Positions 1 to 64,000 of a stretch of 64,000 bases of DNA are shown here, piece after piece. The position numbers were made by a program, and so were the translations under genes. Below the pieces are notes generated by a model that had not been told where the DNA came from, made no database searches, and saw nothing but the letters and a program-made list of their open reading frames with translations. The stretch's first letter is position 1, and the number at the start of each line of letters is the position of its first letter. Origin of the DNA: Carnobacterium sp. CP1 (lineage in GTDB: Bacteria > Bacillota > Bacilli > Lactobacillales > Carnobacteriaceae); assembly GCF_001483965.1 (NCBI RefSeq), contig NZ_CP010796.1, positions 1,364,001 to 1,428,000 of the forward strand, in the 5' to 3' direction.

Positions 1-2
1 CG

Positions 3-266
3 TTGCATTTTAAATGGATCCGCATGGAGCAAGTAGATGAAGCCGGCACATGGCTGACAGATAACATGGGCATTTTCTTCGTCCCAGCAGGTGTAGGGTT
101 GATATCAAACTTTGATGTTTTAGCCAACACGTGGTGGCAGCTGCTGATTATTATGGCAGTAACAACCGTGCTTATGATGGCATTTGTTGGGAAAGTGGTA
201 CAAGGCGTAAAACGCCGTGCAGAGAAAAACACTGTACCGGAGAAAGGAGAAAACTTGCATGTTTGA
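3..266 (+). CDS. lrgA: CidA/LrgA family membrane protein, 3' part only
   Basis: This is the C-terminal 87 codons of a CidA/LrgA protein; the gene begins before the window, so the TTG at position 3 is only the first in-frame codon and not a start. The family signature FFVPAGVG is at visible residues 25-32. It is followed by a hydrophobic segment (about 41-62) and a basic tail containing KRRAEK. These proteins are small, about 120-150 residues with four membrane helices, so roughly the first third is missing. LrgA/CidA proteins were first described as holin/antiholin-like; related pairs in Bacillus subtilis (PftAB) and Streptococcus mutans (LrgAB) take up pyruvate. The stop overlaps the next gene by 8 nt, as expected for a translationally coupled partner. 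Confidence 0.88.
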   Translation: MHFKWIRMEQVDEAGTWLTDNMGIFFVPAGVGLISNFDVLANTWWQLLIIMAVTTVLMMAFVGKVVQGVKRRAEKNTVPEKGENLHV

Positions 267-963
267 TAAGATTTTAACCAGTCCATTTTTGTGGATCGTG
301 GTTACAGTAGGTTTGTATTTGCTGGCTGGAAAATTAAAAGCCAAATGGCCGAATCCGCTGTTTACGCCTTTAGTATTTGCGATTGTTGTCATTATCATTC
401 TGCTTCTAGTAACCGATATACCGCTGGAAACCTATAATACTGGCGGACAATTCTTTAGTTTGTTTGTTACTCCAGCTACTGTAGCTTTAGCCATTAAACT
501 GGAAAAGAATTTTGTATATTTGAAAAAATACTATCCAGCAATCTTAACTGGAATCGTATCCGGAGTGGTTTTCCATACGGTAATGATTTTTGCTTTCGCA
601 TTGTTGTTCCAATTTGACCGGAATATGGTGGCAACGTTGATTCCGAAATCGATTACTACAGCGATTGCAGTTGGCGTTTCTGAATCCCTTGGCGGTATTG
701 TTTCCTTAACCGTTGCGGTGGTTGTATTTACTGGAGTGATTGGTGCTGTCGTCGGACAAACAGTTTTCAAAATATTCAAAATTGATGATCCAGTAGCTCA
801 GGGAGTTGCTCTTGGAAGTTCCTCTCACGCAATGGGAACCACCAAAGCGATTGAAATGGGTGACGTTCAAGGCGCGATGTCTGGGTTGTCAATCGTTGTG
901 ACGGGAATTGTCGTCGTTATCTTAGCACCATTAACGGTTCCGATTATCAATTTATTGTTTTAA
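259..963 (+). CDS. lrgB: LrgB/CidB family membrane protein
   Basis: This 234-residue polytopic membrane protein is the LrgB partner of the upstream LrgA. An earlier in-frame ATG exists at 217, but the ATG at 259 is preferred: it follows AAAGGAGA at 243-250, overlaps the lrgA stop and gives the usual family length. Family signatures are visible, including PLFTPLV near the N terminus, FVTPATVALA, a PKSITTAIA segment and GSSSHAMGT near residue 193. The pair probably forms one membrane complex. Transport of pyruvate is known for related LrgAB/PftAB pairs, and the lactate oxidase gene 55 nt downstream on the same strand fits that role. Older annotation calls this 'antiholin-like'; the sequence cannot separate the two ideas. 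Confidence 0.92.
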   Translation: MFDKILTSPFLWIVVTVGLYLLAGKLKAKWPNPLFTPLVFAIVVIIILLLVTDIPLETYNTGGQFFSLFVTPATVALAIKLEKNFVYLKKYYPAILTGIVSGVVFHTVMIFAFALLFQFDRNMVATLIPKSITTAIAVGVSESLGGIVSLTVAVVVFTGVIGAVVGQTVFKIFKIDDPVAQGVALGSSSHAMGTTKAIEMGDVQGAMSGLSIVVTGIVVVILAPLTVPIINLLF

Positions 964-1018
964 TTTAAAATGGGTTTAAAATTTAAAAAAATACACATAA
1001 AAGGATGGTTGAAAAACT

Positions 1019-2137
1019 ATGGTAGATGAACAAATTATTAAATATGATGCACCAACAGTAGAACAAGAAATCGATGTTATCAGCACTTATCGACTTGAAG
1101 ACCAAGCTCGCGAAGTAGTGCCTAAAGGCGGGTTTGATTATATCTCAGGTGCTTCTGGTGAAGAATACACATTAAAACAAAACAACGAAGCTTGGAAACG
1201 CAAAGGTATTTTGCCTCGTGTATTAGCGGATGTCGAAAATCCTGATACTTCAACTTCTATTTTAGGCCATGACATCAAAGTACCATTTATCATGGCCCCA
1301 ATCGCAGCTCATGGGTTAGCTCATGCAACTAAAGAAGCCGGAACAGCTAAAGGAATCGCTGAATTTGGCGGAACGATCATGTCCATCAGTGCTTACTCAG
1401 GAGCTACATTTGAAGAAATCGAAAAAGGCTTAGACGGCAGCCCACGGTGGTTCCAAATCTACATGAGTAAAGATGACGAAATGAATAAAAACATTTTAGA
1501 CGAAGCAAAAGCTGATGGCGCTACAGCAATCATCTTAACAGCTGATGCAACATTAAGCGGCAACCGTGAAAAAGACATGCTGAATAAATTCGTTTACCCA
1601 TTTGGTATGCCGATCGTATCGCGTTACTTGACTGGATCAGGTAAAAATATGTCTCTGAACAATATTTATGCTCAATCAAAACAAAAAATCTGTCCAGCAG
1701 ATGTTAAATTCATTTCTGATTATTCAGGATTGCCTGTCTTTGTTAAAGGGATCCAAACTCCTGAAGATGCTGTCTTAGCTATTGGTGCTGGAGCAGCAGG
1801 TGTCTGGGTTTCTAACCACGGAGGCCGTCAATTAGACGAAGCACCGGGTTCATTTGATACATTAGCTGAAATTTCTAAAGCAGTCGCTGGTCGTGTTCCA
1901 ATCGTATTCGACAGTGGCATTCGTCGTGGAGAACACATCTTCAAAGCGCTAGCAAGCGGTGCTGACATCGTTGCTGTAGGTCGTCCAGTATTATATGGAT
2001 TAGCTTTAGGCGGATGGAAAGGCGTTAAATCTGTTTTAGATTACTTCGAAACAGATTTAAGACGAGTTATGCAGCTAGCTGGAACACAAACAATTGAAGA
2101 CGTGAAAAACGCTCGTTTGTTTGATATGAAAAAATAA
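1019..2137 (+). CDS. lox: L-lactate oxidase (FMN-dependent)
   Basis: This enzyme of the FMN-dependent alpha-hydroxyacid oxidase family (372 aa) oxidises L-lactate with O2 to pyruvate and H2O2 in the cytoplasm. Residues matching the active site of Aerococcus viridans lactate oxidase are visible: Tyr41, Tyr148, Asp176, Arg183, Lys243, and His267/Arg270 in the SNHGGR motif. The small Ala97 in MAPIAAHG is typical of oxidases rather than lactate monooxygenase. The C-terminal phosphate-binding part has DSGIRRGEH and GRPVLYGLA. The N-terminal MVDEQII start has AAGGATGG upstream. It is 55 nt downstream of lrgB without an intervening terminator, so co-transcription is likely, and a hairpin follows. 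Family-level alternatives such as glycolate oxidase are less likely given the close recalled match to Aerococcus LOX. Confidence 0.95.
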
Positions 2138-2153
2138 GTTTTTGAGTAAGTGA

Positions 2154-2196
2154 AGCAGCACTGGCGCCCGTAATGGACGTCGGCGCTGCTTTTTTA
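2154..2196 (+). terminator. Rho-independent terminator after lactate oxidase
   Basis: AGCAGC (2154-2159) pairs with GCTGCT (2185-2190), with inner GCGCC/GGCGC pairing, followed directly by a T-run. It closes the lrgAB-lox transcription unit. Confidence 0.8.
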
Positions 2197-2250
2197 TTGG
2201 AGGCTTTTTTCCGAGGTGAAAAGCGGGTTGACTAGATGTTCTCTTCGATT

Positions 2251-2484
2251 TCACATTCTTCTTTTTTTGTTTATATAATGAGTAAATAATACTCTAATGC
2301 TCACAGCTACAATCAATATAGGTATAATCCAAACCAGACTGTAAAAAAATTCCCGAGTGAATTTATCTTTGATTGTCGTATCCTCTCTTAACGTAAGAAT
2401 AAGATTAGTAATGGTAAGTAGCAGTACTAATGACAAATAGGAATCAGCAGATGATTTCAATATTTTTTTTATTACAGCAGACAA
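2251..2484 (-). CDS. Small two-helix membrane protein, unknown function
   Basis: This 77-residue protein starts at TTG (2482-2484), with AGAAGGGTG just upstream on the minus strand. Two hydrophobic stretches (about residues 17-32 and 48-66) are separated by a charged loop, and the C terminus is basic (NKKRRM), suggesting a two-pass membrane protein with a cytoplasmic tail. I do not recognise a family. About 60 nt upstream on the same strand lies a fragment encoding part of an XRE-type HTH (2544-2687). Small membrane proteins often sit behind such regulators, so the pair could be the remains of a regulator/membrane-protein operon. The real start and expression are uncertain. Confidence 0.5.
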   Translation of the reverse strand: MSAVIKKILKSSADSYLSLVLLLTITNLILTLREDTTIKDKFTREFFYSLVWIIPILIVAVSIRVLFTHYINKKRRM

Positions 2485-2543
2485 TTTTCACCCTTCTTTC
2501 TATTAAATCACTCTATAAATTCGACGGTATTGCCTAAACTAGG

Positions 2544-2687
2544 CTAGCTATTTCCATTCTTCCACTTAGAGATGGATCGCCTCGAGATTTGTAATCGATT
2601 TGCCACGTCTCCTTGCAGCTTTCTTTCTATATCATCATACCGAAAGCACTGACCATGGACTATCAACCATTGGTTACCTTTTAGCAA
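2544..2687 (-). pseudogene. Remnant of an XRE (Cro/CI) HTH regulator gene
   Basis: The minus-strand frame from 2687 down to a TAG at 2544-2546 encodes a stretch with VANRLQISRRSISKWKNG. This fits the second and third helices of Cro/CI-type regulators (general pattern: A-x-x-L-x-[IV]-S-R-x-[ST]-I-S-x-W-x-N-G). A GGAGAC sits just before an in-frame GTG at 2604-2606. The frame stops straight after the helix, where a complete regulator would continue with the rest of the domain. The upstream residues do not resemble the usual first helix, so both ends look eroded. Short length makes this tentative. Confidence 0.45.
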
Positions 2688-2762
2688 CCAAATGGTTTAC
2701 ATGAGACTGATAGTATGAAAAAAGCACCTTATCAACCATTAGGTGCTCAGATGTAAACCATT
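2661..2762. repeat. Nested inverted repeats with a minus-strand terminator-like hairpin
   Basis: Three structures overlap here. First, AATGGTTTACAT (2691-2702) is the exact reverse complement of ATGTAAACCATT (2751-2762). Second, inside that pair, GCACCT (about 2724-2729) and AGGTGC (2741-2746) form a hairpin that on the minus strand is followed by six T. Third, AACCATTGGTTAC and GCAACCAAATGGTT (2666-2697) pair imperfectly. TATCAACCATT also occurs twice directly, at 2661-2671 and 2730-2740. On the minus strand this could be a structured leader upstream of the HTH remnant and the 77-residue protein; a mobile-element remnant is the alternative. Confidence 0.55.
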
Positions 2763-2839
2763 GCGTTCTTTTAGTGTCTCAACGTTTCCTAGACAATAGA
2801 GCTAGAAGTAAGATAAGAACTATCTACGGAGGTTGTCCA

Positions 2840-2986
2840 ATGAATAAATGTCTTCTCTTTAAATTTCTTTCAGCAGTTGTCTTTAATTCAGCTATTTTTG
2901 CATTAATAACTCAAAACATCTTCGTGGGGTATAGTTTGTTAATCTTAGGGTATTGCCTCCTTAGAAAATCAGATAGGACTGAATAA
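2840..2986 (+). CDS. Small hydrophobic protein, unknown function
   Basis: This 48-residue protein has a very good start: ACGGAGG (about 2826-2832), an 8-nt spacer and ATG at 2840. A longer in-frame reading from 2774 has no supporting RBS and is not preferred. After a short basic N terminus (MNKCLLFKF) nearly the whole chain is hydrophobic, enough for one or two membrane helices, and it ends in a charged tail (RKSDRTE). I recognise no family. It stands alone between the inverted-repeat cluster and the next small membrane protein. Confidence 0.5.
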   Translation: MNKCLLFKFLSAVVFNSAIFALITQNIFVGYSLLILGYCLLRKSDRTE

Positions 2987-3129
2987 CGTTTGAAAGCCAC
3001 CCCACCGATACATAAAATAGGCATGTTTTTTCAATTGCCGCAATTCTAAAAAAACGTAAAATCATCGTTTTTTAGTTCCTTTTTCTGTATAATAAAAAAA
3101 GAAAAAAGGAGGAACTATAATATGATCGT

Positions 3130-3450
3130 TTGGAAAGTTTGGGTTTTATTATAATCCCTATTGTTATGGCAAGTATTGCACTGGTTTATTTTCCTGCTCT
3201 ATTTATAACCGGAAATAATGATGTGATGAATCAATTCCCGTATTTATTTGGTCTAGTCTTTTTTATCGCAGGGACATTGTCTTGGTTTATTGGAAATAAA
3301 TTGCCTAAAAAGGAACAGCATTTATTTGATGAAAATGGAAATAAAGTCATTATTAAAAATACGCATTCATTCTTCTTCATTGAAGTAAAATACTTCATTA
3401 TAGTATTCTATCTTATTGGACTGTATCAGTTACTGAAAGGATTATTTTAA
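3130..3450 (+). CDS. Small membrane protein with a disrupted start (SdpI-like topology at most)
   Basis: The open frame encodes 106 residues with three hydrophobic segments (about 5-27, 36-55 and 84-105) and a polar loop between the second and third. I do not recognise a specific family. The start is odd. The strong AAGGAGGA at about 3106-3113 is ideally spaced for the ATG at 3122, but that ATG opens a different frame that ends after ten codons. The coding frame itself has only a TTG at 3130, 16 nt from the RBS. One extra base between 3122 and 3130 would join the ATG to the frame, so a 1-nt deletion (or a sequencing error) is the simplest reading. A terminator follows. Confidence 0.5.
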   Translation: MESLGFIIIPIVMASIALVYFPALFITGNNDVMNQFPYLFGLVFFIAGTLSWFIGNKLPKKEQHLFDENGNKVIIKNTHSFFFIEVKYFIIVFYLIGLYQLLKGLF

Positions 3451-3476
3451 AAATCCACAGGAAAATCACTTTAAGG

Positions 3477-3503
3477 GATGAGACAAAAGTCTCATCTCTT
3501 TTT
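3477..3503 (+). terminator. Rho-independent terminator
   Basis: GATGAGAC (3477-3484), loop AAAA, GTCTCATC (3489-3496), then a T-rich tail. It ends the transcript of the small membrane protein at 3130-3450. Confidence 0.88.
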
Positions 3504-3649
3504 ATATATCCATCTCTTTCTTTTAGAACATGCTCCAAAAGAAAAGCCACTGAAATTCTTAAACTTTTCTTATAATCAAACCGGAAATTAGCCTTTTAAG
3601 ATAAAAGCGACTATACTATTAACAGAATGTCTGTTCGAGGAGGAAAAAA

Positions 3650-4183
3650 ATGAATTTTATTGCACTGGATTTTGAAACAGCCAATCACCAACGGCACAGT
3701 GCTTGTTCTGTAGCATTAACCATTGTACGAAACAGCCAAATTGTCGACCACTATTATTCTTTGATCAAACCAGAAACCGAGTTTTTTTGGCGCAATATTC
3801 AAATTCACGGGATTCATGAAAGCGACGTGGCAGATGCACCGAACTTTGCCCGTGTCTGGGAAGACATCAAGCCCTGTTTTAAAGAAAACAAATTGATCGT
3901 CGCTCACAATCTGCCTTTTGATCGCGGCGTTTTGCACGGTTGTTTAGATTATTATGAAATTGAGCGACCGCATTTCCAAACACTGTGCACCGTTCAATCG
4001 AGCCGCAAACTCATTACTGAACTTCCTAATCATAAATTGAATACCGTTTGTGATCATCTAGGTATCGAATTAAAGAATCATCACCACGCTTTGGATGACA
4101 GCAATGCGAGTGCGAATATCTTGCTTTATTTAGAAGATCGCTTTGGAACGGATCCATTAAAAAAAATGGTCAAACATATTTGA
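3650..4183 (+). CDS. DnaQ-like 3'-5' exonuclease (DEDDh)
   Basis: This 177-residue protein is a stand-alone exonuclease domain of the RNase T/DNA polymerase III epsilon superfamily. The metal-binding acidic residues are visible: Asp7 and Glu9 in LDFET, Asp91 in LPFDRG, and the HHHALDD motif at 144-150 that supplies the general base and last Asp of DEDDh enzymes. It lacks the polymerase-binding or helicase regions of larger relatives. It probably trims DNA or RNA 3' ends in the cytoplasm, but the substrate cannot be read from sequence. The ATG follows GAGGAGG. The gene is monocistronic and converges on a GNAT gene across a shared palindromic terminator. Confidence 0.88.
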   Translation: MNFIALDFETANHQRHSACSVALTIVRNSQIVDHYYSLIKPETEFFWRNIQIHGIHESDVADAPNFARVWEDIKPCFKENKLIVAHNLPFDRGVLHGCLDYYEIERPHFQTLCTVQSSRKLITELPNHKLNTVCDHLGIELKNHHHALDDSNASANILLYLEDRFGTDPLKKMVKHI

Positions 4184-4201
4184 CTTGGCAGTACCATTAA
4201 C

Positions 4202-4241
4202 AAAAAAGAGGACAAAGAAATATTTCTTTGTCCTCTTTTTT
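4202..4241. terminator. Bidirectional terminator between convergent genes
   Basis: A 19-bp perfect palindrome (4202-4220 with 4223-4241) has six A on the left and six T on the right, so it can terminate transcription from either side. Confidence 0.93.
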
Positions 4242-4243
4242 GT

Positions 4244-4783
4244 TTACTCTGTTTCACCAATCAACAGACTCATCAAGCAGACATCCAAATAACTGCCGTC
4301 GTCGTCTTTTACGCCGCGTTGCATGACTGCTTCTTGCAAGAAACCCAATTTTTCGTATACATGGATCGCTCGTTTATTACGTGCTTGAACCGTCAGTTCC
4401 AACCGTTTGATAACGCCGGATGCTGCTGCCCATTCAATGATGTCTTCTAACAGTAAGGTTCCTAATCCCATACCCCAATAGTCTTTTACAATGGAAACAC
4501 CCAGCTCTCCAATATGTTTCACTTTGGGGCTGGAACCTCCGTTGATAGATGCCATTCCAACGATATTCTCTCCGTCCAAAGCCAGTAACAAAAAGTTGTT
4601 ATCTGATTCATCAATTTTTTTAAGATGGTGTTTTTCTTCTTCGACCGTTATCTTCGGTCCTTCACTTCCCATGGTCAAAAAGCTTGTTTCTTTTGACGTT
4701 TGGCTAACGTGTGCCAAAACGCCAGCAGCATCATTAGGCGATGCTGGACGAATTGAAATAGCTACTGATTGTTTTTCTGACAT
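4244..4783 (-). CDS. GNAT family N-acetyltransferase
   Basis: This 179-residue protein has the GNAT fold. The acetyl-CoA pyrophosphate loop is WGMGLGT at residues 103-109, preceded by the beta-4 strand ELGVSIVKDYW, and the C-terminal part contains ARNKRAIHVYEKLGF, typical of the family. It probably acetylates a small amine or a protein N terminus; the substrate is unknown. The ATG is 3 nt after the tsaE stop, and its AAGGAG lies inside the end of tsaE, so the two are translationally coupled. Placement behind tsaE, a tRNA-modification gene, could suggest a translation-related role, but that is inference. Confidence 0.85.
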   Translation of the reverse strand: MSEKQSVAISIRPASPNDAAGVLAHVSQTSKETSFLTMGSEGPKITVEEEKHHLKKIDESDNNFLLLALDGENIVGMASINGGSSPKVKHIGELGVSIVKDYWGMGLGTLLLEDIIEWAAASGVIKRLELTVQARNKRAIHVYEKLGFLQEAVMQRGVKDDDGSYLDVCLMSLLIGETE

Positions 4784-4786
4784 TTC

Positions 4787-5269
4787 CTAAACTCCTTTTT
4801 CCTTTTCACTTTCATCCAAACGGCTCAACAATGCTTCGTAATGTTGGCCTACTGCTTTGAAAGTGATGGTGCGCTCTGTTAAATCTTCTCCAGAGGGCTG
4901 TAATTTGATTTGCAAGTATTCACTAGGGATATCCTCTGGAATGAATGTAGCCCACTCTACGATAGAGACTCCATCGCCTTCAAAATATTCTTCCAACCCT
5001 AGGTCTGTTCCGCCGGTTTCTTCTAACCGGTAAACGTCCATGTGATACAGAGGCAACCGGCCATCTAAATATTCACGGATAATGGTATAAGTCGGACTTT
5101 TAATGACTCTTTTGATTCCTAGTCCTGTTGCTAACCCCTTAGTAAAAGTTGTTTTCCCAGCTCCCAGATCGCCTTCTAATAAGATAATATCGCCTGGAAC
5201 AAGGAAGGCTGCCAGGGCAGCAGCAATTGCTTTTGTTTCATCTTCATTGTGCGCTTGAATTGGTTTCAT
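4787..5269 (-). CDS. tsaE: tRNA threonylcarbamoyladenosine (t6A) biosynthesis ATPase TsaE
   Basis: TsaE (YdiB/YjeE) is the small ATPase that works with TsaB and TsaD to attach threonylcarbamoyl to A37 of ANN-decoding tRNAs. The 160-residue length is normal. The Walker A loop GDLGAGKTT is at 33-41, the switch region contains SPTYTI at about 59-64, and HMDVYRL follows near residue 76. It is followed almost without gap by a GNAT gene. In several lactobacilli tsaE lies next to pta; here an NmrA-like gene with its own hairpin lies between them. Confidence 0.95.
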   Translation of the reverse strand: MKPIQAHNEDETKAIAAALAAFLVPGDIILLEGDLGAGKTTFTKGLATGLGIKRVIKSPTYTIIREYLDGRLPLYHMDVYRLEETGGTDLGLEEYFEGDGVSIVEWATFIPEDIPSEYLQIKLQPSGEDLTERTITFKAVGQHYEALLSRLDESEKEKGV

Positions 5270-5359
5270 CTCTTTCCCTCTTATCTATATAAAATCCTGT
5301 TTTCCTGATAGAACTTCTTTTAACTTAATTGTAAAGCACTAGGCAGAAAAATGCGAAAC

Positions 5360-5399
5360 AAAAATTCCACCAAAAGCCGCTAAAAAGCTTATGATGGAA
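5360..5399 (-). terminator. Probable terminator after the NmrA-like gene
   Basis: On the minus strand TTCCATCA pairs with TGGTGGAA (one G-U), enclosing an inner AAGC/GCTT stem and followed by five T. It lies between the NmrA-like gene and tsaE. Confidence 0.5.
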
Positions 5400-5418
5400 A
5401 AATAACGAAACAATTTTT

Positions 5419-6057
5419 TTATTTGCTGCAAACCGTAAAACGCTTGCCGACAAAAGCTCGATTTTCGATTTCATCTATTAAAGCAATGGCATAATCAGCG
5501 TAACTGATTTCACTTTGACCCAAGTGATTGGTTAATAGATAATCTGTGCCAACTTGGTAGCCTCCAGTCCGTTCTCCTTTTGGATTAAAAAATTGAGAAG
5601 GGCTTAAATAGGTCCAATTTACCTCAGTCGTTTTTTCTAATGTCTCTAAAGCTTTGCTCATATGAAAAGCAGTTGGTTTGGCAACATCTGGAAAGTCTGT
5701 TGTATCCATTAACCGGGTACCGTTTTCTCTATCGACTATTAAGCTGCCTGCTCCTCCAACAACGATTAAACGAGGTTTGGAGTGTCCTTTCAGAATGGCT
5801 ATTAAGTGTTCCAGACTAGTCTGGTGAAGTTCTTCGCGTCCTTGAGGAGGCTTGAAAGCATCGACTACCACGTCTAACCCCTTAACGTCTTCATAATTCA
5901 AATCGTATAGATCTTTTTCGACGATCGTCCAGTCTTGGTCTTCCAATTTATTCGCATTTCGAACAAGCGGCACCACTAAATATCCTCTATCCAATGCTTC
6001 TGCTGTAATACGCGAACCGGATTTTCCTGTAGCGCCAATAATTCCTATCTTCATCAT
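5419..6057 (-). CDS. NmrA-like NAD(P)-binding oxidoreductase (atypical SDR)
   Basis: The 212-residue protein opens with the Rossmann nucleotide-binding motif GATGKSG (residues 8-14 of the chosen start). It continues as an atypical short-chain dehydrogenase with VVVGGAGS near the middle and AFHMSKALE at the usual Tyr/Lys region, where a Ser-Lys rather than Tyr-x-x-x-Lys is present. The start is the ATG at 6057, 5 nt after AAGGAGG, in preference to a longer reading from 6087 that would include the RBS. Relatives bind NAD(P)H as redox sensors or reductases; no substrate can be assigned. It sits between pta and tsaE with a hairpin on each side, so it looks like an independent unit. Confidence 0.75.
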   Translation of the reverse strand: MMKIGIIGATGKSGSRITAEALDRGYLVVPLVRNANKLEDQDWTIVEKDLYDLNYEDVKGLDVVVDAFKPPQGREELHQTSLEHLIAILKGHSKPRLIVVGGAGSLIVDRENGTRLMDTTDFPDVAKPTAFHMSKALETLEKTTEVNWTYLSPSQFFNPKGERTGGYQVGTDYLLTNHLGQSEISYADYAIALIDEIENRAFVGKRFTVCSK

Positions 6058-6137
6058 GAATCCCTCCTTACTTTCTATTGCTCTCATTCATTATAATAAG
6101 AAGCAGCGAGCAAGCGCAAACATTCTCACTTATATAG

Positions 6138-6180
6138 AAAAAAAGTGATGCTTCTTTTAAAGAAAGCATCACTTTTTTTT
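6138..6180 (-). terminator. Terminator after pta
   Basis: AAGTGATGCTT and AAGCATCACTT form a stem flanked by A- and T-runs. On the minus strand it immediately follows the pta stop; it could act in both directions. Confidence 0.85.
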
Positions 6181-7159
6181 AGTTCATTAAGCTTTGAGTA
6201 GCTGTAATGATCGCTAGTTTATAAACATCTTCTTCGTTACAACCACGTGAAAGGTCAGAAATTGGTTTATTCAATCCTTGCAAGATAGGTCCAATAGCTT
6301 CAAAGTTACCAAAACGTTGGGCAATTTTGTAGCCGATATTCCCAGACTGTAATTCAGGGAATACAAAGACTGTTGCTTGACCTGCAACTTTTGAATCAGG
6401 TGCTTTTTGTTGTCCAACAGACGCTACGTAAGCAGCATCAAATTGTAATTCACCGTCGATTTCATATTGTGGAGCTAATTCTTGAGCAATTTTAGTTGCT
6501 TCAGCGACTTTGGTTGCTTCTTCAGCTTTTGCTGATCCCATAGTTGAAAAGCTTAACATTGCCACTTTAGGGTCAATGCCAAATAATTCAGCCGTTTTAG
6601 CACTTTCAACAGCAATTTCAGCTAATTCTTGAGCATTTGGATTTACGTTGATAGCACAATCTGAGAACAAGTATTTTTCATTATCGCGTCCACGCAACAT
6701 AATGAATGCGCCACTTGTCCGGCTCACACCTGGTTTTGTTTTAATGATTTGCAAAGCAGGACGAACAGTATCACCTGTAGAATGAACCGCTCCACTGACT
6801 AATCCTTCAACTTTGCCCATATAGGTCAACATCGTTCCGAAATAGTTTTCATCTTTCAGCAACTCTCTTGCTTGTTCTTCTGAAACTTTTCCTTTACGAC
6901 GTTCAACGAATGCAGCGACCAATTCATCCAGGCCTTCATAATTGTTTTGATCAATGATTTCGATGTTATCGACATTAAAACCGCGTTTTTTAGCAATGTC
7001 TTTAATTTCTGCCGGGTTACCAAGCAATACTGGGTGAATCAATTCTTCTGATTGTAAACGAACAACTGCTCCAATAATACGAGGCTCTGTTCCTTCTGGA
7101 AAAACAATTCGGATATTTTTTCTAACAATGTTAAATTTTAAACTATCAAATAATTCCAC
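6179..7159 (-). CDS. pta: Phosphate acetyltransferase
   Basis: Pta interconverts acetyl-CoA and acetyl phosphate, feeding acetate kinase for ATP in fermentation and aerobic overflow. The protein is 326 residues, the size of the short Firmicute Pta type. Recognisable segments include RIVFPEGTEPR near the N terminus, VSGAVHSTGDTVRPALQ in the middle, and FPELQSGNIGYKIAQRF with GPILQGLNKPISDLSRG near the C terminus. The start chosen is the GTG at 7159, 7 nt after GGAGGG; a GTG five codons earlier lies inside that RBS. It is probably monocistronic. It would link to lactate oxidase-derived pyruvate through pyruvate oxidase or dehydrogenase, neither of which is in the window. Confidence 0.95.
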   Translation of the reverse strand: MELFDSLKFNIVRKNIRIVFPEGTEPRIIGAVVRLQSEELIHPVLLGNPAEIKDIAKKRGFNVDNIEIIDQNNYEGLDELVAAFVERRKGKVSEEQARELLKDENYFGTMLTYMGKVEGLVSGAVHSTGDTVRPALQIIKTKPGVSRTSGAFIMLRGRDNEKYLFSDCAINVNPNAQELAEIAVESAKTAELFGIDPKVAMLSFSTMGSAKAEEATKVAEATKIAQELAPQYEIDGELQFDAAYVASVGQQKAPDSKVAGQATVFVFPELQSGNIGYKIAQRFGNFEAIGPILQGLNKPISDLSRGCNEEDVYKLAIITATQSLMN

Positions 7160-7342
7160 GCTAATTCCCTCCACGTTTTGTGTTTTTTACTTCTCTTCTA
7201 TCATACTATCTTATGTCAGAAAATAACAGTTTTTTGAGCCTGTTTTCTAAATAAACTCTATATTCCATCGCTTTTCTCATTTGTTATCCATTTTGCGTTA
7301 GTACAGTTTGAAAATATCCCTCATATAACCGCTTGGAAAATT

Positions 7343-8023
7343 TTAGACTTCCTCCGGCAGCTGCCAGTTAATCGGTTCTTGCCCCATTTGAATCAATGCA
7401 GCATTGGCTTTCGAAAATGGTTTTGATCCAAAAAATCCTCGGTAAGCAGATAACGGGCTAGGATGCGGTGAAGTAATGACTGTATGTTTTTGTTCATCAA
7501 TCAAGGCTCTTTTTTTTATCGATGGACTTCCCCATAAAATAAATACCATAGGGGTTTCTCGTTCGCTCAACTTTTGTATCACCATATCTGTTACTTGTTC
7601 CCACCCTTTATTCCGGTGTGAATGAGCTTCTCCTTTGCGTACGGTCAACACTGTATTCAACAATAACACGCCTTGATCCGCCCAAGATTTTAAATAACCG
7701 TGTTTTACTGGAGGATAGCCTAAATCATTTTCTAGTTCTTTATAAATATTTAAAAGCGATGGTGGAACTTTCACTGTAGGTTGTACAGAAAAACTCAAGC
7801 CATGAGCTTGATGCGGACCATGGTAAGGGTCTTGTCCCAAGATCACTACTTTGACTTCATGATACGGCGTCCACTCAAAAGCCTCCCAGATTTGATCCAT
7901 TGCTGGATAAACTGTTTCTTCTTGGTATTCTTTTGCCAAAAACTGTCTCAGTTTTTGATAAGTAGGAGTCAAACTCGCTTGGTTTAAAATCGGCGCCCAG
8001 TCATTTTTAATCGGTATAGTCAA
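7343..8023 (-). CDS. ung: Uracil-DNA glycosylase (family 1)
   Basis: Ung removes uracil from DNA as the first step of base-excision repair. All family 1 motifs are present in its 226 residues: the water-activating loop GQDPYHGP with Asp65, the aromatic FSV uracil-stacking region, LLLNTVLTV, and the DNA-intercalation loop HPSPLSAYRG with His187. Length and start are normal. It is on the same strand as pta but 180 nt away. It is transcribed divergently from the HAD phosphatase at 8206. Confidence 0.97.
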   Translation of the reverse strand: MTIPIKNDWAPILNQASLTPTYQKLRQFLAKEYQEETVYPAMDQIWEAFEWTPYHEVKVVILGQDPYHGPHQAHGLSFSVQPTVKVPPSLLNIYKELENDLGYPPVKHGYLKSWADQGVLLLNTVLTVRKGEAHSHRNKGWEQVTDMVIQKLSERETPMVFILWGSPSIKKRALIDEQKHTVITSPHPSPLSAYRGFFGSKPFSKANAALIQMGQEPINWQLPEEV

Positions 8024-8205
8024 AATATAGCCTCCATTCTTTATCTTTTCTTGTTCATCGTACTAAAGTTCTTAATCTCGTACAAGTATTTCGACTACTT
8101 TACCTAAGCAGCAGTTTAAGTACGGTAAAAACTTTATTCATACTTTTTTTGATTGAATAATGGTAAACTAAAAAGGACAAATGAATTTTAGGAGGAAAAA
8201 TAATC

Positions 8206-9108
8206 ATGATTAAACTTATTGCATCGGATATGGATGGAACATTACTTAACGGACGTATGGTTATTTCAAAAACGAATGCTAAAGCTATCTTGGAAGCACA
8301 AAAACAAGGCATTCGTTTTATGGTCGCCACTGGCCGTGGATACACAGAAGCTAAACCATTATTAGAAGAAGTCGGCATTTCTTGTCCGCTCATCACTTTA
8401 AATGGAGCACAAGTCTATGACGAAAAAGGCGAAGTCATCGAAAATATCGGCATCGAGAAAGACACTGTTCGCACGATTTTGAAGAAAACAAGAGACTTAA
8501 ATCTTTACTGTGAAATGACTACCTCACATGGTATTTATTCAGATAATAAAGCCAAACGGATCGAATCAGTTGCTTCTTTGCTTTACAAAACCAATCCAGA
8601 TACTTCTTTCAAAATGGCTGTTGTTTTGGCAGCTGCCCGTTTAGAAATTATGAATATCAATTATGTTGCTGAATACGAAGAACTATTAGAAAATGATTCT
8701 ATTGAAATCTTAAAAATGATTACTTTTAGTGAAGATGGGCCAGAAGTATTAAGTCCTCTAGCAGATGATTTAGCTACTACCGGTGATTTAGCCATTACTG
8801 CTTCATTTATTAACAACATTGAAATCAACCACATCAAAGCTCAAAAAGGCCTTGCTTTAGCCCGTGCAGCAGAAAAATGGAACATCCCAATGGAAAACGT
8901 AATGGCTCTGGGAGATAACTTTAATGATGTCTCAATGTTAAAAGTAGCTGGTTACAGTGTGGCTGTTGAAAATGCTGAAGACGGCGTCAAAGCGCAAGCT
9001 AAATACCTTACAGCTACTAACAATGATGACGGTGTTGCTCAATCAGTCTTATTGGCACTCAGCAATGACATGGATCAGCAATTGGTTTCAGTACCATTAA
9101 AAGATTAA
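8206..9108 (+). CDS. Cof-type HAD-IIB family phosphatase
   Basis: This 300-residue cytoplasmic hydrolase belongs to the Cof/YidA branch of the HAD superfamily, which dephosphorylates sugar phosphates and related metabolites. Motif I is DMDGT, with nucleophile Asp8 and acid/base Asp10. Motif II is ATGR around residue 46, and the magnesium motif GDNFND is near residue 230. The inserted C2B cap lies between them. AGGAGG precedes the ATG. The exact substrate is not predictable. A terminator follows 58 nt later, so it is monocistronic. Confidence 0.9.
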   Translation: MIKLIASDMDGTLLNGRMVISKTNAKAILEAQKQGIRFMVATGRGYTEAKPLLEEVGISCPLITLNGAQVYDEKGEVIENIGIEKDTVRTILKKTRDLNLYCEMTTSHGIYSDNKAKRIESVASLLYKTNPDTSFKMAVVLAAARLEIMNINYVAEYEELLENDSIEILKMITFSEDGPEVLSPLADDLATTGDLAITASFINNIEINHIKAQKGLALARAAEKWNIPMENVMALGDNFNDVSMLKVAGYSVAVENAEDGVKAQAKYLTATNNDDGVAQSVLLALSNDMDQQLVSVPLKD

Positions 9109-9166
9109 CGCACGTTCCATAGCAATCGTTTAATAAAACAATGATTTGCTTCGTTGAATTTCATGT

Positions 9167-9205
9167 AAAACAGCTCTTGCCGCTTTATCGGTAAGAGCTG
9201 TTTTT
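9167..9205 (+). terminator. Terminator after the HAD phosphatase gene
   Basis: AAAACAGCTCTTGCCG pairs with CGGTAAGAGCTGTTTT across a six-base loop and is followed by further T. Confidence 0.9.
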
Positions 9206-9287
9206 GTATCTCTATAGGTGACACTGCTGGTTTTCATTTCGTTATCTTTAATGAGATGGCACTCTTCTCAAGAAAGGAGCGGTCCTA

Positions 9288-9452
9288 ATGGAAGCGAACA
9301 CGGAATGGTTATCTGTTATTGCTGAGATTATCGGCAGTCTTGGTTTCCCCATTTTTGTTGCCTGGTTTTTACTCCAACGAATGGAAACAAAACTCGACGA
9401 ATTAGTCAAAGCTATTCAAGACCTGAACCATGTCTTTAAAAGTACTCCATAA
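9288..9452 (+). CDS. YvrJ-like small single-pass membrane protein
   Basis: A 54-codon gene opens with AAAGGAGC about 8 nt before ATG at 9288. The protein starts MEANTEWLSVIAEIIG and has the LGFPIFVAWFLLQRME segment typical of the YvrJ family. That family has a short amphipathic N terminus, a G-F-P-containing membrane helix ending in an RME-like motif, and a charged coiled-coil tail (KLDELVKAIQDL). Members are about 45-60 residues; their role is unknown, with some near phage or competence loci. It stands between two terminators and appears to be its own transcript. Confidence 0.75.
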   Translation: MEANTEWLSVIAEIIGSLGFPIFVAWFLLQRMETKLDELVKAIQDLNHVFKSTP

Positions 9453-9499
9453 AAAAAAGCGTTTGAGACAAAGGTTCTCATTGTCTCAAATGCTTTTTT
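9453..9499. terminator. Bidirectional terminator
   Basis: The stem TTTGAGACAA / TTGTCTCAAA is flanked by an A-run on the left and a T-run on the right. It separates the YvrJ-like gene from the convergent UPF0210 gene. Confidence 0.88.
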
Positions 9500-9508
9500 T
9501 GTTGAATT

Positions 9509-10864
9509 TTAATTTTTAAATGAATGTACAGGCGCAGGGATTCTGCCCCCTCTGGCAATAAAATCAGATGACCCAAAAGGATTGACCGCCATCACTGGTG
9601 CAGTTCCCAACAAGCCGCCTAAAACGATTCGATCGCCTACTTTTGAACCAGGAGCCGGAATAACACGTACAGCAGTCGTTTTATTGTTGATCATCCCGAT
9701 TGCTGCTTCATCTGCGATCATCGCTGCTAATGTAGCGGCTGACGTATCTCCCGGAACAGCGATCATATCTAATCCTACTGAACAGATAGCAGTCATGGCT
9801 TCCAGTTTATCAATCGTTAATGCTCCTGCTTCTACAGCTTCGATCATACCGATATCTTCTGAAACCGGAATAAATGCTCCCGATAAACCTCCAACATGTC
9901 CGCATGCCATGATACCACCTTTTTTTACAGCATCGTTCAATAAAGCTAAAGCTGCTGTTGTTCCATGAGTTCCCACTCGTTCCAATCCCATTTCTTCTAA
10001 AATATGCGCAACTGAATCGCCAACTGCCGGTGTTGGTGCTAGTGACAAATCAACGATTCCAAATGGAACATTCAGCCGCTTCGAAGCTTGCTGCCCTACC
10101 AACTGCCCCATACGTGTGATTTTAAAAGCTGTTTTCTTCACAGTTTCTGCTACCACATCAAATGATTCGCCTTTCACTTTTTCAAGTGCACGCTTCACAA
10201 CCCCTGGACCGCTGATTCCCACATTGATGACACAATCCGCTTCACCTACACCATGAAAAGCACCTGCCATAAACGGATTATCTTCTACTGCATTCGTAAA
10301 CACAACTAGTTTAGCGCAGCCCAATCCTTGTGTTTCTTTCGTTAATTCTGCGGTTTCTTTAATGATTTCGCCCATTTGAGCAATAGCATCCATATTGATG
10401 CCGCTCTTCGTTGACCCTACACTAACAGAAGCACAAACGCGTTCTGTTTCAGCTAAAGCACGGGGAATAGAACGAATCAAAACCGAGTCCCCTTTATGGT
10501 AGCCTTTGTCCACTAACGCAGAGAAACCGCCAATAAAGTTTACTCCCACTTCTCTGGCTGCAGCATCTAATGTTTTAGCATAGGCTACGTAATCCTCATC
10601 AGCTGAAGCTCCTGCAATCAACGAAATAGGCGTAACTGAAATACGCTTATTCACAATTGGGATGCCATATTCTGCTTCGATTGCTTCACCGGTTGTTACT
10701 AAGTCTTTTGCTTGTGTGACGATTTTTTCATAAATCTTTTTTCGAGCCCGTTCACCGTCGCTATCAATACAATCCAATAATGAAATTCCCATAGTGATCG
10801 TACGGATATCAAGTTTTTCTTCTTCAATCATGCGAATCGTCTCTAATATATTAGTTGGTTCCAA
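9509..10864 (-). CDS. UPF0210 (PFL) family protein
   Basis: This 451-residue protein closely fits the UPF0210/PFL family (DUF711), a conserved cytoplasmic protein of Gram-positives and archaea with no established reaction. Typical segments are [21 protein letters not shown] at the N terminus and a glycine-rich C-terminal half with [16 protein letters not shown] and [12 protein letters not shown]. It begins at TTG after AAGGAGG. The upstream ACT-domain gene ends 15 nt away on the same strand; the two are a conserved pair in many Firmicutes, suggesting the ACT protein senses a ligand for this protein. Confidence 0.92.
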
Positions 10865-10879
10865 GTCTGGTTTCCTCCT

Positions 10880-11149
10880 TTAAAGTTTATGCATTGCGTC
10901 AAATATTTCTTGCTTTTGGATCGTGACTTTTACGCCTGACTCTTCGCCAGTAGCACGCAGCCGTAATTTAACTTCATCAAAAGGCTGATTTGCTGTTCCA
11001 ACTTCACAAATGAGCATCATTGTAAAATACCCATCTAAAATTGTTTGCGAAACATCTAAAATATTGATATTTAACTCCATCAAAGTTTGGCTAACTTTGG
11101 CCACGATTCCCACTTGATCTTTTCCAATTACCGTTACGATAGCTTTCAT
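10880..11149 (-). CDS. ACT domain-containing protein (UPF0237)
   Basis: An 89-residue stand-alone ACT domain starting MKAIVTVIGKDQVGIVAKVS, whose VIGKDQVGIVA segment is the hallmark of the UPF0237/GcvR-like branch. ACT domains bind amino acids or similar small ligands and dimerise. It precedes the UPF0210 gene by 15 nt and is almost certainly co-transcribed and functionally linked with it. The ligand is unknown. Confidence 0.92.
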   Translation of the reverse strand: MKAIVTVIGKDQVGIVAKVSQTLMELNINILDVSQTILDGYFTMMLICEVGTANQPFDEVKLRLRATGEESGVKVTIQKQEIFDAMHKL

Positions 11150-11268
11150 GTTTTTTTACTCTCCTTTTTTATTTTTCTACTTTTCATTCTTTGTTGTTCC
11201 TAGTATACAAAAAGGAAACCAACAAGTGTAGGGTAATTTTTAGGCCCCTTCGTTTTTTATAGTATTTT

Positions 11269-11366
11269 TGTTATAATGAAATTAAGGAAATCTATATCTT
11301 GTTAAATAACTAACTCTTTCGCCTTTTTAAACAGTCCTTTATTAGAAAACTAAGGGCTTGTTTTTT
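11269..11366 (+). ncRNA. Possible leader RNA or attenuator upstream of the LURP-one gene
   Basis: An extended -10 box, TGTTATAAT at 11269-11277, is followed about 55 nt downstream by a terminator-like hairpin: AGTCCTT (11333-11339) with AAGGGCT (11352-11358), then TTGTTTTTT. The next start codon is at 11420. Transcription from this promoter would give an RNA of about 85 nt unless it reads through, so it may be an attenuated leader or a small RNA. The -35 box is poor. Confidence 0.35.
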
Positions 11367-11419
11367 CTCTTCACGACAAAACGAACGACAATGAACGATC
11401 AACTTGAGGTGATTAAAAA

Positions 11420-11938
11420 ATGGTACACCTTTATATGAAACAAGCGTATGTATCTATTCAAAATCGAATTATCGTTAAAGATGAAAAAGGAAAAGACATC
11501 TTTCTTATTATTGGAAAATGGGGCAGAATCGGTGACGGACTTTCACTCTATGCAATGGATGGAACCTTGCTAGTCGAAGTCAAGCAAACGGTCTTATCGC
11601 TTTTCCCTAAATTTGATGTCTATGTTGCCGGGAAAAAAATTGCTTCCATTACAAAACATCCTGGAATAAAAGGACCTTATTTTAAAGTCAGCCGGTTAAA
11701 TTGGCTCGTAACGGGTGATTTTTATAACCACCATTATCGTGTCCATCACCCGACTCGTCCCGTTATGACAATGGAAAAAGCATATTTAGCTTTTGGTGAT
11801 TTTTATGCTTTAAGCGTTAACCAATCCCAAGATGTTCCTATTTGTTTGTGTATCGCGGTCATTGTAGACCATTTGACTCTGACACGCTTGCCTGCTGCAG
11901 CCAAGCGCGCAAAAGGACACTTTTATCAACCAATATAA
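11420..11938 (+). CDS. LURP-one-related (tubby-like) protein
   Basis: The 172-residue protein has the twelve-strand tubby-like layout of the LOR family (B. subtilis YxjI relatives). Short beta-rich segments are visible, such as IIGKWGRIGDGLSLYAMDGTLLVEVKQ, then FPKFDVYVAGKKIASITK, and a helix near the C terminus ending in VDHLTLTRL. The function of bacterial members is unknown; structural relatives bind phospholipid. The ATG follows TTGAGGTGA. It has a long leader with a possible attenuator and its own terminator, so it is monocistronic. Confidence 0.78.
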   Translation: MVHLYMKQAYVSIQNRIIVKDEKGKDIFLIIGKWGRIGDGLSLYAMDGTLLVEVKQTVLSLFPKFDVYVAGKKIASITKHPGIKGPYFKVSRLNWLVTGDFYNHHYRVHHPTRPVMTMEKAYLAFGDFYALSVNQSQDVPICLCIAVIVDHLTLTRLPAAAKRAKGHFYQPI

Positions 11939-11950
11939 ACCATTCATTTC

Positions 11951-11992
11951 AGCTTCTGTTTTTGAAAATCTTCAAAAGCAGAAGCTTTTTTA
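11951..11992 (+). terminator. Terminator after the LURP-one gene
   Basis: AGCTTCTG...TTTTGAA pairs with TTCAAAAGCAGAAGCT (one mismatch), followed by TTTTTT. It lies at the end of the convergent GNAT gene and may serve both. Confidence 0.88.
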
Positions 11993-12553
11993 AGTTAACG
12001 AGAGTTGCATATGGTCATATACGGTACCGCTCAACGTACACTCTCCAACTTTTTGGTACCCTGCTTTTTGGTACAAGTGTTTAGCTGGTTGGTTCTTTTG
12101 ATCACAATTTAAGCCGATAAGAGTCTCACCCTGTGCTTTAGCGATCTCCGGAAGAGCAGCTAACAATTCTGTAGCCACACCTTGTCCTCGATAAGCAGCA
12201 TCGGTTACTAGTGTGTCAAGATACCATTCGCCAGGATGCGTTTCTGTATCTTGGAATAAATGGCCGTCTTCCAATCCTGCTGCTTGCGTGACTTCTATAA
12301 ATGCTTGGTCTATTTCGGGTTCCAGTTCGCCTTTGTATCCAAAAGCAGTTCCTGCAATGTTGCCATCTCGCAGACAGACGATTGCACGCCGGTAACTATA
12401 ACGATAATTTTCATTCAGCATAGCTTCTTTCATGAGCGCCTTCAAACGATTTTCCGATGCTTGCTTGAGCAGCGGCAGCTCCATATCTTCTAATACGATC
12501 CAAACTAATGCTATCAATTGATCAATATCTTCTTTTACAGCTGGTCTGATCAT
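11990..12553 (-). CDS. GNAT family N-acetyltransferase
   Basis: This 187-residue GNAT protein begins MIRPAVKEDI, the common opening of the family. The cofactor loop is AYRGQGVATELL, preceded by WYLDTLVTDA, and the C-terminal half has NQPAKHLYQKAGYQKVG. The ATG at 12553 is chosen over the GTG four codons earlier because that GTG touches the GAGGAG ribosome binding site. The amine substrate is unknown. It is transcribed alone, divergent from the glutamine-type transporter. Confidence 0.85.
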   Translation of the reverse strand: MIRPAVKEDIDQLIALVWIVLEDMELPLLKQASENRLKALMKEAMLNENYRYSYRRAIVCLRDGNIAGTAFGYKGELEPEIDQAFIEVTQAAGLEDGHLFQDTETHPGEWYLDTLVTDAAYRGQGVATELLAALPEIAKAQGETLIGLNCDQKNQPAKHLYQKAGYQKVGECTLSGTVYDHMQLSLT

Positions 12554-12681
12554 TGTTTTCCACACTCCTCAAAATCTTTTTACAACTATACCTAAAATAG
12601 GTTTTTATTTCAAATGGTCTTTCAGGATTCATTCCTATTTTTTTATGTCAGGTTTCCTAACACAGCAAGATAACATAGCAG

Positions 12682-12710
12682 TTGCAAATGGCTTCACTTT
12701 AAATTAAAAT
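12682..12710 (+). promoter_or_regulatory. Promoter of the glutamine-type ABC operon
   Basis: TTGCAA (12682-12687) and TAAAAT (12705-12710) are separated by 17 nt and lie 27 nt before the start codon at 12737. Confidence 0.6.
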
Positions 12711-12736
12711 AATAACTTATACAGGAGGGGAAATTT

Positions 12737-14191
12737 ATGAAAAAGCACAAACGCTCAATGTTTTTGGTCGCACTAATGGTGATAGTAGGAGTATGTTTTT
12801 CAATGGCATATCCTATGGATGCTTCTGCAAAAACAACAGATGGAAAATACCTTATCGGAACGGATGTAACCTTTGCTCCATTTGAATACCAAACGGCCGA
12901 TGGAGAATACGTTGGAATCGATATTGATATTTTAAATGCCATTGCTGAGGATCAAGGTTTCGAATATGAATTAAAACCTTTAGGATTCAGTGCCGCACTA
13001 CAAGCTTTAGAATCCAACCAAATTGATGGAATGATTGCTGGAATGAGTATCACAGATGAGCGTAAAGCTTCTTTTGATTTCTCTGATCCATACTTTGAAA
13101 GCGGGGTCGTCATGGCCGTTGGTGCTTCAGATGATGAGATCACCAGCTATGAAGATTTAGCTGGAAAAACAGTTGCAGTCAAAACAGGTACGACTGGATC
13201 TGCTTTTGCAGAGTCCATTCAAAAAAAATACGGATTTAAACTGAATACCTTTGAAGACTCCGCTAATATGTATGAGGATGTTCAAGCTGGTAATTCAGAT
13301 GCCGCCTTTGAAGATTATCCAGTCATGGCTTATGCACTTAATAATGACCGTTTAAAATTAAAATTGCCGACTGAAGCAGAACCTGGCGATAATTACGGTT
13401 TTGCAGTGAATAAAGGAATGAATCCCGAATTGATCGAACAATTCAACGCAGGATTGATCAATATCCGTGCAAACGGAACATACCAAGAGATTTTAGATAC
13501 TTATTTAGGCGAAAATTCTACAGCTGCTGCATCTAATATGGGTTTCTTCGCATTGATCAAAGAAAATAGCGGCGAACTTTTAAAAGGATTAGGCCAGACC
13601 TTATTGCTGACGCTTATTGCTTTTGTGATCGCTACGATCGTCGGTGTTGTTTTGGGACTCTTTAGCGCTTCACCGAATACGGTTTTGAAATGGATCGCTT
13701 CTATTTATGTGGATTTGTTCCGCGGAATCCCTTTAATCGTTTTAGCATTTTTTGTTTACTTTTCTATTCCGCAGCTCTTTGACTTGCGTCTTTCAGCCAC
13801 TGTTGCCGGAATCATCACATTAAGCTTAAATACTGCTGCTTACATTGCAGAACTTGTACGCGGAGGCATCCAGGCTGTTGATAAAGGCCAACTGGAAGCA
13901 GCTCGCAGCTTAGGGTTGCCTTACAACCTTTCTATGCGCAAAATCGTGCTGCCACAAGCTATCAAAATCATGGTGCCTTCATTTATCAACCAATTTGTCA
14001 TCACGTTAAAAGATACGTCTATCTTGTCCGTGATCGGTCTCGTTGAATTGACACAAACCGGAAAAATCATTATTGCTCGGACTTTCTCATCTGGCGATAT
14101 GTGGTTGATCGTTGCTTTGATGTATTTAATCGTGATTACTGCTCTAACGAAATTTTCAAATTACTTGGAAAGGAAGTTAAACAATGCCTAA
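12737..14191 (+). CDS. glnP: Glutamine-type ABC transporter, fused substrate-binding and permease protein
   Basis: This 484-residue protein fuses a periplasmic-type binding domain to a membrane permease, as in Lactococcus GlnP. A signal sequence (about 1-31, ending ASA) is followed by a family 3 binding domain (about 35-255: [29 protein letters not shown]). The permease domain of about five helices (270-484) contains the EAA loop [10 protein letters not shown] that contacts the ATPase. Uptake of glutamine, asparagine or another polar amino acid is likely; the exact ligand cannot be read. AGGAGGGG precedes the ATG. The gene overlaps glnQ by 8 nt. Confidence 0.92.
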
Positions 14192-14915
14192 ATTAAAAGT
14201 TGAAAACCTTAAAAAAAGTTTTGGTCAATTAGAAGTATTAAGAGATTTAAATGTTGAGATCAAAGAAGGAGAAGTGGTCTGCATTATCGGGCCGTCCGGT
14301 TCTGGAAAAAGTACTTTCTTGCGTTGTTTAAATCAATTAGAAGAAATCACAGGCGGAAAAGTGATCATCGACGATTATGACTTAAGCGATCCTTCTCAAA
14401 ACATCAATAAAGTGCGCGAAAATATTGGGATGGTTTTCCAACATTTCAACTTGTTCCCTCATTTGTCAGTCTTAGAAAACATTACCTTGGCTCCTAAAGA
14501 ATTAAAAAAAGAAACCGATGCAGAACTTAAAACTAGAGCTCTAGGGTTGTTAGAAACGGTCGGTTTAACTGAAAAAGTTGACGATTATCCCAATTCTTTA
14601 TCAGGAGGTCAAAAACAACGTGTGGCCATTGCCCGTGCGTTGGCAATGCAGCCTGATATTATGTTGTTTGATGAACCGACGAGTGCATTGGATCCAGAAA
14701 TGGTTGGGGATGTTTTAGAAGTCATGCAAGTACTTGCCAACCAAGGGATGACGATGGTCGTTGTCACTCATGAAATGGGCTTTGCTAAAGAAGTGGCTGA
14801 CCGCGTTATTTTTATGGATGGGGGCTACATTGTCGAAGAAGGTACGCCCGAAGAGATCTTCAATCATCCCAAACACATTCGTACTCAAGACTTCTTAAAT
14901 AAAATTTTAGTTTAG
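14184..14915 (+). CDS. glnQ: Amino acid ABC transporter ATP-binding protein
   Basis: The 243-residue ATPase is the energy subunit for the fused GlnP-like protein. Walker [10 protein letters not shown] is at 36-44, the Q-loop is [12 protein letters not shown], the ABC signature is LSGGQKQR, Walker B is [12 protein letters not shown], and the switch histidine is in VVTHEMGFA. The sequence pattern is that of polar amino acid transporters (GlnQ/HisP type). Its ATG is inside the last codons of glnP, so the proteins are translated in a coupled way. A strong terminator follows. Confidence 0.95.
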
Positions 14916-14938
14916 AAAATCCTTTGTTCCACAGGAGC

Positions 14939-14979
14939 AAAAAAGGTTCTATGGTTTTGTGCCATAGAACCTTTTTTCA
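14939..14979 (+). terminator. Terminator of the glnPQ-type operon
   Basis: AAGGTTCTATGG and CCATAGAACCTT pair across a short loop and are followed by TTTTTT. Confidence 0.9.
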
Positions 14980-15292
14980 TTTGTTTTTTTAATCATTAAA
15001 CGGCTACTTTGTTAAATCGTGTTGGCGACTCTCTTAGGTGTTGAAATTTCCTCCGAAACTTACGTGTTGCTTGTGGAAAGCCATGGAACCTCCTAGAGCC
15101 TTGGATGTCGCCATGATTTCACGGTTATAGAATGCAATCATTTCACTTACCCACACCAAAAATAATAAAACCTATTAATCATGAGGATAAAATCTACTCT
15201 TTAAGCTGCTGCAGTGGACTTTCATCCTTTTCCGCGATACTATTGTATAGAGTAGCAGAGTAAGAAGTAAGAGTATCGAAGGAGTGTTTGAT
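14980..15292. other. Interval without an intact gene (glnQ to HesB-like gene)
   Basis: Apart from repeat copy A at 15007-15172, the remaining 120 nt upstream of the HesB-like gene carry its likely promoter region (TATTGTATAG around 15241-15250) and RBS. I see no other feature. Confidence 0.5.
15007..15172. repeat. Intergenic repeat, copy A (short form)
   Basis: This 166-nt element is clearly similar to copy B at 15659-15909. The first block (15007-15102) contains the shared CTCCGAAACTTA and GCCATGG words. The second block (15113-15172) shares the TTATAG and CACTTA/CATTTA regions and ends in AAACC/GAACC. On the minus strand both copies show, in order, a TATAA-like box, an AGGAG ribosome binding site and ATGGC. 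In this copy the frame after ATG is only 16 codons (beginning MAFHKQ). Its length and the promoter/RBS layout suggest a degraded gene start or small-RNA/mini-element; I do not recognise it. Confidence 0.7.
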
Positions 15293-15649
15293 ATGTTTTT
15301 AGAAATAACAGAAGCTGCACAGCAACGCATTTCAAAAGCACAAACTCTCAATCCAGGGAAACTAGTCGTTTACTATGAATCTCGGATTGGCTGTATTTGC
15401 GGGAATAATGGTATTTTCACTTTAAAATTAACCCAACAAGAAGATCCTGAATTAGACACAACTCTAGCTAGTTCGTTAGGCGACTTGCCGATTCAAGGTT
15501 GGAGTTTAGACTTCTTAGATGAACAATTGACATTAAATTACCAAAAAGAAAAAAACACTTTGGTTTTAAAAGGTGCAAGCGGATTAATTAATCCTAATGT
15601 GTTGATTACAGATGATACAGGCTCTTCAGTCTTTTTAGCTGTACGTTAA
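15293..15649 (+). CDS. HesB/IscA-like iron-sulfur cluster biosynthesis family protein
   Basis: The 118-residue protein fits the small Gram-positive HesB-like family ('iron-sulfur cluster biosynthesis protein', YneR/YqkB type). It opens MFLEITEAAQQRIS, has an acidic beta-rich core, and ends DDTGSSVFLAVR. True A-type carriers use three conserved cysteines; here only the pair Cys-x-Cys in IGCICGNNG (about residues 34-36) is present and the C-terminal Cys pair is absent, so Fe-S binding is doubtful. The ATG at 15293 is chosen over the GTG three codons earlier, which overlaps GGAG. It is flanked on both sides by copies of an intergenic repeat. Confidence 0.7.
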   Translation: MFLEITEAAQQRISKAQTLNPGKLVVYYESRIGCICGNNGIFTLKLTQQEDPELDTTLASSLGDLPIQGWSLDFLDEQLTLNYQKEKNTLVLKGASGLINPNVLITDDTGSSVFLAVR

Positions 15650-15658
15650 AAAACAGCT

Positions 15659-15909
15659 CTTTGTCAGATCGTGTGGGTGACTCTTAGGGAGTTGGAATTT
15701 TCTCCGAAACTTATGTTTTTGCTTGTTGAAGGCCATGGGATCTCCTGGAGCCTTATAGTCTCCAGGTTTTCAAGCCTCAAACGAAGCATAAGCGCTTCGT
15801 AATTCGCATTGAATCCTCTTCATAGCTGCAAGCAGCCACTATTTCTCCAAAAATTTCAAGTTTATAGCATACAGCCATCTCATTTATCAATATCAAAAAT
15901 GATAGAACC
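15659..15909. repeat. Intergenic repeat, copy B (long form)
   Basis: This 251-nt element shares both end blocks with copy A (15659-15754 and about 15849-15909). It carries about 85-95 extra nucleotides between them, including a CGAAGC/GCTTCG hairpin near 15782. On the minus strand it has TTGATA, an 18-nt spacer and TATAAA, then, after a leader, AGGAG and ATGGCC. The frame after this ATG stays open longer than in copy A and is rich in Lys and Arg (starting MAFNKQKHKFRRK). Copies A and B bracket the HesB-like gene in the same orientation. Confidence 0.7.
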
Positions 15910-15941
15910 AAAAAAGCCAGCTCTATGAGCTGACTTTTTTT
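15910..15941 (-). terminator. Terminator after the NapA-like antiporter gene
   Basis: AAAAAAGCCAGCTC and GAGCTGACTTTTTT form a stem with one mismatch and a TAT loop; T-runs occur on both strands. Confidence 0.8.
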
Positions 15942-15968
15942 ATAACTTAGAAAAAAACGTATCTTTAA

Positions 15969-17099
15969 TCATTTGTTGTTGAAAAACACTTTCAATAGTG
16001 GCGGCGTTACAAGCGTTGTAATGATCACCACAATAATCATAGGCGTATAATAAACGACAGGAATCAACTGATTTTCTAATCCCATAGCGATAACGATTAA
16101 AGCTACTTCTCCTCGTGAAACCATTCCTGCCCCGATCCCCATTGAAGAGTGGGTATTAAATCCAGACAAGCGAGCACCTAAACCAGCGCCCACGAATTTT
16201 GAAGCAATCGCAATTACTGAAAAAACAAGCGTAAAGACGATTTGGTTGCTTAGTCCAATGAACGAAACAGAAATCCCGATGCTGGCAAAAAACACTGGAA
16301 CAAAAATACCATAAGCAATCGATTCTATCTTGCTTTCAACTTCTTTTTTATATTCTGTTTGTCCAATGGCAATCCCAGCAATAAAAGTACCTATAATACC
16401 AGCTACTCCTAAATATTCTGCAAATAAAGCAAAAGCAAAACAGACGATCAGTGATCCGCTTAACAAAGACTCAGTAACTTTTAATTTTGAAAACAGCCCT
16501 ATAAAAGTAGGAACCAACCATTTCGAAATCAACAGACTGATGACAAAAAACAGAATTTTTTCAACTAGTAACACAAATAGATTAACGTTCGTTCCCATAA
16601 AAAAGCTCATATCTAATGCCAATAGGATAACAACAACGATATCATCTATCACAGCGGCACCTAGCAAGGTAGAACCTTCCCTGCTCTGCAACCAGCCAAG
16701 CTCACGCAATGTCTGTACAGCAATACTGACAGAAGTGGCGGATAGAATCAAACCTAAGAAGATAGATTCAGCAATAGAAAGACCATAACCGTATCCTCCT
16801 ACGAACCCACCGACAATCGGAAATAAAATCCCTCCAGCAGCTACGAATAATGAAGACTTTTTGTTTTTATTCAAATCAGTCAAATTCGTTTCCAAACCTG
16901 CTAAAAACATCAGCAATAAAACTCCAATATCACTAAATACTTTTAAAATTTCAGTATCTTGTATCCAACCTAGCATAGCCGGACCAATAACGATCCCGAT
17001 GATGATTTTCCCTAAAACAGAGGGCTGCCCTAAACGAATACTGACTTGTCCCGCCAGTTTTGCAGCTAATAAAATAATTAAAAATTGTAAAATAAACAT
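15969..17099 (-). CDS. napA: Na+/H+ antiporter, CPA2 family (NapA type)
   Basis: This 376-residue membrane protein has about twelve helices and the paired aspartates of electrogenic CPA2 antiporters, Asp152-Asp153 in AVIDDIV. Size and sequence resemble NapA of Enterococcus hirae, which exchanges Na+ or Li+ for H+. Other conserved features are GLETNL near residue 68 and GMVSRGEVALI near residue 325. It lacks the TrkA-N domain found in KefB/KefC potassium systems. It is transcribed alone. A role in sodium or pH homeostasis is likely; the cation is inferred from family. Confidence 0.82.
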   Translation of the reverse strand: MFILQFLIILLAAKLAGQVSIRLGQPSVLGKIIIGIVIGPAMLGWIQDTEILKVFSDIGVLLLMFLAGLETNLTDLNKNKKSSLFVAAGGILFPIVGGFVGGYGYGLSIAESIFLGLILSATSVSIAVQTLRELGWLQSREGSTLLGAAVIDDIVVVILLALDMSFFMGTNVNLFVLLVEKILFFVISLLISKWLVPTFIGLFSKLKVTESLLSGSLIVCFAFALFAEYLGVAGIIGTFIAGIAIGQTEYKKEVESKIESIAYGIFVPVFFASIGISVSFIGLSNQIVFTLVFSVIAIASKFVGAGLGARLSGFNTHSSMGIGAGMVSRGEVALIVIAMGLENQLIPVVYYTPMIIVVIITTLVTPPLLKVFFNNK

Positions 17100-17259
17100 T
17101 TCGACACTCCTATTACTATTTCAAACAAAAAAAGATGATTCTGGCCTACCCGAATTTTCAGTTTTCATTCAATTATTTTTACCTTTTACAGTATACTTTA
17201 TGTCAGGCTTTTTAGGGATATTTTCTGCATTAATTGAATAACTTTAACAAAACAGAACA

Positions 17260-17307
17260 AAAAAACGCTCTTTTCTACAATTCTCATTGTAGAAAAGAGC
17301 GTTTTTC
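17260..17307 (-). terminator. Terminator after uvrC
   Basis: A 20-bp perfect stem (17261-17280 with 17287-17306) has a six-base loop and A/T-runs on both sides. It lies directly after the uvrC stop. Confidence 0.93.
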
Positions 17308-17312
17308 TTAGC

Positions 17313-19085
17313 TTAATCTAATTCTGCTTTGATTCTTTCAGCTGTTTTGATTGGAATACCCAAACTTTTGATTTCTTCCACACTTGCTTCTTTAGCTTTC
17401 TTTAACGATTTAAAGTGTTTCAAAATTTTAGTTCGTGTTTTTGGTCCAACGCCCTCGATTTGATCTAGTTTTGAGGACAAACTATTTTTACTGCGTAATT
17501 GACGATGGAAAGTAATGGCAAATCTGTGGACTTCATCTTGGATCCGCTGCACCAAATAAAACGCTTGGCTGGTTGGTTTTAATTCGATTTTCTCATGCTT
17601 TTCTCCATAAATAAGCGATGATGTCCGATGTTTATCGTCTTTCACCATGCCGGCTACAGGAATAGCCAATCCCAATTCATTTTCGAGGATATTGATAGCT
17701 GCGTTTACTTGGATTTTACCGCCATCCATTAAAATCAGATCCGGCAACGGCAAGTTTTCTTTAAGCAATCGTTCGTAGCGTCTCCGAACGACTTCTTCAG
17801 TTGTCGCTAATTCATTGCTTCCGTGAACGGTTTTGATTTTATATTTACGGTAATTGCTTTTGTCGGGACGGCCATCTTCAAAAGAAACCATGGCTGACAC
17901 AGGATTTGTTCCTTGTATATTTGAGTGGTCAAAAGCTTCAATACGGCTAATAAATGGTAAATTCATCGCTGCCGATAATTCTTTTACTGCTCCAATTGTT
18001 TTTCGATCATCTAGTTCAATCAAATTAAATTTTTCATTTAATGTGATTTCACTATTTTTAGTAGCCAAATCCAACATATCTTTTTTTCGTCCTCTAATCG
18101 GAACCTTGACTGAGACTCCTAGAATCTCTGCTAAGATTTCCGTATCGACTTCTTTAGGTACCAATATTTCTTTTGGCACAATGTGATTTTCTTCTTGATA
18201 AAATTGAACGATATAAGAGGCTAACTCTTCTTGCGGCGAATCGTAACAAGGAAAGATAGCGGCTTCTCGTTTGATCAATGTTGCTTGGCGAATAAAAAAG
18301 ACTTGAATAGAGATCCATCCTTTATTCATATAATAACTAAAGACATCCCGTGTTGTTGGGTCATTAGTGATTATATTTTGTCTTTCCACTGTTGTTTCAA
18401 TGTAATGGATCTGATTGCGGTATTCCGCTGCTCGTTCATACGCTTGTTCACTGGCAGCCTCTAACATTTTTTCATGCAATTCTCTTTTTATTTCTTTTAC
18501 TTCCCCATTTAAAAAGCGTTTGATATTATCAATTTGTGCTTCGTATTCCTCTACCGGAACTTCATGATCGCATGGGCCTAAGCATTGGCCCATATGGTAA
18601 TACAAGCACGCTCTTTTTTGGTTCCCATTGCATCTTCGAAGCGGATAAATCTTTTGGATAAAATGTTGCGTCTCGCTCGCTGCGTAGACGTTTGGATATG
18701 GACCAAAATAAAGCCCCCCATCTTTTTTAACCTCAGATGTAATGATCAATTGAGGATTGCGTTCATTGGTAATTTTAAGGTAAGGGTAGCTTGTCCCTTG
18801 CTTTAACTTAATATTGTATTTGGGTTGATGTTTTTTGATCAGTGTAATTTCCAATAGAAGCGATTCTTTATCTGTTGAGGTAATAATGGTTTCAAAGTCG
18901 ACGATTTCTCTAACCAGCAACTCTGTCTTGCCTTCATGTGTTCCCCTAAAATAAGAACGGACACGGTTTTTTAAATTCTTTGCTTTCCCAATATAAATAA
19001 TTTCTTTTTCACTGTTTTTCATTAAATAGCATCCAGGTAATTCAGGAAGCAACAGTAATTTATTATTGATATGATTGTTGATCAT
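17313..19085 (-). CDS. uvrC: Excinuclease ABC subunit C
   Basis: UvrC (590 aa) makes the dual incision in nucleotide excision repair after UvrA/UvrB damage recognition. The N-terminal GIY-YIG nuclease is visible (PGCYLM, then EIIYIGKAKNLKNRV), with the Cys-rich stretch RRCNGNQKRACLYYHMGQCLGPC at about 155-177. The UVR motif that binds UvrB follows (about 200-235). The RNase H-like domain has IEAFDHSNIQG and LILMDGGKIQVN. The C-terminal helix-hairpin-helix pair contains IEGVGPKTRTKILKHF. GGGGGA precedes the ATG. It is monocistronic. Confidence 0.97.
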   Translation of the reverse strand: MINNHINNKLLLLPELPGCYLMKNSEKEIIYIGKAKNLKNRVRSYFRGTHEGKTELLVREIVDFETIITSTDKESLLLEITLIKKHQPKYNIKLKQGTSYPYLKITNERNPQLIITSEVKKDGGLYFGPYPNVYAASETQHFIQKIYPLRRCNGNQKRACLYYHMGQCLGPCDHEVPVEEYEAQIDNIKRFLNGEVKEIKRELHEKMLEAASEQAYERAAEYRNQIHYIETTVERQNIITNDPTTRDVFSYYMNKGWISIQVFFIRQATLIKREAAIFPCYDSPQEELASYIVQFYQEENHIVPKEILVPKEVDTEILAEILGVSVKVPIRGRKKDMLDLATKNSEITLNEKFNLIELDDRKTIGAVKELSAAMNLPFISRIEAFDHSNIQGTNPVSAMVSFEDGRPDKSNYRKYKIKTVHGSNELATTEEVVRRRYERLLKENLPLPDLILMDGGKIQVNAAINILENELGLAIPVAGMVKDDKHRTSSLIYGEKHEKIELKPTSQAFYLVQRIQDEVHRFAITFHRQLRSKNSLSSKLDQIEGVGPKTRTKILKHFKSLKKAKEASVEEIKSLGIPIKTAERIKAELD

Positions 19086-19195
19086 TCTCTTAATCCCCCA
19101 TCGCTTTGCTTTACATAAGCCAATTAATTTTACAGCCCTTTGACCAAATTGTAAAGTTTCTTGCTTTGTTTCTCTATCTAATGTCCATGAATACT

Positions 19196-19233
19196 AAAAC
19201 AACGATAGAAGCTTTGGCTTCTATCGTTGTTTT
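19196..19233 (-). terminator. Terminator after the 89-residue gene
   Basis: A 17-bp perfect stem AACAACGATAGAAGC / GCTTCTATCGTTGTT (core) with a four-base loop and T-run on the minus strand. Confidence 0.92.
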
Positions 19234-19235
19234 GT

Positions 19236-19505
19236 TTACTTTTTAGTTTGGCTAAATAAATACAATTGATTAAATGAACTGTAATCACAATAGCCGACTA
19301 GTACTTCTTTGTAACGGTAACTATCGCCTAATTTAATGGTTTCGTTTTGAACTTTCTCATGAATATCTAAAGCTATTTTTTTGTATAATTCGTCTATTTC
19401 TTCATTCGATATAGGACCGTACGCGGCTTCCCATGCTTCTAAAAAAGCAGCTTCGTCTTTTTCTTGGTAAAAATCAATATCTACTTGTTCAGCCAATTTC
19501 TTCAC
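19236..19505 (-). CDS. Small acidic hypothetical protein
   Basis: The 89-residue soluble protein starts at GTG (MKKLAEQVDI). It is acidic and predicted mainly helical, with aromatic residues clustered at the C terminus (YCDYSSFNQLYLF). I recognise no family. It lies 19 nt downstream of the secreted 3D-domain protein gene on the same strand, with no terminator between, so it is probably co-transcribed. The RBS before the GTG is weak, which fits translational coupling. A strong hairpin follows. Confidence 0.6.
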   Translation of the reverse strand: MKKLAEQVDIDFYQEKDEAAFLEAWEAAYGPISNEEIDELYKKIALDIHEKVQNETIKLGDSYRYKEVLVGYCDYSSFNQLYLFSQTKK

Positions 19506-19524
19506 CTGTTCTTTCTTTTAGAAA

Positions 19525-20709
19525 TTAGTTTAACACTTTAATGGTTACTGTTTTTCTTCCCCAAGCAAAAGCTTGTTCGACTGATGAGAAGTGGACATCG
19601 ATTTTGTTCCCTTTAATCGCTCCGCCTGTATCGCCAGCGATGGCTACACCATATCCTGGAACTTCCACCATTGATCCTAATGGGATCACACGCGGATCTA
19701 CAGCGATAACCATTGGTGTGCTTCTTAAATCGATCCCAGTAGCTGTATGTGTGCTTAATCCTGCTTCAGCCGTAGAGTAGCCTGTTGCAGATACAACTAG
19801 TGTTTTGCCTGTTGAAGCTGCTGGAGCAGATTCAGCTGGCTGCTTCGCTTCTGTTTTCGGACTAGCAGTTTCAGTTGTTTTAGTTTCTGCTGGTGCAGCT
19901 TCAACTTTTGCTTCTGGTTTCACTTCTGCAGCTTCTTTTGTCGCTTCTGCTTTTGCTTGACCAGCAGCTTGACTAGCTTTTTCTTTTTCTGCTTTGGCAG
20001 CTGTTTGCGCTACTTTGATTTTTTCAGCAGCAGCTTCTTCTTCAGCTTTTTTAGCTTCAGCAATTCTCGTTTCTTCTGCTCTTTTCTCACTGTCTAATTC
20101 ATTCAAAATATCTTGGTTTTCATCCATCGTTTTTTGTAAACCAGCCACTTGTTTATCTAAATCAGCTTTTTGTTCTTCAGCTGCTTGTGTTTGGTTTTCT
20201 AACGCGATCGCTTCTTCATTTAATTTTTCCTTTAAATCAGCTAACTTTTCTTGCTCTTCTTCTGCCAAACTCAATTGATCATTTCCAGCAGTTTGCAAAG
20301 TTGCTAAGATATAAGCCCGATTAAATAAATCTGAAACACTTTCTGATTCAAATAATGAAACAATCACATTTTGATTAACTTCAGAAGTTTGAATGGTTTG
20401 CAGACGTTCTTTAGCTTGATCAACACGTGCTTGAACAACTTCTTCTTGTTCATCGATCTCAGTTGAAGTCTGTTCAATGTTTCCTTTTTTCTCTTCTATT
20501 TTCGCGTTTAAATTTTCAAGTTCAGTATTCTTTTCGTTTACTTTAACTAATGTTTGGCTGACTTCGCTATCTAATTTTGCCATTTCTTCTTGTTTGGCTT
20601 GTTGTTTAGATGTAATTTCGTCTAACGTTGCAGCAAATGCAGTACTTGGACTAACAGTAATCAATAAAAAGGCTATTATTGAGCTTGCAACTAATTTACC
20701 AATTTTCAC
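19525..20709 (-). CDS. Secreted coiled-coil protein with C-terminal 3D domain (putative cell-wall hydrolase)
   Basis: The 394-residue protein has a signal peptide (1-27, ending AFA), a long coiled coil (about 28-225, PcsB/YocH-like), and an Ala/Lys/Glu-rich linker (about 210-300). Its C-terminal 3D domain (about 305-394) carries the three aspartates of the family in TGIDLRS, AGDTGG and KIDVHF. 3D domains resemble the catalytic core of MltA lytic transglycosylases, so peptidoglycan cleavage or remodelling at the surface is likely. Activity may be governed by the coiled coil, as in PcsB, but PcsB itself ends in a CHAP domain, not a 3D domain. A small hypothetical gene follows in the same transcript. 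Confidence 0.85.
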   Translation of the reverse strand: MKIGKLVASSIIAFLLITVSPSTAFAATLDEITSKQQAKQEEMAKLDSEVSQTLVKVNEKNTELENLNAKIEEKKGNIEQTSTEIDEQEEVVQARVDQAKERLQTIQTSEVNQNVIVSLFESESVSDLFNRAYILATLQTAGNDQLSLAEEEQEKLADLKEKLNEEAIALENQTQAAEEQKADLDKQVAGLQKTMDENQDILNELDSEKRAEETRIAEAKKAEEEAAAEKIKVAQTAAKAEKEKASQAAGQAKAEATKEAAEVKPEAKVEAAPAETKTTETASPKTEAKQPAESAPAASTGKTLVVSATGYSTAEAGLSTHTATGIDLRSTPMVIAVDPRVIPLGSMVEVPGYGVAIAGDTGGAIKGNKIDVHFSSVEQAFAWGRKTVTIKVLN

Positions 20710-20865
20710 AGATTGACAACACCCTTCATTATTATTCCTTCGTTTTTAACTCCTCAATAGTATAACGGATAAAACCTCTTAGTATATTTCGGACGGATTA
20801 CTTTTTATTACAATCGCAATTTAAGGTATACTGTTTTTGTAACAATCGTATTAGGAGGAATGTAA

Positions 20866-21345
20866 ATGTTAAAGAAAGCTTATTTTGCCAGCCCTTTATT
20901 TTCTGAAATGGAAGTGATGTACAATAAGTATGTCGTCAGTGAAATAAAAAAAACTTTCTCGGATTTAGAGTTATATGTGCCCCAAGATCAAGAAGAAATC
21001 AATGATAAAAACGCTTATGCCGATTCAATCATGATTGCTAAACTTGATACAGACCAATTGCTGAGTTGTGATTTTATGATAGCTGTCTTAGATGGAGCTG
21101 CTATTGATGTTGGTGTGGCTACTGAAATTGGCGTAGCTTACCAAGCGGGGATTCCAATTATTGGTCTCTATACCGATTCAAGACAGCAAGGCGCAACTAA
21201 TCAAAAGAAATTAGACGCCTTGCAAGAAATCGCTGAATCCCAATTTTCTTATATCAATCTTTATACTGTTGGAATCGTTAAAACAAACGGAACCATTGTC
21301 AATACGATTGATGAATTAATTAAGGCTATTACGCCTTATTGTTAA
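20866..21345 (+). CDS. Nucleoside 2-deoxyribosyltransferase family protein
   Basis: This 159-residue protein matches the nucleoside 2-deoxyribosyltransferase fold. It opens KKAYFASPLFSEME, has an LLSCDFMIAVLDG segment, and carries the nucleophile-bearing motif VATEIGVAYQAG (Glu at about 87), followed by a GIPIIGLY strand. Classical enzymes exchange bases between deoxynucleosides during salvage. Several relatives are nucleoside hydrolases, so the precise activity is open. AGGAGGAATG precedes the ATG, and a very long hairpin follows the gene. Confidence 0.82.
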   Translation: MLKKAYFASPLFSEMEVMYNKYVVSEIKKTFSDLELYVPQDQEEINDKNAYADSIMIAKLDTDQLLSCDFMIAVLDGAAIDVGVATEIGVAYQAGIPIIGLYTDSRQQGATNQKKLDALQEIAESQFSYINLYTVGIVKTNGTIVNTIDELIKAITPYC

Positions 21346-21407
21346 ATTCCAGCTTTTTTGTAACATTCACGTTACATTTAAAAGACTAAAAAGTCTTTAC
21401 AAAACGG

Positions 21408-21455
21408 ATTATCGCCACAAAACAAGTTTATACTAACTTGTTTTGTGGCGATAAT
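21408..21455 (+). terminator. Long perfect hairpin after the deoxyribosyltransferase-like gene
   Basis: A 21-bp perfect stem (21408-21428 with 21435-21455) has a six-base loop. Unusually for a terminator it is followed by TATTTATTA rather than a pure T-run. A smaller AAAGACT/AGTCTTT hairpin precedes it at about 21379-21398. It probably blocks or stabilises the 3' end. Confidence 0.6.
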
Positions 21456-21611
21456 TATTTATTATGAAAGCTTTTCAGAAATAAAATGATCATTATGATA
21501 AAAAAGTCCAAATTTTTTCTTATCTAAGGTACACTGTTTTTAATAACAGAATAACAGACGCTATCAAACTTTATTTTAATAGTTAATTCCTATTTGGAGG
21601 TTTTCATACTT

Positions 21612-22775
21612 ATGATGACGCTGCTTTTAATGATTATCTTTACTTCTTTTATTAGTTTAGGCTTACCTGATTCTTTACTAGGTGCTGCATGGCCTGTAAT
21701 GCATCTAGATTTAGGTGTTCCTTTGGCAAATGCCGGCAGTCTTTCTATGGTTATTAGCGGAGGATCGATTCTCTCCAGTCTCTTCAGCGGAAAATTGATT
21801 GCACGTTTCGGTACCGGGAAGTTGACATTGATCAGTGTCCTTATGACAGCAGTGGCACTCTTCGGCTTTTATTCACTGCCTTCTTTTTTCTGGTTGGTTA
21901 TTGCTGCTATCCCACTTGGCTTAGGCGGCGGAGCAGTTGATGCCGGCTTAAATAATTTTGTTGCGCTGCATTACCGAGCACAATATATGAACTGGCTTCA
22001 TTGTTTTTGGGGCGTTGGTGCAACAATAGGCCCAATTATTCTTGCTTACTTTATAGGCCAGAATAACCAATGGCGAAAAGGTTACCTTGCCATTTCAATT
22101 ATTCAATTTATTTTAGTCGTCATCCTATTTCTCTCTCTCCCTTTATGGAAAAAAGTCGAAACGGATTTGTTAGAAAGCCAACCTGAAAGCAAAAAGAATG
22201 AATCTAAAAACTTATTTAAAGTTAAAGGGATTTTTCCTGCCTTAATTTCTTTTTTTTCTTATAGTGCTGTGGAAACGACTGCTCATGTCTGGGGGAGCAG
22301 CTACCTAGTGAATTATCAAGCTATCCCCGCAAAAACTGCTGCAAATTGGCTTTCCTTGTTTTTTGTCGGCATTACTTTGGGACGCTTCATTGCCGGATTT
22401 CTTACGATAAAAATAACCAGCAAACACTTAATGAGAGCTGGATCACTTGCTATTCTAGCTGGCAGTCTTTTAATGATCCTTCCATTGCCATCTATCTTTT
22501 TAATGATTGGTTTGATATTGATTGGATTAGGCTGTGCGCCTATTTACCCTGCTATGGTGCATGAGACACCTCAGCGTTTCGGGAAAACTCTTTCTCAATC
22601 CATTATTGGATTTCAAATGGCTTTCGCAGCCATTGGCAGTATGACGATGCCTTTGTTTTTCGGTTTTTTGACAACAAAATTCAGTATGTCTATTTATCCT
22701 TATTTTCTCTTGGTTAGTGCCCTCGTTATGATCGCCAGTACAGAACGTATCAATTACTCTTCTAAAAAAGGATAA
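21612..22775 (+). CDS. MFS transporter (fucose permease-like)
   Basis: This 387-residue twelve-helix carrier belongs to the major facilitator superfamily. Near the N terminus is SLGLPDSLLGAAWPVM, a motif common to a FucP-like group of Firmicute transporters. Loop 2-3 has FSGKLIARFGTGKL, and the second half has LGRFIAGFLTIK. The start ATG at 21612 lies 11 nt after TTTGGAGG; an in-frame TTG within the RBS is not used. The substrate is unknown. A terminator is shared with the convergent MerR-family gene. Confidence 0.85.
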   Translation: MMTLLLMIIFTSFISLGLPDSLLGAAWPVMHLDLGVPLANAGSLSMVISGGSILSSLFSGKLIARFGTGKLTLISVLMTAVALFGFYSLPSFFWLVIAAIPLGLGGGAVDAGLNNFVALHYRAQYMNWLHCFWGVGATIGPIILAYFIGQNNQWRKGYLAISIIQFILVVILFLSLPLWKKVETDLLESQPESKKNESKNLFKVKGIFPALISFFSYSAVETTAHVWGSSYLVNYQAIPAKTAANWLSLFFVGITLGRFIAGFLTIKITSKHLMRAGSLAILAGSLLMILPLPSIFLMIGLILIGLGCAPIYPAMVHETPQRFGKTLSQSIIGFQMAFAAIGSMTMPLFFGFLTTKFSMSIYPYFLLVSALVMIASTERINYSSKKG

Positions 22776-22780
22776 AGTAC

Positions 22781-22820
22781 AAATAAGACAGAACAAAAAG
22801 GAGCGTGTTCTGTCTTATTT
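22781..22820. terminator. Bidirectional terminator
   Basis: AAATAAGACAGAACA and TGTTCTGTCTTATTT form a perfect 15-bp stem between the convergent MFS and MerR/TipAS genes. Confidence 0.9.
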
Positions 22821-22840
22821 CATGTTATCTTATGAAGCAT

Positions 22841-23602
22841 CTAGTTTTTAGTAAATTGATTGATTGCATCTCTTAAAAAAGCAGCTGCTCCTTTGCCAGC
22901 TCTCTCATCATAATAAGCTGTGAAACGTTCATCGCTAACATACATTTCAGCTAAATTACGATGAGCTTCCCTAGAATAATCAGGCCAAGTAAAACTTAAC
23001 CATTTTTTGTGCAATTCAGCGATATGCTGTGCTGCATCACTTGAAGCATCTCCGTCTATCATAGCTGCAGCCAATTTTTGTTGTATCGTTTCATCCAATT
23101 CTTGCCATTCAGCAAATTGCGCTTCACTCATCCCTGCAAATTTTTGATTGGATTGATCAACGGCTTTTTCTCCATAAGTCTTTCTCACTTCTTGCCCATA
23201 TGTTGTTTCATTTTCATCGATTATTTTTTGTTTGAATCCTTCGAATTTTTCGTTATCGGTCATTTGTCTTTCTCCTCTCTTGTCTGCTAAGGTCTTCTCA
23301 ATCGTTAACAGCAACGTATCTAATTGTGCTTTTTTCATTTTCAGTCGCTGTTGATGCAGCAGTAAAGCTTTTTCTTGATCAAAATCAGCTGCCAAAACAA
23401 TTTCTTTGATTTCTTCTAAAGGCATTTCTAAATTCCGATAAAATAAAATTTGCTGCAATAAGTCTACTTCTTCCGTTCCATAAATGCGGTAGCCAGATGA
23501 GCTCACTCGTTTCGGCTTCAACAAACCGATTTGATCATAATAACGTAACGTGCGTCCGCTCACTCCAGCAATTTTGCTCAATTGGTTGACTGTATAGTCC
23601 AT
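22841..23602 (-). CDS. MerR family regulator with TipAS antibiotic-recognition domain
   Basis: The 253-residue protein has an N-terminal MerR winged helix (1-70: YTVNQLSKIAGVSGRTLRYYDQIGLLKP), a coiled dimerisation helix (about 75-108) and a C-terminal TipAS domain (about 120-250). Mta, TipAL and SkgA relatives activate promoters with over-long spacers when ligand binds. A MerR-type operator lies directly upstream at its own promoter, implying autoregulation. No obvious target gene adjoins, though the convergent MFS carrier at 21612 is a neighbour. Confidence 0.92.
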   Translation of the reverse strand: MDYTVNQLSKIAGVSGRTLRYYDQIGLLKPKRVSSSGYRIYGTEEVDLLQQILFYRNLEMPLEEIKEIVLAADFDQEKALLLHQQRLKMKKAQLDTLLLTIEKTLADKRGERQMTDNEKFEGFKQKIIDENETTYGQEVRKTYGEKAVDQSNQKFAGMSEAQFAEWQELDETIQQKLAAAMIDGDASSDAAQHIAELHKKWLSFTWPDYSREAHRNLAEMYVSDERFTAYYDERAGKGAAAFLRDAINQFTKN

Positions 23603-23631
23603 TCCACCCCTCCTTTCCTTTAACTAGCCTT

Positions 23632-23662
23632 AGTTTAAGCCTTGACGTAACGTCAAGGTCAA
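23632..23662 (-). promoter_or_regulatory. MerR-type autoregulated promoter and operator
   Basis: On the minus strand TTGACC (-35; plus 23657-23662) and TAAACT (-10; plus 23632-23637) are separated by 19 nt, the long spacer typical of MerR-activated promoters. The spacer region holds the perfect dyad CCTTGACGTAACGTCAAGG at plus 23640-23658. The start codon is at 23602. Confidence 0.88.
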
Positions 23663-23671
23663 GCATAAAAC

Positions 23672-23698
23672 AAAAAACCGGCTAAAAAAGCCGGTTTT
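23672..23698 (-). terminator. Terminator after brnQ
   Basis: AAAACCGGCT and AGCCGGTTTT form a 10-bp stem, followed on the minus strand by T-rich sequence. Confidence 0.85.
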
Positions 23699-23704
23699 AC
23701 AGAA

Positions 23705-25066
23705 TCAATGGATCATTTTCGGATTAGGTTTCGTTACTAAACTGATCAGCCAGCCAATGATCAAGCCGACCGTTGCCGGCAGTATCCAGCCCATGCCGCT
23801 ATCGAAAAATGGCAGATAATGACTATAGAAATTCAAAATGGTCTGTACTCCATCCAAATTATGGATAGGCTCTGGCAAAGCATTTAACATATCGGCAATA
23901 CTGACAAAAATAGTCAAAAGAGTGGTCATGCCATAAACAATTTGCCGATTTTTGAATAAAGGCGAAAGCAAAGCTAACAAAATCAACGTAATCGCCAACG
24001 GGTACAAGAACATCAATACCGGGATGGAATAAGCGATGATCTTAGTCAATCCGACGTTCCCAACTAAACAAGCGACAGCGCTAAAAAGAATGACGTAAGC
24101 TTTATAACTGATTGAATTTGGAAACATCTCTCGGAAGGTTTCTGCACAAGCAGTGATCAAACCAATCGCGGTTTTAAGACAAGCTACCGTAACGATGATG
24201 GCTAATAAGACACTGCCGAATGAGCCGAAGTAATAACGCGCAATCTGCGTCAGCGCTATTCCTCCATTTTCAGAAACCGGAAACTGACCGATACTCATCG
24301 TACCGAGATAAGATAAGCTACCATAGATGACTCCCATTAAAACAAGACTGATCAAACCTGATTTGATCGTATCTTTCGCAATCGCAGCCGGTTTAGTAAT
24401 GCCCATTCCTTTGATCGTTTGAACAACAATAATTCCAAAAGCTAATGATGCTAAAGCATCCATGGTATTGTACCCTTCGGTAAAGCCGCTGGCGAATGGC
24501 GCCGTTGCGTACTCACCTGTGATAGGTGCTGTCGCAATTCCTCCTAAAGGTTTTATAAAGGCCGTAATCATTAAAATACCTAAAAACACTAGGAAAATCG
24601 GATTTAATACTTTTCCTACATAAACTAAAATTTTTGTCGGCTTCAACGAAAACAGTAGTGCTGCTCCAAAAAACAACAATGTAAAAATAGCTAACCCTAA
24701 CGTTTGGTATTGAGTGCTTATATAAGGCGACAAGCCGATTTCATAAGATACTGTACCGGTTCTTGGCAATGCAAAAAACGGTCCGATCGTTAGGTAGAGA
24801 GCGATGGTCATAAAATACCCATAATAAGGGTGTACACGACTAGATAATTCGAACAACCCATTACTATTGGAGACACCAATAGCTACGACTCCTAAAAACG
24901 GGAGACCAATACCCGTCAATAAGAATCCCCATGTGGCCCAGCTGACGTTAGCGCCTGCCAATTGTCCCATGTGAACTGGAAAAATTAAATTTCCAGCTCC
25001 AAAGAATAGTCCAAAGAGCATTGAACCAAGATAAAAATAAGAAGATAGCGATAACTTTTTTTCCAT
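23705..25066 (-). CDS. brnQ: Branched-chain amino acid:cation symporter BrnQ
   Basis: The 453-residue protein is a LIVCS-family carrier with twelve predicted helices that imports leucine, isoleucine and valine with Na+ or H+. Family features include LFFGAGNLIFPVHMG at residues 19-33 and PRTGTVSYEIGLSP near 108. AAAGGAATG precedes the ATG. Transcription is divergent from the LacI-type regulator, and a strong terminator follows, so the gene is monocistronic. Confidence 0.95.
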   Translation of the reverse strand: MEKKLSLSSYFYLGSMLFGLFFGAGNLIFPVHMGQLAGANVSWATWGFLLTGIGLPFLGVVAIGVSNSNGLFELSSRVHPYYGYFMTIALYLTIGPFFALPRTGTVSYEIGLSPYISTQYQTLGLAIFTLLFFGAALLFSLKPTKILVYVGKVLNPIFLVFLGILMITAFIKPLGGIATAPITGEYATAPFASGFTEGYNTMDALASLAFGIIVVQTIKGMGITKPAAIAKDTIKSGLISLVLMGVIYGSLSYLGTMSIGQFPVSENGGIALTQIARYYFGSFGSVLLAIIVTVACLKTAIGLITACAETFREMFPNSISYKAYVILFSAVACLVGNVGLTKIIAYSIPVLMFLYPLAITLILLALLSPLFKNRQIVYGMTTLLTIFVSIADMLNALPEPIHNLDGVQTILNFYSHYLPFFDSGMGWILPATVGLIIGWLISLVTKPNPKMIH

Positions 25067-25176
25067 AGGACATTCCTTTCTAAATGCATTTTACTTAGTT
25101 CTGACTATAACGTTTTTTAGATGTCACTTCAAGAAGCAATTTGCTTTTTTCAACACTACCTTTAAAAATAGTAATT

Positions 25177-25185
25177 TGGTATACT
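25177..25185 (+). promoter_or_regulatory. Extended -10 promoter of the LacI-type regulator
   Basis: TGGTATACT gives an extended -10 (TG at 25177-25178, TATACT at 25180-25185); the -35 region is weak. It lies 38 nt before the TTG start at 25223. Confidence 0.5.
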
Positions 25186-25222
25186 AAAATCAATGAGTAA
25201 CCAACTAGGAGGCAGGAATAAG

Positions 25223-26197
25223 TTGTCTAATATGCAAGATATTGCAAGAAAAGCCGGCGTCTCTTCAGCTACCGTTTCGCGCGTCATCAATCAAAGCGGA
25301 TATGTCAGCAGTGAGACACGAAAAAAAGTTGAAGCAGCTATTCAGCAAATGGATTATGTTCCGAATAGCCAAGCCGTTTCTTTAAAGACCGGTTCAAGCA
25401 AAACACTGGGCATTGTGGCTTCTAACTTCTCGGACACCATGATGGTTCTTGTGCGAAGCTTTACCCTCGCTGCTCAGCAAGAAGGATATACGGTAACTTT
25501 TTATATCACTGACGAAGACAAACAAAAAGAACTCGATGTGTTAGAAATGCTACGCGGAAAACGATTGGATGGCATTTTTTTATTGATTCGTTTAAATGAC
25601 TGGTCGGCTATTGAGCCGTATGCCAAGTACGGTCCAATCGTTACTTGGCAACGGGTCGACTCAAATCATATTGCTTCCGTTTATATGGACCAATACCACG
25701 CCTATACATTAGGCTTAGAACATCTATATGCCAGCGGATGCCGGTCAATCGTAAATTTATATAGCAATAGTCATGGGTTAAATACAAAAAGCCGCATTAA
25801 AGCTTATGAAGATTTTTGCACTCGGCACCTTTTACCAGTTCACTCAGCTGATTTATTTATGGGGTTAAACACTAGTCGTGATGGAGAACGTGTCGCACAG
25901 TGGTGGCTGGAACAATCGGTTAAACCAGATGCTTTTATGACCAGTTCTGATTCTGTAGCTGCAGGACTTGTGACTCAGGCTCAACGCTTAGGCTGTCATT
26001 TACCTGAGGATTTTTCAGTGATTGGTTTTGACAATATTGAAATTTCTCGTTTACTAGACATCTCAACGATCGATTACCCCGTTGCTAAACAAGCTAAAAA
26101 TGCTTTTGCCTTGATTTTCCATCAGCTGACTAATAGAGAAGTCTTTTTAGAACCCTTAGATTTTCAGTTGATTTCGCGCAAAACAACCAAAAACTGA
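25223..26197 (+). CDS. LacI family transcriptional regulator
   Basis: This 324-residue protein has an N-terminal LacI HTH (MQDIARKAGVSSATVSRVINQSGYVSSETR) with the hinge helix VPNSQAVSLKT, then a periplasmic-binding-like effector domain with VSVIGFDNIEIS near the C terminus. The start is the TTG at 25223, ten nucleotides after AGGAGG; an ATG three codons later is possible, and the ATG at 25193 would include the RBS. The sugar or nucleoside effector cannot be inferred. It stands alone between the divergent brnQ and a hairpin, with no operon attached. Confidence 0.88.
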   Translation: MSNMQDIARKAGVSSATVSRVINQSGYVSSETRKKVEAAIQQMDYVPNSQAVSLKTGSSKTLGIVASNFSDTMMVLVRSFTLAAQQEGYTVTFYITDEDKQKELDVLEMLRGKRLDGIFLLIRLNDWSAIEPYAKYGPIVTWQRVDSNHIASVYMDQYHAYTLGLEHLYASGCRSIVNLYSNSHGLNTKSRIKAYEDFCTRHLLPVHSADLFMGLNTSRDGERVAQWWLEQSVKPDAFMTSSDSVAAGLVTQAQRLGCHLPEDFSVIGFDNIEISRLLDISTIDYPVAKQAKNAFALIFHQLTNREVFLEPLDFQLISRKTTKN

Positions 26198-26238
26198 AAG
26201 GTTCTCTTCATTGGATAATTGAACATCTTATTAACCGA

Positions 26239-26279
26239 GTAAAGGCCGGTTTCTCTTTTTTAGAGGAACCGGCCTTTAC
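26239..26279. terminator. Strong hairpin after the LacI-type gene
   Basis: GTAAAGGCCGGTT and AACCGGCCTTTAC form a perfect 13-bp GC-rich stem with a second inner pairing. There is no long T-run, but its position between convergent genes supports a terminator role. Confidence 0.6.
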
Positions 26280-26315
26280 CCTTTATATAGACACTCTACC
26301 AAATCCATCAGATTT

Positions 26316-26996
26316 TTAATTGGTATAAACTGCCGTCTTCTTTTCCAAATAATTTTGGAAAATCGTAAACAAACTACAAATGGCCCAATACACAAGAGCA
26401 ACTAAAATATACATGGTCATATAATCAAACTCACGGCCGCCAACGATTTTTGCTTGTTGAAAGATTTCAGGAACCGTAATCATTGCTGCTAGAGAAGTTC
26501 CTTTGATTAGATCCAGTAAGACATTGCTTAATGGCGGAACAGCAACACGCATAGCTTGCGGAACAATTACTTTGCGCATGATGAAAGACCATTTCAATCC
26601 TAATGCATAAGCCGCTTCCCATTGTCCTTTGTCAATGGAAGCTAAAGCAGAACGAATGATTTCAGCAATATAGGCACTGGAACTCAAACTGAAACCGATG
26701 ACGGCTGCATTGATAGCTTCAAATTGAATGCCGATAAAAGGGAAACCAAAGTAGAGAATAAACAGAAAAACCAATGTTGGCGTTCCCCGCATAAATGAAA
26801 TATAGATTTTTGCGATTATTCTTAAGGGCTTAAAAGAAGACATCCGCATAATTGCTAAAAGAAATCCTAGCAGTGTCCCAAAAATCATACTGCTAACTGA
26901 GATTCCTAAAGTGTAACCTAACCCTTTCAAAACATAAGGCAAGCTGTCGAGGGCTAAAGCAGGATCAAAAATGTATTGCCATTGGATATCAGACAT
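26316..26996 (-). CDS. Amino acid ABC transporter permease
   Basis: The 226-residue membrane protein has five predicted helices and the HisM/GlnP-type EAA loop EAAYALGLKWSFIMRK, which docks the ATPase. It is the last gene of a minus-strand set that begins with two lipoprotein receptors. No ATP-binding protein lies in the set; the downstream interval ends in a hairpin. An ATPase from elsewhere, for example the GlnQ-like protein at 14184 or an unlinked one, would be needed. The substrate is an amino acid by family, with cystine a frequent ligand of related systems. Confidence 0.9.
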   Translation of the reverse strand: MSDIQWQYIFDPALALDSLPYVLKGLGYTLGISVSSMIFGTLLGFLLAIMRMSSFKPLRIIAKIYISFMRGTPTLVFLFILYFGFPFIGIQFEAINAAVIGFSLSSSAYIAEIIRSALASIDKGQWEAAYALGLKWSFIMRKVIVPQAMRVAVPPLSNVLLDLIKGTSLAAMITVPEIFQQAKIVGGREFDYMTMYILVALVYWAICSLFTIFQNYLEKKTAVYTN

Positions 26997-27013
26997 TTTC
27001 TATCACCTGCTTT

Positions 27014-27880
27014 CTACTCTTTTAAGTCGATTTCAGGAAAATCATAATCGATTTGTTCGGTTACATCTGCCCCATCATAAAATTGTTTTGATAATTCCGC
27101 TAATGTACCGTCTTCTTTCACCTCTTCTAATGCTCCATTTAATTTTTCCGTCAATTCATCGTTGCCTTTTTTGATAGAATAATTGGTTTCTGAAGGATTG
27201 TAAAAAATATCATGAACTTTAACTGGGATATGAGGCAACGCGGCGACAGCTGCAGTTTGCGAATAAAAGTCGTTTAAAATCACATCTGTCCGCCCATTGG
27301 CTACATCACTCAAGTATTGATCATTAGTCGCATTATCATAAATGACTTCCTCAGCTCCATAATGTCTGGCAACTTTCATATAAGAAGTCGTTGCTGCTCC
27401 AGCTGCTTTTTTATCTTTTAAGTCTTCTAGAGTCTCAATACCTGAGTCATCCGATTCTCTCACCACCATCGAACCAAAAGAGTATTTATATGGAATGGTG
27501 TAATTGTACTTATCTGCATTTTCTCCATCACGATCGATCCCCATCGCTGCGACATCAATGGCTCCGCTATTGACTGACGTCAGCATACCGTCAACGCCCA
27601 TCTCAGTAAAATCAACTTCTAAATCCAATCGTTTCGCGACTTCCCGAATAACTTCTACTTCATAACCGGTCAGTTTATCGGTTTCAGATTCATGAAAAGA
27701 GCTTGGATAAAGCGTTCCTGATGTTGCTACTTTTAACGTTCCATTCTCGGCAATTTTTTCCCAAGCCGTTTGTTCCGTTTCTTTCGTTGACGACGCATCT
27801 GATCCAGCACTAGCGCCGCATGCTGCTAATGTTAAACTTCCTATCATAACTAAACCTAAAACGATTTTCTTTGTAAACAC
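27014..27880 (-). CDS. Amino acid ABC transporter substrate-binding lipoprotein (second of tandem pair)
   Basis: The 288-residue receptor begins at GTG with a lipoprotein signal; the lipobox LAAC places the modified cysteine at residue 21. The mature part is a family 3 solute-binding domain with TSGTLYPSSFHESE, VDGMLTSVNSGAIDVAAMG and ATTSYMKVARHYG. It closely resembles the upstream paralogue but differs in many surface positions, so the two may bind different amino acids for one permease. RBS AAGGGAG precedes the GTG. The permease follows after 17 nt. Confidence 0.9.
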   Translation of the reverse strand: MFTKKIVLGLVMIGSLTLAACGASAGSDASSTKETEQTAWEKIAENGTLKVATSGTLYPSSFHESETDKLTGYEVEVIREVAKRLDLEVDFTEMGVDGMLTSVNSGAIDVAAMGIDRDGENADKYNYTIPYKYSFGSMVVRESDDSGIETLEDLKDKKAAGAATTSYMKVARHYGAEEVIYDNATNDQYLSDVANGRTDVILNDFYSQTAAVAALPHIPVKVHDIFYNPSETNYSIKKGNDELTEKLNGALEEVKEDGTLAELSKQFYDGADVTEQIDYDFPEIDLKE

Positions 27881-27904
27881 ACGATCCAGCTCCCTTTTCC
27901 TTCT

Positions 27905-28801
27905 TTATTGGTCCAGCTCAACAACAGGCAAATCATCTATACCTTCAATAGGTTTTGAAACATCTTCTCCTGCAAAAAATTCTTCTGATAATTTCGTCAA
28001 GGTTCCATCTTCATGCAGTTCTTCAAGTACTTCATCAATTTTATTTTTGATTGAATCATCTTCTTTTTTCAAAAGAATACCAGCAGATGTAGGATTGTAA
28101 TAAATATCAGACATCTTCACGCCTAGTTCTTTAAATTTATTAACAGCCGTATTGGAAATATAGAAATCATTTAAAATGACATCTGTGCGTCCACTAGCGA
28201 CATCTCTAAAAAACACATCGTTTGTCGCGTTATCGTAAACAACCGGTTCAGCACCAAATTTTTCCGATATTTGCATGTAAATAGTCGTTGCACCACCGGC
28301 AGATTTCTTTCCTTTTAAATCCTCCAGCGACTCAACAACAGAATCGTCTGAAGCTCGGACAACAATTCCACCAAAAGAATATTTATACGGTTCAGAGAAA
28401 TTGTAATCTTCTAATCGTTTTTCAGTAATGTCTAAACCATTTGCAGCTGCATCAACTTGACCGCTTTTAACTGCAGTCAACATACCATCGACGCCCATTT
28501 CGACAAATTCAATCGGTAGTTCCAACCGTTTACCGATCTCTTTAACCACTTCCACTTCATATCCTGTCAATTCGTTGTTTTCACCATCATGGAATGAACT
28601 CGGAAAAAGCGTACCAGACGTTGCTACTGTAAAGGTCCCTTTTTCTTTTAAAGCATCCCAAGCTGTTGCTTCTGTTTCTGCGTTTTCTCCCTGAGAACTC
28701 ACTTCTTTTGATTCTTGTTCGTCTTCTCCGCAAGCTGCTAATCCTACAAGCGTTATCATTAAGACGAGGCTTACTATCCATCGTTTTTTGTGTTTAAACA
28801 C
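27905..28801 (-). CDS. Amino acid ABC transporter substrate-binding lipoprotein (first of tandem pair)
   Basis: The 298-residue protein starts at GTG (28801), 6 nt after AAAGGAGTG; a longer frame to 28867 has no RBS. A signal anchor ends in GLAAC with the lipid-modified cysteine at residue 24. The receptor domain shares with its neighbour TSGTLFPSSFHDGE and VEMGVDGMLTAVKSGQ. Mature residues are acidic. It is first in the receptor-receptor-permease operon, 24 nt before the second receptor, and has a good promoter upstream. Confidence 0.9.
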   Translation of the reverse strand: MFKHKKRWIVSLVLMITLVGLAACGEDEQESKEVSSQGENAETEATAWDALKEKGTFTVATSGTLFPSSFHDGENNELTGYEVEVVKEIGKRLELPIEFVEMGVDGMLTAVKSGQVDAAANGLDITEKRLEDYNFSEPYKYSFGGIVVRASDDSVVESLEDLKGKKSAGGATTIYMQISEKFGAEPVVYDNATNDVFFRDVASGRTDVILNDFYISNTAVNKFKELGVKMSDIYYNPTSAGILLKKEDDSIKNKIDEVLEELHEDGTLTKLSEEFFAGEDVSKPIEGIDDLPVVELDQ

Positions 28802-28838
28802 TGTAAACACTCCTTTTTTTCTTTTTACATCCTTAAAT

Positions 28839-28867
28839 ATAGTAACAACCTCTCTCACTGTAGTCAA
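28839..28867 (-). promoter_or_regulatory. Promoter of the tandem-receptor operon
   Basis: On the minus strand TTGACT (plus 28862-28867) and TACTAT (plus 28839-28844) are separated by 17 nt, about 38 nt before the GTG start. Confidence 0.7.
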
Positions 28868-29033
28868 AAAAGGTTAAAAAAATAAAGATTATTTTTGTTT
28901 CTTTAAGGTCTGTTTTTTAAAAAAAACTGAATTATCAACGTTCCTCACACCTTAAACAAAAACAACATTGTATTTATTGGAAAGAAACACCTTTTTTCAT
29001 CTGTTATATTCTCTGCAGTTAACAAAAATAAAA

Positions 29034-29102
29034 AACAAAAAAAGCTGATGATGCATCAAGGATGAATAGGCTTAGACCTTAGATGCACTATCAGCTTTTT
29101 CT
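29034..29102 (-). terminator. Long imperfect hairpin terminator after the dehydrogenase gene
   Basis: AAAAAGCTGAT pairs with ATCAGCTTTTT, and a further inner stem GATGCATC.AAGG / CCTT.AGATGCAC continues inside. On the minus strand a T-run follows. Confidence 0.75.
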
Positions 29103-29118
29103 GATTGGATGTTAAAAA

Positions 29119-30081
29119 TCAATAACTACGTTCATAATCAACTAGGTTTTTAGGCAATTCTTCTCCGGCTAGATATGCTTGCAAATTTTCTTCAAAAATA
29201 GCAAACAAGCGTTTTTTGAAGTGTTCTGCTATCCCCGAAATGTGTGGAGTAATCAACACATCGCTACGTTCCCATAACGGACTTTCTGTTTCCAACGGTT
29301 CCGTTTCAAAAACATCTAATCCGGCAAAAGCAACTTGCTCTGTGTCTAAAGCTGCTATTAAATGTGAAGTATCGACTGTCGGGCCTCGTCCCACATTCAA
29401 AAAGAGCGTTCTTTTTTGCATAGCATTAAATACTGTGTCATTGAAGAAATGAGTTGTTTTATCGGTTAAAGGCAGAATATTTACCACAATATCCGCTTCC
29501 GAAACTTTTTTGACCAAGTCTTTTTGAGGTATGACTACATCCATGTTAGCCGCTTCGTGTCCGCTGCGGTTTACACCAATGGTTTTCATTCCAAATGCTT
29601 TAGCCAAACGTCCAACTTCTTTGCCAATATTCCCCGTTCCAACGATCATCATCGTTTTATCGTGCAATTCCATTAAACGATCTGTTTGATGCCAAGTTTT
29701 AGTGGTTTGGTTTCGGATGGCTTCTTGAATCCCTCTTGCATAAGCTAATAACATTCCAAAAACAGATTCTGCAATCGAAATGCTATGGATGCCGCTTCCG
29801 TTAGTCAGTAAAACATCCTTTTCTTTTAAACCGTCTAAGTCTAAGAAGTCGACTCCTGCTGCTTTCCCTTGAACCCAATTCAATCGGCTTTTGTTATTTG
29901 TTAACAATTCACTGCTCTTTTGGCCTTTCCAACCGTAAATGATTTCAATATCTTCCAATGGAAAATCAAAATCGTTATCGTTCCATGCTTCGATCAGTTC
30001 ATAATCTGGTGCGAGTTTTTTTAATGTATTTAATTGTTCTGGTGTTGTTTCTTGGGCTAACCAAATGCCTTTTTTCGTCAT
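29119..30081 (-). CDS. D-isomer-specific 2-hydroxyacid dehydrogenase family protein
   Basis: The 320-residue protein has the NAD(P)-binding motif GTGNIGKEVGRL at about residue 147, the substrate-binding arginine region NVGRGPTVD, and the catalytic pair Glu (FETEPLE) and His (TPHISG). It opens MTKKGIWLAQETTPEQL. The ATG at 30081 follows TTGGAGGATG; an in-frame TTG six codons upstream overlaps that RBS. It belongs to the broad D-lactate/glyoxylate/phosphoglycerate-type group; substrate assignment is not possible. It is monocistronic. Confidence 0.88.
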   Translation of the reverse strand: MTKKGIWLAQETTPEQLNTLKKLAPDYELIEAWNDNDFDFPLEDIEIIYGWKGQKSSELLTNNKSRLNWVQGKAAGVDFLDLDGLKEKDVLLTNGSGIHSISIAESVFGMLLAYARGIQEAIRNQTTKTWHQTDRLMELHDKTMMIVGTGNIGKEVGRLAKAFGMKTIGVNRSGHEAANMDVVIPQKDLVKKVSEADIVVNILPLTDKTTHFFNDTVFNAMQKRTLFLNVGRGPTVDTSHLIAALDTEQVAFAGLDVFETEPLETESPLWERSDVLITPHISGIAEHFKKRLFAIFEENLQAYLAGEELPKNLVDYERSY

Positions 30082-30190
30082 TGCTTCATCCTCCAATTGT
30101 TTATTTTTGTTTATTGTCTCATTTTAATCGCTTGAAACCAAATGAACTGCCCTTTTGTTTTGGTTAGGACTCACATCCTATTCATTAAAA

Positions 30191-30199
30191 TGGTATAAT
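30191..30199 (+). promoter_or_regulatory. Extended -10 promoter
   Basis: TGGTATAAT at 30191-30199 is an extended -10 element with a weak -35, about 38 nt before the GTG start at 30237. Confidence 0.55.
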
Positions 30200-30236
30200 A
30201 TAATCAAAGAAGTCCAACTGAGAAAGAGGTGTTTAG

Positions 30237-31277
30237 GTGGACAAAGAACATCTGTTGACGACAAAAATTACAATTAGCGGAACGTTTCAGGATTTTCAAC
30301 TGTATAGTGGGAAGTTCTATTTGTGGACGACTAAAAACGAATTGAACATTTACAATTGGAATAAATGGATGCAGCAGCTGACATCGATAGATCGTCCTAT
30401 CTATTTTGAACCGCAACCTACAGAACAGTTAACGATAAAAACCGAAGAATTAGAACCTTTCAGAGAACGAACAGTTTTGTTCACAGAACCGCTCTATGAC
30501 AGTGTTATCTTTAACCATGTTTTGTATTATTCTGATCCAAGCGGATTTTATCGCTACTCTTTAATGAATAAAGAAGCTGAAAAAGAACTCATTTATCCTT
30601 TGCCCGTTTTTCAAATCAATCTTTCTTCATCAGGACGGATGGCTTTGGCTGCCGGTGAAAAGGGCTTATTCGAATACTTAGTGTCGCATAACTATCTTTT
30701 CCAACAAACTAAACATGCTTTAACGCCTAGGCTTTTCCAATTAAGTTCAACTTATACGTCCAGAACCGAATGGCTTCAGCAAGATTTGATTCAGTACGGG
30801 GACCCTTCCCAGCAAGAAACACACTTGCTCCGCTTTGTTTCACAAAAAGGGGTATTGAGCTTAACGTACATTTTACCATTGAATCAGACTGCAAATGATT
30901 CGCCGCTTCAAATCCGTGAACTACCGTTAGCTTTATCGTTTAATCGACCTTCAATGAATGATGGTTCTTTATTTGCTTTTGAAACGGATAAGTACAAAGT
31001 TAAAAAGAACCCTTTTTACCGTTCACAAACGATTCACTTATTAACTGCCAGCCACCCGCTGAGTGAAAACCAAGCCACTGATCCAGACGCTTTGGTCGTA
31101 AGCGAACGAAACAAGCAGTTGTCAGTCACCTTACAAGATGACCCCATCTTAAGTTTGCCTAGTTCAACCATCAAAAAGTGGCGTATTTATAGCCGGACAC
31201 GCTACTATCGAAATCAATTGCATCTTTTATTCCCTCATGAACTAGTACTGTATTTATTTACTGAAGTTAAAAGATAA
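30237..31277 (+). CDS. Protein of unknown function, beta-rich, 346 aa
   Basis: The GTG start follows AGAAAGAGGTG, with an extended -10 box upstream. I do not recognise the family. The protein is cytoplasmic by appearance (no signal peptide or membrane segment), beta-strand-rich, and has aromatic repeats such as FQLYSGKFYLWTTKNELNIYNW and FNHVLYYSDPSGFYRYSL, reminiscent of propeller blades, but without a clear WD or Kelch signature. The C terminus contains several Arg/Tyr residues (KKWRIYSRTRYYRNQ). It is flanked by a promoter and a hairpin and so is a single-gene unit. Confidence 0.65.
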   Translation: MDKEHLLTTKITISGTFQDFQLYSGKFYLWTTKNELNIYNWNKWMQQLTSIDRPIYFEPQPTEQLTIKTEELEPFRERTVLFTEPLYDSVIFNHVLYYSDPSGFYRYSLMNKEAEKELIYPLPVFQINLSSSGRMALAAGEKGLFEYLVSHNYLFQQTKHALTPRLFQLSSTYTSRTEWLQQDLIQYGDPSQQETHLLRFVSQKGVLSLTYILPLNQTANDSPLQIRELPLALSFNRPSMNDGSLFAFETDKYKVKKNPFYRSQTIHLLTASHPLSENQATDPDALVVSERNKQLSVTLQDDPILSLPSSTIKKWRIYSRTRYYRNQLHLLFPHELVLYLFTEVKR

Positions 31278-31290
31278 CTACTACTATAGA

Positions 31291-31332
31291 ACCGCATCAG
31301 AAAAAAGCATTCCTTCTTTTTCTGATGCGGTA
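31291..31332 (+). terminator. Hairpin after the 346-residue protein gene
   Basis: ACCGCATCAGAAAAA and TTTTTCTGATGCGGT form a 15-bp perfect stem; no T-run follows on the plus strand, so termination strength is uncertain. Confidence 0.6.
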
Positions 31333-31503
31333 TTGCCGACTTTAGAATGAAAGCCTTTTAAATTGCTTTAAGCATTGTAACTAGGACAAATACCCGCTAT
31401 AATGCTGTTAGAATAATGAGAATAGACCATTTAACATCGCAATTAAGCTTCATACATGTTAAAATAGGTTAGATATACTACAGAATAGAGGTAAATAAAT
31501 TAA

Positions 31504-33135
31504 ATGATCACAGTATCTAATATAAGTTTAGAATTTTCAGACCGCAAATTGTTTGATGACGTCAACATTAAATTTAACCCTGGCAATTGTTACGGCTTAA
31601 TCGGTGCAAATGGAGCAGGCAAGTCTACGTTCTTAAAAATCTTGGCTGGCGAGATCCAACCTTCAACAGGTCATGTTGCATTAGGACAAGACGAACGTTT
31701 AGCAACCTTAAGTCAAAACCACTACGGCTATGAAGACAACACTGTTTTAGAAACAGTCATTATGGGACACGAACGCTTGTATCAAATCATGCAAGAAAAA
31801 AATGAAGTTTATATGAAAGAAGACTTCACTGATGAAGATGGCATACGTGCTGCTGAATTAGAAGGCGAATTTGCTGAATTAGATGGTTGGGAAGCAGAAC
31901 CTCAAGCAGCTGTTTTATTACAAGGCCTTGGCATCTCAGAAGAATTGCATGATAAAAAAATGAGCGAACTAGCTGGTGGAGAAAAAGTTAAGGTATTATT
32001 AGCACAAGCTTTATTCGGAAAACCAGATGTTCTTTTGTTAGATGAGCCAACGAATGGTTTAGACAAACAATCGATTGAATGGTTAGAGGAATTCTTAATT
32101 AATTTCCCTAATACCGTCATCGTCGTTTCCCATGACCGTCACTTCTTAAACAAAGTTTGTACGCATATGGCTGATGTCGACTTTGGTAAAATCAAAGTTT
32201 ATGTTGGTAACTATGATTTCTGGTTGGAATCTAGTCAATTAGCCAGCAAATTAGCTGCTGATGCAAATGCTAAAAAAGAAGATCACATCAAAGAATTACA
32301 AGACTTTATTGCTCGTTTTAGTGCAAATGCATCTAAATCAAAACAAGCAACGTCTCGTAAGAAAACCTTAGAAAAAATCACTTTAGATGATATCCAGCCT
32401 TCTTCTCGTCGCTATCCATTCGTCGGGTTCACACCTGAGCGTGAAATTGGAAACGACTTGCTTCGTGTTGAGAACTTATCGAAAACCATCGATGGCAAAA
32501 AGATTTTAGATAATATCAGCTTTTCTTTAAATAAAGACGACAAAGTGGCCTTTACCAGTCATAATGACGTTGCAATCACTGTTCTGTTCAGAATTTTGAT
32601 GGGAGAACTAGAACCTGATTCAGGAACCTTTAAATGGGGTGTCACCACCTCACAATCTTATCTTCCAAAAGATACGAGTGCTGAATTTGAACAAGGTAAG
32701 ATTACGATTGTAGACTGGTTGCGTCAATTCGCTTCGAAAGAAGAAAGCGACAATACTTTCTTACGTAGTTTCTTGGGCCGGATGCTTTTCTCTGGAGAAG
32801 ATGTTTTGAAAGAAGTTTCTGTTCTTTCTGGTGGCGAAAAAGTTCGGTGCATGTTATCTAAAATGATGTTGAGCAAAGCCAACGTACTCGTTTTAGATGA
32901 TCCAACGAATCATTTAGATTTAGAATCAATAACAGCTTTGAATGATGGCTTGATCTCCTTTAATAAAGGTTCAATCTTGTTCTCTTCACATGACCACCAA
33001 TTCGTTCAAACGATTGCAAACCGCATTATCGAAGTTACACCAAATGGCGTAGTGGACCGTGCGGACACCACTTATGAAGAATTCTTAGAAAACAAAACTG
33101 TTCAAGAACAAATCAAAAAATTATATGCAAAATAA
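31504..33135 (+). CDS. ABC-F family ATPase (YkpA/YbiT type)
   Basis: The 543-residue soluble ABC-F protein has two nucleotide-binding domains joined by the charged linker of the family (about 240-300) and no membrane domain. Domain 1 has Walker A GANGAGKST (34-42), signature LAGGEK and Walker B LLLDEPTNGLD. Domain 2 has LSGGEK and VLDDPTNHLD, but where Walker A should be it reads VAFTSHNDVAITVLFR, without the GxxGxGK core. ABC-F proteins act on the ribosome E-site; YbiT-like members are housekeeping factors and not antibiotic-resistance proteins. A strong terminator follows. Confidence 0.9.
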   Translation: MITVSNISLEFSDRKLFDDVNIKFNPGNCYGLIGANGAGKSTFLKILAGEIQPSTGHVALGQDERLATLSQNHYGYEDNTVLETVIMGHERLYQIMQEKNEVYMKEDFTDEDGIRAAELEGEFAELDGWEAEPQAAVLLQGLGISEELHDKKMSELAGGEKVKVLLAQALFGKPDVLLLDEPTNGLDKQSIEWLEEFLINFPNTVIVVSHDRHFLNKVCTHMADVDFGKIKVYVGNYDFWLESSQLASKLAADANAKKEDHIKELQDFIARFSANASKSKQATSRKKTLEKITLDDIQPSSRRYPFVGFTPEREIGNDLLRVENLSKTIDGKKILDNISFSLNKDDKVAFTSHNDVAITVLFRILMGELEPDSGTFKWGVTTSQSYLPKDTSAEFEQGKITIVDWLRQFASKEESDNTFLRSFLGRMLFSGEDVLKEVSVLSGGEKVRCMLSKMMLSKANVLVLDDPTNHLDLESITALNDGLISFNKGSILFSSHDHQFVQTIANRIIEVTPNGVVDRADTTYEEFLENKTVQEQIKKLYAK

Positions 33136-33152
33136 CAAATCTCTTTAAAACC

Positions 33153-33206
33153 AAAAAAACTAGCTGAACTGCTTCACGCATACGTGAGGTGTTCAGCTAG
33201 TTTTTT
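33153..33206 (+). terminator. Terminator after the ABC-F gene
   Basis: AAAAAACTAGCTGAAC pairs with GTTCAGCTAGTTTTTT, with an inner TCACG/CGTGA stem and A/T flanks. Confidence 0.92.
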
Positions 33207-33266
33207 AGTTTGTAGTGAAATAGGAATCGATTTTTAATTGGATCGCCTTTTACAGAATAGGTTAAA

Positions 33267-33602
33267 TCAGTTAACTTGGTCCGTCCAATCTGAAAATTCT
33301 TGGATCGTCATTTTATGGATAGTCGTACCTTCTATCATAAGTTCCGGGTCGATGCTAGTGTGTTTGATAAAAGGATCCTCTAGGATAATGATTTTTTTAT
33401 TCAAAGCCAGCCCTATGCCTATTTCAATATAGCCTCTAGCATCTGCTACTCCCTTAAGAAAAAGAAAATCGGCTTCTAAAATAATCGGCCTGGCAGCTTC
33501 TATTTGTTGAAAGTAATCTGATTCAATCACTTCTACGTCTTGAGAATATTGAAAAGCAACGCCGCTTAAATCACTTTCTGTATGGATATTATAAATAATC
33601 AT
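33267..33602 (-). CDS. Hypothetical protein with a deoxyribosyltransferase-like core
   Basis: This 111-residue protein has a strong RBS (AGGGAG) before its ATG. I do not recognise a named family, but the segment FLKGVADARGYIEIGIGLAL, followed by the strand KKIIILED, resembles the nucleophile region of nucleoside 2-deoxyribosyltransferases (x-x-E-I-G-x-x-x-A-x-x-x-K). It is shorter than full enzymes (about 150 residues) and lacks a clear N-terminal loop, so it may be a diverged or regulatory form. It stands alone on the minus strand between the ABC-F and helicase genes. Confidence 0.5.
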   Translation of the reverse strand: MIIYNIHTESDLSGVAFQYSQDVEVIESDYFQQIEAARPIILEADFLFLKGVADARGYIEIGIGLALNKKIIILEDPFIKHTSIDPELMIEGTTIHKMTIQEFSDWTDQVN

Positions 33603-33700
33603 TTTTGCAGCTCCCTCTAATTTCCCTGTAAAAGTATTCTATTATTATGAAACAATCTGATTCAGCTAGTTTTTCTTCATCAATTGCTTTTAAACATTTT

Positions 33701-35149
33701 TTATTTATTTGCTTTATAGACTTTTAATTGTTTTCCCTTAACCGTACGATCTTTCATTTCTTCAATGACTCTCGGACCTTTTCCATTCAATACCTCTACA
33801 TAGGTAACATTTTCTTGAATAGTAATAATACCGATATCATCTGCTTTGATTCCCGGAATATTCGTCAACGTACCGACAAAATCCACTGCGCGAAGTTTTT
33901 TCTTTTTCCCGCCGTTAAAATAAATTTTTGTGATCCCTTGATTCAGTTCCTTGTTACGAGCTCTTTTCACAACCAGCCGTTCTTGAAGTTTCTTTTCAAA
34001 AGCCGATTTATGACTTTGTACAACGCGAGCATTTGGAGCAGTGATTTCAGAAATTTCTTGTTGCACGTATGCTCTAACTTCTTGCCACCAAGGTCTTTCT
34101 TTTGGAGTGACCAGAGTCAGTGCTACTCCTGTCTTCCCGGCACGCCCTGTTCGTCCTGTTCGGTGTACGAAACTTTCTTTTTCTACGGGTACATCGTAAT
34201 TGATGACATGCGTCACATTATCGATATCGATCCCTCGAGCTGCTACATCTGTTGCGACTAAATAACGGAACTTCCCTTTTCTGAAGTCATCCATCACATC
34301 GAACCGATCTTCTTGCACCATACCGCCATGAATTTTATCAATCGGCAAACCCGCTTTATTTAAGAACGTGTACAAACGATTCACGGCTTCTTGAGTGTTA
34401 CAGAAAATCATACAGCTGTCTGGATTCTCAACGATCAATAAATCCAACAACTGCTGTTCCTTTTTCTCAGGTTCGACTTTAAGGTATGATTGTACGATTT
34501 TAGGTCTTGATTGTTCTGTCATTTCGATTTTAATAGCTGCTCTGTCGGGTTTCATATAGAAACTAGCCAAACGTTCTATCTCTGGCGGCATTGTAGCCGA
34601 GAACAATAGAGTTTGTCGTTCTTCTGGCAAAAACTCTATAATAGCTGCCATTTGGTCAATGAACCCCATATTCAGCATCTCATCTGCTTCATCGATCACT
34701 AAATAACGCAATTTATCAACTTTCATCGTTCCTTTTTGTAAATGGTCCAAGACACGACCAGGTGTCCCTACTACAATATGGCTCTTTTGTTTTAACTCAG
34801 ACTTTTGCTTGTCAAAAGAAGCTTTGCCGAATACAGAGGTTACTTTGATACGTTTTAAACGACCAATATTCGTAATGTCTTCTTTTACTTGCAATGCTAA
34901 TTCTCTCGTAGGTACTAAAACAAGGGCTTGGGGTCTGTTTTCTTCCCATATCACGTTTTCGCATAATGGGATTCCAAAGCTCACGGTTTTTCCGCTGCCA
35001 GTTTGTGACTCAACAATCACATCTTTTTCTGCTAAAGCCAATGGCAGTACTTCTTCTTGAACTTTAGTCGGTTTAAAATAGCGTAAACTTTCTAATGCTG
35101 TTACCAGTTCTTCTCCAATACCAAATTCTTCAAATGTATTCTTTTTCAT
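33701..35149 (-). CDS. DEAD-box RNA helicase with DbpA/YxiN RNA-binding domain
   Basis: The 482-residue helicase has QTGSGKT (motif I), VIDEADEML (motif II), SATMP (motif III) and [13 protein letters not shown] (motif VI). Its C-terminal DbpA-type domain (about 405-482: [20 protein letters not shown], then [11 protein letters not shown]) binds hairpin 92 of 23S rRNA in DbpA/YxiN, pointing to a role in 50S ribosome assembly. The ATG at 35149 lies 6 nt after GAGG; a GTG five codons earlier lacks an RBS. It is monocistronic. Confidence 0.92.
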
Positions 35150-35477
35150 AATAGCCTCACTCACTTGTTTTATTTTTACTAGTATAACAGGATTTCAATT
35201 GAAATATAGCTTTTTACTGGCTATTTTAGCAGTCTCTCACAATTTCTTTTTCATCGATAAACCAATGAAACCGCTAAACGCCAACTTTTATGCTCTAGTT
35301 TTTTTCATTATTAACTGCCTTTGACTAAGGTTTTCTTTCTTTAAAGTGTACCATGCTCTCTCCTCATATTAAATAAAGGTGCTCTGTCGGCAACAGCTAA
35401 TAAAATGTCCAGCCTTTTGATTTATGTCTTATTTCAGTTATACTTAGACTAAATAGAAAAGAGAAGGTGGAGTAAAT
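35150..35477. other. 328-nt interval between divergent helicase and MBL genes
   Basis: Divergent promoters are the only supported contents: AGTATA (35181-35186), read on the minus strand as TATACT, for the helicase, and TTGATT (35417-35422) plus TATACT (35439-35444) with a 16-nt spacer for the MBL gene. An ATTTCAATTGAAAT palindrome lies at about 35192. I see no gene. Confidence 0.5.
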
Positions 35478-36095
35478 ATGGCTGAAGTTAAACGTATCGC
35501 AACAGGCGCTATTGAAGAAAACTGTTATATTATTTATGAAAATTTAACTGCTTTGATCGTCGATCCAGGTAATGATTTCCAAAAAATCATGAATGCAATT
35601 GAAGAATTGCAAGTTACACCGGCAGCTATTTTATTAACGCATTGTCACTATGATCATATCGGGGCTTTAGAAGAAACTCGTACCACTTATAACATTCCTG
35701 TATACGTTAGTTCTTTAGAAAAAGACTGGCTTGGCAATCCTGAACTAAATCTTTCGGCTCATGGAGATAAACCGATCATCGCTCAACCAGCTGAATTTGA
35801 GTTTGAATTGATGAAAGATTATACCTTAGGCGGTTTGACATTCAGAGTCGTTCCAACACCAGGACACTCGCCTGGAGGAATTAGTTTTATTTTTGAAGAT
35901 TTCGTCATCACAGGTGATGCCTTATTTAAAGGCAGCATAGGACGTTCTGATTTACCCGGAAGCAATCCTGAAGCTTTGCTGGAAGGAATCCGTGAACAAC
36001 TCTTTAATTTAGAAGACGAGATGCGTATTTATCCAGGACATGGCGGCGCTTCAACTATCGGAGACGAAAAATTAACGAATCCGTTTTTTAATTAA
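35478..36095 (+). CDS. MBL fold metallo-hydrolase (glyoxalase II-like)
   Basis: The 205-residue enzyme carries the metallo-beta-lactamase-fold metal motif THCHYDHIG (residues 55-63), with further ligands in PTPGHSPGG and TGDALF, and a C-terminal YPGHGG. It resembles the YqgX/GloB-like hydrolases; glyoxalase II-like thioester cleavage is likely, but the physiological thioester is unknown. The ATG follows AAGAGAAGGTGG. A short hairpin and 83 nt separate it from asparaginase on the same strand. Confidence 0.88.
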   Translation: MAEVKRIATGAIEENCYIIYENLTALIVDPGNDFQKIMNAIEELQVTPAAILLTHCHYDHIGALEETRTTYNIPVYVSSLEKDWLGNPELNLSAHGDKPIIAQPAEFEFELMKDYTLGGLTFRVVPTPGHSPGGISFIFEDFVITGDALFKGSIGRSDLPGSNPEALLEGIREQLFNLEDEMRIYPGHGGASTIGDEKLTNPFFN

Positions 36096-36119
36096 GGTCT
36101 GAATATTGACCGAAGCGAG

Positions 36120-36154
36120 CACACTGCTGAACGAAGGTTTTAGCAGTGTGTTTA
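36120..36154 (+). terminator. Hairpin between MBL and asparaginase genes
   Basis: CACACTGCT (36120-36128) pairs with AGCAGTGTG (36142-36150), followed by TTTATCT; a weak terminator. Confidence 0.55.
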
Positions 36155-36178
36155 TCTGTGAATAAGGAGGCATTTTAA

Positions 36179-37144
36179 ATGAAAACTATTCTAGTTTTAC
36201 ACACTGGAGGAACGATTGCGATGAGCGAAGACCAAACCACTGGTAAAGTTCGTCCAAATGCAGAGAACCCGTTACAGAAACACAGCCATTTATTTGACCA
36301 AGAAGCTCATTTGATCGTGGAGGATTTTTTTCAACTCCCTTCTCCTCACATCACGCCAAAAGAAATGTTGTTGTTAAAAAAACGGATCGAAAAAGCCATT
36401 TTGTCAAAAGAAGCTGACGGTGTCGTCATTACACATGGAACCGATACGTTAGAAGAAACAGCTTACTTTTTAGATTTAACACTGGATCATCAAGTGCCCA
36501 TCGTCATCACGGGAGCTATGCGTTCCAGCAATGAAATCGGCTCTGATGGTCTTTACAACTTTCAAAGCGCTGTTTGGGTTGCTTTAGCAGATGAAGCTCA
36601 AAACAAAGGCGTGCTGGTAGTTATGAACGATGAGATCCATACTGCCCGCTATGTGACAAAAACACATACATCAAACGTCGCAACTTTCCAAACCCCGACT
36701 TTTGGGCCGATTGGGCTTATTTCTAAAAATGAGGTCCTTTTTTTCCAAAAATTGATTGCAGAAGAAAAATTCGAGATCACGACTGTGGATAAGTCCGTTT
36801 ACCTCTTAAAAGCCTATTCTGGGATGGATGGCGTTTTATTTGATGCTCTAAATAATGACCAAACCGACGGGCTGATCATTGAAGCGCTTGGTGCCGGAAA
36901 TTTACCGCCAGCGACTCTGCCGGCATTGCAGCGTATTTTAAATCGAAACATTCCTGTTGTTTTGGTTTCACGCTCTTTCAACGGCATTGCTCAAGACGTC
37001 TATGATTATCCTGGCGGCGGTAAACGGTTGAGCGAAGCTGGCGTTATTTTCACCAATGGTCTGACTGGGCCTAAAGCCCGGATCAAATTAATGGTTGCTC
37101 TAAATAAAACTCAAAATCTTGAAGAAATTGCTCAGTATTTTTAA
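36179..37144 (+). CDS. ansA: L-asparaginase (type I, cytoplasmic)
   Basis: The 321-residue enzyme hydrolyses asparagine to aspartate and ammonia. The two active-site motifs are HTGGTIAMS (catalytic Thr12) and THGTDTLEETA near residue 85, with GAMRSSNEIGSDG between them. It has no signal peptide, consistent with a cytoplasmic type I enzyme. AAGGAGG precedes the ATG at 36179. It shares a terminator with the convergent sucrose operon. Confidence 0.95.
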   Translation: MKTILVLHTGGTIAMSEDQTTGKVRPNAENPLQKHSHLFDQEAHLIVEDFFQLPSPHITPKEMLLLKKRIEKAILSKEADGVVITHGTDTLEETAYFLDLTLDHQVPIVITGAMRSSNEIGSDGLYNFQSAVWVALADEAQNKGVLVVMNDEIHTARYVTKTHTSNVATFQTPTFGPIGLISKNEVLFFQKLIAEEKFEITTVDKSVYLLKAYSGMDGVLFDALNNDQTDGLIIEALGAGNLPPATLPALQRILNRNIPVVLVSRSFNGIAQDVYDYPGGGKRLSEAGVIFTNGLTGPKARIKLMVALNKTQNLEEIAQYF

Positions 37145-37146
37145 TC

Positions 37147-37188
37147 CAAAAGCTCCATTCTCTACGATCAGAGAATGGAGCTTTTTTA
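37147..37188. terminator. Bidirectional terminator
   Basis: AAAAGCTCCATTCTCT pairs with AGAGAATGGAGCTTTT across a short loop; it lies between asparaginase and scrB, which converge. Confidence 0.92.
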
Positions 37189-37190
37189 GA

Positions 37191-38573
37191 TCAATTTTCT
37201 AGAGTGTACAATGTGATTTGGGGTTCTTTACCCGTTTCACACGCATCCACATCAACTGTCCTTGCTTCTTGCTCCGGGAAATACCGCAAGGAGAAAACTT
37301 CTTCCCCTTGGTTAACAAACAATTCCAACGAAGAACTTTCAAGAAACAAGTGCAGTTGCGTCAAAGGCTTTGTCAATGTGACCGCCCGGGTCTCTCTATC
37401 GCCAGTCAGCCAATTTGACCGCGAAACCTGCACTCGGTTTCGGTGCTGATCGTACTCAATGTCAACATCTTTTCTTATCTGAAGCTTGAATGAACCGGCC
37501 GTTTTCTCCCAGTCTACCAGAATCTCATTTTGCAATGTAGGCAGCTGCAGTGATGCTTCGGCTTTCCCTTCCACAACTAAAGGAGAACCATGCCTTAATT
37601 GTTTCAATTCTGCTGCTGGCCGCTGGTTTAATTGTCCATCAGCATAAATCAATTCTCTAGGAATCGTCAAAGAGTGGATCCAGCCGTCTTGGATAGTGGG
37701 AACAGCTGCTTCAATTGCTGGTTCCATGACTCCCATCCAACCAAATAAAAGCTGACGTCCTTTATCGTCTTGGAAAGTTTGCGGAGCGTAAAATTCAAAC
37801 CCTCTATCCAACTCTTTAAAAGGCTGCTCATCGGTTAAAAATTTGCCTGCTTCTGTAAATACCCCAGTTAAATAACCGGATTGATAAATATTGTTAAACT
37901 CATCTCCTCGGGCCATGATTCCTTGTGGAGAAAAAATAAACGCTGATTTTTGGTTGAAGTGCACTAAATCCGGACATTCCCACATAAATCCAAAATCAAG
38001 CTCATCATCCAAAAGCGAACCTGTGCATGTCCAATCGATTAGATTCTTCGAATGATACACCAAAGCATCCCCCGTCAAATCAACTTTTTGTGCCCCTAAT
38101 ACCATCCACCAATCGTTATTCTTTCCTTGCCAAACTTTTGGATCCCTCACATGTGCTGTGTATCCCGCGGGCTGTTTCAAAATCGGCCCTTTCTTTTCAA
38201 AATGCACGCCATCTTCTGAAACAGCTAAACATTGATAGCTTTCGCGTTCATTCGCTTCGTTTCGGACATTTCCGGTATAGAACAAATACAATTTATTTTC
38301 AAAAGATACAGCACTGCCGGAATAACAGCCATCTTTATCAAACCAATCGACCGGTTCCAAAGCTGCTGGCTGCTCGGTCCAATGAATCAAATCCGTTGAA
38401 GCAACGTGCCCCCAACTTTTGGTATTATGGGTCGTATCGTTTTGGTTCCATTGGTAAAAGACATGGTAGACCCCTTTAAATTGAATCAATCCATTGGGAT
38501 CATTCAACAAGCCTTTAGGAGGCGTAATGTGATAACCCAGCTCATATTCTCCTCTATTTTTAGTACGTGTCAT
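37191..38573 (-). CDS. scrB: Sucrose-6-phosphate hydrolase (GH32)
   Basis: The 460-residue enzyme cleaves sucrose-6-phosphate, made by the PTS, to glucose-6-phosphate and fructose. GH32 motifs are present: the nucleophile Asp in LLNDPNG, RDPKVW, and the acid/base Glu in WECPDL. The C-terminal beta-sandwich completes the fold. The ATG at 38573 is preferred over an in-frame TTG six codons before, which overlaps AAGGAAG. It lies 14 nt after scrA, in one operon. Invertase or fructanase alternatives are less likely because of the PTS partner. Confidence 0.92.
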   Translation of the reverse strand: MTRTKNRGEYELGYHITPPKGLLNDPNGLIQFKGVYHVFYQWNQNDTTHNTKSWGHVASTDLIHWTEQPAALEPVDWFDKDGCYSGSAVSFENKLYLFYTGNVRNEANERESYQCLAVSEDGVHFEKKGPILKQPAGYTAHVRDPKVWQGKNNDWWMVLGAQKVDLTGDALVYHSKNLIDWTCTGSLLDDELDFGFMWECPDLVHFNQKSAFIFSPQGIMARGDEFNNIYQSGYLTGVFTEAGKFLTDEQPFKELDRGFEFYAPQTFQDDKGRQLLFGWMGVMEPAIEAAVPTIQDGWIHSLTIPRELIYADGQLNQRPAAELKQLRHGSPLVVEGKAEASLQLPTLQNEILVDWEKTAGSFKLQIRKDVDIEYDQHRNRVQVSRSNWLTGDRETRAVTLTKPLTQLHLFLESSSLELFVNQGEEVFSLRYFPEQEARTVDVDACETGKEPQITLYTLEN

Positions 38574-38587
38574 CCTTAAACTTCCTT

Positions 38588-39991
38588 TCAAGCTTCCAAT
38601 TCATTTTTCATTTTGTCACTGTAACCAAAGAAATAAGTTAAGCCAAAAGCTACCGCAATGGCGATCACATTCGTCAACAGGTACCAAAGAATTTGGTTGT
38701 TTAAATACAATAAGGCTCCTGGAATAACCGTTACAGCCATCCCTGTTGCTTCTAAACCAATAATATTTCCAAAGAAACCTCCTGCTGCTCCACCGACTAA
38801 ACCAAAAATAAACGGTTTGACATAACGTAAATTCACTCCGAAAACAGCTGGCTCTGTGATGCCAAGAAAGGCTGATAATGTAGAAGGATAAGCTAGAGCT
38901 TTCAGTTTTTTAGATTTTGTTTTCATCGCTACAGCTAAAGAAGCTCCGCCTTGTGCGGCAACACTGGCCGTAATGATCCCGTTATATGGGTTTACTCCAG
39001 TATTTGACAACAGCTGAATCTCTAGGAAATTAAAGAGGTGGTGAATACCCGTCACCACAATGATTTGATTTAAGCCGCCTATAATCAATCCTGCTAAGCC
39101 AAATGGCAACGCTAGTGCCCAAATTGTCGCATTCAATACTACTTCTTCTAATGAATGAAAAACCGGCCCAATAATAAACAACGATAAAACACTCATGATC
39201 AAGAGTGTCAAGAAAGGTGTCAACAGTAAATCTAAATATTCTGGAACGTACTTCCGTATCCATCTTTCTAATTTAGCTCCCACAAAACCGGCAATAAAAG
39301 CAGGCAAAACGGTTCCTTGGTAACCAACTACTGGAATAAAGCCAAACATGGTGATGGGGTTTACGGTACCCGCTGCAACTTCATAAGCATTTGGAAGCGC
39401 TGGATTGACCAGCATCAAACCTAAAACAATCCCAATAACGGGCGATCCGCCAAATACTTTAAATGAAGACCAGGCAACCAATGCCGGTAAGAAAGCAAAA
39501 GCTGTATCGGTTAATACTTCTGTATACATCAAAAAGTTAGCACTAATATCTGTGGGCGCCATGCCAAAAATTGCCAAAACTTGTTCTTGTGTCAATAACC
39601 CACGCAAGCCCATAAACAGTCCTGTCGCAACCAATACTGGAATAATCGGGACAAATACGTCACCAAAAGTACGAATCATCCGTTGGAATACGTTTCCTTG
39701 TTTCTTAGCTTCTTGTTTCATTTCGCTAGTCGACCCTGCAGATGCACCAAGCCCCACAACTTCTTCATAAATCTTATTGACGGTACCGGTTCCAAAAATG
39801 ATTTGAAATTGACCTGAATTAAAAAATGCCCCTTTTACTTTATCGATATTTTCTACCGCTTCTTTGTCTATTGCTTCTTCTTTATTTACCATAATACGCA
39901 AACGTGTGGCACAGTGAGCAATAGATTGAATGTTTTCTTTTCCTCCCACTGCCGCAATCACTTCTTTAGCAATTCTCTCATTTTCTGACAT
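38588..39991 (-). CDS. scrA: PTS sucrose transporter EIIBC component
   Basis: The 467-residue protein is a sucrose-type PTS permease. Its EIIB domain (about 1-85) carries the phosphorylated Cys27 in AHCATRLR, and the EIIC membrane domain (about 105-460) includes GLRGLLT and ITGVHHLFN-like segments. No EIIA domain is fused, so a separate EIIA (glucose-type in related systems) must supply phosphate. AAGGAGG precedes the ATG. It starts the scrA-scrB operon under an operator-bearing promoter. Confidence 0.93.
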   Translation of the reverse strand: MSENERIAKEVIAAVGGKENIQSIAHCATRLRIMVNKEEAIDKEAVENIDKVKGAFFNSGQFQIIFGTGTVNKIYEEVVGLGASAGSTSEMKQEAKKQGNVFQRMIRTFGDVFVPIIPVLVATGLFMGLRGLLTQEQVLAIFGMAPTDISANFLMYTEVLTDTAFAFLPALVAWSSFKVFGGSPVIGIVLGLMLVNPALPNAYEVAAGTVNPITMFGFIPVVGYQGTVLPAFIAGFVGAKLERWIRKYVPEYLDLLLTPFLTLLIMSVLSLFIIGPVFHSLEEVVLNATIWALALPFGLAGLIIGGLNQIIVVTGIHHLFNFLEIQLLSNTGVNPYNGIITASVAAQGGASLAVAMKTKSKKLKALAYPSTLSAFLGITEPAVFGVNLRYVKPFIFGLVGGAAGGFFGNIIGLEATGMAVTVIPGALLYLNNQILWYLLTNVIAIAVAFGLTYFFGYSDKMKNELEA

Positions 39992-40024
39992 CTTTATTTC
40001 CTCCTTTTAAGGAATTCTTTTTAT

Positions 40025-40060
40025 TGGAACCGGTTTCTATTATTAGTTTAACCGATTTCA
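40025..40060 (-). promoter_or_regulatory. Two LacI-type operators (probable ScrR sites)
   Basis: GGAACCGGTTTC (plus 40026-40037) and TTTAACCGATTTCA (plus 40047-40060) share the palindromic AACCGGTT-like core of LacI-family sites. One overlaps the scrA -10, the other lies just downstream of the start point, as expected for repression by the ScrR-like protein encoded next door. Confidence 0.7.
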
Positions 40061-40073
40061 TTGTTATTGTCTA
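40045..40073 (-). promoter_or_regulatory. scrA promoter
   Basis: On the minus strand TAGACA (plus 40068-40073) and TAAACT (plus 40045-40050) are separated by 17 nt. The candidate operator TGAAATCGGTTAAA overlaps the spacer and -10. Confidence 0.7.
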
Positions 40074-40098
40074 GTTTAATTGCCTTGGATTTTTAAAA

Positions 40099-40143
40099 TT
40101 AAGAGCCTAAACCTGTTGCGAAACGATAGGTTTAGGCTCTTTT
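40099..40143 (-). terminator. Terminator after the scrR-like gene
   Basis: AGAGCCTAAACCT and AGGTTTAGGCTCT form a 13-bp perfect stem, followed on the minus strand by TAATTTT. Confidence 0.85.
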
Positions 40144-41123
40144 CAGTACTGTTGGGTGGATTCATTTGCAATCAATTCATTGGTTAGCTGAACTTCTTCA
40201 GGAACCTCTTCGCCATCAAGCAATTTAATCAGGTTTTGCACCGCTACTTGCCCTAATTCTTTATAGGCATATTTTACGGTGGTAATCGAGGGAGTCACAA
40301 TGGACGTAATCTGATACCCTCCGAAACCAGATAATGAAAAAGCTGTTGGAACTTCTAATCCTAGTTTGTGTGCTGCTTTTAAAACCGCTAGCGCAATATT
40401 GTCGGTTGCACAAAAGATATATGTTGCTTTTAACGTGGGCAACAATTTTAATGCTTGTTCGTAAGCTTTTTCAAAAGAAAAGCTTACTTCAACCATCTCT
40501 ACAGAACTTTCCTTTTCTTCCTTTAACGCAGCCAAAACACCATTTTTTCGTAACTGTCCAACTGCAACATCTGCTTCAAAAACGTTTAGGTATAAAAAGT
40601 CTTTATGGCCTAAACGAGTAGCGTATTTTCCCAACTTATAACCCGCTTGGTACTCTTCATGAACAATATGGTAAAAACCTTCTGCTTGTTGGCCTAACAA
40701 AATAACCGGTATGCCTACTTCTGTGATGGCTTTTTTGTGCTCTTCTGTAATCACTGTAGCAAATAAAAGAATGCCTGCTACTTTTTGCTTAGCTAGAGAA
40801 TAAATGCTCTCAATTTCTCTAGCCGACAACTGGTTCGTATTGGTGATCAATAATTGAAAATTGCGTTCTCTCAGTTCTTCATCAATAGAGGCTAACGCTT
40901 CATTGGCTGAATAAGAATCCAATCGTGGGATAATGGTGCCGATCATATTCGTTTTTTTCGCTTTTAGGCTTTGCGCAAATGTATTAGGAGTATAACCAGT
41001 CTCGGCCACAATTTGATTTAATTTCTCTTTTGTTTTTTGACTGACAGAACCCCCATTTAAGTACCTTGAAACCGTGCTTTTTGCGACATTTGCACGTTTA
41101 GCGATATCGTTGATGGTTACCAT
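40143..41123 (-). CDS. scrR: LacI family regulator, probable sucrose operon repressor
   Basis: The 326-residue protein opens with a LacI HTH (INDIAKRANVAKSTVSRYLNGG) and hinge region, followed by an effector-binding domain with SLSGFGGYQI. Adjacency to scrA and matching operators at its promoter point to control by sucrose or fructose. It begins 4 nt after the stop of an acyl-ACP thioesterase gene, which overlaps its CAGGTGAG RBS region, so it is translated from the thioesterase transcript and has no promoter of its own. A terminator separates it from scrA. Confidence 0.88.
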   Translation of the reverse strand: MVTINDIAKRANVAKSTVSRYLNGGSVSQKTKEKLNQIVAETGYTPNTFAQSLKAKKTNMIGTIIPRLDSYSANEALASIDEELRERNFQLLITNTNQLSAREIESIYSLAKQKVAGILLFATVITEEHKKAITEVGIPVILLGQQAEGFYHIVHEEYQAGYKLGKYATRLGHKDFLYLNVFEADVAVGQLRKNGVLAALKEEKESSVEMVEVSFSFEKAYEQALKLLPTLKATYIFCATDNIALAVLKAAHKLGLEVPTAFSLSGFGGYQITSIVTPSITTVKYAYKELGQVAVQNLIKLLDGEEVPEEVQLTNELIANESTQQY

Positions 41124-41127
41124 GCAC

Positions 41128-41895
41128 TCACCTGCTTACTTCATCTTCTGATTTTTCCCAGACCATACTAGCTTCACTGTTGGTTGTACTTCCTGTTACA
41201 ATGCGATGAGCCGATACGATTTTGCCATTTTCCGCTTCATGCAGGCTCATTTGACTTTGGATCCTATCGCCATAGTAAACTTCTTTTTCAAATTTAATGT
41301 TTAGATAGGTTAATTTATGAGTAGTCAAAAACTCATAATCTAAAGTGTCCATTGCCCAGTCAATGTATTTAGAATTATTCACATGCTGATTGCTGTCAAT
41401 GTCCAAATAACGCACACGATATTCATTTGATACCGTCAATTCATCTGCTACCTTTTCAGGCTTTGGTGTTCGAATCAACTTTTTAGAAAACTCTGCTTCG
41501 AAAGGTGCGACAACTTCATCTTGGATACGAACCATTTTCCGCTGCGTAACATCCAGCAGTGCAAATGTGCTGTGCGCTGTAACACATAGATTGCCGGCTT
41601 CATCGTATACATTAAAATCACGGTAACAAAACAATTTATTGTAAGACATAGCTTGCGTGGTCACTTTAATGGTTTTATAAAACTCAGGAACTTGCGTAAT
41701 GTTCATTTCGTATTGTAAAACGATCCAAGCCAATCCTTTATCATTCAATTGTTCATCGCCTACGCCTAGCGCATGGCTTTGCTCGCCTGAAACGTGCATC
41801 ATAATATTGATCAGCATCGGGATAGTGATTCGACGTGTTGCATCACATTCGTAGTAGCTGACTTGGTGTTCTTTTTCAAAAATCTGGTTTGTCAT
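41128..41895 (-). CDS. Acyl-ACP thioesterase
   Basis: The 255-residue protein is a bacterial acyl-ACP thioesterase (FatA/B-like double hot-dog, PF01643). It has two repeats opening YECDATRRI near residue 15 and RYLDIDSNQHVNNSKYIDWAMDTL near residue 160; the latter contains the expected Asn/His catalytic region. It releases fatty acids from ACP and is common in lactic acid bacteria. The ATG at 41895 follows ATGAGGACT; a longer start 15 nt upstream overlaps that RBS. The scrR-like gene follows after 4 nt. Confidence 0.92.
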   Translation of the reverse strand: MTNQIFEKEHQVSYYECDATRRITIPMLINIMMHVSGEQSHALGVGDEQLNDKGLAWIVLQYEMNITQVPEFYKTIKVTTQAMSYNKLFCYRDFNVYDEAGNLCVTAHSTFALLDVTQRKMVRIQDEVVAPFEAEFSKKLIRTPKPEKVADELTVSNEYRVRYLDIDSNQHVNNSKYIDWAMDTLDYEFLTTHKLTYLNIKFEKEVYYGDRIQSQMSLHEAENGKIVSAHRIVTGSTTNSEASMVWEKSEDEVSR

Positions 41896-41979
41896 TTTTG
41901 TAGTCCTCATTTCATTCTTTTCATTCTAGTTCAAGCATAACATACCACTATTCTACTCGTTAATAGAATGGATTGCGAC

Positions 41980-42020
41980 AAAAAAAGTCAGATACGGTTT
42001 CAACGCATCTGACTTTTTTC
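41980..42020 (-). terminator. Terminator after the ABC exporter operon
   Basis: AAAAAAAGTCAGAT pairs with ATCTGACTTTTTT, extending by CG/CG with one mismatch; it follows the LmrD-like gene directly. Confidence 0.88.
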
Positions 42021-42025
42021 TCGCT

Positions 42026-43807
42026 TTAGATTTCTTGCAATAAATCAAACTGAGTTTTGTACAATTCATAATAAAGGCCTTTTTGAGCCATCAGTTCATC
42101 ATGACTGCCTGATTCCTGAATTTTCTTATCCGCAATATAGAAAATACGCGAACTATTTTTAATTGTAGACAAACGGTGAGCAATAATAAAAGCCGTGCGT
42201 CCTTCCAATAGCCGGTCTAATCCTTCTTGCAAGATAATTTCTGTTTGAGTATCGATACTGGAAGTTGCTTCATCCAAAATCAGTACTTTAGGATCAGATA
42301 ACAGCGTTCTGGCAAATGAAATCAATTGCCGTTGTCCGGCAGATAACGTACTGCCTCGCTCTTTGATAACTGTCCGGTAACCATCTTTCATATTTATAAT
42401 AAACTCATGAGCCCGCACGATTTTGGCGGCTTCCATGACTTCTTCTTCCGTCGCATCTAATTTACCATAGCGTATATTATCTAGAATGGTACCAGAAAAG
42501 ATAAAGGTATCTTGCAGCATCACGCCCATTTGGTTTCTCAATGAGTTTAACGTCACGTTTCGGATGTCCATCCCGTCTATTAAAATCTCACCATCGTTAA
42601 CATCATAAAACCGGCTGATCAAGTTAATGACCGTCGATTTCCCTGCTCCTGTCGGTCCTACCAAGGCAATGGTTTCTCCCGGTTTCACGTGAAATGACAG
42701 GTGCTCAAAAATAGTTTGTTTTGGCGTATAGCCAAAGGTAACATCATTGAAGACAACATCGCCTTTTACTGGAGGCATTTCAAAAGCATCTTCTGCATCG
42801 GTGATTTCAGGTTCAACATCCAATGTTTCAAAAATCCGTTCCAAATAGGCTGTCCCCGTAATTAGTGAATTATAAAAATTACCAATATTGACCATCGGAT
42901 TCCAAAAGTTATTGACGTATCCAATAAAAGCAATCAACACACCTGTTGAAACATCAACGCCTAATCCTCGAATTCCAACAAAGTAAATAATTGAAATAGT
43001 GATGGTCGCTATGTTTTGGATAGCAGGCGCTAGCAGCAATTGGATTTTCACAGCTTTCATCCATGTTGTGCGTTGGTCTTCACTCACTTCTGCGAAAATA
43101 GTGTTATTGATCGTTTCACGTGTAAAGGATTGAGTTATTTTAATTCCTGAAACACTTTCATGGATATAAGCATTTAAATTGGCTTGTTTGTTGCTGACTT
43201 CTTGGAAAGCTTTTCGTTGTTTCTTTTGAATCACTAATGTGATCACGAATAAAACAGGCAATAAAATAAAACTGTACAACGTTAGTTTGACATCGATCGA
43301 AAACATAAAGACTAATGTCACCACTAAACTTAAAACATCTGAAATAACATTGATCAGCCCATTTGAAAGCAAATCGCTCAATGAGTTGATGTAATTCACT
43401 ACGCGAATAACGATTTTCCCATGAGGCCGAGTATCGAAATAAGAAAAAGATAATTTTTGCAAATGTTCAAAAATTTCAGACCGCATATCTTTTAAGACAT
43501 CTTGCCCTAGCAAAGTAATGTGTTGGATGCGATACCTTGAACACCAGCCTCCGACCAAAGTCGCCAATGAAAAGAAGACGATGATCCAAGTCATTTGGCC
43601 GGTGTCTTTGTTTGGAATGGATTCATCGATCACGATACTGGTAAGATATGGACCTAGCACTAAGACAATATTCGAAATCAAGATGACAAACAGAATTTTG
43701 ATCAAAGCACTTTTGTAAGGCTTCAAATAGCCGCCTAAACGTTTAAATTGGTTTATATTAAATTCTTGTTCCAGCTCTTCATCTGTTCTAGCGTTACTCT
43801 GTGCCAT
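42026..43807 (-). CDS. ABC exporter subunit, LmrD/BmrD-like (catalytic half)
   Basis: The 593-residue half-transporter has six predicted helices and a complete nucleotide-binding domain: Walker A GPTGAGKST, signature LSAGQRQ, Walker B VLILDEATSS with the catalytic Glu, and switch His in IAHRLST. It pairs with the upstream gene product, whose own site is degenerate, forming a heterodimeric multidrug-type exporter like LmrCD or BmrCD. The two genes overlap by 14 nt. The substrate is unknown; antibiotics, peptides or lipids are exported by relatives. Confidence 0.9.
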   Translation of the reverse strand: MAQSNARTDEELEQEFNINQFKRLGGYLKPYKSALIKILFVILISNIVLVLGPYLTSIVIDESIPNKDTGQMTWIIVFFSLATLVGGWCSRYRIQHITLLGQDVLKDMRSEIFEHLQKLSFSYFDTRPHGKIVIRVVNYINSLSDLLSNGLINVISDVLSLVVTLVFMFSIDVKLTLYSFILLPVLFVITLVIQKKQRKAFQEVSNKQANLNAYIHESVSGIKITQSFTRETINNTIFAEVSEDQRTTWMKAVKIQLLLAPAIQNIATITISIIYFVGIRGLGVDVSTGVLIAFIGYVNNFWNPMVNIGNFYNSLITGTAYLERIFETLDVEPEITDAEDAFEMPPVKGDVVFNDVTFGYTPKQTIFEHLSFHVKPGETIALVGPTGAGKSTVINLISRFYDVNDGEILIDGMDIRNVTLNSLRNQMGVMLQDTFIFSGTILDNIRYGKLDATEEEVMEAAKIVRAHEFIINMKDGYRTVIKERGSTLSAGQRQLISFARTLLSDPKVLILDEATSSIDTQTEIILQEGLDRLLEGRTAFIIAHRLSTIKNSSRIFYIADKKIQESGSHDELMAQKGLYYELYKTQFDLLQEI

Positions 43808-45551
43808 CGCTTGTCACCTCTTCCTCTGTTTTCCCTAGTTGTTTCAAATAAATTTTGTAGTAAGCCCCTTTAGCTGCCAATAGGGATGTATGCGTTCCTC
43901 GTTCTACGATTTTCCCATGTGAAAGAATAATAATTTCATCCGCTCGTTTGACCGAAGAAATACGGTTAGCAATAATAAAGGTTGTTTTTTGTTGCATCAC
44001 ATCTTGCAGTTCGTTGTGAATTTTAACCTCTGTTTCCATATCAACTGCCGAAGTCGTGTCATCTAGAATCAAAATAGCAGGGTCTTTCATTAAACCGCGA
44101 GCTAAGGAAATCCGTTGGCGTTGTCCGCCTGACAACCCGCTGCCTCGTTCGCCAAGAAACGTATCATACTGCTCAGGCATCCGTTCAATAAACGGACTGG
44201 CATCAGCCACACGAGCCATATTTTTGATTCGTTCCAACTCCGCTCCAGGTGTTCCAAAAGCAATGTTTTCTTTAACTGTTTCTGAGAATAAGAAGACATC
44301 TTGCATTACGATGGCGATGTGTCTTCTTAATTCCCGAACATTGATTCGTCTTGCGTCTTGTCCGTCGATTAAGATACGCCCTTCTGTTGGATCAAAAAAG
44401 CGCGAAATCAAATTCACTAATGTTGATTTCCCTGAACCCGTTTCCCCCAGGATCCCAATCGTTTGGCCTGGCACTGCTTTTAAGGAAATATGGCTTAGTA
44501 CTTCTGTATCTGGGTCATCAGCAAAATGGAAGGAAACATCTTGGAATTCCACGATTCCTCTGATCGTTGGTGTCGTTTGTCGTTGTTCAAGCGGAATCAT
44601 CGGTTTAGCTGCTAATAATTCTCTGATTTTGTATGTTGACGCAATAAAGCGCTGCAAGTCGTTGACATACCAGCCAACATTTCGCATTGGAAGGTTCAAC
44701 ATCCAGATGAACCCGTTAAAAGCTACCAAATCGCCTAAGCTCATTTGTCCGCCAATAACCAAGAAACCGCCGAAACCGATCGTAATAACAGATAAGAATG
44801 CTGCCAGCGTTTCTAATGCCGGCAAATAAGCTTTCGTGACTGCTGCAGATTCTAAATTCCTGCGCTTGTAGTTTTCATTGAAATGGTTAAATTTTTCGAT
44901 TTCATAATCTTCTCTGGCAAAAGCTTTGACCACTTTGTTTCCGCCAATATTTTCTTCTACCATTGAGTTTAATCTGGAAAAACTTTCTCGTATTTCATAA
45001 AAGACTGGATTGGCTTTATTGGATAACATAATCGTTAAAATTCCAATAAAAGGTGTTACAACAATCAATGCTAACATCAATCGCCATTCAATGATACCCA
45101 TCACAACGATAGCTGAGACGAGGAGTAAAAAGTTGTCTAAAACGTTATACGACAACCAAGAAATAGCATGTCGGATAGCGTCCGTATCCCCTGTCATCCG
45201 AGCCATTAAGTCCCCAACTCGTGTATTGTTAAAGAAGGTGAAGTCGAGCTCTTGTAATTTTTTATACATATCTTCTCTTATTTTGTAAATTGAATTTTGT
45301 CCGATGCGTTCATACATGATTTGATACACATACCGCAAACCTGTTCGAAGAACTGAAGCAGCAATCATAACCGCCAACAACGGAATCAGTAGTCCGATCC
45401 TTTGGTCTACGATAACTTCATCGACCAGCATCCCACCTATTAATGGAGAAACAATATTCAACAACGCGACCACAATAACTAAAATCGTGGCGAAGAACAT
45501 TTTCCATCTATTCGGTTTGATGTATTTCCAGACCCATTTAATACTTCCCAT
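43794..45551 (-). CDS. ABC exporter subunit, LmrC/BmrC-like (degenerate site)
   Basis: The 585-residue half-transporter has six helices and a nucleotide-binding domain with intact Walker A GETGSGKST and signature LSGGQRQR. Two catalytic residues are replaced: the Walker B glutamate is Asp (LILDDTTS) and the switch histidine is Asn (IIANRISS). Such asymmetry is known in LmrC/BmrC-type partners, where only one composite site hydrolyses ATP efficiently. It is first in the operon and divergent from an AraC regulator. Confidence 0.9.
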   Translation of the reverse strand: MGSIKWVWKYIKPNRWKMFFATILVIVVALLNIVSPLIGGMLVDEVIVDQRIGLLIPLLAVMIAASVLRTGLRYVYQIMYERIGQNSIYKIREDMYKKLQELDFTFFNNTRVGDLMARMTGDTDAIRHAISWLSYNVLDNFLLLVSAIVVMGIIEWRLMLALIVVTPFIGILTIMLSNKANPVFYEIRESFSRLNSMVEENIGGNKVVKAFAREDYEIEKFNHFNENYKRRNLESAAVTKAYLPALETLAAFLSVITIGFGGFLVIGGQMSLGDLVAFNGFIWMLNLPMRNVGWYVNDLQRFIASTYKIRELLAAKPMIPLEQRQTTPTIRGIVEFQDVSFHFADDPDTEVLSHISLKAVPGQTIGILGETGSGKSTLVNLISRFFDPTEGRILIDGQDARRINVRELRRHIAIVMQDVFLFSETVKENIAFGTPGAELERIKNMARVADASPFIERMPEQYDTFLGERGSGLSGGQRQRISLARGLMKDPAILILDDTTSAVDMETEVKIHNELQDVMQQKTTFIIANRISSVKRADEIIILSHGKIVERGTHTSLLAAKGAYYKIYLKQLGKTEEEVTSDGTE

Positions 45552-45758
45552 ATTTATGGCCTCCTTTTAAATTGTTTATTTAATTTAAGCATAAGGGAAA
45601 CTCCTTTTAAAAAGAATGGTCATTTTTCTCAAAATAGATGGAGTAAATAACGAACCCTCCATTATGCTTAAGATGGTGTAAAGCTGAATGATTGCGCTGC
45701 CTTTCTAGATACTTTATAATCTTGAGTATCAGTACGTGTTGATTTGGGAGGTAAAAAG

Positions 45759-46595
45759 ATGTTGAAAATGAATGTGAAAACGTTTAACCCTGAAATTTTA
45801 TATGTTTTTGATGTCACTACCACTGGCCCTTCAACGAGTAAAAAACACCATCATGACTTCTTAGAAATGTCGATCCTTGTTGAAGGCGAAACTTTTTATA
45901 CGATTGAAAACCAAGAGGTTCATTTAAAAGAAGAAACGATTCTATTATTCAATCCCGGCGTCAGTCACCATGAACAAGCTCCAGCAGGGGTAGAAAACAC
46001 TCAAATCCATATCGGTTTTCGCAATGTAAATTTAGATCGTTTCCCAAAAGACTATTTTCCCGTTGAATCTCCAATCATTCGATTGAACGACTACAACAAA
46101 GATTTTTTTGCTATTTGTCGCGAGATCATTAAAGAACGTTCAACTAGTCAGGCTGGTTATGAACTGATGCTAAAAACGTTAGTTATGAGGCTCATCGTGT
46201 TTTTGTTACGAGACAAAAATACTCTTTCCGCACACCATTTAACGTCGGCGCTAACAGCCGAAGAACAGGAAAAACAACAAATCGTCAACGAGATCATTCT
46301 CTATTTGGAAGGCCATTATATAGAAGACATTACTTTAAACAGCTTAGCTCAAGAACACTTTATCAGCCCCGCCAATCTTTCTCGTATCTTTAAAGAAGAA
46401 ACAGGTGATTCTCCAATCAATCATTTGATTAAAATCCGCTTAAACCAAGCAAAAGCTTTAATGGAAACTGAAAAAGACATCACCGTTAAAGAAATTTCTC
46501 ATTTGGTTGGCTATGAGGATGCTTTATATTTCAGCAAGCTGTTCAAAAAATATTACGGCCAACCACCCTCTAGCTTTTTACAAAAAAGCAGTTAA
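45759..46595 (+). CDS. AraC family transcriptional regulator
   Basis: The 278-residue protein has an N-terminal cupin-like sensing domain (about 1-150: HHDFLEMSILVEGE and NPGVSHHEQAP) and a C-terminal pair of AraC helix-turn-helix motifs (about 175-275: NSLAQEHFISPANLSRIFKEETGDSP and KEISHLVGYEDALYFSKLFKKYYGQPP). The ATG at 45759 follows GGGAGG; an in-frame TTG earlier overlaps that RBS. It is divergent from the ABC exporter operon and may control it, or a sugar pathway elsewhere. Confidence 0.9.
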   Translation: MLKMNVKTFNPEILYVFDVTTTGPSTSKKHHHDFLEMSILVEGETFYTIENQEVHLKEETILLFNPGVSHHEQAPAGVENTQIHIGFRNVNLDRFPKDYFPVESPIIRLNDYNKDFFAICREIIKERSTSQAGYELMLKTLVMRLIVFLLRDKNTLSAHHLTSALTAEEQEKQQIVNEIILYLEGHYIEDITLNSLAQEHFISPANLSRIFKEETGDSPINHLIKIRLNQAKALMETEKDITVKEISHLVGYEDALYFSKLFKKYYGQPPSSFLQKSS

Positions 46596-46626
46596 AGACT
46601 GCTTAAGAACTGTCCTTTGAATTGAA

Positions 46627-46660
46627 AAACGCATGACCGCTTTAAGCTGCCATGCGTTTG
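46627..46660 (+). terminator. Hairpin after the AraC-type gene
   Basis: AAACGCATG and CATGCGTTT form a 9-bp stem with a 15-base loop; the T-tail is short, so the call is moderate. Confidence 0.5.
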
Positions 46661-46739
46661 GTAGATCTCAAAGCTTCATTGTACTTTTTGGTGCTTGTTT
46701 TTTAGAACTTATTTTTTTAAAATCCTTCATATAAAAAAC

Positions 46740-46774
46740 GGAGCTGGGACATTGATCTCAGCTCCATTTTTTTA
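46740..46774. terminator. Terminator after the first GT8 gene
   Basis: GGAGCTG and CAGCTCC enclose a GATC-containing loop, with T-run on the plus side and A/T flanks on both, between the AraC-type gene and the convergent glycosyltransferase. Confidence 0.78.
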
Positions 46775-46803
46775 GTTATCCATCAAAAAAACTAGCTTGC
46801 CGC

Positions 46804-47664
46804 TTATTTGACCTGTTTGACATCTTTTGCGGGAGCAGCAACTGGGAAGGTCGTTTGATTGCGTAAGGCAAAGTACGTTTCCCGGTAAGGGTGAACAGAA
46901 TTTTCATGCCATGGTTTTTCATGTCCGCAAAAATGGACGATAGCTGGATCAGCTTTCGCTTCCTCCCATTGGGATTGTCCAAGAGCAGTTGGATGTTCTT
47001 TCTCTTCCAACATCAAATAGGTTTGAGCATTCCAGCGAGGATGCAATTCCAACCACCGGTCATGTAAAATCGCATTTAAAGTATCTTGGTCATGGAAACG
47101 CAATAAATCAGGGTGCTCGTCGATAAACGCAAAGGCTTGTTCCGTAATTTTTTCTTTACGCCAATTTTCTAAATCCATTACCATCATCCCTGAATTAAAG
47201 TACGTATCCGATTTGCATTGAATCCCCATCAAATTCAACCGATCATGGAAGCCCGAATCTTCCACAGCTGCCAGCAAGTTTTCGCCCAAGTCGAGCTCCC
47301 ACAGCGTTTGGATGTCTTCTAGACAAATCATATCGCAATCAAGGTAAATGGCACGCGGCGTGTCTTTTAAAAGGTTTGGAATCGATATGCGGTAATAAGC
47401 AGTTTTAGGGATACGATCGCTTTCTACCACATTGTCAAATTCTGAGGCATCAATCGTTAAATAACTGATCCGAGCATTGTATTTATTCACAGTCCGGTTT
47501 AATAAAAATTTTGAGTTTAATGAAATATTGTCATCGATCACATAAAAATGCAGCGTCGTATCTGGCTTTTTCGTGACTAATAGTGAAAGAAAAAGCGTAG
47601 CTAAGTGCGGCACAAAAGCTTCATTACTGGATGACACAATCGTTATATTTTTTGAATCAAACAT
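46804..47664 (-). CDS. Glycosyltransferase family 8 protein
   Basis: The 286-residue protein is a GT8 retaining glycosyltransferase. The metal-binding DxD is Asp109-Cys-Asp111 in YLDCDM, preceded by the conserved AYYRISIPNLL and followed by YFNSGMMVMDLENWR and the nucleotide-sugar end motif HFCGHEKPW. The ATG at 47664 is 5 nt after GGAGGAAG; a longer frame from 47712 would include it. LPS-type GT8 enzymes add glucose or galactose; in a Gram-positive, wall polymers or glycolipids are plausible acceptors. A close paralogue lies upstream with a hairpin between. Confidence 0.92.
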   Translation of the reverse strand: MFDSKNITIVSSSNEAFVPHLATLFLSLLVTKKPDTTLHFYVIDDNISLNSKFLLNRTVNKYNARISYLTIDASEFDNVVESDRIPKTAYYRISIPNLLKDTPRAIYLDCDMICLEDIQTLWELDLGENLLAAVEDSGFHDRLNLMGIQCKSDTYFNSGMMVMDLENWRKEKITEQAFAFIDEHPDLLRFHDQDTLNAILHDRWLELHPRWNAQTYLMLEEKEHPTALGQSQWEEAKADPAIVHFCGHEKPWHENSVHPYRETYFALRNQTTFPVAAPAKDVKQVK

Positions 47665-47720
47665 AATGCTTCCTCCTTCAAAAAAATCATACTTTCTAAA
47701 ATGAACGTACATTAAAGAAA

Positions 47721-47738
47721 GGCCTCTAAAACGAGGCT
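47721..47738 (-). terminator. Hairpin between the two GT8 genes
   Basis: GCCTC (47722-47726) and GAGGC (47733-47737) form a short stem, with CTTTCTTT following on the minus strand. It may partly uncouple the two genes. Confidence 0.45.
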
Positions 47739-47771
47739 TATTTAATCTTTAGAAAATAATTTTTTTAATTA

Positions 47772-48629
47772 TTATTTAGTTGATTCTTTCTCAGTTTCTT
47801 TTAAATGAAACGGTGATTTCGCTAATTCTTCTAGGTAAAGTTCAGTGTAAGGATGATATTCCTCTGAATTCCAAGGTTTATCATGGCCAGTGAAGTGAAT
47901 GATTGAGGGCTTTTGAATGGCTTCTTTGTACCATTTCGCATATTGTTCTGTTGGCGGTTGATGTCTTTCGAATAATAAAGACGTTTGGAGGTTCCATTTA
48001 GGATGAAGCGGAAACCATTTCTCATAAACAATCGCGTTCAATGCATCTTGGTCATGATAAATAATTTTTTCATCTTCTTCTTGTAAGAAAGTTAGTGTTT
48101 TTTCTGTAATATTCGCTTTTCGCCAATTGTCTAAATCCATTAGCATCAGTCCTGAATTGAAGTAATAATCTTCTGTTTCAACTCCTAACCGGCCTAAAAC
48201 AAGTGCTTGTCCTGGATCGATAACGGCGCCAATGACGTTATCGCCAATGTCTGTATCGTATAGTTCCGAAATATCTGCTTGCACTAAAACATCGCAATCG
48301 ATATAAAGGACTTTTTCATAATGTTTATCTGCTAGTAAATCAGGTAAAGAGATGCGGTAGTAAGCAGTTTGAGTAATATGATCACTCTCTAACACATCTG
48401 CGTACAAGTCGGAATCCACTTCTAAATAGCTAATAGTAGCTGGTTGATTGGAAACTACTTGGTTCAACTTTTCTTTGCTATCCGCCGAGATATGGTCATC
48501 GATAATGTAAAACGTCACTTCAACGTCATTTGCTAAGTTTTCGAGCAAACTCATCATCATTACACTCAGATACGGTGCATAATTTTCATCTGCGGCACTC
48601 ACAATTGGAATTTTCCTTTTTCGGCTCAT
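47772..48629 (-). CDS. Glycosyltransferase family 8 protein (paralogue)
   Basis: This 285-residue GT8 protein is about as long as its neighbour and shares the order of motifs: TAYYRISLPDLL, the DxD (Asp111-Cys-Asp113) in YIDCDV, YFNSGLMLMDLDNWR, and HFTGHDKPW. Sequence differences near the donor site leave room for a different sugar. The ATG at 48629 follows AAGGAAGG; an in-frame TTG six codons earlier lies in that RBS. It is the first of the pair on the minus strand, with a TATAAT-like box upstream. Confidence 0.92.
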   Translation of the reverse strand: MSRKRKIPIVSAADENYAPYLSVMMMSLLENLANDVEVTFYIIDDHISADSKEKLNQVVSNQPATISYLEVDSDLYADVLESDHITQTAYYRISLPDLLADKHYEKVLYIDCDVLVQADISELYDTDIGDNVIGAVIDPGQALVLGRLGVETEDYYFNSGLMLMDLDNWRKANITEKTLTFLQEEDEKIIYHDQDALNAIVYEKWFPLHPKWNLQTSLLFERHQPPTEQYAKWYKEAIQKPSIIHFTGHDKPWNSEEYHPYTELYLEELAKSPFHLKETEKESTK

Positions 48630-49037
48630 TTCCAACCTTCCTTTCAAATAACATTAAAAATAAATGGCGAACAGATTAAAAACTCCGTTGCTAAGTTCTA
48701 TATTATACTCTTTTTTTTATTTTTGCAAACAATACCCCTTGCAGGTTAACGTTCCTTTACAGTTATGCGGAAAAACAGCCGTCCAAAATAGTTTCAAAGA
48801 AAAAAACAATTATGGATAAAGTTGGGTGGATTCCGGTCGGCGGCTGCTGTTTTATTCTCTTCTCCGTCTAAAGAACTATGGTAAAAAAAATGGGATAGTG
48901 TATACTAAAACAAGGCTTCTGCTGATTCCGGATAGTGAGATTAGAATGAACTTATAATTTTTAGTTAGTAGGATCGATTCATTTCTACCTTAGTGAGTTT
49001 CGATGCGGTTGTGAAATTAAGAAAAGAAGGTTTTTTT
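48630..49037. other. 408-nt interval between divergent GT8 and NlpC/P60-like genes
   Basis: On the minus strand TATAAT (plus ATTATA at 48702-48707) is a probable -10 for the GT8 genes. On the plus strand TATACT (48901-48906) and TATAAT (48953-48958) are candidate -10 boxes. Inverted repeats AACAGCC (about 48772) and GGCTG..CTGTT (about 48842) could form a structure. I see no gene. Confidence 0.5.
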
Positions 49038-49598
49038 ATGAAAATTTATCTCGTTTTAACAGATACAAATACATTATTTTCCAGAACAATCAAGCTTTAT
49101 ACTAGAGCTGAATACAATCATGCTTCGCTTGCGTTAGACCCGACTTTAAAGGATATCTATAGTTTCGGACGCAAACGTCCTCGCAATCCCTTTAATGCCG
49201 GTTTTATTCAAGAAGATTTATCTCGGGATTACTTTCTACGAGCACAATGCAGTATTCATTCTTGTGATGTGACCGCTGAACAATTTGCGCTGATCGCCGA
49301 TTTGATTCAGTATTACGAACAAACGAAAAATATGTACCATTATAATTTATTAGGACTTATAACGTTAGCACTTAAAATCGATTTTAAACGCAATGATGCT
49401 TTTTTCTGTTCTCAATTTGTTGCTACTTTATTAGATGAAAGTACCATTTACGACTTTCAAAAAGAAATCCATTTTGTCACTCCCCAAGATTTGGCAGCTT
49501 TGCCTATATTCCGTTCCGTATATGTCGGTTCATTATATGAATACTTAGCCTCTGTTCAAGAAATTCCCAATGAACTACTGGCACTTACAGAAGTTTGA
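49038..49598 (+). CDS. Permuted NlpC/P60-like (papain-fold) protein
   Basis: The 186-residue protein has the order His-then-Cys seen in circularly permuted NlpC/P60 proteins (YaeF/YiiX group). His28 lies in EYNHASLAL and the nucleophile Cys124 in FFCSQFVATLL. The ATG at 49038 follows AAGAAGG; a longer in-frame reading from 48993 has no RBS. It has no signal peptide, so it is cytoplasmic or membrane-associated. Relatives cleave amide or acyl bonds, sometimes on lipids; the substrate is unknown. A terminator follows. Confidence 0.7.
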   Translation: MKIYLVLTDTNTLFSRTIKLYTRAEYNHASLALDPTLKDIYSFGRKRPRNPFNAGFIQEDLSRDYFLRAQCSIHSCDVTAEQFALIADLIQYYEQTKNMYHYNLLGLITLALKIDFKRNDAFFCSQFVATLLDESTIYDFQKEIHFVTPQDLAALPIFRSVYVGSLYEYLASVQEIPNELLALTEV

Positions 49599-49622
49599 TT
49601 CTTCATTACTTACTCATCATTG

Positions 49623-49674
49623 AAAGCCCAGAGAAAAATCAGCTAAGCTGTTTCTGCTCTGGGCTTTCTTTTTT
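49623..49674 (+). terminator. Terminator after the NlpC/P60-like gene
   Basis: AAAGCCCAGAG pairs with CTCTGGGCTTT, enclosing CAGC/GCTG, and is followed by CTTTTTT. Confidence 0.9.
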
Positions 49675-49729
49675 AATTTTTATGATTTTGAACAGCAATT
49701 GCATATGTGCACACAAAATAGCTGAACTA

Positions 49730-49738
49730 TGCTATAAT
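49730..49738 (+). promoter_or_regulatory. Extended -10 promoter of the adenosine deaminase gene
   Basis: TGCTATAAT at 49730-49738 has the extended -10 TG dinucleotide. The -35 region is poor. The start codon is 94 nt downstream; the leader shows no recognisable purine riboswitch. Confidence 0.55.
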
Positions 49739-49831
49739 GCCTCTTAAACCATTCTTTCCCAGTAAATCGTTTTTTTTAAATCAGTACATAGCCTTTCTCA
49801 AACCCACTATCTTTGTGTCAGGAGTGACTTC

Positions 49832-50872
49832 ATGCAACACGCTATATTAAAAAAATTACCTAAAATTGAATTGCATTGCCATCTTGACGGTTCAATTCGT
49901 CCTGCTACCTTAAGAAAAATTGCCGAGGAACAAGGATACCCATTGCCCTCAGGAGAACAAGAACTGAAGCAGCTTTTGCAAGCGCCAGAAGAGTGCAAAA
50001 ATTTAGAAGAGTACTTAACTTGTTTTGATCCCGTATTAGATTGTCTCCAAACTGAAAAAGCGCTGGAAACAGCTGCATATGATGTGGTTGAACAAGCTGC
50101 GGAGGAAAATATCCTTTACATTGAGATTCGTTATGCACCCTTGTTGTCTACTCGAAATGGTTTGAGTTGCGACGCTGTTATTGAAGCCATTCTAAAAGGG
50201 TTGGCTAAAGCTGAAAAAAACTTTCATGTCAAAAGCAACTTATTGTTGTGCGGCATGCGCGGCGATTCATTGGCAGATAATCTTTCAGTAGTGGAAGCGG
50301 CACGAACATTCCTAAAAAAAGGAGTTGCTGGGATTGATTTAGCCGGAAATGAAAAAGATTATCCTCCGGCTGAATTTGAGGATTTTTTCCAGCTTGGAGA
50401 AAAATATGCGATTCCGATCACCACTCATGCTGGTGAATGTGGATGTGCACAAAATGTACGCGATTCGATTCTTTTAGGAGCCGTTCGAATTGGACATGGG
50501 ATAGCCGTTAAGGACAGTCTAGAAACGATTCAGTTTTGCATAGATAAAAATGTTTTACTCGAAATTTGTCCAACTAGCAACTTGCAAACAAAAACCGTTA
50601 ACAGCTGGGAAGACTATCCTTTCAGAAAATTTATTGATGCTGGATTAAAAGTCAGCATCAATACCGATAATCGGACTGTTTCCAATACAACTTTGACAGA
50701 CGAGTACTTACTGCTGCACAACCATTTCGGATTGGATTATGCTTTGATGCAAAAAATAAATTTAGATGCACTCGCTTATGCTTTCACAGATGAACAGACA
50801 AAATCACAGCTAGCAGCACGGATTTCTTCAGGGTACCTGCCGCAATTAATGTCTGAAGCTGCTTCTACCTAA
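49832..50872 (+). CDS. add: Adenosine deaminase
   Basis: The 346-residue enzyme converts adenosine or deoxyadenosine to inosine in purine salvage. Zinc ligands His15 and His17 are in ELHCHLDGS, the catalytic region is TTHAGECG, another ligand region is RIGHGIA, and the last Asp is in INTDNRTVS. AGGAGTGA precedes the ATG. A hot-dog thioesterase gene follows 67 nt later on the same strand, possibly in the same transcript because no terminator lies between. Confidence 0.93.
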   Translation: MQHAILKKLPKIELHCHLDGSIRPATLRKIAEEQGYPLPSGEQELKQLLQAPEECKNLEEYLTCFDPVLDCLQTEKALETAAYDVVEQAAEENILYIEIRYAPLLSTRNGLSCDAVIEAILKGLAKAEKNFHVKSNLLLCGMRGDSLADNLSVVEAARTFLKKGVAGIDLAGNEKDYPPAEFEDFFQLGEKYAIPITTHAGECGCAQNVRDSILLGAVRIGHGIAVKDSLETIQFCIDKNVLLEICPTSNLQTKTVNSWEDYPFRKFIDAGLKVSINTDNRTVSNTTLTDEYLLLHNHFGLDYALMQKINLDALAYAFTDEQTKSQLAARISSGYLPQLMSEAAST

Positions 50873-50939
50873 GCGATTCGTTTGTCTTCTTTTGCTTGAT
50901 ACCTGAAAAAACTAACTAGATTAAAGTGAGGATCACATT

Positions 50940-51374
50940 GTGAAAAAGAACTTATCTCAATACGAACACAAAGCACAATATTATGAAACGTATCAAATGG
51001 GCATTATTCACCACTCAAATTACATTCGTTGGTTTGAAGAAGCAAGAACCAGCTTGCTGGATGAAGTGGGGTTTGGCTACGATCAGATGGAAAAAGAAGG
51101 CATCATCGTTCCTGTATTAGCTATTTCTTGTGATTACACATCAATGGTGCGCTACAACCAAACGGTCTTGATCTTACCAAAAGTAGAAACCTTTAATGGC
51201 ATCAGAATGACCATTTCTTATCAAATCACCGATAAAGCAACTGGCGAACTAAAAGCTGCTGGAAAAAGCAATCATTGTTTTTTAGATAAAGATTATCGTC
51301 CTATTTCGTTAAAAAAAGCTAATAAAAAAATCTATGACTTATTTGAAGAACTTATTGGAAAAGACCTTGGATAA
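50940..51374 (+). CDS. 4HBT (YbgC/FadM-type) thioesterase with altered catalytic residue
   Basis: The 144-residue protein is a single hot-dog thioesterase. The motif that normally reads YYETDQMGI, with Asp as the catalytic base, here reads YYETYQMGI: the Asp position is Tyr18 (codon TAT, one base from GAT). The rest of the motif HHSNYIRWFEEART is intact. If this is real, acyl-CoA hydrolysis may be lost or changed. The start is GTG after GTGAGGAT. It follows add on the same strand and ends before a terminator shared with ndh. Confidence 0.83.
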   Translation: MKKNLSQYEHKAQYYETYQMGIIHHSNYIRWFEEARTSLLDEVGFGYDQMEKEGIIVPVLAISCDYTSMVRYNQTVLILPKVETFNGIRMTISYQITDKATGELKAAGKSNHCFLDKDYRPISLKKANKKIYDLFEELIGKDLG

Positions 51375-51401
51375 CGCTGTTTTCAAACGATTTTTAGATA
51401 G

Positions 51402-51440
51402 AAAAAAAGCCACCCGCTATATGACGGGTGACTTTTTTGT
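51402..51440. terminator. Bidirectional terminator
   Basis: AAAAAAGCCACCCG pairs with CGGGTGACTTTTTT (one mismatch) across an eight-base loop, between the convergent thioesterase and ndh genes. Confidence 0.9.
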
Positions 51441-51462
51441 TTTTTAGATTCTTCTAGTCAGT

Positions 51463-52668
51463 TTAACGGAAAAAGTCAAAACGGCCTTTTTTAGCAGTGA
51501 TTCCCACTCCGCCTGTCATCATTAACGAACGGTCTCCGATTATTTTTTTCATAACCGATGCTGGGTAGCCTTTTAAGTTGCGGCCCATAACTTCTCCGAT
51601 TGCTTCAGTATTGCCGATAGAACAAACTGTTCCTAAAGAAGTAAATGTGAATGGTTTGATGGCAGTTCCTTTCAATTTGGCTTCTAGGTTATTAGCAGCG
51701 CTGACTCCTTGTTTCAAAGCAATTTGAGCAGTTGGCGGGAATGGACGGTTGGTTTTACTATCCATTACGGCTGAACAGTCTCCAATAATGAAGATCTCTG
51801 GATAACCTGGAGCCGTTAAATCATTTTCTACCATTACGCGGTTACGTCTTTGTTCAAAACCTGAGCGTTCGACAATGCTGCTGCCGCGAACTCCAGTTGT
51901 CCAAACAATCGTTTTCGCTTTAACTGATTTTAATTCTCCAGCTTCTTCGTAGATTACAGTGTCAGCTGTAAGCTCTTTGATCGGCGTTCCAACAAAGAAT
52001 TTAACACCGCGTTTTTTCAATATTTCGATACCGTAGTCAGATAGTTCTTTATCGAACATTGGCAATAAATTAGACATCGCTTCAATACAAGTGATTTGTA
52101 TTTTTTCAGCCGGTACATTATATTGTTTGACCAATTTCGGCATTTGAAGCGTTAATTCTCCAATGTATTCAATACTTGTAAACCCTGCTCCACAAACGAC
52201 AATGCTTAAATAAGATTCGTCTTTTGTTTCATTGTATTTTTCGAATTGTTTCCGTAAGTGTTCGTCAACTGCTTTTGACGTTTCAATATCGACCATCGGC
52301 AAACCAAACTCGTCAACACCTTTGATTCCAAATGACTCTGATTCAAAGCCTAGTGCTAAGATCAAATAGTCAAATGAAATAGTGCCGTTTTTTTCTAATT
52401 CAACTGTCTTTTCGTCTTTATTGACTACTACAACAGTGTCTTGAATAAAATTAGTTCGTTTTGGGGTTACAACATCTTTGATTGGGTAGCTGATTCTTTC
52501 AGCAGCATGCGCTCCGCTGGCTACTTCGTGTAGATATGTTGCTTCATAGTGGTATTCGTTTTTATTCACAAGAGTGATATCTATATCTAATCGTTTGCTT
52601 TGAAGACTTCTCAAAGCTCTAAGTCCTGCATAACCTGCACCTAAAATAACAACGTTTGTTTTGCTCAT
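51463..52668 (-). CDS. ndh: Type II NADH dehydrogenase
   Basis: The 401-residue flavoprotein oxidises NADH and reduces membrane quinone without pumping protons. The FAD-binding GAGYAGLRAL begins at residue 9, the NADH-binding GAGFTSIEYIGE is near residue 160, and the C-terminal FAD-contact IFIIGDCSA is near 295. It starts at the ATG at 52668 (MSKTNVVI) after GTGAGAGAAAG; the longer 419-residue reading adds a charged extension not usual for the family. It likely feeds electrons through menaquinone or demethylmenaquinone to the cytochrome bd oxidase encoded nearby. Confidence 0.93.
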   Translation of the reverse strand: MSKTNVVILGAGYAGLRALRSLQSKRLDIDITLVNKNEYHYEATYLHEVASGAHAAERISYPIKDVVTPKRTNFIQDTVVVVNKDEKTVELEKNGTISFDYLILALGFESESFGIKGVDEFGLPMVDIETSKAVDEHLRKQFEKYNETKDESYLSIVVCGAGFTSIEYIGELTLQMPKLVKQYNVPAEKIQITCIEAMSNLLPMFDKELSDYGIEILKKRGVKFFVGTPIKELTADTVIYEEAGELKSVKAKTIVWTTGVRGSSIVERSGFEQRRNRVMVENDLTAPGYPEIFIIGDCSAVMDSKTNRPFPPTAQIALKQGVSAANNLEAKLKGTAIKPFTFTSLGTVCSIGNTEAIGEVMGRNLKGYPASVMKKIIGDRSLMMTGGVGITAKKGRFDFFR

Positions 52669-52725
52669 ATTCTTTCTCTCACTTTCTTTATCCACATTCT
52701 TTATTTTCATTTCAATTTCCATTTT

Positions 52726-52745
52726 TTTAGACGAACATGTCTAAA
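52726..52745. promoter_or_regulatory. Dyad upstream of ndh, candidate operator
   Basis: TTTAGAC (52726-52732), six bases GAACAT, GTCTAAA (52739-52745) is a perfect 7-bp palindrome, 58 nt upstream of the ndh start. It has no adjacent T-run to suggest termination. The protein that would bind is unknown. Confidence 0.35.
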
Positions 52746-53033
52746 TTAACCATTCTCATGACTCACTAAAACCAAATCTCTTCATTTTGTGAGTCTAGAA
52801 CCTTGACACCCTATTCGATTTTTCACTAGGGAATTAAAAGTACAAGTTTCATTTGGGTAGCTAAGAAAGCTTCATTTGCGCTTATTCAGTTAAGGCGCAC
52901 CCGTACTGAAACGATCTAAATTAAACAAAAGGCAATTCATGTAACTTATTTCACCTTTTTCCCAACGACTCATCCCCTTAATTATATCAATTTGTCATCA
53001 ACCATGCTCTCTTGTTCACTTTTCTCTTACAGA

Positions 53034-53129
53034 TCAGAGATTCTTAAAGTCAACCTCGCCACAAAAAGGCCCTCCAAAGACAGCCGCATAAAGCCTACTG
53101 TACTGCATATAAGGACTAATTTCAATCAT
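53034..53129 (-). CDS. Possible 31-residue peptide in the ndh/hepT interval
   Basis: ATG at 53129 is preceded by AAGAGG with a 4-5 nt spacer, and the frame runs to TGA at 53034-53036. The product begins MIEISPYMQYSRLYAAVFGG, with no recognised domain. Short length and a modest RBS make this a weak call. Confidence 0.15.
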   Translation of the reverse strand: MIEISPYMQYSRLYAAVFGGPFCGEVDFKNL

Positions 53130-53486
53130 TAAACCTCTTGCAGGAAAGAAAACGTTTTTTTAAGCGAGATTTCTAATTAAATCCTTAAAAACGAACTTTT
53201 CACAAACTCGTAAATGGTTTAATTTTTCACTACACAAATGAATCACCTTGAAGAACTGCTTATTTCTTCGTATTTTTTTCACGTGTTTAGCTAAAGTTTT
53301 CCCTTATAAGCAGCCTTAGACGGTAAATAAGTTCAATTTAACAGGTTGTTCTTTCCATTTCCATATCATTTACAACCGTGCAATTATGCGCCTCAACCAT
53401 AAAAAAGTCAATAGAAAACAGCAGATTTTATTTCTTTATTTCTAAATTTCACAGAGTTTCTGAATTTTCTTTTTTGCTGAACTTTA

Positions 53487-53515
53487 TTGACTTAAACTTA
53501 ACCATACGATAAAAT
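53487..53515 (+). promoter_or_regulatory. Promoter of the polyprenyl synthase gene
   Basis: TTGACT (53487-53492) and TAAAAT (53510-53515) are separated by 17 nt. A second, extended -10 (TGATATAAT, 53525-53533) lies just downstream. Confidence 0.65.
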
Positions 53516-53593
53516 TCGGGTTTGTGATATAATCAGTATTATGGTCAAAATTTAAAAATAGAATCGTGGATTCTACTTGAAAGGGATACAGCT

Positions 53594-54580
53594 ATGCCGA
53601 TTCATTCTATGTGGGATGATTTCCCAGAAATTAAAGACGAATTAGCTGAAAGCTATGCAGTGATGGAAAAAAAGGTTCATATACGAAACAAGGAAGTTGA
53701 ACAGGTTATCTTTGACTTACTGCGTTCGGGCGGAAAACTTTTACGACCTGCTTACTTCATCTTATTCTCCCGTTTTGGAAACACCAAAACACAAAATCAC
53801 AAACAAATCACCCATGCCGCAGCCTCATTAGAGATTTTGCATATGGCTACCTTGGTACATGATGATATCATTGACGACTCTCCTACTAGACGCGGCAGTC
53901 CGACAGTTCAATCAAAGTATGGAAAAGATATTGCTGTTTATACTGGAGATTTTTTATTTGCTGTCTATTTCGGCTTAATTGCAGACTCAACCGAATCTCT
54001 CTCCACTATCCGGTTGAACGCTTTTGTGATGAAACGCATTTTGCTTGGTGAACTGGATCAAATGCACCTACGCTACAACACCGAAATTACTTTGCGGCAA
54101 TACCTCAGGAATATTAACGGGAAAACAGCCCAGCTTTTTTCTTTAAGCTGTCTTCAAGGAGCTAAAATCGGTCAAGCTAACCTAGCCGTCACAACCAGCA
54201 GCCAGCATATCGGCCACAATATTGGTATTGCTTTTCAAATATTAGATGATGTTTTAGATTACACTAAAGATAGTGAATCGTTAAAAAAACCTGTTTTAGA
54301 AGATATGAAACAAGGCGTCTATTCGCTTCCTCTTATTTTGGCACTAAGAGGAAACAAAAAAAAGTTCGACCCCTTCTTATCGAAAGGTCCGAATATGTCT
54401 GATGAAGATGTTCAAATCGTTTCTGATTTGGTTAGTCAATACGGTGGTGTAGATGAAGCTAAACAATTAGCGAAACGCTATACCGATAAAGCATTAAAAG
54501 CCATCCGGCTTTTACCGGAACGTCCTGAAAAAGCCGTTCTTTACCAGTTAACTAAACAACTCCTCCACCGAGATTATTAA
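53594..54580 (+). CDS. Polyprenyl diphosphate synthase (HepT-like, quinone side chain)
   Basis: The 328-residue trans-prenyltransferase builds the long isoprenoid tail used for menaquinone or demethylmenaquinone. The first aspartate-rich motif is HDDIIDDSPTRRG (near residue 93), the second DDVLDY (near 217), and an RPAYF-containing region precedes them. It stands alone on the plus strand, but the ndh and cyd genes on both sides make a respiratory quinone function likely. An undecaprenyl or geranylgeranyl synthase role is less likely given the context. AAGGG precedes the ATG. A terminator is shared with cydC. Confidence 0.85.
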   Translation: MPIHSMWDDFPEIKDELAESYAVMEKKVHIRNKEVEQVIFDLLRSGGKLLRPAYFILFSRFGNTKTQNHKQITHAAASLEILHMATLVHDDIIDDSPTRRGSPTVQSKYGKDIAVYTGDFLFAVYFGLIADSTESLSTIRLNAFVMKRILLGELDQMHLRYNTEITLRQYLRNINGKTAQLFSLSCLQGAKIGQANLAVTTSSQHIGHNIGIAFQILDDVLDYTKDSESLKKPVLEDMKQGVYSLPLILALRGNKKKFDPFLSKGPNMSDEDVQIVSDLVSQYGGVDEAKQLAKRYTDKALKAIRLLPERPEKAVLYQLTKQLLHRDY

Positions 54581-54621
54581 AAAAGCGGGACCCTATCGTT
54601 TTGATAGGGTCCCGCTTTTTT
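54579..54621. terminator. Bidirectional terminator
   Basis: AAAAGCGGGACCCTATC pairs with GATAGGGTCCCGCTTTT, with A/T runs on both sides. It overlaps the stop codon of the polyprenyl synthase gene and closes the cyd operon on the minus strand. Confidence 0.93.
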
Positions 54622-54623
54622 GC

Positions 54624-56405
54624 TTACTCTCCTCGGTCTAGACGATAGAGACGTTGATAGCGTGCATTTTCTGCTAATAATTCTTGTGGTGTTCCTTGAA
54701 TTTCAATTTTCCCATTCTCAATAAATACAACTTCATCCATTTGGTCCACCCCTTGAAGATGATGGGTGATCCAAATAATGCTTTTGTCCTTTAGAACAGT
54801 AAAGAGTGTATCCAACAATATTTGTTCCGTAATAGGGTCCAAACCGACTGTTGGCTCATCTAACAACACAATAGGCGTATCTTGAAGCAAGATTCGAGCC
54901 AACGCTAAGCGTTGCCCTTCTCCACCCGAAAAGCGTCCACCTGCTTCTTCTACAGAAGTATGGAATCCTTCTGGCAAAGCAGCTATCATGTCGCCTAGTC
55001 CTACTTGATAAAGAGCTTCGATAACTGCTTCATCACTCGCTTCAATATTTCCTAAACGAACATTGTTTAAGACAGACGTATCGAACAGATGCGGGTTTTG
55101 GTTGATAACCCCGACCCATTTCGAAATGTCATCTCCAAGTTCACTCGTTGGCACACCGTTTAAAGTGACGCTGCCTTTTTGTGGAATCAAATCGCCTCGA
55201 AGCATTTTTCCAATGGTGCTTTTTCCTGCTCCGCTCTTTCCTAAAATAGCTATTTTTTTGCCTTTTGGAATCGCAAGCGTGAACTCATCCACAATCAACT
55301 TTGAACCTGTTTCATAAGAGAATGAAACTTGATCCATCCGTATTTCTCGGAAAGACTGTTCATTTAACTTAGCAATGGCAATCGCATGTGATGAATCGTC
55401 AGACTCGTCTTCTTTTATTTTAGGCAAAGCATTCATGCGTTTGACCGAATCTTCATAAATCGTTAATTCTGAAGCAGCGCTTGGAACCGTCGCAAACGCA
55501 TCGACTAAAGGAAAAACAGCTAAAACAAATGCAGCGATCCAATTGGCTGCTCCACCTTGTTCACCCTGAAAAACAGTACTTGTCCAAATCAAAACAGCAA
55601 CTGCAATAATAGCAAATGTAACTTGCAGCAGAAAATCACGTGTTCGATCAAAACGTTTGATTCGGTAATCTTCTTCCCGGACAGCTTGTTCACTGCTTTC
55701 ATAACTTTTCAGAAAATCGTTTTTCCGTCCGCTGAATAACCAATCGCCAACTCCTAAAACAGCATCGGTCAATTGATCATATAAGCCATTTCTGGCTGTT
55801 TTTTGCGCAGCCATTCTTGCTCCATTAACTAGCAAAGAAACAAGCGGCAATAAGATGGCTACAACTGCCAACATCAGCATCATTAACAATGCAAAGGGAA
55901 GAGAGAATAGACCTAACCCAATAATCACAGCAATGTAAATGCCCCAAGAAATCAAAATAGGGAAAATCGTTCTTAAATAAAGATTTTGAATGTGATCGAT
56001 ATCTTCTGCCAATACGGCTAAGATATCCCCTGTTTTGTATTTATTCTTAATAAATACAGCATCTTGCTCAAGCGAACGGTACAGCTTGAGGCGTAAATCA
56101 GATGTCATTTTCAAGACCCAATTGTGGCTGGTCAATCGTTCGATATAACGAAAAACGGGACGACTGATCCCAAATGCACGGGTCAAAACAATCGGTACGT
56201 AAACCAGCATAATGTTTTCAGGTATACTAGCAGATTTGCTGATCAAGAACCCTGAAACAAACATTAACGCACTTGCACTAAATAAAGTCATAAACCCTAA
56301 AAACAAAACTAGATGCAATAACTTCCGGTACTTCGCCATAAATGGTTTTACCCAGGTATCATTGGCGAAAGTAGCGCGCATTTCAGTTAACTTATTTTTA
56401 TTCAT
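54624..56405 (-). CDS. cydC: Thiol reductant ABC exporter subunit CydC
   Basis: CydC (593 aa) forms with CydD a heterodimeric ABC exporter needed to assemble cytochrome bd; it exports cysteine/glutathione and binds heme. The membrane domain contains the typical LTRAFGISRPVFRYIERLTSH segment (about 80-100). The nucleotide-binding domain has Walker A GKSGAGKST, signature FSGGEGQR and Walker B VLLDEPTVGLD. It overlaps cydD by 8 nt and is last in the cydABDC operon. Bacillus subtilis names the third and fourth genes in the opposite order. Confidence 0.93.
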   Translation of the reverse strand: MNKNKLTEMRATFANDTWVKPFMAKYRKLLHLVLFLGFMTLFSASALMFVSGFLISKSASIPENIMLVYVPIVLTRAFGISRPVFRYIERLTSHNWVLKMTSDLRLKLYRSLEQDAVFIKNKYKTGDILAVLAEDIDHIQNLYLRTIFPILISWGIYIAVIIGLGLFSLPFALLMMLMLAVVAILLPLVSLLVNGARMAAQKTARNGLYDQLTDAVLGVGDWLFSGRKNDFLKSYESSEQAVREEDYRIKRFDRTRDFLLQVTFAIIAVAVLIWTSTVFQGEQGGAANWIAAFVLAVFPLVDAFATVPSAASELTIYEDSVKRMNALPKIKEDESDDSSHAIAIAKLNEQSFREIRMDQVSFSYETGSKLIVDEFTLAIPKGKKIAILGKSGAGKSTIGKMLRGDLIPQKGSVTLNGVPTSELGDDISKWVGVINQNPHLFDTSVLNNVRLGNIEASDEAVIEALYQVGLGDMIAALPEGFHTSVEEAGGRFSGGEGQRLALARILLQDTPIVLLDEPTVGLDPITEQILLDTLFTVLKDKSIIWITHHLQGVDQMDEVVFIENGKIEIQGTPQELLAENARYQRLYRLDRGE

Positions 56406-58140
56406 GCGGCTTCTCCCCCCTCATTTGATTCATTAAATCCACATAAGCTCCATTTTCAGCCAGCAATTCTTCATGAGTCCCTGCATCGACTATTCGACCA
56501 TGATCCAGCACTAAAATATAATCCATTTCATTTGTCCAATGTAACCGGTGAGTTGAAAAGAAGACTAAATGTTTTTCCATCAATGGCAAGATACTTTCTT
56601 TTAAAGCCACTTCTGTTTCAATATCCAAATGAGCCGTGGGTTCATCAAACAATAAAATTTTTCGTTCGGGATCAAGGAATGCTCGAGCAATCGAAACCCG
56701 TTGCGCTTGTCCGCCACTCATCATTCGTCCGCTTTCTCCAATCAAAGTCGCTAACCCTTTAGGCAGCTCTTCAATGAATCCAGACAAACCAGCTTTTTCA
56801 GCAGCGTGTAAGACGGCTTCATCGCTTGCTTCCGGCATATAAAACCGAATATTATTCGCTAGTGTATCGTGGAAAAGATAGGGCTTTTGCGGAATGTAAA
56901 TAATTTCTTTTTGCCAATTTCGCTGTGAAAAATGCGGCACTTCCACACCGTTTATTTCAATAGCCGTTCCTTCACTCGGTTGCAGGAATCCTCCAATCGT
57001 ATCAATAAAAGAAGACTTTCCTGAACCGCTTGCTCCAATCAAACCAATCTTTCCGTACCCTTTCCAGCTAAAATTGATATCAGACAAAGCATTTTGATGC
57101 TGCTTATCATGAGTAACATTTAAGTCCTTGATAATCAATTCGCTCGTTTCGTCCCAATTTGCTTTTTCGGCTGGCAAGACTTCTGTATTCGTCGGAACGT
57201 CAACTTCTAAAATATCTAAAATAGCTCCCATCGCATTTTTACCATCCAACGTTGCATGGTAATCACTAGAAAATTCTCTTACGGGCAAGAAAAATTCTGG
57301 AGCTAAGATAAGTACCGTTAAAGCCGGCAGCAACAACATAGCACCTTCTAATAATTGTAACCCTAGCGTTAAAGCTATCAAAGCTACTGATAATGTTGTA
57401 AAGAAATCTAATGCAAAAGTGGACATGATCGCTACTTTCAATGTGCTCATTGTAGCTTTGCGATAACTTTCACTAACATTATGAACGTTCTTGCTATATC
57501 GTTTACTCAATCCTAATAATTTTAATGTCTCCAGGCCTTGCAAAGCATCGACAAAGTGATTCGACAACACTTTATAAGTGGCGTATTGCCGGTTAGCTTT
57601 TTCTTGAGCTGCATAGCCTAAAATCACCATAAAAAGAATGATGATCGGAAAAACAACAATCATTGTAATCCCTGAATCTACGTCTAGTGTGAAAACATAA
57701 ATTAAAACCAGCCAAGGAATGATCATCATGTTCATCAGCTTAGCAAGGAATAACGTAATGTAGTTCTCCACTTGACGAATGCCTTCTAAAGCCATTGTAA
57801 CGACGTTTCCTGTGCCCGATTTTTGCACTAATTTTGGCCCTAAAGAAAAAACTTGATTCAATAATTCTTTTCTTAATTCTTTCCCTTTTTGATAAGCAAA
57901 CTTATCAAGCAGGCGTTCGCGTATCAAAGTTAAAAAATGACGGCCTACGAAAGCTAAGAAAAAGACTAGTATCGCTTGAGTTTGCGCTGCTAATCCTTCA
58001 CCGTTCCATAAACCGGTAATTGAAAGGGCTAAAAATCGAGCTTGAAAAATAATCATAAAAGCTTGCAGGAAAGAAATCCCTGCAAGCAATATCATAATCT
58101 TTTTCATGCCAGATAAACCCATTAAACGTTTATCCATCAT
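56398..58140 (-). CDS. cydD: Thiol reductant ABC exporter subunit CydD
   Basis: CydD (580 aa) is the partner of CydC. The six-helix membrane domain opens with MKKIMILLAGISFLQAF and contains KSGTGNVVTMALEGIRQVENY near residue 110. The nucleotide-binding domain has Walker A GASGSGKSS, signature MSGGQAQR and Walker B ILLFDEPTAHLD, with the switch His in STHRLHW. It begins 2 nt after the cydB stop and overlaps cydC by 8 nt, so the operon is tightly coupled. Confidence 0.93.
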   Translation of the reverse strand: MMDKRLMGLSGMKKIMILLAGISFLQAFMIIFQARFLALSITGLWNGEGLAAQTQAILVFFLAFVGRHFLTLIRERLLDKFAYQKGKELRKELLNQVFSLGPKLVQKSGTGNVVTMALEGIRQVENYITLFLAKLMNMMIIPWLVLIYVFTLDVDSGITMIVVFPIIILFMVILGYAAQEKANRQYATYKVLSNHFVDALQGLETLKLLGLSKRYSKNVHNVSESYRKATMSTLKVAIMSTFALDFFTTLSVALIALTLGLQLLEGAMLLLPALTVLILAPEFFLPVREFSSDYHATLDGKNAMGAILDILEVDVPTNTEVLPAEKANWDETSELIIKDLNVTHDKQHQNALSDINFSWKGYGKIGLIGASGSGKSSFIDTIGGFLQPSEGTAIEINGVEVPHFSQRNWQKEIIYIPQKPYLFHDTLANNIRFYMPEASDEAVLHAAEKAGLSGFIEELPKGLATLIGESGRMMSGGQAQRVSIARAFLDPERKILLFDEPTAHLDIETEVALKESILPLMEKHLVFFSTHRLHWTNEMDYILVLDHGRIVDAGTHEELLAENGAYVDLMNQMRGEKPHE

Positions 58141-58142
58141 AA

Positions 58143-59168
58143 TTAATATTTCACCACGTCATCTTTCTTGATTCTATTTTTAAATACATAATACGTCCAT
58201 CCTTGGTAAGCCAACACAAATGGCAATACCGTCAATGACAACCAAGTCATTACTTTCAGTGTATATGGTGTACTTGAAGCATTAACAATCAAGATATCAT
58301 TTGCTGAAGCAATCGAACTGACCATCACACGCGGGAATAAACCAAAGAATAACAAAGCAACTAAACTAATGATCGTAAAACCACTAGTGAAAAAAGCTAA
58401 AAATTCTTTTCCGTTGTATACTCCATAAGTTGCTAAAATACTTAACACAACCATCAACGCGACGATTACAGTCGTTGCCGTCGTTTGGAGTTCGAAGAAG
58501 TCTGTTGATACATAAAGCAAGGCTACAAATGCCGCCAGCCCTACGAACAGCACGATATACAATTTTTTCGCATACTCGATCGCTCGTGTATGCACATCTC
58601 CAATAGTTTTTAAACCGATATAGTTCAAACCATGCAAGAAGCACAGCAGTGTTAAGACCAAGGCTCCCATAATTGAAAATGGCGTAAAGTAATCTGTAAA
58701 AGTTGCGACCATATTGCCTTTTTCATCAATCGGCATACCCGCAGCCATACTTGTGAACATTAAGCCAAAGAAGAACGGAGGAATGACGCTTCCAATAAAT
58801 AACGTCCAATCCCATAGCTCACGTCCTTTTTGTCCTTCCATTTTGCTCCGGAATTCAAAAGAAACTCCTCGGATAATCAAACCGAATAAAATAGTCAGCA
58901 AAATAAGGTAATACCCACTAAATAAAGATGCATACCAATGTGGAAAAGACGCAAACATTGCTCCTGCAGCAGTGATCAGCCAAACTTCATTGGCATCCCA
59001 AACGGGTCCAATCGTTCCAACCAGCTGTTCACGTTCGGCTTTGTCTTTCGCTAGTAAACGGGTCGACATTCCTACACCGAAATCGAAACCTTCAAGGAAG
59101 AAGAAGCCGGCAAATAACACACCAATCAATAGAAACCAAAAGAATTGTAATCCACTCATATCAGCCAT
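58143..59168 (-). CDS. cydB: Cytochrome bd ubiquinol/menaquinol oxidase subunit II
   Basis: CydB (341 aa) is the second membrane subunit of cytochrome bd oxidase. It has about nine helices and the conserved N-terminal FFLEGFDFGVGM, then GPVWDANEVWLI (about 52-63), typical of the family. The start ATG overlaps the cydA stop by one base (TAATG). With CydA it reduces O2 to water using quinol electrons; it needs heme b and d, which this organism may have to import because no heme genes are seen here. Confidence 0.95.
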   Translation of the reverse strand: MADMSGLQFFWFLLIGVLFAGFFFLEGFDFGVGMSTRLLAKDKAEREQLVGTIGPVWDANEVWLITAAGAMFASFPHWYASLFSGYYLILLTILFGLIIRGVSFEFRSKMEGQKGRELWDWTLFIGSVIPPFFFGLMFTSMAAGMPIDEKGNMVATFTDYFTPFSIMGALVLTLLCFLHGLNYIGLKTIGDVHTRAIEYAKKLYIVLFVGLAAFVALLYVSTDFFELQTTATTVIVALMVVLSILATYGVYNGKEFLAFFTSGFTIISLVALLFFGLFPRVMVSSIASANDILIVNASSTPYTLKVMTWLSLTVLPFVLAYQGWTYYVFKNRIKKDDVVKY

Positions 59169-60580
59169 TATTTAAACGCCTCCTTTTCAAACGGGTCATC
59201 ATTTTTTCTGTTGATTTCATTTTCGCTTTCTTGAATATGATACGGTCCATGTTTTACTTCTTTTCTTACAAAGTAAGCCATAACGCCTCCAAGAATAGAA
59301 AACAGCAAGAAGTAAATAATATTACTTGTCAGCAATGAAGCTGCAGAAACGTTCGGCGAAACACTGTCGGCAATTGTATATAGTCCGTAAACAGTCCACG
59401 GATAACGTCCTAATTCAGTCACTAACCAACCAGCTGTATTTGCAATAAAGGGAATAAACATGCTGAAACCAATGATGTACAGCAACCACTTCATATCCCA
59501 TAACGTTTTTTTGCGTTTGCTGAACCATAAACCTACTACAGCTATTAACGCCAAGAATGCTCCGCTGCCGGCCATGATTCTAAAACTCCAGAACATGGTT
59601 TTAACGGGCGGATAATAATTTCTATCGCCGTATTCAGCAATTAATTCTTGATTGATCGTATTCATTCCCCGAACGCTGCCTTCAGGTTTATTATAAGATA
59701 AGATACTTAACATATAAGGAACCTCAAGTGTCCAAACAGATTCATTTTTGTCTGTATCTTGCCAACCTACTAAAGTCCAAGAAGCGGGATCTCCTGAGTC
59801 TTCATAGAGACCCTCAGTTGCAGCAAATTTCATTGGCTGATCTTCTACCAATGCTTTCATTTGCAAATCTCCAGCACCAATAGATAAAACTGTTCCGACT
59901 AAACCAATAATCAATCCCAAATTTAGAGATTTCTTGTTGAATTCAATATCTTTTTTAGCAATCAATCTAAACGCTGCAAGTCCAGCTACAAAGAATCCGC
60001 CAAGCAAGACTGCCCCAAACAATACGTGTGTAAATTCATACCAAACTTTCGGATTGGATAACAATAACCCAAAATCGTTTAATTCGGCCCGGCCATTATT
60101 GATTTCATAGCCGACTGGGTGTTGCATGAAGCTGTTCGCTACTAAGATCCAAAAAGCTGATAACATCGCTCCTACAACAACTAGCCACATAAACAAAGCA
60201 TGAACTTTTTTGCTGAATTTGTCCCAGCCGAATATCCATAGGCCGATAAAAGTTGATTCCAAGAAAAACGCCATCAAAGCTTCCATGGCCAACAATGATC
60301 CAAAAATATCTCCAACAAAACGAGAGTAATCCGACCAGTTCATTCCAAACTGAAACTCCTGGATCAGACCGGTCACTACCCCAACTGCAAAACTTAACAA
60401 GAATATATTTCCCCAAAATTTCGCCATATCTTTGTACATTTCATCTTTTTTGATGACATACATTGTTTCCATAATAGCAACAGATAATCCTAATCCGATT
60501 GACAAGGGAACAAAGAAAAAGTGAAAAATTGTTGTCATACCGAACTGAAACCGAGCAAGTGAAACAATATCAAAGCTCAC
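59168..60580 (-). CDS. cydA: Cytochrome bd oxidase subunit I
   Basis: CydA (470 aa) carries the hemes. The N-terminal ARFQFGMTTIFHFFFVP contains the His ligand region (His20), followed by GLIQEFQFGMNW with conserved quinol-side residues and, near the C terminus, ELGRYPWTVYGLYT. It starts at GTG with GGAGGAGG upstream and leads the cydABDC operon. It has a short Q-loop, as in most Firmicute CydA. No Rex-like site is recognisable at its promoter. Confidence 0.96.
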   Translation of the reverse strand: MSFDIVSLARFQFGMTTIFHFFFVPLSIGLGLSVAIMETMYVIKKDEMYKDMAKFWGNIFLLSFAVGVVTGLIQEFQFGMNWSDYSRFVGDIFGSLLAMEALMAFFLESTFIGLWIFGWDKFSKKVHALFMWLVVVGAMLSAFWILVANSFMQHPVGYEINNGRAELNDFGLLLSNPKVWYEFTHVLFGAVLLGGFFVAGLAAFRLIAKKDIEFNKKSLNLGLIIGLVGTVLSIGAGDLQMKALVEDQPMKFAATEGLYEDSGDPASWTLVGWQDTDKNESVWTLEVPYMLSILSYNKPEGSVRGMNTINQELIAEYGDRNYYPPVKTMFWSFRIMAGSGAFLALIAVVGLWFSKRKKTLWDMKWLLYIIGFSMFIPFIANTAGWLVTELGRYPWTVYGLYTIADSVSPNVSAASLLTSNIIYFLLFSILGGVMAYFVRKEVKHGPYHIQESENEINRKNDDPFEKEAFK

Positions 60581-60664
60581 TTAAAAAACCTCCTCCATTT
60601 TCTAACCTTAATGTTTCTATTTATTAAGATCTTTTAATTCATATAATTTTAAACTCTATTTTAC

Positions 60665-60692
60665 ATTATAATCCTTCTAGTCATAATTACAA
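60665..60692 (-). promoter_or_regulatory. Promoter of the cydABDC operon
   Basis: On the minus strand TTGTAA (plus 60687-60692) and TATAAT (plus 60665-60670) are separated by 16 nt, about 85 nt upstream of the cydA start. Confidence 0.65.
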
Positions 60693-60786
60693 TTAATAAT
60701 ATGGTGAACAAAGCAGATTGTTCTAAATTATACCTCAAATAAGAGAAATAATACAGTAACTAAGCTGTTCCGTTCCCTTTCTATCC

Positions 60787-60801
60787 CACATAATTTATGT
60801 G
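60787..60801. promoter_or_regulatory. 15-nt dyad between the symporter and cyd genes
   Basis: CACATAATTTATGTG is a perfect palindrome (one central base). It lies about 95 nt upstream of the cyd -35 and 19 nt past the symporter stop. It could be an operator for cyd or a weak end-hairpin for the symporter; no T-run follows on the minus strand. Confidence 0.35.
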
Positions 60802-60819
60802 TTTCAAAAGTTCCATTTT

Positions 60820-62049
60820 TTATGATTCATTTTCCACAGAAACGGAAACAGAGTCGTTTTTTTGTAAAATATACTTATGGTAGATTTTGTCTATGATAAC
60901 AGCAATAGCGTTATCTCCTGAGATATTGGCCGCTGTTCCAAAACTGTCTTGTGTCAGATACAGAGTTACCAACAGATTTCCGATTGTGCCTGTGGGATCG
61001 ATTCCTACCATAGTCAAAAAGGGTAAAGCACTCATGATCCCGCCGCCAGGTGCTCCAGGAGCTGCCACCATCGCAATGCCCAACATAGCAACAAAACCAG
61101 CTATCATGCCGAATTGATGCGGCAAATCATACATCAGCAACACAGCTGTTACGCAGGAAATGATGGTAATAATGCTGCCCAATAAATGAATCGTGGCACC
61201 TAAAGGAATCACAAATTCACGGATTTGAGCGGACACCCCATTTTTTTTAGCAACTTCAAGATTTACTGGAATCGTTGCTGCAGAGGACTGGGTTCCAATA
61301 GCCGTCACATACCCCGGCACTTGATTCTTCATCAAAGTAAAGGGATTCTTTTTGGCATACAAACCAGCAATAATAAAAAACAAAGCCACTGCAGTGAGCT
61401 GCATCGCAATCACAGACGCAAAAACTTTCCAAAAAACAGATAAAATAGTGAATACAGAACCAGCATAACTTAAATTTGCAAAATTCCCAAAAATATAAAA
61501 TGGCAACCCTGGAATCACAACTGTGCTCAAGACCTTAGTAATGATCAAGTTAAATTCACCAAATAAATGGTACATGGTTTCCCCTTTATTTTGGCTTCTC
61601 ATCCATGAAATGCTGATGCCAAACATAAAAGAAAAAACAATCGCTGAAGTTACATCCAGCATCGGCTCTAAAGGTATCGTAAACAGGGGCTCCAATCCTG
61701 GAGCACTTCCTTGTATCGCTGTGCTGAGATCACTATTAATAAACAAAGGAAATAGATGGGTAGCCACAAAATAAGCTGCGAACCCTCCCAACAACGTAGA
61801 GCTGTAAGCGATCAGCGTGGTCACGCCTAACAATTTACCGGCCCCTTGTGCCAAATCAGCAATGCCGATAACCACAAACCCGATGATCATTAATGGAATA
61901 ATAAAAGACAAAAAATTGCTGAATAAACTCGAAATCGTTACGGCAATCTGAATAACAAAATCAGGCAGCATCGACAGTTGTCCGAAAATAATACCTAATA
62001 TAATAGCTAATAAAAGCTTGGGCACCAAACCCAACTTCTTCTTTCCCAA
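60820..62049 (-). CDS. Dicarboxylate/amino acid:cation symporter (DAACS)
   Basis: The 409-residue carrier belongs to the GltP/SstT-type family, which imports glutamate, aspartate, serine/threonine or C4-dicarboxylates with Na+ or H+. The re-entrant-loop region contains QSSAATIPVN near residue 253, and the second loop contains AAPGAPGGGIMSALPFL. The start is TTG after AAGGAG. It is on the same strand as the cyd operon but probably separate. The substrate cannot be narrowed further. Confidence 0.85.
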   Translation of the reverse strand: MGKKKLGLVPKLLLAIILGIIFGQLSMLPDFVIQIAVTISSLFSNFLSFIIPLMIIGFVVIGIADLAQGAGKLLGVTTLIAYSSTLLGGFAAYFVATHLFPLFINSDLSTAIQGSAPGLEPLFTIPLEPMLDVTSAIVFSFMFGISISWMRSQNKGETMYHLFGEFNLIITKVLSTVVIPGLPFYIFGNFANLSYAGSVFTILSVFWKVFASVIAMQLTAVALFFIIAGLYAKKNPFTLMKNQVPGYVTAIGTQSSAATIPVNLEVAKKNGVSAQIREFVIPLGATIHLLGSIITIISCVTAVLLMYDLPHQFGMIAGFVAMLGIAMVAAPGAPGGGIMSALPFLTMVGIDPTGTIGNLLVTLYLTQDSFGTAANISGDNAIAVIIDKIYHKYILQKNDSVSVSVENES

Positions 62050-62186
62050 TTGTTTTCCAACTCCTTATAATAAGACTGCAATAGATTCTCTCAAGCTTAT
62101 AAAAAGCCAAGAATCCATTACAGTATCTTACCATAGAAATTTATTCGTCACTAGTTAACGATGAATCGTTTTTTCAAAATTGTTTC

Positions 62187-62861
62187 TTATGCTTGTGTCA
62201 GCAAACCATCTTCAATTCGAAAGACGCGGTCACAATCTACTAACATTCGTTCATCATGTGTTACCATGATCGCCGCTTTATTCCGAGCTTTAACTTCTTC
62301 AGCGATTAACTTCACCACTTCATAAGCTCTATTGGTGTCTAGGTTAGCCGTTGGTTCATCTGCCAGAATAATATCCGGATCATTCATAAAGGAACGAGCG
62401 ATTGCTACTCTTTGCCGTTCTCCGCCAGACAATTCATTGGGATATTTTTTGAGTTTGTGTTCTAAGCCTAAATCTTTTAATAGGTCTGCTGCATAGGATT
62501 TGTCGCTTGCAGCAACAGAACCCTTCATTTTCTTCACTACCAGCAATTGATCTAAAACCGTTAAATAAGGAATAAGATTTGACGTTTGTAAAATAAATCC
62601 GATTTGATTCAAACGGATTTCCGATAATTGTTTTTCTTTTAACGTTGAGATATTGACCCCGTTGATCAGAACATCACCTTGGGAAGGTTGCAATAAAGCA
62701 CCGGCAATCGATAAAAAGGTGCTTTTTCCAGAACCTGAAGGACCGATGATCGCAACGAACTCGCCCGGCTCCACTGTTAAAGAGACTTGATTCAACGCCG
62801 TCGTCTTAAATTCGCCTTCTTTATATTGTTTTGAAACATTAATTAATTGTAATCCTGTCAT
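62187..62861 (-). CDS. ABC transporter ATP-binding protein (MacB/LolD type, possibly HrtA)
   Basis: The 224-residue ATPase has Walker [10 protein letters not shown], signature LSGGERQR, Walker B IILADEPTANLD and the switch His in VTHDERML, the LolD/MacB pattern. It is coupled to the FtsX-like permease by an ATG/TAA overlap. Heme-regulated HrtA of Gram-positive cocci belongs to this group; the neighbouring cytochrome bd genes make heme efflux reasonable, but bacitracin- or peptide-type efflux is equally possible from sequence alone. Confidence 0.88.
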   Translation of the reverse strand: MTGLQLINVSKQYKEGEFKTTALNQVSLTVEPGEFVAIIGPSGSGKSTFLSIAGALLQPSQGDVLINGVNISTLKEKQLSEIRLNQIGFILQTSNLIPYLTVLDQLLVVKKMKGSVAASDKSYAADLLKDLGLEHKLKKYPNELSGGERQRVAIARSFMNDPDIILADEPTANLDTNRAYEVVKLIAEEVKARNKAAIMVTHDERMLVDCDRVFRIEDGLLTQA

Positions 62862-63985
62862 TATTCCACCCTCCCTAAAGCTGTTAGTGGGTCAATTTTG
62901 GCAATTTTCAATACAGAAAACAACGAACTGGCCACACTGATCAACAATAAAATCAAACTATACGTAACGACCAATTGTCCTTCTAAATTAAAGGGCATGG
63001 AATCAGGCAAAATAGCCGCTGTTGCGTAAGTCAATCCCACGCCAATCAAGATACTGATCAATGATAAGATAAAGACTTGCGAAATCACAGATTTGATCAC
63101 AAACCAGTTGCTTGCGCCGATAGCTTTCATCACTCCAAATTGGTGAGCTTTTTGATTGGTTAATATATAGAAGAAAACGGCAATCACAATTGCTGAAATG
63201 ACGATCAAGAAACCTAACATCATCATAATGGTTCCATTTTCTGCTGTATAACCTGGTACTGCATTGATGGTTTCTTTTTTAGTCCCAACTTCAATGCCAT
63301 CGATCGATTGTTCAAGTTTTTCAGGATCGACATCTTTCCCTTGAACCATCACACTATTCACGACATCTTTAATGCCGTTATCCGAACCTGGAGCAGCATA
63401 TTTATACATACGGAACTTCTCTAATGATGTAAAAACAACGGGCTGATGACTCAACGTTTGATTTTTAGTAAACCCGACGATAGTCAGTTCTTCAACAGAG
63501 CCGCTGATGGTTAAGGTATCGCCTATTTGAAAACCATCTTTTTTCAAAGAGTCATCTACGATCACACCTGAAGGGTCGTCGGCTTGTAGTGCATTACCTG
63601 AAGTAACTTTAGGTTCCATAAAAGAACCTGGGCGAATGCCTGCCAGTAAAACATCGACTTTTGCAGCTTCTGATTGTTCGCTGCCAGTTTTACGGACTGA
63701 AGCAGATGCTGTTCCTATTGGAGCGACCGCTTCTACTCCTTTTTCTTCCATCACGTCATCTGCTAATGATTCAGGCAGCATTGATTTAGAAAAAGCAAAA
63801 TCAGACTTTTCTTCAAAGACAGCATAGTCCACATCAGCATATTTTAATGTGGCCGCTCCTAAATCTGATAATCCGTTGCCTAAGCCCGCTAAAATAAATA
63901 CTAACCAAGCAATCAACATGATGATCAAACTGATCATCATGAACCGACCTTTCGAGTACGTTAATTCTTTTAATGCTAAAAACAT
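62861..63985 (-). CDS. FtsX/MacB-like ABC permease (possibly HrtB)
   Basis: The 374-residue protein has an N-terminal helix (about 17-38) after MFLALKELTYSKGRF, a large extracytoplasmic domain (about 40-250) and three C-terminal helices in the FtsX fold. The opening segment resembles HrtB-type permeases of lactococci and staphylococci, which export excess heme; this is recall, not alignment. The ATG follows AGAGG, and the gene's upstream region runs out of the window after 15 nt, so any regulator such as HrtR is unseen. Confidence 0.82.
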   Translation of the reverse strand: MFLALKELTYSKGRFMMISLIIMLIAWLVFILAGLGNGLSDLGAATLKYADVDYAVFEEKSDFAFSKSMLPESLADDVMEEKGVEAVAPIGTASASVRKTGSEQSEAAKVDVLLAGIRPGSFMEPKVTSGNALQADDPSGVIVDDSLKKDGFQIGDTLTISGSVEELTIVGFTKNQTLSHQPVVFTSLEKFRMYKYAAPGSDNGIKDVVNSVMVQGKDVDPEKLEQSIDGIEVGTKKETINAVPGYTAENGTIMMMLGFLIVISAIVIAVFFYILTNQKAHQFGVMKAIGASNWFVIKSVISQVFILSLISILIGVGLTYATAAILPDSMPFNLEGQLVVTYSLILLLISVASSLFSVLKIAKIDPLTALGRVE

Positions 63986-64000
63986 TTAGTATAGCCTCTT

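Follow-up and report, generated by a model that had tools for sequence, protein, structure and literature searches.

Two copies of a repeat beside a HesB-like gene in Carnobacterium sp. CP1 as probable insertions of an ISL3-type MITE enriched at terminator tracts

Short non-autonomous transposons (MITEs) have been linked to transposases of the ISL3 family in distant organisms: a 187-nt MITE of Microcystis aeruginosa was attributed to ISL3 transposases (PMC11448079), and a 179-bp MITE of Methanosarcina acetivorans was assigned to the ISL3 element ISMac21 (PMC3852290). In Acinetobacter, the family-wide MITEAba12 was attributed to a co-resident IS with similar ends (PMC6382973), and in Enterococcus faecium, DNA carrying an ISL3-family element was found inserted into the terminator of an rRNA operon (PMC11702846). 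Within the accessible parts of the open-access literature, no description was found of the repeat family treated here, or of a preference of ISL3 elements for terminators. ISL3-linked MITEs are therefore already known as such; the preference for terminators as targets could be the part that is new.

The window analyzed here is a stretch of 64,000 nt from the genome of Carnobacterium sp. CP1. A first-pass annotation of this DNA had pointed to two diverged copies, A and B, of an unrecognized intergenic repeat that stand in direct orientation on either side of a HesB-like gene, and had offered a mobile cassette, an ancestral duplication or a small-RNA family as possible explanations. The reading that we favor, with a probability of roughly 88%, is that A and B are two old and independent insertions of one ISL3-type MITE, which is enriched at terminator tracts and is presumably moved in trans.

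Extent and spread of the repeat

The gene between the copies (positions 15284–15649, plus strand) is HesB-like according to a domain match (Fe-S_biosyn, PF01521). Its left neighbor is an ABC-transporter ATPase gene (14184–14915, plus strand), and its right neighbor is a CPA2-type cation:proton antiporter gene (15969–17099, minus strand). The homology of A and B proposed in the first-pass annotation is borne out, as the alignment is far above chance and both copies are members of a genome-wide repeat family: with A as the query against the whole CP1 genome, B is matched at E=1.4e-19, the left block being 79% identical, with B as the query, A is matched at E=1.9e-19, and a repeat search of A against B returns a 32-nt stretch of 84% identity. 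The end points given earlier needed small corrections after comparison with the family. Judged from the sequence and from this comparison, A is a short form of 171 nt on the plus strand (GGCTAC to AAAACC) that spans 15002–15172, with a left end that was read off the sequence and that a scripted delimitation places at 15003, and B is a long form of 255 nt on the plus strand (AGCTCT to AGAACC) that spans 15655–15909. A lies between a decayed left target duplication, CATTAAAC (14994–15001, its end set by family comparison), and a right one, TATTAATC (15173–15180), which is identical to the left in six of eight positions. B lies between TAAAAAAC (15647–15654), in which the HesB-like gene has its stop codon, and AAAAAAGC (15910–15917), an A-tract that adjoins a terminator hairpin and reads as a T-tract on the minus strand; here, too, six of eight positions are identical. 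No ORF of at least 60 aa was found inside A or B.

The extra middle sequence that had been noticed in B is present, but it is not private to this copy, as it also occurs in the long copies of a sister genome (G003) and in a second genus. Because the middle part is common to these copies, the short form of A, in which some of the core is missing and with it the second hairpin, more likely reflects a loss from A. The long form of the family measures about 252–255 nt. Among the 22 CP1 entries with both ends, four have a length of 250–257 nt and ten of 195–216 nt; the corresponding numbers for the 26 entries of G003 are 16 and zero.

Further copies, the lack of which would have spoken against a repeat family, are plentiful. 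At E<=1, the CP1 genome contains 44 pieces that match A and 39 that match B, which, once merged, amount to about 30 places in the set of fetched loci, and at least 30 places carry the repeat in G003, where the analyzed loci represent 30 of 48 matching pieces. The repeat occurs in two of five genomes of the genus, in 11 of 18 genomes and four of six genera of the family, and in 12 of 198 genomes drawn from the order, one of the 12 being outside the family. Compared between genera, the core is conserved at about 70–80% and the ends are more divergent. Plasmid and phage collections, from which records of the CP1 genome itself may be missing, contained no match. A pattern scan of genome contigs, which may omit CP1 and its near relatives, yielded ten single matches in unrelated groups that were taken as chance, and the many additional matches of a third round of profile iteration were taken as palindromic matches to both strands and excluded. 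In G008 and G011, pairs of copies stand head-to-tail in tandem, about 260 nt apart (L188, L191, L193 and L196). As a separate observation, an 8.9-kb plasmid contig (L066, 4622–7263) holds a stretch that is 87–88% identical to Enterococcus plasmids, in which it is annotated as cadmium resistance (CadD) with an ArsR-type regulator.

Transposon features and the link to ISL3

The family is a non-coding, non-autonomous transposon, i.e., a MITE: it is short and multi-copy, contains no transposase gene, and is represented by 48 entries with both ends, which range from 111 to 301 nt. Terminal inverted repeats are present but imperfect, with GGYTCTTTATC..GTGTTGGT on the left and, in reverse complement, GGTTCTATnAT..GTGTTGGT on the right, and the two ends are of two different types. 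The entries derive from 63 merged match groups, including three reverse-strand matches of a copy already counted; 45 of the 48, with at most three mismatches per end, entered the count of target duplications, and 47 entered the terminator count described below. Duplications of 8 bp are perfect in 20 of the 45 copies, compared to 0.53 in shuffled flanks, and have at most one mismatch in 27, compared to 1.64, whereas any other length from 2 to 13 gives only 0–5 perfect matches. The remaining 18 copies have two or more mismatches. RUP-like repeats, which are of the IS630 type, duplicate a 2-bp TA target. A RUP-like identity was rejected on account of the 8-bp duplication seen here.

An empty site can be read directly at G000:2276989 of CP1 (G000), where the MITE is flanked by GAAAGATA on each side and four of four sister genomes keep a single, unbroken GAGAAAGATAA. 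For a second site, G000:465845, G003 and G002 have orthologous stretches that are without the element and too diverged for the exact target to be read. The copy at the former site (L032:1400-1515, G000:C1 ~2276989) sits within a TAA stop codon; judging from the sequence, the first base of the MITE turns TAA into TAG, so that the frame is closed at the same position.

In these genera, IS of the ISL3 family (PF01610) also duplicate 8 bp and bear a pair of ends similar to that of the MITE; the presumed partner elements in the genus have ends that resemble GGCTCTATAATATTTAGTGTTGGTG and GGCTCTTTGACAAGTAGTGTTGGTG. In uncontrolled comparisons, the best end match of CP1 copies to an IS of their own genome is 21/25, the two ends averaging 18.4 and 16.9. 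G003 copies match IS of G004 and G010 at 22/25 at best (uncontrolled), and the best G008 copies match G008 IS at 23/25 and 24/25, the means being only 13.3 and 13.4 (again uncontrolled). An IS origin of the core was rejected, since the seven IS compared match the MITE below E=0.05 only at the ends. The repeat and a putative PF01610 partner transposase occur together in CP1 and G003. No PF01610 match was found in G011, G013, G014 and G015, which carry the repeat, and G002, G004, G007 and G016 have PF01610 matches and no repeat. In the repeat-bearing genomes that lack such a match, the partner may therefore have been lost, or another transposase may be active.

At L088:879-2342 (G000:C1 ~1867757-1869220), an ISL3 element that is 99.4% identical to two others in the genome ends at position 1266 of about 1524, where it abuts an inverted MITE copy; the remaining IS end was not found beyond the MITE, and the flanks are without a duplication. 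L208:823-2587 of G008 holds a MITE copy whose core is interrupted, next to its own hairpin, by an ISL3 element flanked by a perfect 8-bp duplication; another MITE copy stands beside it in tandem. Next to a MITE remnant at L029 (~1355–1450, G000:C1 ~1740780) lies another short sequence, one end of which is ISL3-like (GGTTCTATAATACTTAACGTTGGTG...); it perhaps represents a further small ISL3-derived family. G008 contains sixteen ISL3 transposase matches with near-equal profile scores, probably as the result of a recent burst.

Insertion sites and rival readings

For each copy, the empty site was reconstructed, and hairpins of intrinsic terminators were scored if their T-tract overlapped the 8-bp target, with a cut-off of E<=-12. 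This strict test is passed by 25 of 47 MITE sites, compared to 151 of 1500 composition-matched intergenic A/T tracts (10%; Fisher 8e-13), and failed by 22. Under a stricter control, for which tracts of matched composition were drawn 200 times from the 150 nt that follow stop codons, 9.1 of 47 qualify on average and 16 at most. An earlier and cruder scan had counted 11 of 47 sites, compared to 2 of 940 shifted positions. In the second genus, 11 of 16 sites qualify (11 sites from G013, two each from G008 and G011, one from G012), compared to 135 of 1311 control tracts. These 16 sites come from 40 stretches fetched for the better matches, 39 of which have both ends, and are those in which a duplication with at most one mismatch lies no more than 8 bases from where the ends are expected (null: 1). 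By an uncontrolled count, a strong terminator lies within 90 nt of 54 of 63 sites and is absent from that distance in nine. In 23 of the 54, at most 11 nt separate the start of the target from the hairpin's 3' base; in 19, the target is located 33–58 nt before this base, i.e., on or beyond the 5' side. Element and terminator are on the same strand at 11 and on opposite strands at 19 of 30 sites.

Both copies in the window fail the strict test at -12, with scores of 0 for A and -8.3 for B. The HesB-like and antiporter genes converge on a terminator-like hairpin (15918–15932), found as a plus-strand hairpin and with an E of -8.3 on the minus strand, and B is inserted in its left A-tract. A hairpin search also places a terminator-like hairpin after the ABC-transporter gene (14939–14977, plus strand), which ends 24 nt before A. 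Among autonomous ISL3 elements with exact duplications, six of 17 qualify, compared to 167 of 1243 control tracts (p=0.02), and four of 14 do so without three G008 elements (p=0.11); the 17 have exact duplications by selection, and at least one of them (L072) is of unusual length and may be misdelimited. Of the 16 IS loci in G008, three could not be resolved and one has three mismatches, which left 12 to be scored: six qualify, compared to 107 of 800 (p=0.003), or five of 12 (p=0.016) if L208, where the hairpin is that of the MITE and not a terminator, is discounted. Pooled, nine of 26 distinct autonomous elements qualify. This lean is weak, and the preference for terminators is clear for the MITE and just suggestive for its presumed ISL3 partner.

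Two direct copies about 480 nt apart that bracket a single gene could be the ends of a mobile cassette with the HesB-like gene as cargo, as the first-pass annotation had considered. However, the comparison of sister genomes that it had called for shows the gene without the repeats: in G001, G002 and G003 it adjoins the same ABC-transporter gene with repeats on neither side, and in G003 it is flanked by this gene and by the same antiporter gene. G004 gave no match to the HesB-like gene. Because the gene sits repeat-free at the same place in three sister genomes, it is a resident, and A and B are independent insertions; their separate, decayed target duplications, which differ in sequence, likewise argue for two insertions. 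A cassette is thus very improbable, so that of the earlier proposal the mobile element stands and the gene as a part of it does not, and the same two observations speak against an ancestral duplication; a duplication of the gene itself was likewise rejected on synteny. The proposal of a small RNA can be extended to a structured non-coding RNA family that was spread by transposition and is retained for a function in transcripts, as a 3'-UTR element or small RNA. The two core hairpins do covary: in hairpin P3, the Watson-Crick fraction is 0.844, compared to 0.691 after shuffling with a maximum of 0.768 (32 distinct arm pairs), and in hairpin P2 the mean duplex energy is -10.5, compared to -7.6 with an sd of 0.3 (63 distinct pairs), with shuffles that ignore kinship in both cases. 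Moreover, RNAalifold of 48 copies gives a consensus, albeit a weak one (-10.1 kcal/mol), in which six of 18 pairs have two-sided changes, and the conservation of the core relative to the ends between genera would fit as well. The outer stem P1 shows no covariation between copies, and folding z-scores are ordinary (-1.4 and -1.6 for B, +0.36 for A). Against a function as RNA, the mismatches in P3 have no strand bias, with 8 G-T and 9 A-C, and the near-equality of these small numbers favors a constraint on DNA over one on RNA. Rfam has no match at the gathering score in the window, and the ten matches at E<=1 around the locus are all below threshold. In addition, a whole arm has taken on the complement of its partner in two of 123 copies: the right arm of P3 in L034 and L109, from two species, reads TTTGAGGCTTGAA, which is complementary to the left arm, in place of AATTCGCATTGAA, apparently through template switching (quasipalindrome correction). 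An RNA family is therefore unlikely. The covariation of the arms probably reflects a conserved cruciform or hairpin in DNA, partly renewed by template switching, instead of a selected RNA.

For the insertions of an ISL3-type MITE, the putative mechanism would be as follows. A DDE transposase of the ISL3 type would bind the ends of the MITE and move it in trans, with the A/T tracts at the base of terminator hairpins as presumed targets. At the sites read, the 8-bp duplication is the T-tract itself, and the hairpin still has a T-tract after insertion; if termination is preserved in this way, the insertion would be nearly neutral, and copies could build up 3' of genes because of the duplicated tract. 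The sequences suggest that the tail of a terminator could be a safe haven, where an insertion does little harm. It is possible, if short of an even chance, that ISL3 transposases of the Carnobacteriaceae recognize intrinsic terminators by hairpin or cruciform and T-tract, the duplication rebuilding the latter. The association might also be one of survival, if the element inserts into any A/T-rich tract and persists only 3' of genes beside hairpins, a view that we hold just as tentatively. Every insertion studied is fixed, targets are 85% A/T, and the weak lean of autonomous elements fits survival, as do two uncontrolled counts, in which a 3' end is the nearest gene boundary at 39 of 46 sites and only two of 47 sites lie inside an ORF of at least 80 aa. 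However, survival 3' of genes does not readily account for 25 sites where matched tracts after stop codons give 9.1, nor for the repeated use of CTTTTTTA as a target, which is seen at four sites; in three of these the duplication has no more than one mismatch.

Implications and comparison with described systems

With these results, the unrecognized repeat is recast as a family of mobile elements in a bacterial family, one whose target rule can be tested. If the transposase chooses terminators, this would explain how a high copy number goes along with few broken genes, and it would predict the places of new copies. It would also mean that some 3' UTRs in these bacteria carry hairpins that derive from transposons and could be mistaken for regulatory RNAs. 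More generally, if ISL3 elements recognize terminators, they and their MITEs would colonize a renewable and near-neutral niche at the 3' ends of genes.

The MITE of Microcystis is similar in being short, with 8-nt direct repeats, a stem-loop, and ends that begin with GGCTCTTCG and resemble those of co-resident ISL3 elements; it belongs to another phylum, the likeness is one of description only, and the word "terminator" has no occurrence in the accessible text of that paper (PMC11448079). The ISMac21 MITE has an assigned ISL3 partner, as here, but is archaeal, and the portion of the source available gives no analysis of its target sites (PMC3852290). MITEAba12 resembles the Carnobacterium MITE in its spread across a bacterial family, and 40% of its copies have target duplications; it differs in having 9-bp duplications, ISAba12 as partner and a length of mostly 113 bp, and its targets are described, in the sections accessible, as A/T-rich with no sequence trend reported (PMC6382973). 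In the E. faecium case, as far as the available text describes it, a single plasmid-derived site is concerned, the insertion lies about halfway through the hairpin and no MITE is involved, but, as here, the insertion at an intrinsic terminator has duplicated 8 bp of target, and one end of the inserted DNA is an ISL3 element (PMC11702846).
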